DNA of 64,000 nucleotides, taken from assembly GCA_951213105.1 (NCBI GenBank), contig OX578147.1:128112322-128176321 (forward strand), read 5' to 3'. Below are positions 1 through 64,000 of the stretch, one piece after another. Position 1 is the stretch's first letter. Every line of letters begins with the position of its first letter. A program made the translations under genes and the position numbers. The DNA is from Amaurobius ferox. Its lineage: Eukaryota; Arthropoda; Arachnida; Araneae; Amaurobiidae. Under the pieces are notes generated by a model that did no database searches, had not been told where the DNA came from, and worked only from the letters and a program-made list of their open reading frames with translations.

Positions 1-69
1 AATAACTGTAAAAAGGAACTACAAACTAAAGTCCTTTAGATGAAAAATTTGGATATATAGTGCAGTTAG

Positions 70-106
<37 letters not shown>

Positions 107-835
107 GAAGTTATATTATATATATATATATGCCTATTTTACTCCAAAAATGAACCTCACAGCGCCATTTTGACCCGTGGTGGCAAAAATACGAACTATT
201 TTTTTTTCTTTTAAAAATCAAAACCCCATGGTCTAAATAGTATTTACTGCAAATTTGGTTGAGTTTGGTCCAATAGTTTTCTCCCTATCGGGCTCTAAAC
301 ACATCTACTATGGCTACCCTATATATTTTCCAAAACGGGTGTCATCAACTTTTGTAAACTCAGGATTCCAGTATCAAACATGTAGGTGAGTTTCTGGAAT
401 CACGAGATCCCGGGATTATAATCTCTAGTAGCTTAAGTGCAAAGTGAAAGTGATGGGGAAAAAGTTTCCACATGCATCGCAATGTCCTACATTAAGAGAA
501 TCATAATAAAAAAAACTTGGCTTGCTTCGTACTTAAAATAGCTTTCCATCCTGGGTAAATTGCCGTAATCGACTTCCTCCTTTAGCTGGCGATGACTTGA
601 TTTTTAAATTAACTAGTTCATGAAGTTTGTATAGAAGGAAAGTCGATGAAATAAACTCAAACGATAAAATGGATCAATTGATCTGAGGTTCCAAAATGGT
701 AGTTTGCGAACTCTTGGGGCAGAGTTTGCGAGCTGTAATCGAATTGATCTGAGGAACTTGCGGTGGTGCGAACTCTTGAGGTTCCAAAATGGTGCTTTGC
801 AACTCTTTGTTTGACCATAGACAAAACAAGCGAAT
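1..835. other. AT-rich non-coding stretch with (TA)n
   Basis: No gene was recognised. (TA)n tracts lie at about 72-103 and 111-131. Around 650-810 a short phrase containing GAGGTTCCAAAATGGT occurs twice, so this part is itself locally duplicated. The short reading frames here have no recognisable domain. Confidence 0.6.
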
Positions 836-2410
836 ATTGGGAATAATTGAAGTTCTGAAGGGCCATTTTTCGCGTTTAATGTACTTTTTTTCTTTTTATA
901 ATAATTTTTTCATGGGGGGGGGGGGGCATAGAAGACCCTGGCTTGGAGTTTCGCAAAGAGGGGGACAAACCAAAATTTAGGCAGCTATTATAACAGATAA
1001 TTGAAGCTCAGGTGTCTACCTTCCGTATTCAATTTACCTTTTTTTCTCTTTTTACAATAAATGTTTTATAAGGGGGCCCTAGAATTAGCTTTTGCTTTGG
1101 GGTCTCATAGAATTAGCTTTTGCTTTGGGGTTCCATAGAATTTACTTTTGCTTAGGGGTTCCATAGAATTTACTTTTGCATACGGGCCCCATAGAATTTA
1201 CTTTGGCCTAGGGGCATATATAATTTACTATTGTCTAAGGGCCTATAGAATCTACTTTCCCCTAGGGGCACATAGAATTTACTATTGCCTGGGGCCATAG
1301 AATTTACTTTTGCCCATGAGCTCATAGAATTTGCTAAATTTAAGCAGCTACTATAACGGACAATCGAAGCTCAAGCTTCCGTGCTCAATGTACCTTTTTT
1401 TTCTTTTTACAATAAATTTTTCATGAGGGGGCCTTAGAATTTGCTTTTGCTTAGGGGTCCCATAGAATTTGCTTTTGCTTAAGGGTCCCATAGAATTTGT
1501 TTCTGCTTTGGGTTCCATAGAATTTACTTTGGCCTAGGGGCATATATAATTTACTATTGTCTAAGGGCCTATAGAATCTACTTTCGCCTAGGGGCACATA
1601 GAATTTACTATTGCTTGGGGCCATAGAATTTACTTTTGCTTAGGAGCCCATAGGATTTGCTAAATTTAAACAGCTACAATAACGGACAATCGAAGCTCAA
1701 GTTTCCGTGCTCAATGTACTTTTTTTTTCTTTTCACAATAAATTTTTCATAAGGGGGCACTAGAATTTGCCTTTGCTTAGGGGTCGCATAGAATTTGCTT
1801 TTGCTTTGGGATTCTATAGAATTTACTTTTGCCTAGGGGCGCCATTGAATTTACTTTTGCAGACGGACCCATAAAATTTACTATTGCCTAGGAACATATA
1901 TAATTTACTATTGTTTAGGAGCCCACAGAATCTACTTTTCCCTAGGGCACATAGACTTCCTTTGGCCCAGGGGAACATAGAATTTACTATTGCCTGGGGG
2001 CCATAGAATTTACTTTTGCCTAGGAGCCCATAGGAATTTGCTAAATTTAAGTAGCTACTATAATGGATAATCGAAGCTTAAGCTTCCGTGCTCAATGTAT
2101 CTTTTTTTACTTTTTACAATAAATTTTTCATGAGGGAGTCCTAGAATTTACTTTTGCCTAGGAGTACTGGCAAGACTTAAGGCGGCTTTGATTCAGGGGT
2201 TCGAAAAAAGGGGGATCAAGGGAAAATTTAGTCAGCTATTATAACGGACAATCGAAGCTCATCCTTCGTACTCAATGTACCTCTTTATTCATTTTACAAT
2301 AAATAAAGTTTTCACGATGTGACTCTAGAATTTACTTTTGCCTAGGAACCCATAAAATTTATTTTAGCTTAGGGCTCATAAAATTTACTTTTACCTAGAA
2401 ACCATGGCAA
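836..2410. repeat. Higher-order tandem repeat (satellite-like)
   Basis: Two nested periods are visible. The short unit, about 27 bp, reads CATAGAATTTACTTTTGCCT followed by AGGGGC and is repeated many times with variation. Groups of it are separated by a longer block containing GGACAATCGAAGCTCA, then a T-rich stretch and ACAATAAATTTTTCATGAGG. That block recurs near 970, 1340, 1667, 2045 and 2227, giving a larger unit that shrinks from about 370 to 180 bp. Divergence between copies is considerable, so this is an old array. Confidence 0.85.
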
Positions 2411-2419
2411 AATTTAAGC

Positions 2420-3046
2420 GGCCTCCAACTCAAAGACCTATGGACCAACTTTCATCAAATTTTATATATAACTTGTGGGTTACTCTGGTGCTGATTAGAT
2501 TTTGGTACGATTCGGAGTTAAAGAACCTGCCTTCTTTCGCGAAATGACCCGCAAAAATTGTATTTATCCACTCTAGCTAAAAAAAACCTAATAGACCAAA
2601 GTTCACAAATCAGAAAATTCGGTAAATAAATCACTTTTGGGTAACCCTGGTGCTGATTAGATTTTGGCACAATTCAGATAAAAATAACCTACTTTTTTAC
2701 AAAATGGCCCGCAAAAATTGTCAAAAGCAAAGATAAAAGACTAGATACGCTCAAATGTATCCATTAAACGACTGTTTTATACGCAATTCTCCACGATGAA
2801 AAGAGTAAGACCAATTCCATAAATATAGGATTAACAGTTTTGAAGATATTTCAGTTTTTATGCATTTTTGCTACGCCCAGTTATCAAATGAAACCAAAAA
2901 TTGAATGAAAAGCGAAAATTCGGTGTCATTTAAAATAATGATGCACGCTATTCTGTGTAATTGTAATCAGTTTAACGATTATTAAAGAAATAAAAAGAAA
3001 CTGCATTTGAGTCTGTTAGGAAAGTCATTTGCTGCCCGCATGAGAT
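2420..3046 (-). repeat. Dispersed repeat family C, truncated copy
   Basis: It shares the phrases TCTGGTGCTGATTAGATTTT, CGATTCGGA and AAATGACCCGCAAAAAT, and an end resembling AAAGTCATTTGCTGCCCGCA, with copies near 24.6, 37.4, 48.4, 49.9 and 56.9 kb. The hairpin end with its microsatellite is missing; the copy joins the satellite at its left side. Non-coding. Confidence 0.7.
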
Positions 3047-3593
3047 TTCTTTTTGTTTTTTCCGGGTTTGGGAAACAACTTACATATATGATATGGTCAG
3101 CCTATTGAGAGACCATTTCTTTCGAGGTCCCGTAATTGGTTTCAAATGCTCTATGTGGTAAATAGGAGTTTCAGAATTTTAAAACCTTTCATATGTTTCC
3201 TTAGAGAAAAAAAAAAACCTTCCTCAAAGAAGCACGTGTTTCATTTCACGGCAAAAGATTTTCCTCAGCTGTCTGCGCTCGCACTTTTAACACCCGACAA
3301 ACCGCATTCAATGTCAGCCACTTCGACTCTGCGCAGGAAAAAGCTCCATGACTCCAGAGTCAAGGTTAGTTGCTTCTATCCTGCGGAAAGCGATTCTCGT
3401 TTATGGAAATTGCCAGATTGGTTATTGCGTCTGTCACGCGAAGTTCGACAGTTCTTCATTATGTAAACAGCTGCTTGCCGTGCTATTTATAATCGGTTGC
3501 TTTAGAAAAATCGTGCTATTCATCAAAGGATGAGAAATGAAAATCCGAAAATAACATATTTCCTGGTTAATATTTGTTTAATGCATTTAATAC
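3047..3593. other. Unassigned segment, less AT-rich
   Basis: An open frame at 3146-3466 (ATG start, 106 codons) has no recognisable domain. A possible splice donor (AAG then GTTAGT) follows near 3364. Nothing supports a real gene beyond this. Confidence 0.4.
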
Positions 3594-4029
3594 TGTTACG
3601 AGGTATGCTATGGAATATTGGGTGCACTATCAGGATACATGAATAAGTCTAAATTTCTGTATAACTAACACGTTTATTTACAAGCAGAGTAAACAGGAAC
3701 ACTATACAACGAATAGCTCTATAACTATCTCGCAAGATCACCAAACAACTGTCGGATACATTAAAACAGCAGTTAAATGCTCAGCTAATTCACAAAATAG
3801 CCGATGCTATTTTCAAAACATTGACATATCCCAGAATTTAGCGTGGATCGTATCACGTCAACGACTGCTCTCTAATTGAGCGATAACTCAATATATATAC
3901 TTTCCGTAGAAACCTATAGAAATAACTCGTATCTTCAAGTATATTCGATATTTCAAGAAAACTCTGGTACATTCGAAAAGTAACCAAGTTGGCGACCCCG
4001 TCCTGAAAGTCAAAATATGGCAACCCTAC
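3594..4029 (-). mobile_element. Candidate solo LTR (weak)
   Basis: Read on the minus strand this segment begins TGTAGGGTTGCC and ends GTAACA, so it has TG...CA ends. It contains a TATA-like tract and, further along, an AATAAA near 3670-3680, in the order expected of an LTR. A clean target duplication is not visible: TTACG occurs at both sides but slightly out of register with the TG/CA ends. It could be chance. Confidence 0.35.
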
Positions 4030-4740
4030 ATTACGTAATAGGAATGGCTACCTGTAAAGGTGTTTCTCCTTTCTGGGACTCAAAAGACCCAAAGACTCAT
4101 TTTACATATTCGTAATGATACTTTTTCATACTATTGTATAGAGAAATTATTGTTTTGGTGATAAAGCACGTTTCGGAGATCTTAAACATTTATCGAACGT
4201 TTTTGGAAATATCCCCGATTGTGCGTGATTTGTGTATGTTCTCTTCCTTCTCTTTCATATCGCTCCGCTGTACCACATTATTGGTTCTGTGCTGTAGATT
4301 GTGTCAGTTACACGTTGTAGATGTAAAGACAGATTTTTCTAACCACCCATTTACAAAATAATCGTAAAATTCCTGCAGCTTTGGTTGCTGCGGTAAACCT
4401 TCTTGAATGGATGACCATCCGTTATCTATGTCTGCTTCTGGAAGGTGTGCTAAATGCTACACACATGAAAAATGAAGTCTAATATCTCCACTTTCTTTAT
4501 AATAACTAGCTAACATGCCGCCCACAGATATTGATTAACATGAAAGGTGCATCCTGAAATCCCTACTAACGAAAATAGAATTTTCGTTATTAGTTACAGC
4601 GTAAACATTTGGTTGAATATATCAATCAGTTTTTGAAGCATTCTTAATTGTTCCAAATTCTCATAATACTATTACATTACGACATTACGAAAGTGCCCAT
4701 GTTGTAAGCAAAGGCAACTTTTCCCCTATATTGCACCTGT
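4030..4740. other. Unassigned AT-rich stretch
   Basis: No domain, RNA gene or repeat shared with the rest of the window was recognised. The frame at 4134-4361 looks like chance. Confidence 0.5.
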
Positions 4741-4975
4741 TAGATTTGGGAAAGTCTTGACATGGATGCAAGTACCACCAAATTTGGCATGTACGCAAGT
4801 GCCACTAAATTTGACATGTATACAAGCGTCACTGTACGCAAGTGTCACCAATTTATTTTCTCTCCCCCTATCACTCTCTTCCTTCTTTCTCTTCCCCCTC
4901 TCTCCCCACCTATCACTCTCTCCTTTCTCTCCCACACCCCTTCTATGCTCCCTCACTCACTCTGTGTGTACGAGG
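4741..4975. repeat. Short degenerate repeat followed by polypyrimidine tract
   Basis: From 4757 a phrase like CATGTACGCAAGTGCCACTA is repeated about four times with changes. It is followed at about 4855-4970 by a strand-biased C/T tract (CTCTCCCCCTATCACTCTC and similar). The overlapping reading frames in this block are low-complexity artefacts. Confidence 0.7.
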
Positions 4976-5495
4976 TGTGAACACTATAAATCTAAAGCAT
5001 GCACTTACAGCTATAAAAATTTGAATTATAATACATAAAAAATTAGAACTAGATAGAATATTATGTAGTTTGTGCGGTAAGAACTTGAATTAATATTTGA
5101 ATTTTAATAATATCATAGCATTATTTTATTTGAAGGATCATGATAACTTTCGAAACAATGAAAAATTTGGAGGGAAAAAAATAAATTACGCTTACGATGC
5201 AAATACTTTAAAAACAGCGCATAATTACATAAATCAGCCAAACGTATCCAATTCATCGGTATCAGCAAGCTGCTGCCAACTTGAAAAAAGGAATTTTTTA
5301 ATTTTTAATTTGAAGTAAATCTGAAATTTTTTAAAAGAATAGACTGCAAACGAATGCTCAATAAAGTATACGTGTTTTCTTTTATGTGAATAACATCTAC
5401 GGTTGGGGTTTCTGTGGCCTGAAAAAAGGAGCATTATGGAAAATGTAAACACTTGGGTCGGAAAATGTATGGAAAATATAAACCCTGCCCTGCGG
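4976..5495. other. Unassigned AT-rich stretch
   Basis: Nothing recognisable is coded here. It runs into a repeat shared with 59 kb at its right side. Confidence 0.5.
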
Positions 5496-5604
5496 ATCTG
5501 CTTCTTTCTTTTTAACATCTCGCTTCACATGTGCCTCTATGCCACGGTAAAATAGTTCCCCTCTCCTCCAATCGCGGTTGGAGATATCAGCACAGTCTCC
5601 GAAC
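5496..5604. repeat. Fragment shared with 58996-59108
   Basis: The phrases CACATGTGCCTCTA, TAGTTCCCCTCTCC and GATATCAGCACAGTC occur in the same order at 58996-59108. In both places the fragment is followed, at once or within about 30 bases, by (TA)n and then by Naiad-like tail fragments, so it travels with that TA-bracketed cluster. Its identity is unknown. Confidence 0.7.

Positions 5605-5678
<74 letters not shown>
5605..5678. repeat. (TA)n microsatellite
   Basis: Almost pure TA dinucleotide repeat with one CA interruption. Confidence 0.95.
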
Positions 5679-5681
<3 letters not shown>

Positions 5682-5988
5682 GCCGCATGGTAATACAAAT
5701 TTTCTTAATGTATCCTATTTTCATTTTTTCATTGTTTGATGCCTGTAGTCTGAGTTTGGGTATTTATAGTAATGTACTATTGCCCAACCTGAAACAGGCA
5801 TATGTTTGGGTTGGTTAGAGTTAAATACTCAGACCTGAGGAGGAATTTAACTCTGACTAATCATCGAATTTGGGCTGGTGCTGTTCTCTTCTCTTGTCGG
5901 CATTGTGGCCGTGGATTTGCTTCTAAGGTGGTGTTGATATTGCTTTTTTTTTTTTTTTTTAATTTTACATATTTTTTATTATTACATA

Positions 5989-5996
<8 letters not shown>
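5679..5996. repeat. TA-bracketed unassigned fragment
   Basis: A 318-bp non-coding piece between two (TA)n tracts. It contains an interrupted inverted pair (GTTAGAGTTAAATACTCAGA and AATTTAACTCTGACTAA) and a T18 run near 5945. By position it could be a tail of another Naiad subfamily, but no direct match proves this. Confidence 0.45.

Positions 5997-6074
<78 letters not shown>
5997..6074. repeat. (TA)n microsatellite
   Basis: TA repeat with GTATAAA interruptions. It directly precedes the plus-strand Naiad-like tail. Confidence 0.95.
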
Positions 6075-6076
<2 letters not shown>

Positions 6077-6735
6077 TTTTTTATTTTTTCTTTACGAATG
6101 GCAACACTGGTCTCTTCTATCAGTGTTCCCTCGATCCCTGTAATGAATCGTCTGTACACATGCTGTGCTTTTTCCAGGTATTCATTTTTTCTTTTTTATT
6201 CCATCTTTATGTATGTCGTCCAAGTAGAAATAGTTCATAGATTTAATCTATCTATTTCTTCAGAAACATACATTTTTGAGTTTGCTTCTACAAAAAACTT
6301 GGACATGATTAGATTTTTGTAGAGGTTAACAATTCATGATTTAGGCTTAGAGCCTCGTCCACGTGTAAGGCGTTTGTGCTTGATTTCGTTTGTTATACTT
6401 ATTTCGATTCCATACCTTTGTATTATATTTTTCATTGACTTGTTGATTCGATATTAATTTTTTTATTTTTTCCATATGCTTGAGGATTAATTGATTTTTA
6501 CATTTGTTTTGTACGCCAGTTAGATAGTTGAATTTAGTTTAAGTTTTTCTTTTTTTGTTTCCATACCTTTTAATTTGGTTGATTTTCTGTAACTTGATAG
6601 CTAGTGTTTTGTATTTTTAATCCATTTGATTGATGATTTGCTGTATTATATTTTATTCTGTGGGTGTTTTTAAAAAGTTAGGTTTATTGTGTTACATCTT
6701 CTTACTTTTCGTTCATTGGATTTTCAAACTTCTAT

Positions 6736-6738
<3 letters not shown>
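6075..6738 (+). mobile_element. 5'-truncated Naiad-like PLE tail (3' UTR only)
   Basis: This 664-bp segment is a near-perfect reverse complement of 6877-7540, the region downstream of the intact Naiad-like ORF. The ORF of the neighbour is on the minus strand, so its sense here runs left to right and the piece corresponds to a 3' UTR truncated just downstream of the stop. It ends at CAAACTTCTATTA directly against (TA)n. Together with the neighbour it makes an inverted repeat of about 660 bp per arm around the central TA tract at 6739-6876. The translated frames in both arms are identical, but no domain is seen in them. Confidence 0.75.
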
Positions 6739-6813
<75 letters not shown>

Positions 6814-6825
6814 ATATATATATAC

Positions 6826-6876
<51 letters not shown>
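6739..6876. repeat. (TA)n microsatellite at the centre of an inverted repeat
   Basis: About 138 bp of TA with a few GTATG and CATATAAA interruptions, separating two tail-to-tail PLE 3' ends. Confidence 0.95.
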
Positions 6877-6879
<3 letters not shown>

Positions 6880-7669
6880 ATAGAAGTTTGAAAATCCAAT
6901 GAACGAAAAGTAAGAAGATGTAACACGATAAACCTAACTTTTTAAAAACACCCACAGAATAAAATATAATACAGCAAATCATCAATCAAATGGATTAAAA
7001 ATACAAAACACTAGCTATCAAGTTACAGAAAATCAACCAAATTAAAAGGTATGGAAACAAAAAAAGAAAAACTTAAACTAAATTCAACTATCTAACTGTC
7101 GTACAAAACAAATGTAAAAATCAATTAATCCTCAAGCATATGGAAAAAATAAAAAAATTAATATCGAATCAACAAGTCAATGAAAAATATAATACAAAGG
7201 TATGGAATCTAAATAAGTATAACAAACGAAATCAAGCACAAACGCCTTACACGTGGACGAGGCTCTAAGCCTAAATCATGAATTGTTAACCTCTACAAAA
7301 ATCTAATCATGTCCAAGTTTTTTGTAGAAGCAAACTCAAAAATGTATGTTTCTGAAGAAATAGATAGATTAAATCTATGAACTATTTCTACTTGGACGAC
7401 ATACATAAAGATGGAATAAAAAAGAAAAAATGAATACCTGGAAAAAGCACAGCATGTGTACAGACGATTCATTACAGGGATCGAGGGAACACTGATAGAA
7501 GAGACCAGTGTTGCCATTCGTAAAGAAAAAATAAAAAACCATTTACTGTTGCCATTCATAAGAATTGAAAAACTGTGAAGCGAAATGTAAAGAAAAAGTA
7601 TTAATATACAATAAGAGCTACTAAAAAGAGGGGCAAATAAAGGTAATGCTTAAGTGGGAAGTGAATGGG

Positions 7670-7704
<35 letters not shown>

Positions 7705-10334
7705 AGATGACTGGCTAATATAAGATACTATGAATAGAATTATATGATACTATGGAAAGAATTATGAAAATCCAGCTATTTTAAATTTTTTAACAATACT
7801 ATTTACTAAATAAGTGGGATATTTATATAAATTACTAGTAATTTTGAGATTATTGATATGCATAGCATGAAATTTTTTATCAGATAATCTATAAATTCTA
7901 AAAAGCTGATTGAGTATAATATTTCTAAACAATTGAATCGAGTTACAGGAATTAAAAGGTAAGATTTTATTAATATTAAAATTATAAAAGTCTTTTTTAT
8001 CATATAAATTTGTAACAATTCTATTAGAAGGATCAATAAAAAGATTTAAATCCAAAAAATTAACATTTTTATTAATAGTAGCTTCACTAGGTATTAATTC
8101 CAAATTGTCTGGATAGTAATCTATATCTATGAGATAATTTTCTGTATGTACTAAGCAAATCAGATCATCAACATATCTGTAAAAAGTATAATCTATTGAA
8201 GTAAATGACATTTCATAATGATAAAGGTATAAATTAGCTAGCATACTGCTACTACAGCCACCCTGTGGAACTCCTGAGACTTGTAAGTATAATTTATTTC
8301 CTTGAAAAATATAATTATTGAAAATAACAAAGTGAAGAAGTTTAGGAAAATTTTTAAATTTAATTTGATTTGAAAGAGGTGTAATATAAGCATTATATAG
8401 AGCTAAAATTACATCATATAGATCAGATATCTTAATATTATTAAAAAGATCTTTAAAATCAAAAGTTTGAAATCCTATTATTTTTCTAAGAGATGTTAAT
8501 TTATTCTTTAATTCTTTACTATTATTTAGAATATGGTAGTTATTGCTAGTCTGGCTTAAACTATTATTTATTAGATTTAAAGAATTTAGTAATAATTTAC
8601 TCGCAGTAGTAGAGTAAGTATTATGGCCACTAGTAACTGTACTAAATTTAATAGGATTTTTATGAAATTTTGGAATAAGCACTATATAAGGAAATTTAAG
8701 ATATTTATATTTAATATTTAAATCATTATACATATTGATAATTTTCAATTTAATACTATTGATGGAATGTAAATCAGGTTTAAAAAGACTATTATTTTTT
8801 AAATAATCTAACAGAAATTGAATATAAAATTTTTTACAGATAATAGCATAATTATTAGAGGCTTTATCAACATAGGTGATAACAAAGGATCTTTGTAAAT
8901 CATTAATGGAATGTTTAATATTATCAATATTATATAAAGATCTAGACAATTTAATATCTCTAATAGCATTTTTAATTGATTCTAATATAGTAAATTTCCA
9001 CATATTAAATGCCTCTAATGGCAGAGCGTATTTACAAGCTAATTTATATATATATTTATCAAGATCAAGATTAATTGATTTTAAGACTTTAAAAGAATTA
9101 TTACAAGAAGGTATCCTAAATTTAGTGCCAAATGACATAATGGTTCTTAACACATTGTCACTAACAAGGTCTAAATCTCCTGTAACTATGTGCCCCAAGT
9201 CAGGATTTAGAAATTTAGCAAATTTATTTAATTTACAAATACATTCACTATCTACAATTGACTGAGAAGAATGATCAATAGAGAGCGATTGTGAAACTTC
9301 ATTATAATTAAATATAGACCTACCAATAGGCTTATTGTATTTGAATGTCTTTGAAACAAATAAATCACCAATAGGCAATAAATGTTTAAACTTGTTAAAC
9401 AGATGTCCAAAATTTATAGAATTATATATAGGATGTTTGAAAGAGATAACACAATAAGAATTAGTAGTTGTATTATTATAATGAAACTGATTTAGTTTTA
9501 AATTTAAAAACTGTGATCTTGTAATAAGCAAATCAAAGAAAATATGATTAAAATGTTCATTAGCAAGATTTAATTTTAAAAAAATGGCATAAACCTTATT
9601 TAAATGTTTTTTCTTTACTGCAAAAACCCAGGATCTAATGAATTTCCATTGAAAAGTTCTATTAAATTGATTATGTAGAGTTATAATCTCAGATTTATGA
9701 TCATTAAGACTGGAATGTCCCTTTCCTCGTTTAAATCTTTTGAGTTTGATTGATTCACTATCATTTAAATGGGGTTTCAAAAAAAGGTGATTAAAAATAG
9801 AATATTTATTATCTACAAAATTATTTTTTACAACATTACCATTTAGATACATTTGATTTAATCCATATGGAAAAAGAGTACAATGTGATTTAATATAGTA
9901 GTTTTCAAAATAAATCCTATCTGCTGATTTTGTTTTTATATCTAAAATATGTATAGTAATATTTTCAAAACCATGTTTGGCAAAGTGTTTATATTCAATT
10001 TTATTGGAAGTAGGAAGAAAATTATTATTTAGAATATATTTTTTGACATGATCTCTGTGTACATTCATACGTAGATGAATGGGATTACTAGTTTGTCCTA
10101 TATATGATAGATTGCATATGTTACAAGATAAACGGTAGATGCAATTAAAAATTTTGCAGAAAGGCAGAAGACTTTCATGGTTTGTAATTTGAGTATGAGA
10201 AGCATATGGGCAGGTTTTGCATTTTTTATTCTTACATTTATTGAAATTATAATTTTTAGTAGGGTAATCACTATATTCAAAATTATCCATGGCACAAAGT
10301 TGGTAATGGGATATCGGTCTAAACAATTCCCAAT
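6877..10334 (-). mobile_element. Naiad-like Penelope element, apparently full length
   Basis: The element spans from (TA)n at its right (5') side to (TA)n at its left (3') side. It contains one intact ORF (7762-10290) and an 885-bp 3' UTR. An A-run at 7671-7700 (T-run in sense) lies about 60 bp after the stop; the isolated tail copy near 60 kb stops exactly at the equivalent run, as 5' truncation would produce. No target duplication can be told apart from the TA repeats. Confidence 0.8.
7762..10290 (-). CDS. GIY-YIG/reverse transcriptase polyprotein of a Naiad-like PLE
   Basis: An intact 842-residue protein likely to nick target DNA and prime reverse transcription of its own RNA. Order of domains: a cysteine knuckle (C19, C24, C27), an N-terminal GIY-YIG nuclease (IYRLSC...SYIGQT at 51-66, R74, candidate catalytic E129 in [10 protein letters not shown], then PYGLN at 141-145), a long AT-coded linker, and a reverse transcriptase with PKFHK (540-544), motif A FDFKDLF around D611, motif B SGVPQGG (672-678) and catalytic YVDD (706-709). 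A nuclease before the RT is the order described for the Naiad/Chlamys PLE clade; canonical PLEs have it after. The start chosen is the ATG at 10290; the open frame runs 38 codons further into (TA)n, which codes only alternating Tyr/Ile and is unlikely to be translated. Rich in Asn, Lys and Ile, matching local AT content. It may be functional. Confidence 0.88.
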
Positions 10335-10548
<214 letters not shown>

Positions 10549-13535
10549 AAACTTCACTCACTGATAGATTAGTATTTGAAAATTATTACATTAAAAAATA
10601 TAAAACTCTCTTCTCCTATGGCTTAAATCAAATTTATAATAATAATAATGTTATTAACAATAGTTTTGAATACAATTCTAATAAATCTTCAGTATATGAA
10701 CATCTTTTTCAATATTCAAAGTCATCAACATCTAGTAAAAAGCGATATAAGCGTGGCAAAGGAAAAAGTAACTTAAGTAAAACTATTGATTACAATGCAG
10801 ACATTTTGAAATTACAATATAATTATTCTCAAACTTTCAATTCTCTACCTGTTAGAACTTGGTTATATAAAGTTAGAAAATGCAAATTAAGTATTGTTTA
10901 TACTAATTATTTAAAATTAAAATTAACTCATGAGCATTTTAAACATTTATTTTATGATTTGCTTCTTTCACGCACAAATTTCTTAAATTACCACCTTCTC
11001 CATTCACCAAATCCACATACTAAAATAGCTTACTGTGTAATTTCTTTTAAACACCCTATTCTTAATTCTCTTAACTTCAATAATTTATTTGCAAAACATC
11101 AGCACTTGTTACCCGTAAAAGAAATCAAAATACAAAAATCCTGCAAATATAATTTACCAATTGGTAGAACTATTTACAATTACAATGAAGTTTCCAGGAC
11201 ATTAAACTCCGATGACCTTACATCATGTGTATGCAGCAATAAAAATCTTGCCCCTTATGTCAACTCCTCTCATGGACACATTATTACTGGGGATCTCAGT
11301 ATAGTTCATGATGATATACTTATTATGAATAAAGATATTATGATTAAAGATATTATGGATATTATGAATAAAGGGTCAAAATTTCGCATTCCATTCTGCC
11401 ATCACCCTAAACAACTTCTTCAGTCTATATCATTTGATTTTGATAAATTCATATATCAACTTGCTTGTTCACATTCCATTCCTATTGAAGCATTCCATCT
11501 ATGGAAGTATACTACCTTATATCTACTTAAAAATGTCACACACACATTATAAACATTAAATTAACGAAGCCTAGGTATCCTTATAAACAACTCCTATCTA
11601 CTATTAAAGAACTACAACAACATTTTGTCATGACTTATGTAGATAAAGCTTCTAATAATTATGCCATCATTTGTAAAAAATATTATGTTTCTCTGTTACA
11701 GAATTACTTAAAAAATAATCAAATTTTTAAACCCATTAATAATCAGTCTATCAAAATCAAAACTAAAATGCTAAAATTATATACACAATTAAATATTAAT
11801 TGTAAGTTTTTTAAATTTCCTTATGTTACTTTAGTTCCTAAATTCCATAAATCACCTCTCAGTTTTAGAACAGTCACTTGTGGACATAATACCTTTACCA
11901 CTACAGCTAGTAAATACTTGCTTAACTGTTTAAATAGAATTAATGAATCTCTTAAATTTAGGAATTCAGGATACTTCATTTTAAACAATAGTTTTGATTT
12001 AGTAAATCACCTTAGCAAGCTTCCACAAATTCTTGGTTTCCATACCTTTGATTTTAAAGACCTATTTAATACTATTGTCATTAAAGATTTATATAAAGTT
12101 ATTATCTCTCTTTATCAAGACTATCTATCTGCCAATAATGTTACATTTAATGTCAAAACTTTCCTATGCTTTTACACTTTGTGTTATACAACAATTATAT
12201 TATCCAAGGTGATAACGTTTATATACAAACATCTGGTGTACCACAAGGTGGCTGTAGTAGTAGTATACTCGCTAACTTATATCTTTATTATTATGAATGT
12301 CATTTTAACTCTAATTCATATATTATATATAGATATGTTGACGACTTAATTTGTATTATCATTGATGATTCCTATCCAATTAATATTGATTTTTACCCAT
12401 CTAACCTAGAATTAATTCCTAATGAGCCTAGCGTTAGTCTAACTGTAAATTTTTTAGACCTAAATTTAGATACCCTCAATAATCATGTAATCACCAATTT
12501 ATATGACAAAAAAGATTCTTACAACTTCACTATCATAAAGCTGCCATCATATCAATCTTGTAATTCTATTCAATTGTTTAGAAACATCATTTTAAACCAG
12601 CTATTTCGAATACATCGACTTTCTGATCCTCGGTTTCACTTTCTCCACATCAATAATCTTAAACGCATTTGTCAAAATTACCAATATCCGGAAGTATTTG
12701 TAAATAATATTATTAATAATTTCAAATATACCACGTAATCATTTTACACGTGCATTATTTATCTTTGATTGGATAACTCAATTTTGAGAATTCACCCATT
12801 CTTATCACCTAACTTACCACTTGGCCTGAGTCTAATACTGTTTACTATTTTCGAATGACTGTTTTCCACTTTTCCTGAGTCCTATACTGATTACTATTTT
12901 TGAAAGTCTCCATACATATTATGTATCGTTCAAATGTATTCATTCCGGTGCCCACTCGCATTGACGAAGTGAGGTGAAATGCTCAGTCGCTTGTTCAACT
13001 TACACGCGGTGGCAATGCTTGTGAGTTCATATTTCTGTTCGAGGAAGTATTATTTTTCTGATTTGTAATTCAATTGATTTATTTTTCTCCTTCCACTAGC
13101 CAGTAGACAGTTCCAATGGTGTCTATAGTTAAATACTATCGCCATTGTCAGAAACTGGCTATTCTATCGGTTTTAATTCGAATTGTATGGCAGTTCTGAT
13201 GAGAATGCAATTTCAAACTAACCGCCATTTTTGTGTAGTTTCAATTGATTGTTCTCTATGTCTTAATCTTTTATCTTGAGCTAATTATTATTGCCTTTTC
13301 TCATTTTTGCCGTGTTTTATTTTTATTTTTATTTATATTTATATACTTTTACTTGTGAATTTTATATCCTAATATTCTTCTCATCCCCCTTTACCATTGT
13401 AGTTATATGTTGCCTTCTATCTTTATCCTTAGTCTTGGTCTATAGTTACTCATTTGTAACAGATATGCTATTGATGGGTTTTTTTGTACATACAGTAGTT
13501 TATGCGTAATTTTCGCTTAAAATCTTTCAATTTTT
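10549..13535 (+). mobile_element. Second, 5'-truncated Naiad-like PLE
   Basis: A diverged relative of the neighbouring element in opposite orientation. It starts inside the nuclease domain (at the residues matching [10 protein letters not shown]) right after (TA)n, and its approximately 800-bp 3' region again ends at (TA)n. The 3' region shows no clear match to the tail of the first element, so the two belong to different subfamilies. At about 11320-11375 a short phrase around ATTATGAATAAAGATAT is repeated, an in-place expansion. Confidence 0.8.
10551..12738 (+). pseudogene. Naiad-like GIY-YIG/RT ORF, truncated and frameshifted
   Basis: Coding remnant in three pieces: 10551-11552, about 11559-12165, and 12166-12738, each in a different frame from the piece before it. 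The pieces align along their whole length with the intact protein at 7762-10290 (for example CVISFKHPI, the PIGR-IYNYNEVS block, [56 protein letters not shown]). I judge identity as roughly half. The knuckle and the GIY/YIG motifs are missing, but the region after the candidate catalytic Glu is still present. RT motifs B and C are intact; frameshifts near 11552 and 12165 would prevent a full product. Confidence 0.85.
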
Positions 13536-14164
<629 letters not shown>

Positions 14165-15038
14165 TGTCGTGGGACAGTATTGGAATTTTCCTGTCGCCAC
14201 TTCACTTCTAGAAAGTATTACCCCCCCCCCCCCCCCTCTCTCTCCGTGGAAACGGTTGACATTCCATGGCTATGAGTAAGAGACCAGCTGCAGTGGTGAG
14301 AAAATGGCAAAGGACGCTATCTTATTTTTAAATAAAATGGACACCTGCAAGAGGGCTAGAGCCCCCCAATTTTTAGCCAACCCTTGGGAAGGGGCCAAAT
14401 CCAGTGATTCGATGGAGCCCGGCCGCGTCACTGAATTTATGGGTTTTCGAACCTATAGCGGCCAAGCGTCAGTTATGGAGCCGGCCAGGGGGCCGTCCGA
14501 GATCCCGGCGAGGAGAAGAAGAGTTGAGAGAGAACTCAGTTGGTAATTTTCAGAGTTTAGACTGGGTCGTCTAATAACCGACGGATGAGTGCCACCTCGA
14601 TGCCGTCCTGCCGTACCTAAAAGGGGTAAGTCCTTTTGTCCTCTCCCACTGCAGACTGAGTATCAGAGAATATATATTATAATTTAATAAGGAAGTTAAC
14701 TGCCTATCTTGAGGGCTATTATGATATTTAATTTAACTAGAGAGGGGGAAATGATCAGATCGATCATTATCCAATACCTACTTAGTGAATGTAAATAAGT
14801 TCTATGTAATTAAGATGACATTTTGTGGTTTTTAAATTTTAAGTAACAAGTTTTGAATATAAGTATTTTAAAAATAAAAGCTTTATTAACTTTTAATTAG
14901 TATTTATTGTGTGTTCTCGTGATGCATTTTCTAATTAATCAGAACCTGGAGATATGCTCGGTAATCGAGCAAGTGGCGTGCAGAAGTACGATTAACGGCC
15001 AATGTGTAATTGTAAGATTTCAGCGGAGCCACGCCACA
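14165..15038 (+). repeat. 5' LTR
   Basis: Starts TGTCGTGGGACAG and ends GAGCCACGCCACA, imperfect inverted ends (TGTCGTGG against TGTGGCGTGG). It is 874 bp, with a C16 run at 14221-14236 and a polyadenylation signal AATAAA at 14873-14878. An 80-codon ATG frame at 14304-14546 lies within it and recurs unchanged in the 3' LTR; LTR identity alone explains that, so it is not called as a gene. Confidence 0.95.
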
Positions 15039-15043
15039 TATTA

Positions 15044-15061
15044 TGGCGCCGAGACCAGTCT
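15044..15061 (+). promoter_or_regulatory. Candidate primer-binding site
   Basis: TGGCGCCGAGACC begins 5 nt after the LTR. It starts with the TGG expected opposite a tRNA CCA end. I could not assign the tRNA by eye. Confidence 0.5.
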
Positions 15062-15246
15062 TGTGCACAGTTATCAAAGTGCCTCGATTAATATTTGACT
15101 GGATAATGTAATTATTCAAAATTCAAAATTCAGAGAAAATTTTTTTTGTGAAATGAATATGCATCATGGGAAGATCTTTGTAATATTGTAAATAATAAGT
15201 GAGTTAATATTTAATAATTTGAAAGTAGATATAAAAATTGTACAAG

Positions 15247-16311
15247 ATGCCGGATACAAATAGTACAGAAGCGCCCGAGCAGGGAGGCGAAAATCAAAGT
15301 CGTTTACAGGGGTTAACATTTTTACTTGGGGTATTCGAAGGAAATGCTGAAACAGACTGTAAAATATTTTTCGACCAATTTGATTCGATAGCCAAGCTAG
15401 GAAAATGGACCGAACCAGAAAAACTCGTAGTATTAAAGTCGCGTTTAAAGGGAAATGCACTAAAATTCCTAGCGAGTTCGCCGGAATTACGTAAAGAAAA
15501 TTCGTACGAAGTACTAAAGGAAAGGCTACTAGAATTTTTTTCACAGAGGACTAGCATAACGACCCGCCAAATACAATTTACTCTAACTAAACAATTTGAA
15601 GGTGAGAGCGTTAAGGCATTAGCACACAGAATCAAATGTATCACGCTGACTTATCTAGAAAGTGCAGGTGATTTGAGTAGCGAGGAGTCGAAAAAAATCA
15701 TTGACCAATTAAGACTAGGAAAATTTTTGGACGCACTAAACACGCAAATTAAGAGAGAGGTGCTAAAAGCAAACCCGTTATCCTTCGAAGCGGCGATTGT
15801 AATAGCAGAAAATATTGAAAACGCAATAGCAATTTCTCCACCTGAAACAGAAGCTGTAAACAATATTTTCGCGCACCCTGGACCACCGGCTTTACAAACG
15901 GAAATCGAAAAACTACGAAAAGAACAGGAAAATGCTAACAGATATTTGTTAGAAACATTAGGCGAACAAATTAACGCACTTAGATTGGAACAAAACACAC
16001 CTAAAGCTAGAACTTCTAATAATAATATCCCTAATGATATGTTTTGTCTATTTTGCGGACGCACAAACCATCTGATGATAAATTGTAGACTATATAACCG
16101 GGAAAATGAAATGCGTAGATCCCAGAGTTCACGCCCACAGCAGTTTAACAACCAGAGCGAAAGGCAATATACGCAAAGTGAAAGGCAGGGGCCAGCTAAC
16201 AATTTCCCCCGCGGAGAATACGCAAGGCGAAATCCGGGATTTTCACGTACATTTAGAGGAAATAGGTACAATGAGAGACAAAATACATTCCCCAGAAGAG
16301 CTTTAAACTAG
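15247..16311 (+). CDS. gag: Gag polyprotein of the LTR element
   Basis: A 354-residue structural protein expected to form the particle and package element RNA. The start chosen is the first ATG of the frame, in the context ACAAGATGCC; the frame is open 3 codons upstream without an ATG. Residues about 20-185 form an alpha-helical gag-like domain (FEGNAETDCKIFFDQFD, then LVVLKSRLKGNALKFL). A CCHC zinc knuckle follows at C267, C270, H275 and C280 (C-x2-C-x4-H-x4-C), then a basic, Gln/Asn/Arg-rich tail. The ORF is intact. Its stop codon sits directly after the slippery heptamer at 16302-16308. Assignment to gag is secure from the knuckle and position; the exact family branch is not determined. 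Confidence 0.9.
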   Translation: MPDTNSTEAPEQGGENQSRLQGLTFLLGVFEGNAETDCKIFFDQFDSIAKLGKWTEPEKLVVLKSRLKGNALKFLASSPELRKENSYEVLKERLLEFFSQRTSITTRQIQFTLTKQFEGESVKALAHRIKCITLTYLESAGDLSSEESKKIIDQLRLGKFLDALNTQIKREVLKANPLSFEAAIVIAENIENAIAISPPETEAVNNIFAHPGPPALQTEIEKLRKEQENANRYLLETLGEQINALRLEQNTPKARTSNNNIPNDMFCLFCGRTNHLMINCRLYNRENEMRRSQSSRPQQFNNQSERQYTQSERQGPANNFPRGEYARRNPGFSRTFRGNRYNERQNTFPRRALN

Positions 16312-16353
16312 AGAGGGGCGGCAATTATCATAAACTCCCAGAACACCCGCCCC
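16302..16353 (+). promoter_or_regulatory. Programmed -1 ribosomal frameshift site
   Basis: The slippery heptamer T TTA AAC (16302-16308) lies in the correct gag register (codons TTA AAC) immediately before the gag stop TAG. After a 6-nt spacer comes a stem GGGGCGG (16315-16321) pairing perfectly with CCGCCCC (16347-16353) across a 25-nt loop. The pol frame is open from 16275, so slippage by -1 joins gag to pol. This is the classical heptamer-spacer-structure layout. Confidence 0.88.
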
Positions 16354-17669
16354 AGTTAAGTTACGATGGATTTGGTTATGTTGATAACCAGGGAGAAATA
16401 AAGAATGTACAAATTCATAAGGATAGGAGGGTGTGTAAATACAGAAGTAAATATGGGAACCGGTACATTTTGACTGTGGTATGTCATTTTAGCAGGCACG
16501 CGGAACTTTATCCGATAGATAATATTACGGCGGACACCATTGCAACAAAATTAATTACGTATGTAACTACTTACGGCAAAAGTGAATTTGTGTTGACGGA
16601 CCGCGGGAGCCAATTTACTAGCCAATTATTCAAAGCTATACTTGATAAACTAGATATACATGCAAAATTAACTTCAGCAGCGAATCCGAGAACAAACGGA
16701 ATCTCAGAAAGAATTAATTCAGCCATAAAACGTGCAATCGAGTGTTACAAACAAGACGATTGGGAAACAGCCGTAGGAATTCATAAAGCATGTTATAATG
16801 CAGTAGACCACCCAGCCACAGGTATGTCACCGAACTTCTTGTTCTTTTCACGGGATCTACCATTATTTATGGACATCGTACCAAATAACGCCGAAGAGAC
16901 TCAAAATTATATACGAAATCAACCTCAAAAGCTGGAAACTATGGCCGTAGCATACAAACAAGCCTACGAAAATTTAATCCGCACACAAGAGATACAGGAG
17001 GAAAAATATTTACAAAAAGCAAAATTTAGAAAACTAGAATTAGGCCAAAAAGTTTTTGTCAAAAACATTCCAAACTTCGGAAAAAAACGTTTTAGAGGCC
17101 CGTATAGAATAATAGAAAAACTAACAACCCACTTATTTTTATTAAAACTAATTAAAGATCCTAGGGCAAAGCCAATCAAAATAAATATAAATCGGATATA
17201 TGAAATGCCTGATAGGAGACCGCATTTATTGCATGAAACACAGTTCGACGCGGAAAGCCAACCGTTTACGGGAAGATACGCTCAGAGCGTCTTACAAAAC
17301 ATTGCGCCGGAGATAAGCGTTGCCACCGTGAAGGCGAATGATAGCTCCTTCGAGGACATTCTCCCATTTCAACTCGAATTGGAAGAAAGCCTCTCTCCGA
17401 GGAGGGAAACGGAAGTCCGCTCCCCCCTCCCGCCAGAACAGATTCAAGAGAGACAGCAAAGCGTCGCAGACAGATCGGTAGAAGGGCCTGGTCAACCGAC
17501 TATTACTATCACAGAGAATACAACGAACACTGACAAAGTTAGCTCAAATAATTTAAATAATCCCCAAGAGGAGGAGAATGTAGAAAATATACATGAACAG
17601 AAATCAACCGTTTACGGGAGAGTATTTCGCAACTCTCATTATAATCTGAGGCCACGGAAAATAAAATAA
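16308..17669 (+). pseudogene. pol: Pol remnant: integrase only, protease-RT-RNase H deleted
   Basis: The frame entered by -1 shifting carries about 40 residues of pre-protease sequence (YDGFGYVDNQGEIKNV) and then jumps into the integrase core. About 2 kb or more that should code protease, RT and RNase H is missing. The core shows VLTDRGSQFTS with Asp at 16599-16601 and TNGISERIN with Glu at 16707-16709, 35 residues apart as in DD35E. The first catalytic Asp, expected in the VVxHFSRHAELYP motif, is Cys (codon 16482-16484), so catalysis is probably lost. A C-terminal domain with KRFRGPYRI follows, then a Glu/Pro-rich tail ending in YNLRPRKIK. The reading frame itself is free of stops. Confidence 0.85.
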
Positions 17670-20138
17670 CATGAATAGGTCAGTGGAAAATAATTTAAAG
17701 TTACACGTAGGTCACGTAAATATAAGTTAAAATAATACCGATAAAATAAATTCAGAGTAAAAATTATCTCAGTAAAGACTTAGAGGAGTAAAACGAAATG
17801 TAACAAGAATTTTTTATGATTAACGTGCCATTATAAATAATATTTAAAGAAATAACCGTAAAAGTGAGGCAATTAAATTAAACTTTCACGTAATTTAAAA
17901 ACTTAGGGAGTTAAGGTAAGATAAACTGAGATGCAGGCGTCTAAAGTTTAAATGACCGGACAGACAGAGCGATCGGCTGTCAGTCGAACAACCTAAGCAA
18001 ATCTTATTCCTAAAATAAGTAATTTAAACTTTAAGTAAGCAAATCTAAGCACCCAAGCGAAGCAAGTACATTAAACTGTCATCCTAAATAAATAATAACA
18101 GTAATTTCACTCACAGAGCTTCCAGAAAATTAATATGTGTAATCCAATTTGTGAAAATCCGTTGTGCAACACACAAAGAGAAGGCACACTGCCGCGTTGA
18201 CTTTGAATTTTTTTTCGACTCTACTCGCTCCTGTCACATGACAAGCGGAAGCAAATCACGTACGCGGTTTCAATTAGAGAGAATTACCGCAGGACAGAAT
18301 TCAAGACATCGTCTGTTATTGGCCCACGTAAAGAAAGAAAAGAGAAAAAAAACTTGTGTCAGGTCGTACGAAAAGTGACCGCTGCTAGCATAGAAAGTAT
18401 ATTGCGGTACAGGCCTTTGCCAGGGATTGCTTTTAAACCGGACAGCCGGGTGTTATGTAAGGAGGGGAATCAAAAATTAATTGGAAATGGTTAGAGAATT
18501 AAGTAGTAATTAGAGATTATTATTAGAAATGAATAAAAGAAATGGGTAGAGAATTAAGTTGAAATTTGTAGAAATAATTAGAAATGAATAAAGAAATGGG
18601 TTAGAGAATTAAGTAGAAATTAGTACAGAAGTGATTAGAGGATGGAGTAAAGTAATTGGTTAAGACTGAATTGAGAAATGATTAGAGGATTAATTAGAAA
18701 TGATTAGAGAAATTAATTAGGAATGAATAAAGAAATGGTTAGAGAATTAAGTAGAAATTAGTAGAAAAATTATTAGGAATGAATAGAGAAATTATTAGAG
18801 GATTAATTAGAAATGATTAGAGAAATTAATTAGAAATGAATAGAGAAATGGTTAGAGAATTAAGTAGAAATTAGTAGAAAAATTATTAGGAATGAATAGA
18901 GAAATGGTTAGAGGATAGATTGTGGTGATTGATTAAGGTCTAGAATGAAATAAGACATTTAAGAGAGCTCTTGTAAATAAGAATAAATAATTCTTAAGAA
19001 AACAAACATTCCTTGTTCAATAAGAATTTCTATAAAGAATATGTATATAAATGATTAATGTAAAATAAAGGTGATTAAGATAAAATAAATGTATTTAATG
19101 TAAAATAAGTAGGTTAAGAATGTAGAAAACATTAAAAGTTAAATGTTCTCTGGTACAATGCAGTGGACAGAGTTCAAGGACTCCAAAGCTCCTAAGTCTA
19201 GTTGTATATTAAAGTACGAATAGAATGTCTAATCTGAAATTACATCAGCTTTTTTTATATTGATAAAGTACATTGTGGAAAAAAAAAAACTATGTGCATT
19301 TACATACCCTAACTATGATTACTGCAGAAGTTTGCAGACACGGATCCGGTCTTCAAAAAACGAAAGTTGCCATTATAAAGACGTTTGCAGCAACAAAGGC
19401 GTAGTTTTACAGCTCACATAAGCCTTTACCAGCACATGTATGCAGCATCATTAACCGAAAACGAAATCATGCCTCCTTGGACCAAAGGGTACCAAACAAT
19501 GCAACTTCATTTTCATCGTTTAGTGCAACGTTGTAATGCAACTGCATTTTTATCGTTTAATGCAACGTCTTAGTGCAACTCCATGTTCGCAGTGTTAAGT
19601 GCAACGTCATTTACACAGTTTTAGTGCAACTTCTTTTTATAAAGTGATGTCACAGCTGATCCTGCTCAGAGAATATTCCTTCCATATGGAATATCACTAA
19701 TTTTGCCACAGCCTACAGAACAATATCAATCCTTTAGTGTATAATGTGAACGAACAATTGTTCCCAATTCATGTGTTCTCATGACAAACTTTCATATTTT
19801 GTGAACACAAGTAACAGACTGGAAAGTACAATCAGTATGCTACATTAGACAGTGACAATATTTACGCCAACGGACAGTGACAATATTTATACCATACGGA
19901 CAGGGACAATCTCGCACCTTAATTAGTCCTTGGACATACATGGAGAGACAGAATATTTCCATACCTATAGGGCGTGTCATTATGTATATAATTTAATGTA
20001 TAATTTTATTGTTAAATGTTATTGTTATCTCTGTTTATATATGTATTCTGTGCATAATTTGTAACCCTTTATTCTTTTGGTAGTTTAAGCTTTTGAAAAA
20101 GAAACTTGGTTTCTTTTCCCTTGTTTGGGGGAAGCCAG
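17670..20138 (+). other. 3' non-coding region of the LTR element
   Basis: No env-like or other ORF of note in about 2.5 kb. From about 18465 to 18960 a phrase like GAATTAAGTAGAAATTAGTAG alternates with GAATGAATAGAGAAATG in an imperfect tandem array of about 60 bp. At 19499-19640 the phrase TAGTGCAAC is repeated, and near 19850-19910 GGACAGTGACAATATTTA occurs twice. A purine tract (GGGGGAAG, about 20126-20133) just before the 3' LTR may act as the polypurine primer. Confidence 0.6.
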
Positions 20139-22005
<1,867 letters not shown>

Positions 22006-22330
22006 AGGTCTTTTATTTAAAACATCCTAAAAGGCGTAGAAAACATATATTAAAAACTGCCAGAGCGCTTTCGGACGTATATACGCCCTTTATCAATGGC
22101 TACATGAATAGTAAAAACATGGAATGTTTATGTATATAGCGACCAGTTTAAAGCAAATTTGCATAAAAATATAAAATGGTAAATGAACTTACTACAGAAT
22201 AATACAAGAAATATACACGGAAATTACAAAATTTAGTTTAAACGCTTTCAAATTTAAAAAAAAATATTACAAGAAAAGAACTAATACAAATTTTGGAAAA
22301 ACGTCAAGCTTGATTTTCCTGAAAATGACG

Positions 22331-24503
22331 TCACAAATAACTATTAAGAGGTTTGAATTGCATAGAGTCAAGAATAAGTCGCCAAGCATAACTTAAAATT
22401 TGAACGGGATCAAAATTACAAATCGACTCACGGTAAATATAAAAAATCTGATGTGGGCAACACATGACTTTCCTTATATAATGTAATGAATTTTCTACTT
22501 TTACAGTAAAAAATATGTTTTTCTTATAGTAGATACTAATATTCTTTCCAAGATATTGAATTTTCGACAATTAGTCGTCATTTTCATTGATTTAGCGTCA
22601 TTTTTATCCATTTGGCGAGATTTTCGTTAATTTGGCAACATTTCAAAAAGTCGCCAAGTTGGCGACATTCCGTCAAATTAGTCGCCAAAATCTCGCCAAG
22701 CGTTATTATGGATGAAGAAATAAGTTATTCTTACAGCAGACAAATGACTATTGGCGTTCAAATACAAAAGTATTACTCAAAGTATCTTTTTCCATGAATG
22801 GAACGAGCTAGATCCACGAGAATGATGTCACCCAATTTATCGTATGGTATTACATATGAAAAGTGAACACGTTTCTCAATAGGAAATATATTTTTTTTAT
22901 TTTATGTGACTTTTTGATAATTTTTTTGAAAAATGTGCAATATCTCGAGAACGGTTTGTGTTAGCGTTCTAAAATGTATGCCAATCGTTTATTAATGAAA
23001 AATTACATAAGAAATGTCTATTTGCGTAACTTTATTAGTGGTTTTGATTTTTTGACGATTTTTTCAAAATTTTATTCGAAAATTTAGGAGGGTTTTGAAC
23101 ATTCGATTGCGTATAAAAACAATAGGCTTCCAGTGTTTACGGATTGTGATTTTTGTACCAAATTTGGTTTGAATCGGTCCATTCGTTCGTCAGTTATCGT
23201 CTCCACAGACTCACTGACACACACACACACACACAGACATCACTTCAAAAATGTTTGATTCGTGATCAGGGATGCTTGAAACGTGTTGTCCCGTCGAAAA
23301 CTAAATTTCGAATTTTCGACCCCGTCACAATACTTTCCTTATACATTATGTATATAAGGAAAGTAATAAACAGGGATTTATAAAGAAGAATACTACGTGG
23401 ATGGTTACAACGAACTAAAAGGAAAGTGTTTTCAAAAACGGGCAGAAATTTATCATTAACCACATATTGAGCAAGAGCCGTAGAAAGTTTACCACATTTG
23501 ACTTCGCGAGCGTGTTCTGCTAAACGGATGCCAACAGTACGTTTTGTACTACCAATGTAAAATTTATAGTCACCAGCAGGGGATTACAGGGGAACGACAT
23601 ACACCCCAGCAAAGCTTTTAAAGTCATAAAAATTCCCAAGTTTATCGGATCGAATACGATTAAATAAAGTGGTAATATTAGAGTGAGCAGGTTTGAAATC
23701 AAATTCATGACAGAAAATAATACAAGGACGGAAAATCTTAGGATGGTAAGGAACACTAGATTTATGGACTAAACGATCTTTAATAGCAGCAAGTTTAGTA
23801 TCAAACTGAGTAAATTTAAAGCGAACGTGGGCGAAAATTTTATAAATAAATTCAAAAGAATAAGCAGCCTCATGGCCAAGTTTAAAAATAAAATTAATTT
23901 CATCAGTCAAAGCAGGGATAGAAAAGCAAACATTAAATGCGCGATTAAAATACGCGTTAAAAGAGACTTTTTTTAGAGGATACGGGATGGAAAGAATTAG
24001 CTGGGATACAGGAGTTAGTAAAAATAGATTTACGGAAAACGGAAGTATGAAAAAACCAAAATCAGAACGGGTGACCGGAACATCAAGGAAAGACAAGGAA
24101 CAGTTTGATTCATGCTCAACAGTAAATTTAATCGAAGGGTAAAAATCATTAACTTTATCCAAAAGGCGAAGGAGATGATTTAAATCATGATCCCAAATAA
24201 TAAAAATATCATCCACGTAACGGCACCAAAGAATAGGTTTAATCGTTAAAAAAGGCAAAACATCATTCTCGAGCTCCTGCAAAACGGCCTCCGCTAAAAT
24301 ACCAGATAAAGGGCTACCCATAGGGGCGCCAGACGTTTGCAAGAAAACAGCGTCACGGAAAGCAAAGTAATTTGTCTCCTTAATAATATTCAAGGCAGAA
24401 GTGATTGCGTCGATAGCGGGGTTTTTAAATTGGTGACTATGAAGTTTTTTGGCAAAAATGTCAATAGCAATGTCTGAAGTTTTTTGGCAATAATATCGAT
24501 AGC
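22331..24503 (-). pseudogene. PLE reverse transcriptase with C-terminal GIY-YIG, broken
   Basis: Read on the minus strand: RT motif B (QTSGAPMGSPLSG) and catalytic YVDD (in WCRYVDDIFIIW), then SLSFLDVPVTR, a linker, and a C-terminal GIY-YIG domain (GVYVVP, then KFYIGSTKRTVGIRLAEH). A single in-frame TAA at 23584-23586 lies between GVYVVP and the YIG half. The nuclease is then split by repeat family B. Its C-terminal part (YRESICNF...ILSYAWRLIL, ending in a TGA at 22331-22333) continues on the far side at 22331-22440. Near 24440-24495 a phrase of about 37 bp around GACATTGCTATTGA is duplicated. This is the domain order of classical PLEs, opposite to the protein at 7762-10290. Confidence 0.85.
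22446..23365 (+). repeat. Dispersed repeat family B, full copy, nested in a PLE
   Basis: Starts ATCTGATGTGGGCAACACAT and ends with the hairpin CTTTCCTTATACATT / TATATAAGGAAAGTA. Near its right end is a (CA)n tract with GACATCACTTC. It contains a long internal near-palindrome at 22613-22700 (TGGCGAGATTTTCG against CGCCAAAATCTCGCC around TCGCCAAGTTGGCGA). Non-coding. Confidence 0.85.
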
Positions 24504-24640
24504 AATGTCTGCTGAAAATTTCATTAATTTACTTTTTAAAACTAAATTTAATCCTAATAGTACTCTCCATAGTTTTGATGACGTTTCCCTTTTCCCTAGT
24601 ATCCCCGTTGACATGGCTTGTATTACACTAGCTGAAATAC
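24496..24640 (+). pseudogene. Inverted 5' fragment of the PLE RT
   Basis: The plus strand codes KTKFNPNSTLHSF, then DDVSLFPSIPVDMACITLAEI, matching PLE RT motif A (usually SFDVVSLFTNIP). In a normal element this would lie upstream, on the same strand as the YVDD part. The right boundary is blurred by the phrase AGCTGAAATACTAATAGACC, also found in family C. Confidence 0.75.
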
Positions 24641-25249
24641 TAATAGACCAAATTTCACGAAATGGGGTAGATAAGTCCCTTGTGGGTTACCCTGGTGCTG
24701 ATTAGATTTTAGTACCATTCGGGAAGAAAGAACCCGTCTTTTTTTTTTTTGCGAAATAGCCCGCAAAAAATGTCTGTATCCACCCTAACTAAAGAACTAA
24801 TAAACCAAATTTCATAAAATGGGGTGGATAAGTCACTCGTGGGTTACTCTGGTGCTAATTAGATTTTAGTATGATTCGGAAAAAGGAACCTGCTTTTTTT
24901 TGCTAAATGGCCAAAATCTAAAACAAAAGATTACGCATGTTTAAATATATCAATTAAATGTTTGTTTTATACGTAAATTTTGATGAAGCAAAGAATAAGA
25001 CAAACTCCATTACTCTTAAATTGATTAGCCGTTCTCGAGATATTTAAGTTTTTTCGCATTTTCATAACGCCACCTTCGGAAATACGCCCAGTTACCAAAT
25101 GAAAAAGGAAACTGGATTAAGAGTATAAATACGTGTCGTTGCAAACAAAAATGCGTGTTATTTAGTGCAATTAATCTGAATTTAATGAATTATTAATGAG
25201 AAAATGAATTTAAGTCTGTAGGTAAAGTCATATGTTGCTCACGTCAGAT
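24641..25249 (-). repeat. Dispersed repeat family C, truncated copy
   Basis: Has GGGTTACCCTGGTGCTGATT, GCGAAATAGCCCGCAAAAAA, the duplicated GGTGCTAATTAGATTTTAGT unit, and the end AAAGTCATATGTTGCTCACG. The hairpin end is missing; it abuts the PLE fragment. Confidence 0.75.
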
Positions 25250-25374
25250 TTTTAGAACTAATTGACAATTTTTACTTTCTCATGTTATTGAATTTTTGAA
25301 CTTTAGAATGTTTAGAGTATATATATAGAGAGAGTTAGAGAAAATATAGTATAGAAAATTTTGGAATTTTAGTA

Positions 25375-26215
25375 TAGAGAAAGTGCTATTTTCATGAAAA
25401 TTTCCGATTTCGAGATTTTGATGCCAGTATATGTTTTAGGATCTCCTGAATATGTTTTGACTATTTTTGGAGTGATGTCCGTCTGTCTGTGGCTCCATTT
25501 CTTGTGCACATGATAGCTGCCACAAATATTATTGGATTTTCACGAAATTTCTGCTTTATTAGCGAAAAATTTAGAACTAGATAGCATTTTTTTTTCTTCT
25601 TTAATTTGATCAAAAACTTCGAAATTTATTCGAAATTTTATATTTTCATAACATGGCAACATAGGACAAAATTTAACACAATGATGCATTAAAGGGGTTA
25701 TTTATGGTTCAATTATCGGGAAACTTGAATAGTTTCAAACATTTAGTGAAAGATATATAATTTCTGTGTTGCATAAAAATATATAATTTTTTGTATACAG
25801 TTTTTGTGTTTGTGACATTAGGGGGGGGGGGGCTAAAATAACGCCATAAACCATCCTCGGGAGGGGCGTATAATATCAAACTTGGTATCCATTGGTAATC
25901 AACACTTACTATTTTTTACTTTTATCTAATTTTGAGAATTTTGTTTGAAAACCGCGTAATATCACGAGAACGATTCGCTCTAGTGAATGGATCTCTTTTG
26001 TTTGAAAAAGGATTTATAGTTATTATTAATGAAAGCCCTGAAATTTTATGATTTAAAAATAATCATTCGAAAATTAGGGAGAGCGAAGGGGGGGGGGGGG
26101 GGAGTCATGTGAATATTTTATTACTTTTTCCAGCCCTTTGAAATGAAGGGTGAAATGCTATAATTGCGATTATTTGGAACAACGATAAAGATTTTTCAAA
26201 TTTTTATTTGTAAAA
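25375..26215 (+). repeat. Dispersed repeat family E, copy 1
   Basis: Shares with 30325-30905 the phrases TTCATGAAAATTT, GATATTTTGATGCCA (with changes), GATGTCCGTCTGTCTG, ATAGCTGCCACAAATAT and GATTTTCACGAAA in the same order. Contains G10 and G14 runs near 25820 and 26090. Non-coding. Confidence 0.7.
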
Positions 26216-26303
26216 TTTGCAAAAAATAATGAAACACATACACAAACTTTCTAAAGACAGGATTTCGGCATGAGAAAGTCAATTTGAAAAACACCCTTGT
26301 TAA

Positions 26304-26808
26304 TTTTCTCTAGAAAGACATAAAGGTGTCCAATACCAACACACATACACACACAAATTTGATGTGGACAGCACATGACTTTACATAATGCAATGATTTT
26401 ACTCCTTTAACAGGCCAATAATGATGCATAAGATCCACAGAAAAATTATTTTGGCCTTGAATTAACACGGCATAAATTAAAATTGAACTCTTTTGATAAC
26501 TTACGCGTCCAGACAAAGTTGAATTATTTATACTCACGTGCTAAACCTTCACGTTCATTTTCTCTAGAAAGACACAAAGGTGTCCAATGCCAACACACTC
26601 ACACACATAAATCTGATGGGGACAGCACGTGACTTTTCCTACAAAATGCAATGATTTCACTTCTTTCACAGCTCAAATAATGGAGTACAAGGTCCACAGA
26701 AAAAGGATGTTGGCCTTGAATTAGCACTGCATACATTCAAATTGGGATAACTTACGAGTCCAGCTAAAGTTGAATTATTTATACTCACGCGCAAAACCTT
26801 CACCAAAT
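26304..26808. repeat. Tandem duplication of about 254 bp
   Basis: Unit 1 (26304-26557) and unit 2 (26558-26808) both begin TTTTCTCTAGAAAGACA and carry AAAGGTGTCCAAT, a CA-rich tract, a family-B-like TCTGATGTGGACAGCACATG (with changes) and TTGAATTATTTATACTCACG. Non-coding. Confidence 0.8.
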
Positions 26809-27300
26809 TGCAATTAATAGTTAATGAGTGTCTCGTGAAACAAATGACTATTGTTGAATTCTTCGGCATCAAAATACGAAATCGGTACATAAAGTACTTT
26901 CACTCTTGAACTGAACGGACTAGATCCATGAGAATGATGTTAACTGATTTGTTGCATAATATTGCATGTGGAAAGTGAACATGTATGACGATACTTACTA
27001 TTTTTTACTTTTATGTAATTTTAGGAATTTTGTTTAAAAAACGGGCAATATCTCGAGAACGATTCACTGTATTGAATGGATCTCTTTCGTTTGCGAAATT
27101 ATTTATAGTTATAATTAATGAAAGCCCCCGATATTTTCTGATGATTTAAAAAAAAAATCATTCGAAAATTGGGAGAGGTAGGGGGTCTTGTGAATATTTT
27201 ATTACTTACTAAATAAATAGTTTTACAGTATTCATGGAACGAAATTACTTTTGAAGCGCTTCATTCCTTCGTGACACACACACACACACATTGAACGATT
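26809..27300 (+). repeat. Diverged family-B-like segment
   Basis: The phrases GAACGGACTAGATCCATGAG, AATGATGTTAACTGATTTGT and AAAGTGAACATGTAT correspond to the middle of family B. A (CA)n tract follows at about 27275-27290. The terminal hairpin is not present. Confidence 0.6.
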
Positions 27301-27583
27301 CTTTTGAAATTTGGTAGCCACTGTTGCAATATGAAATTTGTCACATCTGTTTCCATCGATAAACGCCACTGCTCACATCGACTTTTCATGAGATAGAAGG
27401 ACGGGAAAGTCTTCATCTTTTTCAAATATGCATTTATAGAAATCACAAATTTTTTTTAACATATAATTATGATGTAAGCAAATATTTGAAAGTAAAAAAT
27501 ATAAAAATATTTTTTAAATGCTCGTTTGCCGTTCTCGAAAAAATGAACGTTTTATGACCTAAAATAAAGGTACGGCAACCGGA

Positions 27584-28475
27584 GGCCCACATGCAAGCTT
27601 CATAGAGTTTTATGCCACCCTCATACAACCTTTATTATGACGCCGTCATGCAACCCTTATTAGAGTTTTATGCGGCCCGCATGGACCCTTATTAGAGTTT
27701 TATGCTGCCCTCATGCAACCCTTATTAGAGTTCTATACGGTCCGCATGCAACCCTTATTAGAGTTCTATTCTGTCTGCAAGAAACCCTTATTGGAGTTCT
27801 ATACGGCCCACATACAATCCTTATCAGAGTTCTATACGGCCCGCACGCAGCCCTAATTAGAGTTTTATGCGGCTCGCATGAAACCCTTATTAGAGTTTTA
27901 TGCTGCCCTCATGCAGCCTTTATTAGAGTTTTATGCCGCCCTCATGCAACTCTAGAATTCTATACGGTGCGTATGCAACCCTTATGGTTTATGCAGCCCG
28001 TATGCAACCCTCATTAGAGTTTTATGCTGCCCTCATGCAACCCTTATTAGAGTTCTAAACGGCCCGCATGCAACCCTTATTATATTTTTATGCGGCCAGC
28101 ATGAAACCCCTATTAGAGTTTTATGCCGCCCTTAATGCAACCCTTAATACAGTTTTATGCCGCCCTCATGCAACGCTTATTAGAGTTCTAAACGGCCCGC
28201 ATGCAACCCTTATTAGAGTTTTATGCGACCCGCATTGAAGTTCTATGCTGCCCTCATGCAACCCTTATTAGAGTTCTATACGGCCCGCCTGCAACCCTTT
28301 TTTTCTATACGGCCCGCATGAAACCCTTATTGGAGTTCTATACGGCCCGCATACAATCCTTATTAGAGTTCTATACGGCCCGCATACAACCCTTATTGGA
28401 TTTCTTATACGGCCCACATACAGCCCTTATTATAGTTCTATACGGCTCGCATGTAACCCTTATTAAAATTTTATA
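27584..28475. repeat. 33-bp minisatellite
   Basis: About 25 copies of a unit like CTTATTAGAGTTCTATACGG followed by CCCGCATGCAACC. Because 33 is a multiple of 3, open frames at 27670-28017 and 28201-28527 read an 11-residue repeat (TLIRVLYGPHA). Unit-length slips and frame changes between blocks argue against selection for a protein. Confidence 0.9.
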
Positions 28476-29034
28476 TGGCTGGCGACATCTCCGAAACATG
28501 TGTGCATTATGTGGCTTTAAAGTATAATTACAATAAATAAAATTAATAATTTTAATTTGAAATAAAAATTTGGGATTTTAAATTTAAAATCATGTTATAT
28601 TGGATCGTTCAATACGAAATCAATATATTGAGTTCCCTGTATTGAAAATGGTATTCCTGAATATTATACGACGATTAGCTTGACGAGGCAGAAAGTGTGC
28701 TAGTTTCCGTTTTTGAATGTTAGAAGTATGTCTTAAGAAGCCTATCTTGTAAGTTAAACGACATATGCAAAGATATGAAAAATTAACATTTTTCATAATT
28801 TTAAATTATAAAATCTTTCTTTTTTAAACGGTTTAGAAAAAAAAATATTATTATAATGCATTTTGGAAATTGTTATTTTTTCCAGTCGTATTTATTAAAT
28901 TTGATATCTCGATTTTATTTTATCGAATTTTTGGTCAAATAATATTCAAATTAAATTCCAGATTTACACATTAAAATACGTTTTTAAATAATTTTACATT
29001 TCTTCTAAAATTATTATATCGAAAAACTACTAGT
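28476..29034. other. Unassigned AT-rich stretch
   Basis: No gene or shared repeat seen. Confidence 0.5.
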
Positions 29035-29946
29035 TACTTTCCATATATACATAAGGTATAAGGAAAGTATTGTGACGTGGTCGAAAATTCGAATTCGAGT
29101 TTTCGACGGAACAGCACGTTTCAAGCATCCCTGATCACGAATCAAACATTTTTGAAGTGATGTCTGTGTGTGTGTGTGAAAGTATGTGTGTGTGTGTCAG
29201 TGAGTCTGTAGAGACGATAACTGACGAATGAATGGACCGATTCGAACGAAATTTAGTACAAAAATCACAATCCGTAAACACTGGAAGCTTATTGTTTTTA
29301 TACGCAATCGAATGTTCAGAACCCTCCTAAATTTTCGAATGAAATTTTGAAAAAATCGTCAGAAAATCAAAACCTCTAATAAAGTTACGCGAATAGACAT
29401 TTCTTATGTAATTTTTCATTAGAAAACGATTGACATAAATTTTAGAACACTGACATGAACCGTTCTCGAGATATTGTACATTTTTCAAAAAAATTATCAA
29501 AAAGTCATATAAAATAAAAAAAAATATTTCCTATTGAGAAACATGTTCACTTTTCATATGTAATACCATGAGATAAATTGGGTGACACCAATCTCGTGGA
29601 TCTAGCTCGTTCCATTCATGAAAAAAGATACTTTGAGTAATACTTTTGTATTTGAACGCTAATAGTCATTTATCTGCTGTAAGAATAACTTATTTCTTAG
29701 TGCATAACACTTGGCGAGATTTTGGCGACGAATTTGGCAGAATGTCGCCAACTTGGCGACTTTGTGAAATGTTGTTAAATTAACGAAAATCTCGCCAAAT
29801 GGATAAAAATGACGACTAATTGTCGAAAATTCAATATTTTGGAAAGAATATTAGTATCTACTATAAGATAAACCTATTTTTTTTACTGTAAAAGTAGTAA
29901 ATGCATTACATTATATAAGGAAAGTCATGTGTTGCCCACATCAGAT
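29035..29946 (-). repeat. Dispersed repeat family B, full copy
   Basis: Minus-strand copy: starts TACTTTCCATATATAC (hairpin end), a GT microsatellite at about 29162-29198, internal palindrome near 29708-29797, and ends GTGTTGCCCACATCAGAT followed by T-run. Confidence 0.9.
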
Positions 29947-30324
29947 TTTTTTTTTTTTGTAATTGCAACCCTAACTTAAAAATTCAAACGATAAATGGCC
30001 TCGTGAGTGCAAAAAAGGGGCCTACCCCTGAGCTAAAATATAAAAAATTATAGAAGATTAAAAGACCAGTATCAAATGAGTCAATATTTTTCACTTACTT
30101 TCTCCAAAAATTGATTGACACAGTCGTTCTGGAGGTACGGAGGGCCGGTCTCGGAAATATTATATACTTTTTCCTACCAGGAGTAGAGCGATGCTTGGTT
30201 TATATCTATTGAAAGAATTAAGGGACTGAAGTGGAATTGGATTTAATTACAACAGTTTACAATGAGAAGCAATCTATTGCTTTTAATAATTTGCTAATAT
30301 TTATTTTCTCATACGTAGTATTCA
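29947..30324. other. Unassigned stretch
   Basis: No coding or RNA signal recognised. Confidence 0.5.
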
Positions 30325-30905
30325 AAAAGTATTGTTTTCATGAAAATTTTCAATTTCGATATTTTGATGCCAATATGTGTTTTAAGACCTCCTGAACATG
30401 TTTTGATTATTTTTAAAGTGATGTCCGCCTAACTGTCTGCCTGCGATCAATTTATTGTATACAAGATAGCTGCCACAAATATGAATAGATTTTCACGAAA
30501 CTTTATATCCGGCTTTGTTATCAAAAAATCTAGAATTAAATAGAATGTTTTTAAATTCGAGCTAAAAGTTCGAAGTTTATTTGAAATTTTATATTATTTT
30601 AAGATGGTAGCATAGGTCAAAATTTGACATAATCATGCATAAAAGAGTTTATTTATGGCTCAATGATCACAAGACTTAATAGTTTTAACCATTGTTCTGA
30701 AAAAAAAAGCCGCGATGCAATTTTTCTGTTCGTGCTGTTATTAGCTCCCCTTGGGGAGGGGGAGCGGGAGTTACGACCCGGGAGGTACATTGTCAAGTTT
30801 GATATCAATTGAAAGATTTTTTCAAGCCTTTTCAAGTGAAAGGTAACATGTTAGAATTGTGATCATTCAGACAAACAATGCAGATTTTTCAAATTTTTTC
30901 TTGGT
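30325..30905 (+). repeat. Dispersed repeat family E, copy 2
   Basis: Direct-orientation relative of 25375-26215, diverged; includes GATGTCCGCCTAACTGTCTG and CAAGTTTGATATCAATTG. Confidence 0.7.
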
Positions 30906-32002
30906 AAAAAAAAAATTATTGAAAATATTTGGGGGAAAACAAAATATCACAAGTTACTTAAAATTTACGTGAAGAACGCGGGTATCCGATACAATGCGAG
31001 TCTCCAGTTCTGGCTGCTAAATATTTTTAAAATTTCAAATCGAATAAGGCACATTTCACAGATTTTTAAAAATATCCTTTAAAGTATATGAATGATGGTT
31101 TTACAGAGGTTTCAGGAACATATTTTCAAAATTATGAATTCTAAATTTCACAGTGGCATAAAAAATATATATTTTTATCGAATTAAGATTAAAGTTAATC
31201 CATACATATTTTTATACGTTTGGTTTATTTTGTTCATGCCACGCGATTGCAATGTATACGTCTTTGAACGATATTATACAATTTCATTTTTATCGATATT
31301 ACACAATTTGATGTTTCATACCATTACACAATATCATTTTTATCAAGATTATATGTTTAGCAACGCAACATTTAAAACATTCAACAATTCTAACGAAAAC
31401 AGACGATTATCTAAATTGGAGAGTAACAATTAAGTTTTGTTTTGCGGACGGTGGCAACAGAGCAGAGTAAAAACAATTGAAGCGAATTGGAATGGAGTTG
31501 AATGAAATGAAACGGGGAAGTGGCAGGAGAGTTGCCGGCCCATGTAGCGAATGCAAATTTAAAAAAAAAAAAAATTGAAAGACCTATATTTTTCCAAAAA
31601 TAGAGCAGCGATGCTTTTCAAGCCCGAAATGAGAACAGAGTCTATCTACCTACCTGCAAACTTATCCAAGCGGGAAAAGGATGAATAGCGGAGTAACTTC
31701 CTCACAGAATCGGTGACGGCAACATGCCTCGGATGTTGAACACACGCTAACTGCGAAAAGCGATGCGAGCTGAAGTTGATGCCCAGAGAATAGATGCTGG
31801 CTTATGATTGGATGCATCGGGAATGGTGCGTCATGCGCCTGTCCTTGTGTTTCAGGTTCTGTGCTCCTTTGCTGGTTTGAACTTGGAAGGATTTTGATGG
31901 GAGATAAATTAGCTTCACAGAGAAATTGCGGTCATTAAGAGATAGAATGATCACACTCAAACACGTGCATAGGACAATCATATATAAATATATATACAAA
32001 AA
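30906..32002. other. Unassigned stretch, over 1 kb
   Basis: The frame at 31092-31433 (ATG, 113 codons) is AT-rich without a domain and includes a repeated phrase around ATTACACAATTTGATG, so I do not call it. 31436-31800 is less AT-rich but shows no recognisable exon. Confidence 0.45.
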
Positions 32003-32914
32003 ATCTGATGTGGGCAACACATGACTTTCCTTATATAAATCAATGAATTTACTACTTTTACAGTTAAAAAAATGTTATTCTTATAGTAGATACTTATATT
32101 CTTTCCAAGATATTGTCTTTCAATTAGTCGTCATGTTCATTGATTTAGCGTCATTTTTATCCATTTGGCGAGATTTTTGTTAATTTGGTAATAATGAAAA
32201 ATATCGCCAAGTTGGCGACATTCCGCCAAATTCGTCGCCAAAATCTCGCCAAGCGTTATGGACGGAGAAATAAGTTATTCTTACAGCAGATAAATGACTA
32301 TTGGCGTTCAAATACAAAAGTATTACTCAAAGTATCTTTTGTCACGAATGGAACGAGTTAGATCCACAAGAATGATGTCATCCAATTTATCGCATGGTAT
32401 TACATATGAAAAGTGAACATATTTCTTAATAGGAAATATTTTTTTTATTTTATATGATTTTTTATAATTTTTTTGAAAAATGTACAATATCTTGGGAACT
32501 GTTCATGTTAGTGTTCTAAAATTTATGTCAATCGTTTTCTAATGAAAAATTACATAAGAAATGTCTATTTGCGTAACTTTATTAGAGGTTTTGATTTTTT
32601 GACGATTTTTTCAAAATTTCACTCGAAAATTTAGGGGTGTTCTGAACATTGGATTGCGTATAAAAACAATAGGCTTCCAGTGTTTACGGATTGTAATTTT
32701 TGTATCAAATTTCGTTCGAATCGGTCCATTCGTTCGTCAGTTATCGTCTTCACAGACTCACTGACACACACACACACACACACAGACATCACTTCAAAAA
32801 TGTTCGATTCGTGATCAGGGATGCTTAAAACGTGCTCTCCCGTCGAAAACTCGAATTCGAATTTTCGACCCCGTCACAATACTTTCCTTATACATTATGT
32901 ATATAAGGAAAGTA
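32003..32914 (+). repeat. Dispersed repeat family B, full copy
   Basis: 912 bp, the same length as the copy at 29035-29946 but in opposite orientation. ATCTGATGTGGGCAACACAT start, internal palindrome 32166-32252, (CA)n near 32763-32784, hairpin end TATATAAGGAAAGTA. Confidence 0.92.
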
Positions 32915-33040
32915 AAAATAGATTTCAAGGAAGTATAAAGGTGTTGACATTTATACCTTCTATGATTTTAGTTGAATTTATAGTACATCAGGATTGAGTG
33001 TGAAAATATTAAAACGCGGTAAGAATTCGAGCCCACTAAG

Positions 33041-33216
33041 TTATTAAAACAATTTTATTTAAACCTAGAATTGAAGTGGACTTTACATTGTGCTTCAAAT
33101 TTTAGATCGAAGTGCAACTTCTGATCCGCACAACTTCCTGTGCTTCTGTTTACAGGGTGGCGCCTGATTCATTGCAGCAGTCCAAGAATTGAAATCATTG
33201 TCATAAGTTATAGGGT
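33041..33216 (+). repeat. Segmental duplication, unit 1
   Basis: Contains ACAATTTTATTTAAACC, ATTGAAGTGGACTTTACATT, AGATCGAAG, ACTTCTGATCCGCAC, TTTACAGG and GAATTGAAATCATTGT, matched in order by 33873-34080. The unit is followed by a tRNA-like sequence. Confidence 0.65.
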
Positions 33217-33264
33217 TGCACTAGTTATAGGATGCTCACTTCAACGTCTAGAAGGTGCAATTTC

Positions 33265-33336
33265 ATCCCAATATCTCAACGACAGAGCGTCAGTCGGCCA
33301 ACACGAAAATCCGCGGTTTGAGTCTCGGTTGGAGCA
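33265..33336 (+). repeat. tRNA-like sequence, copy 1
   Basis: 72 nt aligned position by position with 41635-41706. Shares CTCAACG.CAGAGCGTC, the B-box-like GGTTTGAGTCTC and the 3' flank TTGGAGCAGCAAGGTTCTTT. Acceptor pairing is decayed, so this is a tRNA-derived pseudogene or SINE head rather than a working tRNA. Confidence 0.65.
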
Positions 33337-33620
33337 GCAAGGTTCTTTACAATGGCGCCTGAATGAATGCAGGATAGTGCAGTGATGTTGGAGGTCTGAA
33401 AGTTACCCTAGTGCAATTAGTGCATATTCTTTAGACTTTGGCATATTGGGCGCCGATTTCAAAATCGGGAGAACGACGACCACGCAGAATAGTAATCTGG
33501 GTAAAAATAGCAGCATCAAGAGGCTAACCTGAAATAAAAATCGCAGGAGGTGGTCAGTCAGATTATCAATCTGACATTTGAGGGAGGAGAATGCAGATTC
33601 CGACAAGAGCTTGCAATTGC

Positions 33621-33692
33621 GTCCCAGCAACTCAACCGTAGAACGTCGGCTGGCCGGCATGAAGATCCGCGGGTCAATTTTCGGTTGTGGTA
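33621..33692 (+). repeat. tRNA-like sequence, copy 2
   Basis: 72 nt. GTCCCAG start, CTCAACCGTAGAACGTCGGC, GGGTCAATTTTC, and the same 3' flank TAGCAAGGTTCTTTAC. B-box and stems are degraded relative to the 41.6-kb copy. Confidence 0.65.
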
Positions 33693-33872
33693 GCAAGGTT
33701 CTTTACAGTGTTTTAGATAAAATTCCAATTTCAGTGGTTTTAAAACCTCCGTTATGCACTGCATCTAATCTGAGAGTCAAGTTAATAGGGAACAGCTGTA
33801 AGGAAATAATGTCTCAGCGAAGAATCGACCCCTTCGATCTTGGAATGATTGAAAAACGTCATAGCCATTGAT

Positions 33873-34160
33873 CTACAAAGACAATTTTATTTTTTTCTAA
33901 AATTAAAGTGGACCCTAAATTATAATCCTTTAGATTTCAGATCGAAGAAAACTTCTGATCTGCACTTGTCCCTCATGTGTTTGTTTTTATTTATTTATAT
34001 ATTTTTATTTTTTTTTCTTTACAGGATATCATGTCATCGCAACACTCCATGAATTAAAATCATTGTTATGGATTGTAGAGTCTTGGGAAAATTTCAACTT
34101 CAGTGTTATTCGGACCTCAATTACTCACTGCATCTAATCTGGAAATTGCAGAGAATCTAT
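33873..34160 (+). repeat. Segmental duplication, unit 2
   Basis: Matches 33041-33216 up to about 34080. The rest (34086-34160, CACTGCATCTAATCTGG) matches 33719-33775. The whole 33.0-34.2 kb block is therefore two or more diverged copies of a tRNA-containing unit. Confidence 0.6.
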
Positions 34161-34186
34161 CTCAAAAGGAAATAGAACAGTACTAT

Positions 34187-34320
34187 TACTTTCCTTATAT
34201 ACATAATGTATAAGGAAAGTATTGTAACGGGGTCGAAAATTCGAATTCGAGTTTTCGACGGGAGAGCACGTTTCAAGCATCCCTGATCATGAATCGAACA
34301 TTTTCGAAGTGATGTATGTG

Positions 34321-34362
<42 letters not shown>

Positions 34363-34405
34363 TATGTGTGTGTGTGTGAAAGTATGTGTGTGTGTGTGTG
34401 TGAAA

Positions 34406-34444
<39 letters not shown>

Positions 34445-35212
34445 AGTGAGTCTGTGGAGACGATAACTGACGAACGAATAGACCGATTCGAACAAAATTT
34501 GGTAGAAAAATCACAATCCGTAAACACTGGAAGCTTATTGATTTTATATGCAATCGAATATTCAGAACCCCCCTAAATTTTCGCGTGAAATTTTGAAAAA
34601 ATCGTCAAAAAATTAAAACCGCCAATAAAGTTACGCAAATAGACATTTCTTATGTAATTTTTCATTAGAAAACGATTGACATAAATTTTAGAACGCTAAC
34701 ATGAACCATTCTTGAGATATTGCATATTTTTCAAAAACATTATCAAAAAGTCATATAAAATAAAAATAAAATATTTCCTTTTGAGAAACATGTTCACTTT
34801 TCATATGTAATACCATGCGATACATTGGGTGACATCATTCTCGTGGATTTAGCTCGTTCCATTCATGAAAAAAGATACTTTGAGTAATACTTTTGTATTT
34901 GAACGCCAATAGTCATTTATCTGCTGTAGGAATAACTTATTTCTTCGTTCATAATGCTGGGCGAGATTTTGGCGACGAATTTGGCGGAATGTCGCCAACT
35001 TGGCGACATTTTGAAATGTTGCCAAATTAACGAAAATCTCGCCAAATGGATAAAAATGACGCTAAATCAATGGAAATGACGACTAATTGTCGAAAATTCA
35101 ATATCTTGGAAAGAATATTAGTATCTACTATAAGAAAAACCTATTTTTTTACTGTAAAAGTAGTAAATTTATTGCATTATATAAGGAAAGTCATGTGTTG
35201 CCCACATCAGAT
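34187..35212 (-). repeat. Dispersed repeat family B, full copy with long (TG)n
   Basis: TACTTTCCTTATATACATAA hairpin start, (TG)n blocks spaced by GAAAGTATG at 34315-34442, internal palindrome 34970-35046, and end TGTTGCCCACATCAGAT. The 1,026-bp length, against 912 bp in other copies, is due to microsatellite expansion. Confidence 0.92.
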
Positions 35213-35627
35213 TTTTTTAATTTGAAGTTGCTTTCACTTAATAAATTATGCCTGTGGATGTAAGTATGTCCTATGTTAAAGGAGATATCAGTGTGACCAA
35301 GATAGAATATTACAGTTACATAAAAATTAGCTTTACGATCAGTGTTTCTTTCCGGCATACCTCCGGGGGGAATAAGCCCTCCCAGAGACGAGTATTCGCT
35401 CCCTCCGGAGACATTTTATGTCAACCTAGTTTCTATTTATGTGACACAGCATTTAGATATACACTGGAGGAAAATAAAATCCCAACACCAAGAAGAAATT
35501 AGTTTAGAGGAATGAAATTTAGACAAAGCAATTGTGTAGGTAATATATTTATTTGATTAAAGTTTCAAGATCACAGGTTAAAGTATATGCGCGAGAAGAC
35601 CCATTTCAAATGTGAAATGGTGGTACA

Positions 35628-36704
35628 TTAATGACCGCTGTAGTCGCCAAGATTTTGAATGCAAGCATGCAAACGTGCATGCATTGTGTCGTACAGGTGC
35701 CGTATGTCATTTTGTGGGATGGAGTTCCATGTCTGTTGCACTTGGTCAGTCAAGTCAGCAACGGTTAATGCTGGTTGTGGATGGTGTTGGATTTGTCTTC
35801 CAATAATGTCCCATAGGTGCTCGATGGGAGAAAGATCTGGTGATCTCTCAAACCAAGGCAACATCGACACACTGTACAGCACCCGGCCGACTAATCGGTT
35901 GCTCATGTCCTTGCTGACGAGCCGGTCGGTCTGGGTCTTCAACACTGTACAGCACGTTGGGTGACAGTAGCGGTATGAGGACGAGCGTTATCCTGTTAGG
36001 AAACAACCTCTTGAATACTGCTCATGAATGGCAGCACAACCGGTTCAATCACCATTCTGATGTACAAATTTGCTGTCAAGGTGATAACGACGATGTGCTC
36101 CTGCTGTCATAGGAAATGGCTCCCCAGACCATAACTTCTGGTGCAGTCTACGCCGCAGACAGCTTGATTCCAAGCTCTCACCTGGCCTCCTTCTTACCAA
36201 CATACGACCATCACTCGAACCAAGACAGAAACGGCTCTCATCTGCGAATACAACAGATCTCCACTCTGCCCTCCAATGAGCTCTAGCTTGATACCACTGA
36301 CGTTGCAGATGGCAGTGATTCAGAGTCAGTGGTGTGAACGCCACAGGCCGTCTGGCTCGGAGCTGTCCCTCAAGTAATCGATTTCTTACAGTTCGCTGTG
36401 TCACTCTGGGGCCAACAGAAGTTCTAATTGCTGCTGCAGATGCAGTATGATCCGCCACAGCCGTGCAGCGAATACGGCGGTCTACCCTCTCAGTAGTGGC
36501 CCGTGTGCGGCCGGACTCAGGTCTTCTTGAGGCAGTGCCTTCACGTGATCACTGCTGCCAACAATCATGCACAGTGGATACATCCCTGCCAAGTCTTTCT
36601 GCAATATCGAGGAAATAAAATCCATCTTCTCGTAGCCCTATTATACGGCCTCGTTCAAACTCACTAAGCTGCTGATACTGCCTTCTTCGTCTCCTTAAAG
36701 GCAT
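35628..36704 (-). pseudogene. Tc1/mariner-family transposase pseudogene
   Basis: The ATG at 36704 begins a helix-turn-helix region (YQQLSEFERGRIIGLREDG, then RLGRDVSTVHDCW). A nonsense codon follows in the CWQQ-SREG phrase. The catalytic core begins with VVFADESRF (first Asp). A frameshift lies before the second Asp region (QDNARPHTA, with a stop just upstream). A 59-bp foreign insertion with a 14-bp direct repeat (35869-35955) then shifts the frame again before SPDLSPIEHLWD, which carries the acidic third residue. It ends in HARLHACIQNLGDYSGH. The protein would normally cut and paste the element at TA sites; this copy cannot. Confidence 0.88.
35883..35941 (-). mobile_element. Mini-insertion, copy 1 (59 bp, 14-bp direct repeats)
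   Basis: Flanked by ACACTGTACAGCAC at 35869-35882 and 35942-35955. Read on the minus strand it starts TGAAGACCCAGACCGACCGG and ends AGTCGGCCGG. It matches two other insertions at 42659 and 46877 at both ends. It interrupts a Tc1-like transposase. Confidence 0.8.
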
Positions 36705-36930
36705 TCTTGACTCAAACATAGCTCACAACGTCCAATTCGGAAGATAAATAACGCTCACGAAGTTTACATCGCGTATTTAAAGCAACCGTGATTTGCATAA
36801 CCATATTGGAGCTATTAGCGCCACTCTTATTCGTCTAGCGCGAAATTTGAATAGGCGCCATCTTTCATGTGCAAAAACGCTCCTCCCAAATTTCGTTTAC
36901 CTAGCACAACTCCCTGAAAGAAACACTGGT

Positions 36931-37174
36931 CACGATTATCATAAGCTTGTCCATGTCGCACGTAGTAAGCACGTAAACATTTCGAAAAAATGTTTGTTCA
37001 CACCAAATTGCTTGCTATGAACATGATATGAACAATTTAAAAAAGTGTATTGGTGGAGATGTTCACTTGCCTTGCCTTTCCTCGCATTTTGGTGTCCATA
37101 TGGACAGAAATTCAATTTTGAAAAGTTGAGTTTGTACTGAACACACTAAGTTGCATGAAATGTAGCTTTATTTT
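36931..37174. other. Unassigned stretch beside the Tc1 element
   Basis: No gene or shared repeat recognised. Confidence 0.4.
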
Positions 37175-37312
37175 TACTTCCCCTATACATATATAGTATA
37201 ATGTATAAGGAAGGTATTGTGACGGGATCGAAAATTCGAAGTTGAGTTTTCGATGGTGGATCACGTTTCTGGCATATCTGAACTCGAATCGAGCGTTTTT
37301 GAGGTGATATCT
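37175..37312 (-). repeat. Family B-like hairpin end fragment
   Basis: TACTTCCCCTATACATATAT...GGAAGGTATTGTGACGGG, CGAAAATTCGAAGTTGAGTT and GTGATATCT: only the hairpin-side 140 bp of the repeat. Confidence 0.75.
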
Positions 37313-37432
37313 AAAAAAAAAAAATAATAATAAATGGAGTTTAAACTTTCGTGGGAATGGCAGGATATTTTAGGAATCCAATATGCAACTATGCAAAAAT
37401 AATAAATTCTTTAGTTGAACTTTGAAAAAAAA

Positions 37433-38179
37433 ATTGATGTGGGCAGCATATGACTTTCCCTACAGACTCAAATCCATTGTCTCTTTATTTCTTTAATATT
37501 TCATTAAATTGAGTTTAATTGCACAAATTAACGCGCATAATTATTTGAAAAGACACTGAATTTGCACTTTTATATCAATTTTCGTTTTCATTTGGTAGCT
37601 GGACGTATTCTGAAAACCAGCGTAGCAAAAATGCGAAAAAGTTAAAATATCTAGAGAACGACTAGAGTAATGGGGTCGGTCTTATTCTTTTCATCGTCTA
37701 CAATTACGTATTTTGAGCATAGGTAGCATAGGCGTATTTTTTCCGAATCGTACCAAAATGTGATCAGCACCAGAATAACCCTCAATTACCTTATCGACCA
37801 AATATGAAATTTGGTCAGCTAATTTTTTAGCTAGCGTGGATGCATACGATTTATGCGGGCATTTTGCAAAAAAGGCAGGTTCTTTTATTCCGAAACGTAA
37901 CAAAACATAATTAGCACCAGGATAACCTTCAAATTTATTTATAAAATTTTATGAGATTTGGTGCATTAGTTTTTGAGTTAAAGTGGATATATACATTTCA
38001 CAGACAGACCCACAGACACATAGACAGAGAGACAGACAGACACACAGAAGTCACGCTAAAATAGTTTTTTCGTATTCTAGATGTCACAAAACATGTAGAT
38101 CCGTCTGAAACTCAAATTGCGATTTTTGGTATGATTCCAATATTTTCCATATACATTACCATGTATTGCAGGGAAAGTA
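37433..38179 (+). repeat. Dispersed repeat family C, full copy
   Basis: Starts ATTGATGTGGGCAGCATATG. Carries the repeated GATCAGCACCAGAATAACC unit, then GACAGACAGACACACAG, and ends in the hairpin TTCCATATACATTACC / ATGTATTGCAGGGAAAGTA. Confidence 0.88.
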
Positions 38180-38411
38180 AAAAGATCAAATTCCCGTATT
38201 TGTTTTGATATAATATCAAAATGTGTGACTATGCAGTGAAAACTACTAGTTGGACACATGAGATTTTTACTTTCCCTGTGAGACACTGTGAGACGAGCAT
38301 TCAAGTTGGCGGTCGCTCTTTTGAGCCATTATTGTAATTATTGTTTATGAAATGTCATTTTATAACTTCTAAGTCATTCCTGAGCTTTCGCCTCACCTCA
38401 TCGGTTTCACC

Positions 38412-38460
38412 ATTACGGATGGGCGTCAGTAAATCTTCTGCTCTATCCGCGCTTTGTTAA
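38412..38460. repeat. Partial duplicate of the fold-back end
   Basis: GGGCGTCAGTAAATCTTCTG...CCGCGCTTTGTTAA precedes and resembles the first 45 bp of the fold-back element beginning at 38461. Confidence 0.7.
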
Positions 38461-39235
38461 GGGTGAGCGTCAGTAAATTTTCTGCCCTATCCGCGCTTTG
38501 TTAACTTTCGCGGCATACATATTTCGCCGAAATTCTGCTCAAACAGTTGCGAAATATTTTCTGAAAGATAAAATGCAATGCTTAAATTATATTAAAACTA
38601 AATTTAATGCCCCCAAAAACATAGAATATATTTTTTATTTTAATCCAAAATATTTCTGGTGCTGCCATCTGTTGTTGTAATTTAATTCATACCGGTTATT
38701 TTTATTTTTTAATGAACATTTTTAAATATCTATTCCTTCTAATACAGTGTTAAATACAACAACAGATCATATATAATAATGCCACAATCACGGAAAGGTA
38801 ATTTATCATTCTATAAATTTGATAAGGGATCTGAATGTACATCACTGAGGACTGCAGTTTTGTCTTCAAGTTCCTTTGTCTTCAAGTCCAAGTTCAATTA
38901 CGTTTCCGTGATTATGGCATTATATATGATCTGCTGTTGTATTTAATAGCGTATTAGAAGGAATAGACATTTAAAAATGTTCATTAAAAAATAAAAATAG
39001 TAGGTATGAATTAAATTACGACAACAGATGGCAGCACCAAAAATATTTTAAATTAAAATAAAACATATATTCTATGTTTTATTGGGCATTAAATTTAGTT
39101 TTAATATAATCTAAGCATAGCATTTTATCTATAAGAAATTACTTCGCAACAGTTTGAGCAGAATTTCGGCGAAATATGTGTGCCGCGAAAGTTAACAAAG
39201 CGCGGATAGGGCAGAAAATTTACTGACGCTCACCC
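38461..39235. mobile_element. Fold-back element 1
   Basis: A 775-bp near-palindrome. The left arm (38461-38796) starts GGGTGAGCGTCAGTAAATTT; the right arm (about 38903-39235) is its reverse complement, ending ACTGACGCTCACCC. Arms are over 330 bp. The loop of about 106 bp (38797-38902) includes CTGAGGACTGCAG. No ORF; this is the form of a Foldback-type or long-TIR non-autonomous element. Confidence 0.88.
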
Positions 39236-39965
39236 TTAACTTTCGCAGATCATGTTTTTCGCTGAAATTCTGCTCAAACAGTTGCGAAATATTTTCTGAA
39301 AGATAAAATGCAATGCTTAGATTATATTAAAACTAAATTTAATACTCAATGAAATATAGAATATATTTTTTATTTTAATTCAAAATATTTTTGGTGCTGC
39401 CATCTGTTGTCGTAATTTAATTCATACCGACTATTTTTATTTTTTAATGAACATTTTTAAATGTCTATTCCTTCTAACACGCTATTAAATACAACAGCAC
39501 ATCATATATAATAATGCCACAATCACGGAAACGCAATTGAACTTGGACTTGAAGACAAAGGAACTTGAAGACAAAGCTGCAGTCCTCAGTGATGTACATT
39601 CAGATCCCCTTATCAAATTTATAGAATGAGAATTTACTTTTCCGTGATTGTGGCATTATTGTATATGATCTGTTGTACTTAATATTGTATTAGAAGGAAT
39701 AGATATTTAAAAATGTTCATTAAAAAATGAAAATAGTCGGTATGAATTAAATTATGACAACAGATGGCAGAACCAAAATATTTTGTATTAAAATAAAAAA
39801 TATATTCTTTATTTTATTGAGTATTAAATTTAGTTTTAATATAATCTAAGCATTGCATTTTATCTTTCAGAAAATATTTCGCAACTGTTTGAGTAGAATT
39901 TCGGCGAAAAATGTGTGCCGCGAAAGATAACAAAGCGTGGATAGGGCAAAAGATTTACGCGCCCA
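39236..39965. mobile_element. Fold-back element 2, loop in the other orientation
   Basis: Directly adjoining copy of the same element: arms 39236-39531 and about 39639-39965. Its loop reads CTGCAGTCCTCAGTGATGTA, the reverse complement of the loop of element 1, while the arms are the same. Outer ends are somewhat more diverged. Confidence 0.85.
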
Positions 39966-40076
39966 CTTTACGTTTCATTTCCTACCCGGTAAACTATGAC
40001 GAAAAATGCTTGGTTTGGTGTATACTACCACCACGTAAAGTTTGGGCCACCTTTTTTGAATCACCCTGTATAGAAA

Positions 40077-41147
40077 TTTTGATGTAGAGATCGTATGACT
40101 TTCCCAATTGCAATGGACTTACTTCTTTCATAGTGATAGAATGACGTATACGATCCACGGCACAATACTTTTAACGTTGCATCTCACATCGGTCACTTTT
40201 CCGGATAACAGCATGGAAAACTATTTCGATGTATCCAGTAAAATTATATTTCACGCGACTCTAAATTGGCAACTTTCAATATTGATAGCATCCGCGATAC
40301 ACAATAGCGTCCATATATTAAAATCCATATATTTAATTCATGCATTTGGCGTCTTTATTGCAATTTTAACGATATTTTTGTCAATCTGGAGCGAAATATT
40401 GCCATGTTGGCGATATTTCGCTGAAGAAGTCACCGAGTTTGCCAAATGTATCGCCTAGATAAATGGAGATAAGTCGTTTTTTATATATAAAGGACTGTTG
40501 TCGAATTGTATGGCGTCAAAATACAAAACTTTTACCCAAAGTTTTATTTTTTGTGAATGGAACAAACTAGATCCACGAGTGTGATGTTAACAAATTTATC
40601 GCATAATATTATGTATGAAAAGTGAACATATTTCACAATAGTTAATACTTTTCTAAATTTATTGTTGGTTTTTGATAAATTTATTTGAGAAAATGCAATC
40701 TCTCGAGAACGGTTCATGCCATCTGTCTATAATTTCAATTGTTTTTTAATAAAAAATTACATAAGAAATGATTATTTACGTAATATTATTGAAGTTCTCA
40801 TTTGTTTTGATGATTTAAAAAAGACTTTTGATTACGCTTAAAATCAATAGGCTTCCTGATTTACTGATTGCAATTTGTGTACCAAATTTTGTTTAAAATG
40901 CTACATTCGTTCGTGAGATATCGTCTTCAAAGACTTTCACACACAAACAAACAAACACACACACACACACACACAAACAAACACACGCATATATACAGAC
41001 ATCACCTCAAAAATGATCGATTCATGTTTCAGGATGCTTGAAACGTGATTTTCCGTCGAAAAACAGTAGACTTCCAGTATTCATGAATTGCAGTTTTTGT
41101 ACCAAATTTCGTTCTAATCGCTCCATTCGTTCGTGGGACACCGTCTC

Positions 41148-41181
<34 letters not shown>

Positions 41182-41320
41182 CACACACATCACCTCAAAA
41201 ATGTTTGATTCGTGTTCAGGAATGTTTAAAATATGCTCTCCCGTCGAAAACTTGAATTCGAATTTTCGAACCCTTCACAATAATTTCCCTATATATTATA
41301 CTACGTATACAGGGAAAGTA
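40077..41320 (+). repeat. Dispersed family B-like element with duplicated hairpin-side end
   Basis: Starts TTTGATGTAGAGATCGTATG, passes through family-B-like AACAAACTAGATCCACGAG and AAAGTGAACATATTTC, and ends TATACTACGTATACAGGGAAAGTA. The hairpin-side part occurs twice in tandem (about 40855-41058 and 41059-41300), each with a CA-rich tract and ACATCACCTCAAAAATG. The ORF at 40108-40458 lies within it and is not called. Confidence 0.75.
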
Positions 41321-41634
41321 AAAGAATTATAAGTGCTAAATTCTTATATGATTTCATTTATGTCTTGCAATAATTTCTTCCTGTAGCTCTCATCATAATT
41401 AACGTTGGGAACCTAATATGTTTTTGAGTTCTTTACCGCTTACTTTCACATAGAAAACATCAAAAATCTATTCAGTGAATTTTCATTTAAGATCTTCCTC
41501 AGTAAATTAGGTATCAGTTTTTCCTAAACAAGTTTGTTTACATTTTTCAGTATTATTTAGAGGGAAACTATGTTTTTTGCATTGAGTTTGTGACTATTGC
41601 AGGGACTACTTCGAAGATAAAAGCTTGCAATGTC
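41321..41634. other. Unassigned stretch
   Basis: No gene seen. The ten bases before the tRNA-like sequence (GCTTGCAATG) are shared with the copy at 33621. Confidence 0.5.
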
Positions 41635-41706
41635 GTTCCAGTAGCTCAACGGTAGAGCGTCGGCTGGCCAGTTTGGAGATCCAGGGTTCAATTCCCGGTT
41701 GGAGCA
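41635..41706 (+). tRNA. tRNA-like sequence, copy 3 (best preserved; probably tRNA-derived)
   Basis: 72 nt folding into most of a cloverleaf: acceptor GTTCCAG pairs with TTGGAGC across all 7 positions (two G-T pairs), D-arm GCTC/GAGC with AACGGTA loop, T-loop TTCAATT closed by GGG/CCC. It has an A box (TAGCTCAACGG) and a B box (GGTTCAATTCC). The anticodon stem is weak (four of five pairs, mostly G-T) and the loop TGGCCAG lacks U33, so it is probably not a working tRNA. Two decayed relatives and a shared 3' flank (AGCAAGGTTCTTTAC) suggest it is the head of a SINE or part of a duplicated unit. Confidence 0.5.
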
Positions 41707-41719
41707 GCAAGGTTCTTTA

Positions 41720-42061
41720 CACTATGTTTAATCCAGAGATCATCACAATTTTAACACCATAACTAAAGAATTTCTTCCAAAATGTGCACTGTTAAAACGC
41801 GTTTTACCATGTTAGCTAGTATGCTAGACAGTTATTATGTATTTACAGGGATCTATTCCATTAATTCCGTCTAATCATGTATGTATGCATGCATGTGTAT
41901 AATGCAAATTCCAAAGTAAATTTTCGGCCCAGAAACTCGCGTTTTTTAGATGAGCTAAGGATCTAAGTATGATCCCGAACTATTAAAAAATGAAATACAT
42001 TTTTAATTATTAAAAAAAATACTTCTGTAATCCTAAGCGCTTAGAATTTTGTAAACGGTGA
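41720..42061. other. Unassigned stretch
   Basis: Nothing recognisable. Confidence 0.5.
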
Positions 42062-42561
42062 GCGGAATCCAGAGTTGGGCAGTATCGAAAATACATGTAT
42101 TTGAAATACCTTTTCAAAATACATTTGTAATTTGTATTCTGTATTTTAAATTGAAATAACTAAAGTATTTTGGTAATGTATCGAAAATACATTTTCAAAG
42201 TATTTTGTATTTTCAAAATACTCAAAATACATTTCTTCAGATTTCCAACTATCGTGTTGAAACTGCAGATGTAATCATTGAATTCGTTTCTAGGTGTCAA
42301 TTTCAACAAGTCTTTTGCAACCTGGCGCCGATAAAGTTGTTAATTAATGGCATGTTTAGCATTTGTGGTGAGCCCTTCGAAAAATATAATGTGTTATATC
42401 TTTTGTCTATTTTATAGAATATGTTTATATTGGATTTATCTAATGTTGTTGTTTGGTATACATGGTTCTTTTCTGTCTATGTATATAGAACAAAGGCATT
42501 CTGAGCTCTTTTGTGCATTGTACATATATATATTTTCTTAAGTGAATTAAAGAGATTCAAT

Positions 42562-42862
42562 GCAGTTAATTATTGCAAACACACGAGAAATGGTGGAAGA
42601 TTCTGTTCGTGGCGAAAATTTATTAAGGGAATTAATGGGTTATGATGTGCACGGTGTAGAAAACCCAGACCGCCCGACTCACTCTAGGGTTTGAACATGG
42701 CCGGGTTGTGCACGGTGTACGGTATTCGATCGTAAATGTGTTAAAGTGATATCTATTGAGGATAATGGGAAAGTTAAGGCAGAATACTACTTATGCAAAC
42801 CAAAATGTGCAGTTATTAAGGGGACTTTCGAAGACAGAATAAATTTTAAAACGCTTCTAAAG
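42562..42862 (+). pseudogene. Coding-like remnant inside the hAT element
   Basis: An ATG at 42562 opens MQLIIANTREMVEDSVRGEN. After an insertion the other frame reads FDRKCVKVISIEDNGKVK, then AEYYLCKPKCAVIKGTFEDR. The cysteines (C-x2-C before, C-x3-C after) hint at a zinc-binding domain such as those near hAT transposase N termini. A splice-donor-like AAGGTAAG follows at about 42861. The evidence is thin. Confidence 0.35.
42659..42706 (+). mobile_element. Mini-insertion, copy 3 (48 bp, 13-bp direct repeats)
   Basis: Flanked by TGTGCACGGTGTA at 42646-42658 and 42707-42719. Starts GAAAACCCAGACCGCCCGAC and ends ATGGCCGGGT. Same ends as the copies at 35883 and 46877; the middle differs. Confidence 0.8.
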
Positions 42863-44379
42863 GTAAGATTTTAGTTTTATGCAATAGCACTTCGATTTAA
42901 GAAGTATTTTTGCTAGTCACTTGACAGTCGTTTAATCGAGGTTGCGCTATTTTATACAATACGTTTCATTGGGGCAAAAAAAGTGCCAAAATATTGCTTT
43001 TTGGAAGAATGTTTCCTTGAAATACCTATTTCTTGGGATCTGCTAAGGATAGAGCTCAGATAATGACTAATTTACATGCATTATATTTCGGAGGGAGAGC
43101 TTGGGTTCACTAAGGGTTTTCACTTCCGGTTCAAAAATTTTACTTTTACTTGAAACGTATATATCTCAAAATTGACTATAGGTAAAGCTTCGATGATAAC
43201 TGACATGGATTTTGCGCATCAAATTCTGGAGGGGGCAGGGTGGTTCAGTAAGAATTTTCACTTCCTGTTTTTCTTTCCATTCTGATTCCAAAATTTGAAT
43301 TAAAATATATATTTCTTAGAATTTTCCATGGGTAGAGATAATGATTGAAATGGATTCGGCGGCATTAAATTAGGGAGGGGGGTTCAGAGACTCACAGAAG
43401 AGTTTCACTTTTGCTTCTGTTGATGTCACTTCGTATTCTTAAAATTTACATTTTATTGAAACATCAAGTTCTTGAAATTTGCTATAAACATAGTTTTGAT
43501 GATGATTAATAGGGATTCAGCATGAAATTTAGGAGCGATTAGGAGGTTCACTAAGGATTTCAACTTCCGGTTAAAAAAATTATTTTAAAACTTCATTTCT
43601 CAAAATTAGCTGGAGCTGTGGTGATGAATGAAATGAATTTAACATTACATTCAAGAGGAGATTGGAAGTTCACTAAAAATTCCCACTTTTGTTTATGATT
43701 TTGTTTTTTCACTCACGGTTGATAAAATTTCCTTGAAACATCTATTTCTAAGAATTAGCTATACATATAGTTTAGATGATGACTGATTTGGATTCAGCGT
43801 CCAAATTTAGAGGAGTCAGGAGGTTCAATATAGTTTTCCATTTCTAAAATATGTATGCAAAAGAGAATTAAAATGCTGAATGGTTCAGTTAAAAATGAAG
43901 TGTACAAACCATTTGGCACCATATGAAAGTTTATTCATACATTACTTGTTTTTTATTATATCTGTCAGTTATATAAAATGTGTTCTCCCATTGACTGATT
44001 CCTTTATTTTCACTTTATTACAATAGAGATCTATAATTTCAAAGAGTTCAGTCTTTTAAGTTATACCTTTTCAATACATTATAATCTTTTCAAAGTTCCA
44101 ATGTAAATATTTAACAAATATAAGGTTTATTTCCCAATAAAATGTATAAACAACTATCGCATTGAAAATTCATTCCAGCCGAATACACAGAAGTGTTTAA
44201 TTTTTTTAAATGTATTTTGTATTTTGAATGTATTTTAAAAATACATGCATTTTGTATTTGGAATTTTTTTAATTTGAAAACTATTTTGTATTTTGTATTT
44301 CATGCCCTAAAACCTATGTATTTTGTATTTTGTATCGAAAATACATTTTCAATGTATTTTGTCTAACTTTGGCGGAATC

Positions 44380-44696
44380 TGCATTGTTTTTCTGTATCAT
44401 TACTGGGTTCGAAAGAAATTATTCTACCAGAAAAGTTTTAAAATCCTTTTTTTAAGGAGTTTTGTGCTCATTCATTGATCGTCCTAGCTATAATAATCTT
44501 GCTAGCTCCTGCATACGTTTTCATATTGACTGGTGTAGAAGAAAGCATCTTCAATCTGTCAAAATGATTAAATAGTTTGAAAAAAATCTGACTTACATTG
44601 AATGATTTCTCAAGAGTGTAGATCAGCGCCATATTCTTCATCTCCCACAAGCCAAATTTATCTCAATCTGTTTATTTAAAGAAAAACATTTTTTAC
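44380..44696. other. Unassigned stretch
   Basis: Nothing recognisable apart from AT-rich non-coding DNA. Confidence 0.5.
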
Positions 44697-44930
44697 GTGG
44701 CCATTCCATTGGTTAAAGCGTTTGGAATCACACACGGTAGATCCGGATTCGATCCCCGCCGTCTAAAACTATCTCTGTGTCTACAATGAGTATAGGCACG
44801 TTAAATCTGAAGGGCCGAAGTCCATCCGAGAGGTGATGGGTTAGGGAGAAAATGATACGTTTCTTGTGGCTGCCACCCCCACTGGATACCTATCTAAATT
44901 GAATGGTACGATCCAGTATTTTTATACTTT
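44697..44930 (+). mobile_element. tRNA-headed SINE candidate
   Basis: The head GTGGCCATTCCATTGGTTAA...GGAATCACACACGGT with B box GGATTCGATCCCC has the layout of a tRNA-derived promoter. A unique body of about 160 bp follows (GGGCCGAAGTCCATCCGAG, GGCTGCCACCCCCACTGGAT). The right end and target duplication are not clear. Confidence 0.55.
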
Positions 44931-45290
44931 TTTGCCCACTTCTTTTGTGAAATCATACAAATTTTGGTAAAAAGCGTAAGTGCTCCAGAAGGAGAACTTG
45001 AAAACCAATGTGAACCCCCAACCTCCTCCAGAATTCGATACTGGATCCACAGCAATTATCATCTAATTTATATATATAGCCAATCTAGAAATAGACGTTT
45101 CAAGTAAAATGACAAATTTTGAACCAAAACTGGGAAAGAGCCGGAAGAAAATGTCCTTAGTAAACCCCTACTTCCTTTAGAATTCAATACTGAATCATTA
45201 TAAATCATTATCTAAGCTTTAACAAATACCGAGAAATAAATATTTCAAATTTTTTTTTTATTAAAACCAATAGAGGGCAAAATTTTGATC
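44931..45290 (-). repeat. Inverted diverged copy of the hAT-internal block
   Basis: Reverse-complement resemblance to the blocks at 43010-43870: AATTCGATACTGGATCC, AAATAGACGTTTCAAGTAAA and AAAACTGGGAAAGAGCCGG. Two blocks are visible. Confidence 0.6.
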
Positions 45291-45333
45291 CTAATTAAAG
45301 TGAGGAAAATAAATAAAAAATAGGTTAAATCTT

Positions 45334-45758
45334 TAAAATAGACATATATAGTCCCTAATTTTAAAATAGGCATTTATAGGCACTAACCCTCAAAATAGGC
45401 ATTTATAGCACTAACCGTCAAAATAGGCATTTATAGGCACTAATCCTCAAAATAGGCATTTATAGGCTCTAATCCTCAAAACAGGCATTTATAGCACTAA
45501 CCGTCAAAATAGGCATTTATAGGCACTAATCCTCAAAATAGGCATTTATAGGCTCTAACTCTCAAAATAGGAATTTGTAGTACTAACCGTCAAACTAGGC
45601 ATTTATAGGCACTAATCCTCGAAATAGGTATTTATAGGCTCTAACCCTTAAAATAGGCATTTATAGCACTAACTGTCAAAATAGGCATTTATAGGCTTTA
45701 ACCCTTAAAATAGGCATTTATAGTCACTAACCCTCAAAATAGACATTTATAGGCACTA
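45334..45758. repeat. 29-bp minisatellite
   Basis: About 15 copies of AAAATAGGCATTTATAGGCA followed by CTAATCCTC. Some units lack 2 bp. The two variants (GGCACTAATCCTC and GCACTAACCGTC) alternate in part, so a double-unit period is visible. Confidence 0.92.
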
Positions 45759-46268
45759 TAAGATTTGGATAGTGAACTCCTCAGAGCCAGAAATGAAATA
45801 TTCTACGATTCTTCAATCAGAAGAAAAATAGGCAAATAGGCAAATAGCCAACCTCTAATTATTAGTTATGACTGTCAAGAATGTCATTGCTAAAAAGTGA
45901 CAGTTGAAATAAGTTACCACTAGTTGCGGATACTATAGAAAATATATTTAAAGTGCGAGTCTCCATTCGACTTTCTCATACATTCATATTACACTCATGT
46001 TCAAAAGTTAAGCCTAATTCGTGAAATGCGAAACATTCGGAGTTAACATGGTTCACAATCAGTTGTGGAGAATCGTGGGACGAAGGTAAATCATTGTGCA
46101 TATGCAAAACAGTTCAGTCGACGTCGACATGCGCACAGCATCGGCGCACGTCGGAACGAACTGCCTCGAGCAGCATGGCCAGTTGAGGCAGAAGTTCGCA
46201 ATTGCTGTGATACGGAGCGTTGTTAACAATCAAAAGTACGAAAGCTGTCACAAAGATGCCAACTGGAC

Positions 46269-47189
46269 ATGTTTTTGAAGGGACGAATTGTTGCAATGCT
46301 GGAATCCGGTCGATCCCAAACCGAAGCGTCTCGAATTCTGAATGTGCCTCAGTGTGTGATCGCCAGACTGTGGTAGAGGTTCCAAACCGCGGGAGATCTA
46401 ACCCGACGACCAGTACCAGGTCGGCCAAGGGTAACAACCGCTCGGCAAGACTGATTTCTGGTGATAACTGCGCGACGTCAGAGGAACTGTCCTGCCAGAC
46501 AACTGAGTTCAGCTCTGACAGCTGTCACAGGAGTCACTGTTTCGAGACAAACTGTTTACAGGAGACTCAGACACGTTGGTCTCTATGCCAGACGACCCTG
46601 ATCCCCCTGATGTCTGCATAGAAACGCGCGCTTTTACAGTGGAGTTTGGAACATCGGCAGTGGAGTGGACAACAGTGGGGCAATGTCATGTGCAGTGACG
46701 AGTCCAGGTTTAGCCTGCACACTAATTCTCCTCGTATCACGATCTGGAGAGAACGTGGAACGCGTTTCCCCCCGGGAAACAGCACGAAAAGACAACTTTT
46801 TCCGTTTGTGGGAGCCAAGGTCTGGGCAGGCATCATGATGGACAGACCTCCACATCTTTGACACGGGGTTCGATCATTTTCCCGGCCGCCCACTTTGCTG
46901 CTCTATGTCCAAGGATGAGCCGGACGGTCTGGGTTTTCGACGGGGTTCGATCAAAAATACATCGGTTACCGGTCAAAAATACAGAGACGAAGTCCTTGAG
47001 CCTACTGTTCGATTGTTTCAAAGTGCTGTTGGTACTGATTTCGTATTCATGGTTAATGACGTGCCTCCTCACCGTGCGACCTTGGTCGACGATTTCCTTC
47101 AAACTGAAGATATCCAGCACATGCAGTGGCCTGCCAACTCTCCTGATCTGAATCCAATAGAGCATGTGTGGGATATGTTCGGGAGCCAT
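46269..47189 (+). pseudogene. Tc1/mariner-family transposase pseudogene
   Basis: The ATG at 46269 opens a helix-turn-helix region (KGRIVAMLESGRSQTEASRI) with nonsense codons after ARLW and ARQD, and stops near 46600. The core resumes in another frame with CSDESRFSLHTN (first catalytic Asp). A 63-bp foreign insertion with a 14-bp direct repeat (46863-46953) interrupts the coding region. Beyond it come RGSIKNTSVTG and the region where the second catalytic Asp belongs: it reads VNDVPPHRA, with Asn where QDNxxPH transposases have Asp. The third acidic residue is kept in SPDLNPIEHVWD, with 34 residues between the Asn and this Glu. The C terminus is replaced by a microsatellite. Confidence 0.85.
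46877..46939 (-). mobile_element. Mini-insertion, copy 2 (63 bp, 14-bp direct repeats)
   Basis: Flanked by ACGGGGTTCGATCA at 46863-46876 and 46940-46953. Read on the minus strand it starts CGAAAACCCAGACCGTCCGG and ends GCGGCCGGGAAAA, with a short A-run. Deleting the insert plus one repeat leaves the transposase frame open across the site, which supports a true secondary insertion. Confidence 0.85.
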
Positions 47190-47198
47190 CTTTCAGCG

Positions 47199-47701
47199 TG
47201 TGTGTGTGTGAAAGTATGTGTGTGTGTGTGTGTCAGTGAGTCTGTGGAGACGATAACTGACGAACGAATGGACCGATTCGAACCAAATTTGGTACAAAAA
47301 TCACAATCCGTAAACACTGGAAGCCTATTGCTTTTATATGCAATCGAATGTTAAGAACCCCCTAAATTTTCGAATGAAATTTTGAAAAAATCGTCAAAAA
47401 ATCAAAACCACTAATAAAGTTACGCAAATAGACATTTCTTATGTAATTTTTCATTAGAAAACGATTGACATAAATTTTAGAACGCTAAGATGAACCGTTC
47501 TCGAGATATTGTTCATTTTTTAAAAAAAATTATCAAAAAGTCATATAAAAAAAAATTCTTATTGAGAAACATGTTCACTTTTCATATGTAATACCATGCG
47601 ATAAATTAGGTTACATCATTCTCGTGTAACTAGCTCATTCCATTCATGAAAAAATATACTTTTAGTAATACTTTTGTGTTTGAACGCCAATAGTCATTTA
47701 C
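47199..47701 (-). repeat. Family B fragment fused to the Tc1 element
   Basis: Begins inside the GT microsatellite, then GTCAGTGAGTCTGTGGAGAC, ACGAATGGACCGATTCGAAC and so on to AACGCCAATAGTCATTTA. Both ends of the repeat are missing. Confidence 0.85.
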
Positions 47702-48427
47702 TACCTCGATGGTGGGATTAGACAGGAAAGAAGTGACCTTGCCTTCTGATTGGTTTTTCTGCAGGAAAAGTTCAATACAATCGTCGAAAGTAAAATGCAG
47801 CCGGATGCAGAAGTATGTGCAAGTATTATTTAATGGATTGAACACAAAAATAAAGTAAACTTCAGCTTAAAATAATGATTATAATAGAAACATCAAAAAT
47901 TTGAGAGTTTGAAATTATTTTTGACATACTTAAGTATATTCATAATAATTAAATTAATAATATATTAATAATAATGAATAACACACTAATAACAATTAAT
48001 ACTTATTAATAATAATTTAATTTAATAATACGAAATGAGTAATATGCAGCTAATATTGTCATTTTATTTAGTGAGATTTTATTTAGTGGCTCATGCAAAC
48101 GAACACGTTTTTGAATGCCTGGCTGACTGATAGTAATACATCAAAGATAACCCCTGTTCATAATATCAAGACGGCTACGAGCTTATGGTAACACATAAAA
48201 AACTGGACTGCCACATTCTATTAGGAGTAGCAAATCCCATAAAAAACAAATTTTGCCTTCTCTAATTCTTTCAGAAACTTATTAGCAATTCAACACAGTT
48301 AATGTTGGTGTTTATTTTAATGTTTCAGTATGATGGTTCATAAGTAAATTTTCCAAGAAATATACCCCCTTCTCCGTTGAGAATTGATAGTGTATACTAC
48401 CATTATTGTTTCGAGAATTATAATTAT
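47702..48427. other. Unassigned AT-rich stretch
   Basis: Includes an (AAT)-rich part at 47950-48030. No gene seen. Confidence 0.5.
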
Positions 48428-49222
48428 TACTTTCCTTGCAATACATGGTAATGTATAGGAAAAGTATTGGAATCATGCCGAAACTCGCAATTCGAGTTTT
48501 CGACGGATCTACACGTTTCGGGACCTATAGAATACGAAAATACTATTTTTAGCGCGACGTCTGTGTATGTCTGTCTGTCTGTGTGTCTGTCTGTGCAATG
48601 TATGTATCCACTCCAACTCAAAAACTAATGGATCGAATTTCATAAAATTTAGTAGATAAGTCACTTGGGTGTGACCCTGGTGCTGATTAGTTTTGGGTAC
48701 GATTCGGGAAAAAGAACCCGCCTTTTTTGCGAAATGGCAGGTAAAAATCCACTCTAGCTGAATGTATCCACTCTAGCTGAAATACTAATTGACTAACTTT
48801 TACAACATTTGGCAGATAAGTTACTTGTGGGATACTCTGGTGCTGATTAGAGTTTAGTACGATTCGGAAAAGAACAACCTGATTTTTTTACGAAATGGCC
48901 AGCAAAAATCGCCAAAATCTAAAAAAAAAGAGTACGTATGTTCAAATGTATCAATTAAATGCTTGTTTTATACGTAATTTTTTACGAGGAAAAGAATAAC
49001 AGCAAATCTATTACTCCAGGACTAACCGTTTTCGAGATATTTGAGATTTTTCGCATTTTTGTTATATCTGCCTTTGGAAAAATGTCCAATTACCAAATAA
49101 AAACAGAATGCAAATTTGGTGTTATTTTGTGCAATTAAACTCAATTTAATGAATTATTAAAGAAATAAAGAAAAAAAAATGAATTTGAGTCTACAGGGAA
49201 ACTCATGTGCTGCTCTCATCAT
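48428..49222 (-). repeat. Dispersed repeat family C, full copy
   Basis: Hairpin start TACTTTCCTTGCAATACATG, the tract GTCTGTCTGTGTGTCTGTCTG near 48570-48592, two GGTGCTGATTAG units, and an end like CTCATGTGCTGCTCTCATCA. Confidence 0.88.
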
Positions 49223-49281
49223 TTTTTTTTCTATTCTCTGCACAACAAGTACTTGTATACAATATGTAATTATATATGGAG

Positions 49282-49558
49282 TGTCAGATATGTTCTACAC
49301 TATGTTTAGAACCAATTGGACTTCCTAAGAGCCCTTGTTACAAATACTTAGATGCCTGTGCGCATCGAAGACCCCAGCACGGATACGAAACAGCAAAGCC
49401 AAATATGATCTTTAATTGTTAATATAAGTGTAAATATTCCATTGTACAGTTATCGTTGTCTATCCCCGCGTTTACCGTCGACGTCCAAATCCTCTGTAGT
49501 ATCAGCAGAGTTGGGTTTCTATAGCAGCAAACCCAGTGTGTCGGCCTCTAAGCTCGAC

Positions 49559-49559
<1 letters not shown>
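49282..49559. mobile_element. Candidate solo LTR (weak)
   Basis: 278 bp with inverted ends TGTC...GACA, then (AAT)n. Less AT-rich than its surroundings. No target duplication and no other LTR in the window, so this is only a suggestion. Confidence 0.3.

Positions 49560-49597
<38 letters not shown>
49560..49597. repeat. (AAT)n microsatellite
   Basis: About 12 AAT units. Confidence 0.95.
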
Positions 49598-49938
49598 TTT
49601 TTTATTTTAAATAATATTTTGAAAATCGTAAAATTCGTTCAAGTTCTAATCGCAAGAATTACTAAATATCCTTCCCAGTTCAAAGTTTCTCACAAAATGC
49701 ATCGGCACATAAAATTTGATATCGGCAGATGTAAGAGTTCTTATCGGTAGGGTATGCGTTCTTAAATAATATGTCTGCATCTGACATGGGCACAAATACA
49801 GAGAGGTAAATGCAAATAAACGGACATCTTTCGAATTGTGTTTGAAATGGATTAAAGCACGCTACTGGACTGAAGCGCTTTAAGCGCGCTGATCCGTTCA
49901 AATCTCGAATTCCAAAATTTTGAGAAAATAATACTTTT
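49598..49938. other. Unassigned stretch
   Basis: Nothing recognisable. Confidence 0.5.
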
Positions 49939-50650
49939 TACTTTCCCTGCAATACATGGTAATGTATAGAGAAAGTATTAGAATCATGTCGAAAATCGTA
50001 ACTCGAATTTTCGACGGATCTACACGTTTTGATACCTCTAGAATAGAGAAAAAAAACATTTTTAGCGTAACGTCTGTCTGTGTGTGTGTGTGCAAAGAAT
50101 GTATCCATTCTAACTAAAAGACTAACGGACCGAATTTCATAAAATTTGGTAGGTAAGTCCTTTGTGAGTGACCCTGGTTCTGATTAGATTTTGGAACGAT
50201 TCGGAATAAAAGAACCTGCCTGTTTCTGTAAAATTGGTTGCTTCAAAATTTAACTGTATCCACTGTAGCTGAAAAACTAATAGACCAAATTTTAGAAAAT
50301 TTGGTAGACAAGTCACTTGAGGATAACCCTAGTGCTGATTAGATTTTGGTATGATTAGGAAGAAAATAACCTGCCTTTTTCTGAGAAATGACCAGCAAAA
50401 TTCGTCAAAATAAAAAATAAAAAACCACGTCTGCTCAAATATGTCAATTAAATGCTTGTTTTATATTTAATTTTTGACGATGAATACAATAAGATCAACC
50501 TCATTATACTAGGAATAGCTGTTCTCGAGATATTTTAGTTTTTTGCACTTTCGATACGTCACCTTTGAAAATAAGTCCAGCTACCAAATGAGAATTGTTG
50601 AACAAAGAAAGAGAACGTGAATATGAGTCTGCAGGGAAAGCACAGCAGAT
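49939..50650 (-). repeat. Dispersed repeat family C, full copy
   Basis: TACTTTCCCTGCAATACATG hairpin, GTCTGTCTGTGTGTGTGTG near 50071-50091, repeated GGTTCTGATTAGATTTTGG unit, and end CAGGGAAAGCACAGCAGAT. Confidence 0.88.
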
Positions 50651-50997
50651 TTTTTTATAATACAATAGTGGGAGCAAATAAATATAAATGCTTTACAAAC
50701 ACTTTAGATAATTTTGGAATTGTGGAAGAAAAGGAAGAGATCGCGGAAAACCGCCCACCCAGCTCGTTCTAAATGCGCATTTCATTTGCGGTTACCGTGA
50801 AACAAATCAAATACGTCCTCATTTTAAAGTGCTTCTTTTGTGTTGCATTGAAAACTGGTTTTTAGCGCTTTCTGATTTTTCATATATTTTTTTCTTTTTG
50901 TTACATTTCCGTATAGGGGGGGGGGGGTATGACTGGTTTTTTTTTTTCAAAATTCAAGATTTAAAAAAATAAACCTGTTAAGGCCCCTCTCGTTAAA
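50651..50997. other. Unassigned stretch with poly-G
   Basis: A G10 run near 50920 and an adjoining T-run. No gene seen. Confidence 0.5.
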
Positions 50998-51959
50998 CAA
51001 GAAATATCAATAATTGATTATGAAACGCTTTCCAATTCAAATGCAATTTTATTTAAACATCTCTAAAATGCGATACATTCAGCGCTGACATATTTTAAAT
51101 TATCACCGTACTGCAATAGTTTATTATATTTGAAAGCTTAAAACTTCGCAAAAAAATGAACTCTATTCAAATGACGTTATCGAAATATAAATCGTCTAGC
51201 TCTCTATGTAAAATCAGATAATATTTCATTCATACACTTTTATTCCAGACTTCAGAGTTAAATAATTTTGCGTGAAAAAAAAATCAAATCAGCAATTCTT
51301 ATACAACTCATCTTACTTGTTTTCACACTGCATCTATTAAAATTAGACTTCGTTGTAGAAATTATCAAATTTTGATGATCATTTAAATTCAAAAATATTG
51401 TAATAGCGTTGGCGCAAAATATCGATGCACAGAAAATACATAAAAATAAAGCGATTTTGGGACGGATGCAACACTAAATATAAATTTAAAAGAATTCTAA
51501 AAATCACGATTTTGACACTTGGAAAAAAGATGGATGCCATATTTTATTTTGAAGTGGGTCACGTGATTTCTTCATATCATATGGGTGTCATTATTATTTT
51601 AATGTTTATTTTAAAAATTACCCAACCTATTTTGCTGAAATTTTTTTTTATATATATTATGGGATAATTTGAATATTTCCTAAAACTTTCAAAGCAATTT
51701 GTGAATTTTAAATTCGCTTAAAAAATGTTTCGAAAATTAGATCCCAAAGGGTTCAATGTATTTCACTTTTTCAACCCGGGTTCAATTCAAAACTAATTGG
51801 GAGATATTATTCATTTACATTCCCATATGTACCACAGACCGTCTCAACAGCATACTAGAATTTCATTTTGATAAAGTCATTTTTACTGGAGTTATCGTAC
51901 GGACGGAAAGACAGAATGAATAAAGTCATAAACACTTTTCAACTATGTTATAAAGTGTT
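50998..51959 (+). repeat. Dispersed repeat family D, copy 1
   Basis: Contains GAAACGCTTTCCAATTCAAA, CATCTCTAAAATGCGATACA, GTGGGTCACGTGATTTCTTC and CCACAGACCGTCTCAACAGC, and ends in the hairpin AACACTTTTCAACTATGTTATAAAGTGTT (51931-51959). Non-coding. Confidence 0.85.
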
Positions 51960-52260
51960 AAAAACGGCTCTGTTCGAAAAATGATCTACTGCTTGTAAAT
52001 TTGTTCAACATTTGTTGTTTGCGTATTTCTTGCCTAGCGTATGTATTGTTCAACCGTGGCTGATAAACTAGTATCTGCAAAAAAGTCACGCATAAAAAAA
52101 GCCCACAAATATTAAACACCAAGGTTATTAAGTTTCCTCATAACTAGCCAACGTTAGTTGAAGAGTGTGTATTGTAGTTTTTTTTTGTTTTGTTTTGCAT
52201 ATTTCAGTTTGCTGCGGACTCATTCGGCTTAGCCTTCTGGAATTTAAGAAAACAAACAAA

Positions 52261-53515
52261 CAAGAAAGATCAATCATGCATAAAGCATTGATTATGAATC
52301 ACCTTCCAACTTCAATGCAATTTCATTTAAACATCTCTAAAATGCGATACATTCCTCGGTAATATTTTAAAAATTCTCACAATATTACATTAATTTATTA
52401 TATTTAAAAACTTAAAAGTTCATCGAAAAAAATGAACTTCATTCAAATGACTTCAATTAAATATAAATCGCCTGGCTCTTCGGTAATGTTTTTAACATTA
52501 TCATAATACTGCAATAATTTATTATATTTGAAAACTTCATCAAAAACAACTGAAATTTAGTCAAATGACGCCATCGAAATATAACACGCCTGGCTCTCTC
52601 TATAAAAGCAGCATTTCATTCATAAACATTTTCCCATTCATTTCATTCATCACAATACTATAATAATTTATTTTATTTAAAAACTTAAGACCATGGAGTT
52701 ACAAGTAATTAAACTCTATGCGTAAAACTTCATCGAAAAAAATCGTCCTTCTCTCTGTAAAATCAATGAATATTTCATTCATATCAGCTATGCAGACTCC
52801 ATGGGTTAAATATTTTTGCGTTAAAGCAATGTAGCAATTCTTGTCCAACTTATTCTACAAATTTTGCTGTTTACATTTTACATAAGTGAAAAATGAGCTT
52901 CGTTGTAGAAATAATCAAATTTGGATGATCATTTAAACTCAAATATATTGTAATTGCGTTGTTTCAGTATGTAGATGCACAGAATTTAAGTAAAAATAAA
53001 GCGGTTTTAGGACGGATAGAACACTCAATATGAATTAAAAAGAACTTTAAAAATCACGATTTTGAGACAAGGTGGAGATATCATATTTCAGTTTGAAGTG
53101 GGTCACGTGATCTCTTCATATAACGGTCACGTGATTGCTTCATATAAGAGGTGTAATTATTATTTTAATTTTTATTTTAAAAACTACTAAATTTATTTTG
53201 CTGAAATTTTTTTATATATTTTATGGGATAATTTGAATATTACCTAAAATTTTTGAAGCAATTTGTTAATTTTAAATCCGCTTAAAAAATGTTTGAAAAA
53301 TTAGGTCCCATAGGGTTCAATGTATTTCATTTTTTCAACCTGGGTTCAATCCAAAACTAATTAGGTGATATTATTCATTTATATTCCCATAGGTCCCACA
53401 GACCGTCTGAACAACATATTAAAATTTCATTTTGATAAAGTCATTTTTACGGCAGTTGTGCTAACGAACAGACAGACAGACAGAATGAACAAAGTTATAA
53501 ACACTTTTCTACTTT
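52261..53515 (+). repeat. Dispersed repeat family D, copy 2
   Basis: Starts CAAGAAAGATCAATCATGCA, itself able to pair with GCATTGATTATG. A block with TCATTCAAATGAC and ATATAAATCGCCTGGCTCT is repeated three times, making it longer than copy 1. GACAGACAGACAG near 53470; the terminal hairpin is only half present. Confidence 0.8.
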
Positions 53516-53518
53516 TTT

Positions 53519-53781
53519 GAAAAAGAAAAATAATATTTTAATGTGTTTAAAAGATATAATTTTTTTATATAAATTGTACTTTTAGAATATTATCGGTATC
53601 TGAACGGTACGCAAAAGTATATCTTTTTAATTTTGTGTTAACCGTGTTAAAAAAAGAAAAATAAGATTTTAATGCGTTGAAAAGAAATAATTTTTTTATA
53701 TAAATTGCACTTTTAGAATATTATCGATATATGAACGGTACGCAAAGCAAAAATATATCTTTTTAATTTTTCGCAATCTCA
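53519..53781. repeat. Tandem duplication, 2 x about 131 bp
   Basis: Both units contain TTTTTTTATATAAATTG, ACTTTTAGAATATTATCG and TGAACGGTACGCAAA. Confidence 0.85.
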
Positions 53782-54390
53782 TACTCTTGGGAGATATAAT
53801 AACGTTATCCGTTTAGAACTCAACTAATCACTGTCCAAATGGTTGCCCTCGAAAAAATAAACATATGACCAGTCGGGATATGAATAAAATTTAAAATGAA
53901 ATTTAGACTTGAAACAGCAAGTTTAGTGCTAATATGAAATCTACACCAGCAAGTTGTTTCAATTGCAGACTTGTCTTTGGTCATTTCAGCACCTTCGAAT
54001 ACAGAGGTTTGGAATGAGACCACATGTTTAAAATTTTACCCCTCTTCATAAACGCTCCCCCCCCCTCCCCTAATATTTTTTTGCAAATAAACTCTTTCAA
54101 TGCTCCAAAAAAACTCGAATGCTAAAAATTGGAGTGGACAAATGTGGGTATGACCATATACACAATTTATGCATGTGCAGGGTATTCATAATTAATTGTA
54201 GCTGATATTTTCTAAATAACGTTTATTTTCTATAATTGAACATAATTGTCAGTATATTCAATTTGTTTAATTTCTTATAAGAAGTAGAATCGCCGAAACC
54301 TTTGCTTGAGTTTCTATATGCAAAAGTAAAGTATAAGGCCTCCTGTACATATAGAGAATAAAAACTGCTCTCTAATCTTTAAGCATGAAA
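53782..54390. other. Unassigned stretch
   Basis: No recognisable gene. A C-rich run occurs near 54055-54070. Confidence 0.5.
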
Positions 54391-54393
54391 TCA

Positions 54394-54458
<65 letters not shown>
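54391..54458. repeat. (CA)n then (TA)n microsatellite
   Basis: CA units at about 54391-54426 pass directly into TA units. Confidence 0.95.
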
Positions 54459-55218
<760 letters not shown>

Positions 55219-55507
55219 TATTGAAACCCAATATATGTCAAAAATTGAAACCCGAAAAACAAATTGCTTTATGAATATAGAAAAATATAATTTTTCTAAT
55301 TATTAAAAATCGTTTAACTTTAATTAAATAAATTTTTGATATGGAAATGATATTCAAGATATTGAGGAGCCAGACAACTTTATAGTATTTTGCTGCCAAT
55401 CGAAAAATTAAACAATTTAAACATTTTCCCGAGCTTGGGAATTAGATTCCATATATTTTAACAAAATTTAGCATGCTACCAGAATTAAAACATGCGGGCC
55501 ATTTTCA

Positions 55508-56450
55508 ACACTTTACAACATAGTTAAAAAGTGTTTATGACTTTCTGCCTGTCCTTTCGCACGATAACTGCCGTAAAAATGATTTTATCAAAATGAAATT
55601 TTAGTATGTTGTTGAGACGGTCTGTGGGACATATGGGAATGTAAATGAATAACATCACTCAATTAGTTTTGGATTGAATTCGGGTTGAAAAAATGAAATA
55701 CATTGAACCCTATAGGATCTAACTCTTTAAACATTTTTTAAGCGAAGTTAAACACAAATTGCTTCGAAAATTTTAGGAAATATTCAAATTATCCCATAAA
55801 ATATATAAAAAAATTTCAGCAAAATATTTTCGGTATTTTTTGAAATAAAAATTAAAATAATAATTACACCCATAGAAGAGATCAAGTGACCCAATTCAAA
55901 ATTAAATATGGCGCCCTAATTTTTTTCCAGAGTAAACATCATGATTTTTAAAGTTCTTTTACTTTTATATTTAGTGTTGCATCCGCCCTAAAACAGCTTT
56001 ATTTTTGCTTTTTTTTGTGCATCTATATTCTGCGCCAACGCAATTACAATATTTTTGAGTTTAATTGATCATCAAACTTTGATTATTTGTACAACGAAAC
56101 CTAATTTTAATGGATGCAGAATGTAAACAAGTGAATGTAAAGATGAGTTGCATGAATTTTTTTCACGCAAAATTAACTCCCTAGTCTGGAATAAAAGTGT
56201 ATATATGAAATATTCACTGCTTTTGACATAGAGATCCAGATGATTTATATTTCGATGACGTCATTTGAATAAAATGAATTTTTTCGACGAAGTTTTAAGT
56301 TTTCATGTCAAATAAATGATTGCAGTTATGTGATAATGAAAAAAATATCACCGCTGAATGCATCGCATTTTAGAGATGTTTAAATAAAATTGCATTTCGG
56401 TTGGAAAGTGTTTCATAATCAGTGCTTTATGCATGATTGATTTTTCTTGT
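55508..56450 (-). repeat. Dispersed repeat family D, copy 3
   Basis: Starts with AACACTTTACAACATAGTTA...AAAGTGTT and ends GCTTTATGCATGATTGATTT then TTCTTGT. Opposite orientation to copies 1 and 2. Confidence 0.85.
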
Positions 56451-56924
56451 TATGTTTAAATCTGAGAGAATTTTTGATATCCAGAAAATATGTCAACAAC
56501 TTTGATTAAGTATGTAGATGTGACAAGTGTTCTTGCGAAGTGCGGGTGAAATGACTCGTTAAATATATAGATTTTAAAGAGTGTGAAAAAAATTATGCAT
56601 CTATCTGAAGTCGCTGAGTTATTAAAAAGTTCCAAAATAAGGTCACATATCGCACGTTGAACAGGTATACTTTCACTTTGAAAAGAATTTCATCGGGAAA
56701 ACTTATTTCATCGGGAAAGCATGTTTACGCAGAATGAGTGCGAACGTTGGTGAAATCGTCTCAGTCAGAGGCAAGGATTGGTTGAGGAACGTATTTCTCA
56801 CTTTCGTAACATTCTGTTTTTATAGCGGTAAAAATAGAAAAAAAAATCTTATATTTAGAGACGATAATAAATGATTTCCTCATAGAGCTTGTTAGCTCTC
56901 TCAGCATGTGGTACAGATGTAAAA
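56451..56924. other. Unassigned stretch
   Basis: Nothing recognisable. The phrase TTTCATCGGGAAAACTT is nearly repeated at 56690-56720. Confidence 0.5.
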
Positions 56925-57675
56925 ATCTGATGTGGGCAGCACATGACTTTCCCTGAAGACTTATATTCCCGTTCTCTTTTTTTAATTCAATTTAATTCAC
57001 TTTTAAATTAATTTTCTTTCTCATTTGGTAACTGGACATATTTTCAAAGGCGGCCCAGCGAAAATGCCAAAATACTAAAATATCTCGAGAACGGCTAGTC
57101 CTAGTGTAATCGGGTTAGTCTTAATCGTTTCATCGTTAAACATTACGTATTAAACAAGTATTTAATGGATATATTTGAGCATATACAGTTTTTTATTTTA
57201 GATTTTGACGATTTTTGAGGGTCATTTCGCAAAAAAGGCAGGGTATTTTTTTCCGAATCGTACCAAAATCTTATCAGCACCAGGGTAACCTACAAGTGAC
57301 TTGTAAAATTTCTACCCAATTTTGTAAAATTTGAGATATTAGTTTTTCAGCTAGAGTGGATACAGGAAATTTTTGCGGGTCATTTTGCAGAAAATAGCGG
57401 GTTTTTATTTGCGAATCGTACCAAAAACTAATCAGCACCAGGATCATACACAAGTGACTTACCTACCAAATTTTATGAAATTAGGTCCATTAGTTTTTGA
57501 GTTAAAATGGATACATACATTGCACAAACAGACAGACACACAGACGTCACGCAAAAAATAGTATTTTCGTATTCTAGAGGTCTCGAAACGTACAAATCCG
57601 TCGAAAACTCGAGTTCGGATTTTTGGCATGATTCCAATACTTTCCCTATACATTACCATGTATTGCAGGGAAAGT
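56925..57675 (+). repeat. Dispersed repeat family C, full copy
   Basis: 751 bp. ATCTGATGTGGGCAGCACAT start, two units with ATCGTACCAAAA and CAGCACCAGG, CAGACAGACACACAGACGTC, and hairpin end TACATTACCATGTATTGCAG then GGAAAGTA. Confidence 0.92.
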
Positions 57676-58995
57676 AAAAAAAAGTCGTCTGTGGTTTCAG
57701 TTTGATGGAATTAAAATGGTTTTACTTAAATCATATTTTATAACGCTTATAGGGCTTCCAGAACTACAAATTCTCACTTATTGTTTATAGCTGTCACTAG
57801 TTTTTAAGATATAAAGCATTACAAACTTAATAAACTTAAAATGTTCATACTTCTTCAACTTGACAAGATGAAGACTCGAAAACTACAAGAGCTTTATTAA
57901 AAATAAATATAAATTTAGAACTTTAAAAAATAAAGACAACCAAAAAATGTCTATTATTAAATGTCTCTAATTAAAATTTCCATCCACGACGTACACAAAG
58001 TCACAACCATAGCGCTTTCGGGCATTATTATGCATTTCATCAGTAGCAGAGTGAAAATGGGTGGGGAACATGAGCTTAAATACAAACGCGTGAGACGAAA
58101 TTTGCACATTAATCATTTTACATATTAAATACGATACATTAAAATAAAACCATGATTTAATTATAAAATGCAAAAGGAAAAAGTTCATAAATTACAGGGT
58201 CTCCAATAGACATGTCATCAAAAGCAAACGAAAACGGGTACTAAATATCCAGAAAATCACACAATGGTTTAACTTCGAAATTGACTTCGAATTAAAAATT
58301 AAAAAAATCATTTTTTCAAGTTGACAACAGATTGCTGACACTGATCAATTGGATTTCCTCATACTAAATTTCTTCATACACACTTTTGTCGCTTGATATT
58401 CATATCTATCTTTTATATAGTTTCGAAGATATTACGAGTGAACGTTAAAAAAAATAGCTCGTTCAGTTCTACAGGTTATAAGCATTACAAACATGAAAAA
58501 CGAAAAATTTACTACGTGTCAAACCCTTATATGATTTTCTGAATACTTAGTAGTTGATTTATTTTGCTTTTGACGACATTTTTATTGGTTACCGTTTATT
58601 TATTTATGAACCTCTTTCCTTTTATAGTATCTCTTGTATTTATAATTAACTTGCATTTTAAATGCCTCGTATTTAAAAATGTAAAAGGATTAATATGCAA
58701 ATTTTGTCTGGGGATTATGACCTGTATATAAGCACATGTTCGTCCCTTATTTTCATTTCTCCACTAATTAAGGGTATAGTAATGCCCGAAAGTGCTATGG
58801 CACCTTTTGCAAGCGCTTTTGGGGGAAAGCGCTATGGAAGAAGCATTGCACCTGGTGCAGTAGGTGCAATGTTTCTACCGGCAATTTCCCCAAACGCTAG
58901 CAGAATTTGATATTCGCACGTTGTTCTTCAAACGCCATTTCCGTTTTCGACGAACGCAAACGGCTACAGTTCACTGACACACATTGTCTGGAAAA
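57676..58995. other. Unassigned stretch, 1.3 kb
   Basis: The longest stretch with no repeat or gene assigned. The ATG frame at 58695-58910 (71 codons, less AT-rich, with the phrase AGTGCTATGGCACCTTTTGC) has no recognised domain; it is kept only as a possibility. Confidence 0.4.
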
Positions 58996-59108
58996 TCACC
59001 TGCTTTTTCCTTTTCACATCTCGCGTCACATGTGCCTCTACGCTACGGTAAAAAAATAGTTCCCCTCTCCTTCAATCAGGGTTGAAGATATCAGCACAGT
59101 CACCGAAC
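58996..59108. repeat. Fragment shared with 5496-5604
   Basis: CACATGTGCCTCTACGC, TAGTTCCCCTCTCC and GATATCAGCACAGTC, followed after about 30 bases by (TA)n. Confidence 0.7.
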
Positions 59109-59127
59109 TTTTTGATCCTACCTTGTA

Positions 59128-59129
<2 letters not shown>

Positions 59130-59158
<29 letters not shown>

Positions 59159-59241
59159 GCATATGTATATATATATATATATATAATATTAAGAGTTTGA
59201 AAATCCAATGATAGAGTAAGGAGAAGTTGCAACTTAAAGAA

Positions 59242-59275
<34 letters not shown>

Positions 59276-59530
59276 TATAAAAACGACAATCCACATATCA
59301 TAATAAAGGTGAAATGAGTATAGGCGCGATTTGTTGCTCTTTACACTCATCCCAAAATAACACACGGTTTGGAACTGCTTCGGGCTATCAGAGTTTCTGA
59401 GAGTGTTACCTAGGAATAAAAGCACGCTTTAACCAGGAATAGTCACAATCCCCCTAGACTTTACTGATACTCCGTTTGCACTCCTTTTAATATTATTCTG
59501 TTTTTACTTGTATTTTAGTGTTTCCTTATG

Positions 59531-59571
<41 letters not shown>
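59130..59571. repeat. Three (TA)n tracts with short spacers
   Basis: TA tracts at about 59130-59183, 59247-59273 and 59534-59571. The first spacer begins AGAGTTTGAAAATCCAATGA, the terminal phrase of the Naiad-like tail, cut short at about 40 bp. Confidence 0.8.
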
Positions 59572-59576
<5 letters not shown>

Positions 59577-60085
59577 TATATAAACTTACCAAAATTGTTC
59601 ACTTCGCCAAAACTCTTCATTGGGTCCAAGTATTTTGTAGAAGCGTACACAAAATATGTATGTTTCTGAAGAAATAAATAGATTATATCTATAACCTATT
59701 TCTACTTAGATAACATGTCAGACTTCTACCTTCGGGTGCCCCGGCTCATTAGACTAAACAGAAGCAGTGCACTCATTCTTCCTTAAAAAATGTAATGTTT
59801 GGGACACGACAACAACAACAACAACTTGGATAACATACATAAAGAAGAAAAAATAAAGGAAACAAGAATACCTGGAATAAACATTGCATATGCCCGAACC
59901 AGTCGAACCCCTGAACCCAGAATGAAGAGACCAGTGTTGCCATTCGCAAAGTAAAAAGAAATGATCTACTGTTGCCATTCGTAAGAAATAAATAACCGTA
60001 ATGCGAAAAGGCTAGAAAAAGTAATGATATACAATAAGAGCTACAAAAAAGTAGGGCCTATAATAGTAAGGCTTATGTTTAAGTG

Positions 60086-60088
<3 letters not shown>
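59572..60088 (-). mobile_element. Diverged Naiad-like PLE tail with a small nested insertion
   Basis: Matches the 3' UTR of the intact element (TTTTGTAGAAGCGTACACAA, TATGTATGTTTCTGAAGAAA, GAGACCAGTGTTGCCATTCG) with more changes than the other copies. It is interrupted by 107 bp at 59717-59823. Confidence 0.72.
59717..59823. mobile_element. 107-bp insertion with 13-bp direct repeats and (CAA)n tail
   Basis: Flanked by ACTTAGATAACAT (59704-59716) and ACTTGGATAACAT (59824-59836), one mismatch. Absent from the related tails at 7.4 and 60.6 kb, so it is a genuine insertion. It ends GACACGACAACAACAACAAC, as in some SINEs. The phrase CCCGGCTCATT may relate it to the mini-insertions, but weakly. Confidence 0.7.

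Positions 60089-60152
<64 letters not shown>
60089..60152. repeat. (TA)n microsatellite
   Basis: Pure TA between two tail copies. Confidence 0.95.
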
Positions 60153-60156
<4 letters not shown>

Positions 60157-60922
60157 GAAGTTTGAAAATCCAATGAACGAAAAGTAAGAAGATGTAACAC
60201 GATAAACCTAACTTTTTAAAACACCCACAGAATAAAATATAATACAGCAAATCATCAATCAAATGGATAAAAATACAAATGGATAAAAAATACAAAACAC
60301 AAGCTTAAACTAAAATGGATAAAAAATACAAAACATAAGCTTAAACTAAATTCAACTATCTAACTGGCTTACAAAACAAAAGTAAAAATCAACTAATCAT
60401 CAAGCAAATGGAAAAAAATAAATAAAATAAATATCGAATCAACAAGATATATAATACAATGGTATGGAATCGAAATAAGTATAACAAACGAAATCAAGCA
60501 CAAACGCCATACACGTGGACGAGGCTCTAAGCCTAAATCATGAATTGTTAACCTCTACAAAAATCTAATCATGTCCAAGTTTTTTGTAGAAGCAAACACA
60601 AAAATGTATGTTTCTGAAGAAATAGATAGATTAAATCTATAAACTATTTCTACTTGGACGACATACATAAAGAAGGAAGAAAAAAGAAAAAATGAATACC
60701 TGGAAAAAGCACAGCGTATGTACAATCGATTCAATACAGGGAACACTGATAGAAGAGACCAGTGTTGCCATTCGTAAAGAAAAAATAAAAAACCATTTAC
60801 TGTTGCCATTCATAAGAATTGAAAAACTGTGAAGCGAAATGTTAAGAAAAAGTATTAATATACAAAAAGAGCTACTAAAAAGAGGGGCAAATAATAGTAA
60901 TGCTGAAGTGGGAAGTGAATGT
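60153..60922 (-). mobile_element. 5'-truncated Naiad-like PLE tail
   Basis: Close match to 6877-7670 over about 770 bp (ATAGAAGTTTGAAAATCCAA through AGTGGGAAGTGAATG). A short phrase AAATGGATAAAAAATACAAA is repeated near 60262-60330. It ends at an A-run followed by (TA)n, so both sides are again TA. Confidence 0.8.

Positions 60923-60976
<54 letters not shown>
60923..60976. repeat. Poly-A plus (TA)n
   Basis: A17 run and about 18 TA units. Confidence 0.9.
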
Positions 60977-60979
<3 letters not shown>

Positions 60980-61060
60980 AATAAAAAGATAGATTTATAA
61001 TGAAAAATATTGAAATGAATTTTAGTGTACTTGCGCACAGCAGCATAAAACACTAAAAAT

Positions 61061-61291
61061 ATATAAAGGGTTAATATATAAAAATATAAATGGAAATAAA
61101 AAATGAAGAAGGAAGGCAACGTAAAGTGCTTACACAATGGCGGTAAGAGGTAGTGACCGACCTTACTTAATAGTTAGGTATAAGGTAGTACCTTAATAGT
61201 AAGGTCACTACTCCTTACAGCCATTATGTAAGCACTTTACGTTGCCTCCTTCTTCATTTTTTATTTCCATTTATATTTTTATATATTAACC

Positions 61292-61300
<9 letters not shown>
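61061..61300. repeat. 240-bp palindrome
   Basis: The left half, starting ATATAAAGGGTTAATATATA, and the right half, ending TATATTAACCCTTTATAT, are near-perfect reverse complements for over 80 bp (arms include AGGCAACGTAAAGTGCTTAC). They stay partly complementary to the centre near 61180. (TA)n follows at 61299-61329. Confidence 0.88.
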
Positions 61301-61332
<32 letters not shown>

Positions 61333-61353
61333 CACTTAAATATAAGTCTTAGT

Positions 61354-61387
61354 ATTATAAGCCCCACTTTTTTGTGGGGCTTATAAT
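61354..61387. repeat. Perfect 14-bp hairpin
   Basis: ATTATAAGCCCCAC pairs fully with GTGGGGCTTATAAT around TTTTTT. A GC-rich core in AT-rich DNA. Function unknown. Confidence 0.85.
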
Positions 61388-61721
61388 AGTATAATATACC
61401 TTATAAAGCGCAAGTATATTATTATAATTAGGCTTATAATAATATACCTGCATAGTAATAATCCCGGATGTTTGGAACCTCAGCGGTGCCAGATTATCAC
61501 ATGCCAAACTTAAATGGGATAAAAAGTAGGAAATTTTAATTTAAAACTAAATAGTGGACAGTAAATGTGATATTTATTGCCTAAAATATTTAAACAAACT
61601 AGATTACACTGCGGAGTATGGGAAATGTATTTAAATTAATTTTAAACCTGTGAACATTAATGAATAGAAATCTGCATAATCGTGAGAAAATTTACCATAA
61701 TTGAAGGTTCTGATAGTTTAG
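61388..61721. other. Unassigned stretch
   Basis: Nothing recognisable. Confidence 0.5.
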
Positions 61722-62015
61722 TGAATTTTTTAAAATTCCGAACAAAAATTTTGAGATTTTTCTAACATTCGATCGCTTTTAAAATAAACAGGATTCCAGT
61801 ATACACCGATTGTAATATTTGTGCCAAATTTCGTTTTAAACACTCCATTCGTTCATGTCGCGCCCATACACACACACGTCAAAAGCGTTCGATTCGAGTT
61901 CACAGATATTTAAAACGTGTTTCTTCCGTCGAAAACTCGAATTCGTATTTTCGACTCCGTCACAATACTTTCCCTATACACCATACTATGTACATAAGGA
62001 AATATAGGGAAAGTA
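61722..62015 (+). repeat. Family B-like hairpin-side fragment
   Basis: ACATTCGATCGC, GTGCCAAATTTCGTTTTAAA, CA tract, GTCGAAAACTCGAATTCGTA, and end ACATAAGGAAATATAGGGAAAGTA. Confidence 0.78.
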
Positions 62016-62038
62016 AAAATCTGGCATATAACGTTTTT

Positions 62039-63392
62039 AACACTTTACAACAAAGTCGAAAAGTGTTTATGACTTTGTTCATTCTGTCTGTCTGTCTGTC
62101 TGTCCGTTAGCACGATAACTACCGTAAAAATGACTTAATCGAAATGAAATTTTAGTATGTTGTTCAGACGGTCTGTAGGACCTATGGGAATATAAATGAA
62201 TAATATCACCCAATAAGTTTTGGATTGAACCCGGGTTCAGAAAATGAAATACATTGAGCCCTATGGGACCTATTTTTTCAAACATTTTTTAAGCGGATTT
62301 AAAATTCACAAATTGCTTCGAAAATTTTAGGTAATATTCAAATTATTCCATAAAATATATAAAAAAAAATTCAGTGAAATATATTCAGTAGTTTTTTAAA
62401 TAAAAATTAAAATAATAATTACACCTCTTATATGAAACGATCACGTGACCATGATATGAAAATATCACATGACCCACTTCAAAATGATATATGGCATCCA
62501 TCTTGTTTCAAAATCGTGAGTTTTTAAGTTCTTTTTAATTCATATTGACTGTTGTATCCGTCCTAAAACTACATTATTTTTGCTTAAATTCTGTGCATCT
62601 ACATACTGAAATAACTCAAATACAATATATTTGAGTTTAAATGATTATCCAAATTTGATTATTTCTACAACGAAGCCTATTTTTCACTTATGTAAAATGT
62701 AAACATCAAAATATGTAGAATGAGTTGTAGTAGAATTGCTGTATTTCTTTAACACAAAATAATTTAGCCCATGGAGTCTGCATGGCTGATATGAATGAAA
62801 TATTAATTGATTTTATAAAAAGAAGGACGATTTTTTCGATGAAGTTTTAAGCATAGAGTTTAATTACTTGTAGCTCCATGGTCATAATTTTTAAATAAAA
62901 TAAATTATTATAGAATTGTGATGAATGAAATGAAGGGGAGAAATTTTTAAATAAAATAAATTATTATAGTATTGTGATGAATGAAATGAATGGGAGAAAG
63001 TTATGCATAAAATGCTGTTTTTATAGAGAGACCCACGCGTGTTATTTTTTCTACGACGTCATTTGAATGAATTTCAGTTGTTTTCGATGAAGTTTTCAAA
63101 TATAATAAATTATCGTAGTATTATGATAGAATTAAAAATATCACCGTGGAATGTATCGCATTTTAGAGATATTTAAACCAGGCAATTTATATTTCAATGC
63201 CGTCATTTGAATGAAGTTCATTTTTTTTAATGAAGGTTTAAGTTTTCAAATATAATAAATTAATGTAGTATTGTGATAAGTTTTAAAATATTACCGAGGA
63301 ATGTATTGCATTTTAGACTTGTTTAAATAAAATTGCATTGAAGTTGGAAAGTGTTTCATAATCAATGCTTTAAGCATGATTGATCTTTCTTG
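62039..63392 (-). repeat. Dispersed repeat family D, copy 4
   Basis: Hairpin AACACTTTACAACAAAGTCG then AAAAGTGTT, GTCTGTCTGTCTGTCTGTC at about 62084-62104, CAGACGGTCTGTAGGACC, and several repeats of ATAATAAATTATTATAGTAT-type blocks. It ends GCTTTAAGCATGATTGATCT then TTCTTGT. Confidence 0.88.
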
Positions 63393-63774
63393 TTATTTTA
63401 TTTCTTTATTTAAAATAATGCAAGCTACAGGACAAAGTCCCAGTCACAGCGTGCAAGATAAAATGCAATGCAAAATATACAGATTAAAATATAATGAAAT
63501 ACATTAAAATGCAAAGTATTGGCAACAAATGAGTTTTAAAAGCACTTGCATATGAATAAATACATTAAAATATAAAATATTTACAACAAATGATTTTTAA
63601 AATCAATTTCGGATGAATAAAAAATATCAAGATTATCGAAAGCTGTTGTAAAGTTTACAGAAACTATTAATCGCGCAATAACGACCCATATTTGTACCAA
63701 AATCCATTTCAGTAAATAAACTCATGCTCCTGGTAGAATACTGGGGAACATGAAGCAAGACTTCGAATAAAAAC
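63393..63774. other. Unassigned stretch
   Basis: Contains two related phrases (ATGAATAAATACATTAAAAT and ATGAATAAAAAATATC). No gene seen. Confidence 0.5.
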
Positions 63775-64000
63775 ATCTGACGTGGGCAGCTCATGACTTT
63801 CTCTGCATAATGAAATGAATTTACTTCGTTTACAATGAAAAAATTTTTTAACGCTGAACTGTACATTTGCTGCTTTTTCGGATGGCAACATGTAAAATTA
63901 CTTCGAAGTACCCAATTAACCTATATTTCACGGAACTCTGAATGGACAATTATCAATACTGATAGCATAATACGATATAGCCCATAAAAATATTTTAATA
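63775..64000 (+). repeat. Family B-like repeat, start only (runs off the window)
   Basis: ATCTGACGTGGGCAGCTCATG then ACTTTCTCTGCATAATG; the following bases resemble the copy starting at 40077 (AGTACCCAATTAACC, ACGGAACTCTGAATGG). Confidence 0.7.

Follow-up and report, generated by a model that had tools for sequence, protein, structure and literature searches.

Three short inserts in a 64,000-nucleotide stretch of the Amaurobius ferox genome (hereafter the window) are very probably extremely 5′-truncated copies of a LINE that arose by target-primed reverse transcription. They belong to a family with a constant priming end, a characteristic duplication length, a target motif and empty sites; it has a LINE parent with a terminal hairpin, and the other end of its members is clustered.

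Three hairpin inserts in the window

Insert E1 (35883..35941, RNA sense on the forward strand) is a copy of a LINE 3′-terminal hairpin, 58 nt plus an A, flanked by 14-bp target-site duplications at 35869..35882 and 35942..35955. It scores 72.7 bits with a covariance model of the hairpin, in which it is one of the 20 training rows. Insert E2 (42659..42706, RNA sense on the reverse strand) carries the same hairpin as E1 in a shorter and diverged form of 48 bp, with 13-bp duplications at 42646..42658 and 42707..42719; it is not a training row and scores 29.7 bits (E 1.9e-4). Insert E3 (46877..46939, RNA sense on the forward strand) is a 63-bp copy in which TTTTC precedes CCGG on the RNA 5′ side, with 14-bp duplications at 46863..46876 and 46940..46953 and a score of 66.4 bits, a trimmed E3 being among the training rows.

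The direct repeats of 14, 13 and 14 bp, spaced by 59, 48 and 63 bp, are perfect and lie where a sequence-only reading of the window had placed them. That reading also described a shared start followed by a differing middle. The start is indeed shared, as all three inserts have GAARACCCAGACCGNCCGRCTC and GGCCGG at their opposite ends, with the first 23 bases and GGCCGG conserved. The middle is diverged rather than unrelated: the inserts can be aligned over their full length, with a deletion in E2, and the middles of E1 and E3 align as well (GGACAT-GAGCA). Inspected by eye only, as a test for introners, the acceptor side of E2 lacks an AG.

Elsewhere in the window, positions 7762-10404 hold an open frame of 880 aa that encodes a reverse transcriptase preceded, at the N terminus, by a GIY-YIG domain, a combination like that of Penelope-type elements. 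A tRNA-like stretch at 41635-41706 (Rfam, 37.2 bits), with similar stretches at 33256 and 33602, is a possible SINE. A viral-contig scan gave four loci.

A genome-wide family with one constant end

We searched the spider's own genome (3,564,777,782 bases in 276 contigs, with the window on C16) for the 14-mer GAAGACCCAGACCG that starts the element and found 24,823 exact copies (12,425 + 12,398), against 2 (1 + 1) for the reversed control. In one subfamily, a core of 34 nt has 2,679 exact copies (1,334 + 1,345), against 0 for its control. Both counts are far above their controls, so the family is not due to chance. The hairpin covariance model found 3 matches in the 64-kb window and, with the 14 LINE tails excluded, 7 matches at E<1e-4 in about 139 kb of flanks, four of which score alike and may belong to one other repeat; as a rough guess, this density would put the copy number on the order of 100,000.

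The copies examined individually were the first-listed places of the 14-mer, all on C1 and reaching to about 14 Mb (80 stretches, 86 instances), a sample that is conditional on an exact 14-mer and drawn from one chromosome end. The sequence-only reading had proposed a search of the whole genome with a test for flanking duplications. In this sample, 70 of the 86 instances have a direct repeat of 9 bp or more that starts from the end of the element. Its length is most often 14 bp (29 copies), followed by 15 bp (16), 13 bp (7) and 16 bp (5), so that 57 of 70 fall between 13 and 16 bp; six are longer, and the seven of 9-11 bp are doubtful. No duplication of at least 9 bp was found in the other 16 instances, which include the short copies L046/L047, L088, L099 and L102.

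At one end, beside GAAGACC, 58 of the 70 duplications adjoin the element at the identical base. The other end, counted from GAAG, falls within an 8-nt stretch (56-63 nt) in 45 of 70 copies, and at exactly 58 nt in 22, with a smaller group at 62-63 nt (8/70) that coincides with the base of a second hairpin described below. Thirteen copies stop before 56 nt and 12 after 63 nt; among the latter are palindromes, a poly(A) run and copies in which additional bases have no match. GGCCGG had been regarded as a fixed end of the element, which does not agree with the 13 copies stopping short of 56 nt or with the 17 of 70 that end at 60-67 nt. Some stubs (L044, L092, L097) continue past CCGG with additional bases that have no counterpart in the fetched LINE copies.

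Some copies have a more complex structure. Foldback palindromes of 146-174 bp containing a hairpin copy occur in L045 (355-500), L052 (2801-2958) and L030 (315-488). In L045 and L052 they also take in about 46 bp of adjoining DNA, duplicated in inverted orientation, which looks as though first-strand cDNA had folded back and primed itself. In L017, two head-to-head hairpin copies lie within one 14-bp direct repeat.

The parent LINE

Five of the 86 instances follow a LINE for at least 90 nt, and by eye L081 looks like another, following a diverged LINE. One of the five, L018, was used as a query and gave 46 matches in the 40 candidates scored out of 2,866; 14 of the matched places (L065-L078) were retrieved together with as much as about 10 kb of upstream sequence, L065 being the same place as L018. 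With L065 as the reference, the sequence in common ranges from about 150 to about 3,000 bases, and in 14 of 14 it ends at the hairpin. A longer parent with the conserved start, which the sequence-only reading had suggested looking for, exists, and among the candidates it listed, that of extreme 5′-truncated retrotransposon tails is supported.

The domains of L065, the only copy examined for them, are Exo_endo_phos_2 (1.6e-6), RVT_1 (1.2e-23) and RNase_H (8.5e-8); the RNase H architecture would fit the I group. A homologue search returned 13 distant, mostly unnamed proteins, the best named one being a spider protein with 35% identity over 42% of the query. A 15-bp direct repeat flanks 661 nt in L070 and 864 nt in L073. 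Six of the 14 LINE copies have no exact direct repeat of at least 9 bp within the fetched stretch, the repeats of four seem unreliable to us, and for two the script did not find where the tail ends. AATAAA lies 112-113 nt before GGGT in nine of the 14 LINE copies and 135-168 nt before it in three, and was not found by the script in two; it would be far from the RNA end unless the structured tail were looped out.

In RNA sense, a stub reads CCGGCCG...GGTCTGGGTCTTC plus AAC, and in L124 the tail consists of AAC repeated several times, (AAC)n. The link between stubs and LINE was checked for one subfamily, that with the ACTAAGAGC loop, which has 50 matches extending toward the LINE against 2,679 exact 34-nt cores, a ratio that is approximate because the two patterns are not nested. 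The same continuation, GGAAAGTT, follows in 35 of the 50 extended matches. One copy with this loop, L131, follows the LINE for at least 155 nt and is a LINE tail. Two others (L130, L132), each with a direct repeat seen by eye, align over about 90 nt and stop just past the far edge of the second hairpin.

These LINE-linked copies bear on the idea of a minimal SINE, a 58-nt unit transcribed and amplified alone, independently of LINE transcripts. Such a unit could account for the abundance of some subfamilies (the 2,679 cores) and for the fact that none of 17 sampled ACTAAGAGC-loop copies runs into the LINE. The extended matches and L131 make it less likely, and no SINE head was found either: Rfam gave no match at the window inserts (gathering threshold) or in five copies searched with E up to 1, and thus no sign there of a Pol III promoter head from tRNA, 5S or 7SL. 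We therefore consider a minimal SINE highly improbable.

A conserved 3′-terminal hairpin

For a covariation test, 44 stubs were reduced to 20 distinct ones, leaving out E2 and the palindromes and trimming E3. The hairpin pairs are formed in 95.3% of cells, and sliding the partner strand lowers pairing to 47% or less. Twelve cells are changed on both sides, against 3.1 in shuffles, and none of 500 shuffles reached as high a value, although shuffle statistics overstate the support where sequences are related. Two of the five covariation measures are weak, with values as high in 48 of 500 shuffles for pairs changed on both sides and in 32 of 500 for further pair types. Folded singly in RNA sense, the inserts are unremarkable (z of -1.87 for E1, 0.83 for E2 and -0.14 for E3), and the hairpin is thus drawn from comparison only.

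Immediately upstream in the LINE RNA is a second hairpin, GGGAGTTGGC ATCC GCTAACTCTC, which is weak in L050. Most stub ends lie within the short junction separating the two hairpins, the main peak at 58 nt being about 5 nt short of the base of the second one. The LINE tails themselves showed no covariation in a set of 14 sequences (12 from LINE copies plus those of L018 and L020), which are too alike to put the second hairpin to such a test. We rejected a three-way fold for the whole LINE tail in which GACCGTC, lying upstream, would pair with the 3′ strand, as it showed no covariation and RNAalifold favours separate hairpins. Inspection by eye for a hammerhead or HDV-like ribozyme at the junction was not taken further, Rfam giving no match at the inserts or in the five copies.

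The same pairing could be read at the DNA level, with a transposase recognizing the paired ends CCCAGACCG / CGGCCGGG of an ultra-short MITE, another candidate of the sequence-only reading. In favor of this reading, the two ends can partly pair, divergence is less constrained in the middle, and L017, L045 and L052 are palindromic. However, we do not see two fixed terminal inverted repeats: one end is variable, the pairing is that of a bulged RNA hairpin, and longer copies continue into a LINE. A MITE is accordingly scarcely credible.

Target sites and empty Tc1 paralogues

The target motif was derived from 59 unique copies whose duplications are 12 bp or longer. On the primer strand, the bases before the nick favor GTGT (G 40, T 47, G 58 and T 57 of 59), and the empty site continues downstream with GTAA (G 42, T 32, A 40 and A 37 of 59). 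A second hairpin subfamily, with the loop CTACCAGAAAGGTGTAAGG and found in L030, itself holds a favored target, and several stubs are located after TACCAGAAAGGTGT (L030, L081, L087, L105, L107, L109).

E1 lies in a degenerate Tc1-like transposon with terminal inverted repeats (35337..36931, reverse strand), in which Pfam HTH_Tnp_Tc3_2 scores 24.5 bits, under its cut-off of 31.5. E3 lies in a second degenerate Tc1-like transposon (approximate limits 46220..47354, forward strand), with Pfam DDE_3 at 46905-47354. Other copies of these transposons reveal the sites before insertion. At the E1 site, 31 of 39 other scored Tc1 copies lack exactly 73 bp, the insert plus one duplication (59 + 14); of the remainder, four lack 75 bp, one lacks 69 bp, two have other DNA and one matches across. 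The 14 bp are present once in each of three aligned empty copies (L120-L122). In the one that matches across (L119), a member of another subfamily has inserted at the identical base and has a duplication of its own. At the E3 site, about 92 bp are missing from 31 of 39 other scored copies, and eight match across; five of these eight were fetched, each with a different hairpin copy, and two of the 31, both empty. At the E2 site, one paralogue on C12 lacks 61 bp (48 + 13) by arithmetic from the coordinates, and several other copies are not simply empty. Beside E3, at 46940-46980, the Tc1 copy is about 15 bp longer than its paralogues and contains TCAAAAATACA twice.

Different subfamilies have thus hit the same Tc1 positions independently. 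The recurrent duplications and the empty Tc1 paralogues bear out that the inserts are independent insertions with real target-site duplications, as proposed from the window alone. They also speak to the possibility, raised at the same time, of RNA-templated or polymerase-theta repair patches at random breaks. The roughly 15 bp of further local sequence beside E3 would suit a patch, but the priming end is constant, the 14-bp duplication recurs, a GTGT|GTAA motif is present and the same Tc1 positions are used repeatedly. Repair patches have, in our estimation, a negligible probability.

Proposed mechanism and the sharp 5′ end

Together, these features point to target-primed reverse transcription by a LINE that recognizes its own 3′ hairpin, and we infer every enzymatic step from the junctions. 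The LINE endonuclease would nick the primer strand at GTGT|GTAA-like sites, where the RNA 3′ end, made up of the hairpin, CUUC and at least one AAC unit, would base-pair through its AC to the GT left by the nick. Reverse transcription would then proceed through the 3′-terminal hairpin and usually end in the 8-nt junction before the next hairpin, and a cut in the other strand about 14 bp away would leave a 58-bp stub between 14-bp duplications. To explain the end of copying, we favor stalling of the enzyme, or its loss once it has copied, and hence opened, its own binding hairpin. The second stop of L130 and L132, at the edge of the next hairpin, leans toward such stalling or loss.

A different origin of the sharp 5′ end would be a processed hairpin RNA of about 58 nt, cut from the LINE RNA or shielded from decay by bound LINE protein, that serves as the usual template, the stubs then being full copies of it. 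The 22 of 70 copies ending at one base would fit this, as would the extra junction bases of L044, L092 and L097, which resemble run-off additions. The cut would lie in the short linker between the two hairpins. Against stalling, the peak at 58 nt is about 5 nt off the base of the second hairpin, at which only 8 of 70 copies end. On the other hand, a processed template would not readily explain the 13 of 70 copies whose end lies short of the peak, within the hairpin, or another group with ends 4-5 nt farther out, and two of three fetched longer copies (L130, L132) end at the 5′ edge of the second hairpin, indicating several ends; the five copies compared with Rfam had no match. The LINE-linked copies of the abundant subfamily, together with the stop at the edge of the second hairpin, make this origin less likely, and we regard it as unlikely overall. 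If it were true, stubs would far outnumber LINE bodies and the LINE would mainly multiply its own recognition hairpin, a unit of about 58 nt that would be, to our knowledge, the shortest retroposon.

Relation to known LINEs

Target-primed insertion of truncated LINE copies, which we prefer as the explanation, is known in kind; what is unusual here is the sharpness of the truncation, the brevity of the copies and their number. Searches of the open PMC literature, within the terms used, listed no description of such stubs. Like other 5′-truncated LINEs, the family has 3′-anchored copies with variable 5′ ends and target-site duplications, and a parent with endonuclease-like, reverse transcriptase and RNase H domains. 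Truncated LINE copies are described in a review as 100 to 1,000 bp long and cut at various positions (PMC3747384), whereas in this family the ends cluster at a single junction, leaving 58 bp.

The sequence-only reading knew of no class of element duplicating so much target DNA, which is too strong a statement, since duplications of 14 bp flank R1 LINE insertions, whether full-length or truncated (PMC2718515). The modal 14 bp seen here and the site preference are reminiscent of the R1 LINEs of arthropods; R1 elements insert in 28S rRNA genes, whereas the stubs prefer GTGT|GTAA-like sites, including fixed Tc1 positions. For R2, the same source attributes truncation to copying that is not completed, to decay of the template or to second-strand synthesis that starts early (PMC2718515).

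Stem-loops at the 3′ end are presented in passages of PMC3747384 as a mark of stringent recognition in LINEs, and the conserved 3′-terminal hairpin with compensatory changes resembles that type as described there. In stringent-type LINEs the tail is found joined to a SINE, whereas here the hairpin alone has been inserted in great numbers. An unplaced group of the I superfamily in the mollusc Octopus sinensis (PMC10294476) may be comparable to the parent LINE, whose RNase H architecture would fit the I group, a comparison made at the level of descriptions.

Significance

The reason for LINE truncation is an old question, and this family supplies many natural copies that stop at a single RNA junction. 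As the junction adjoins a defined hairpin and the insertions occur at defined targets, structure-induced stalling and template processing become separable through the statistics of junctions and simple biochemistry. Stubs of 58 bp are easily missed, and usual repeat annotation looks for longer sequences. Finally, recurrent insertion at identical Tc1 positions calls for caution in inferring common descent from shared insertions.
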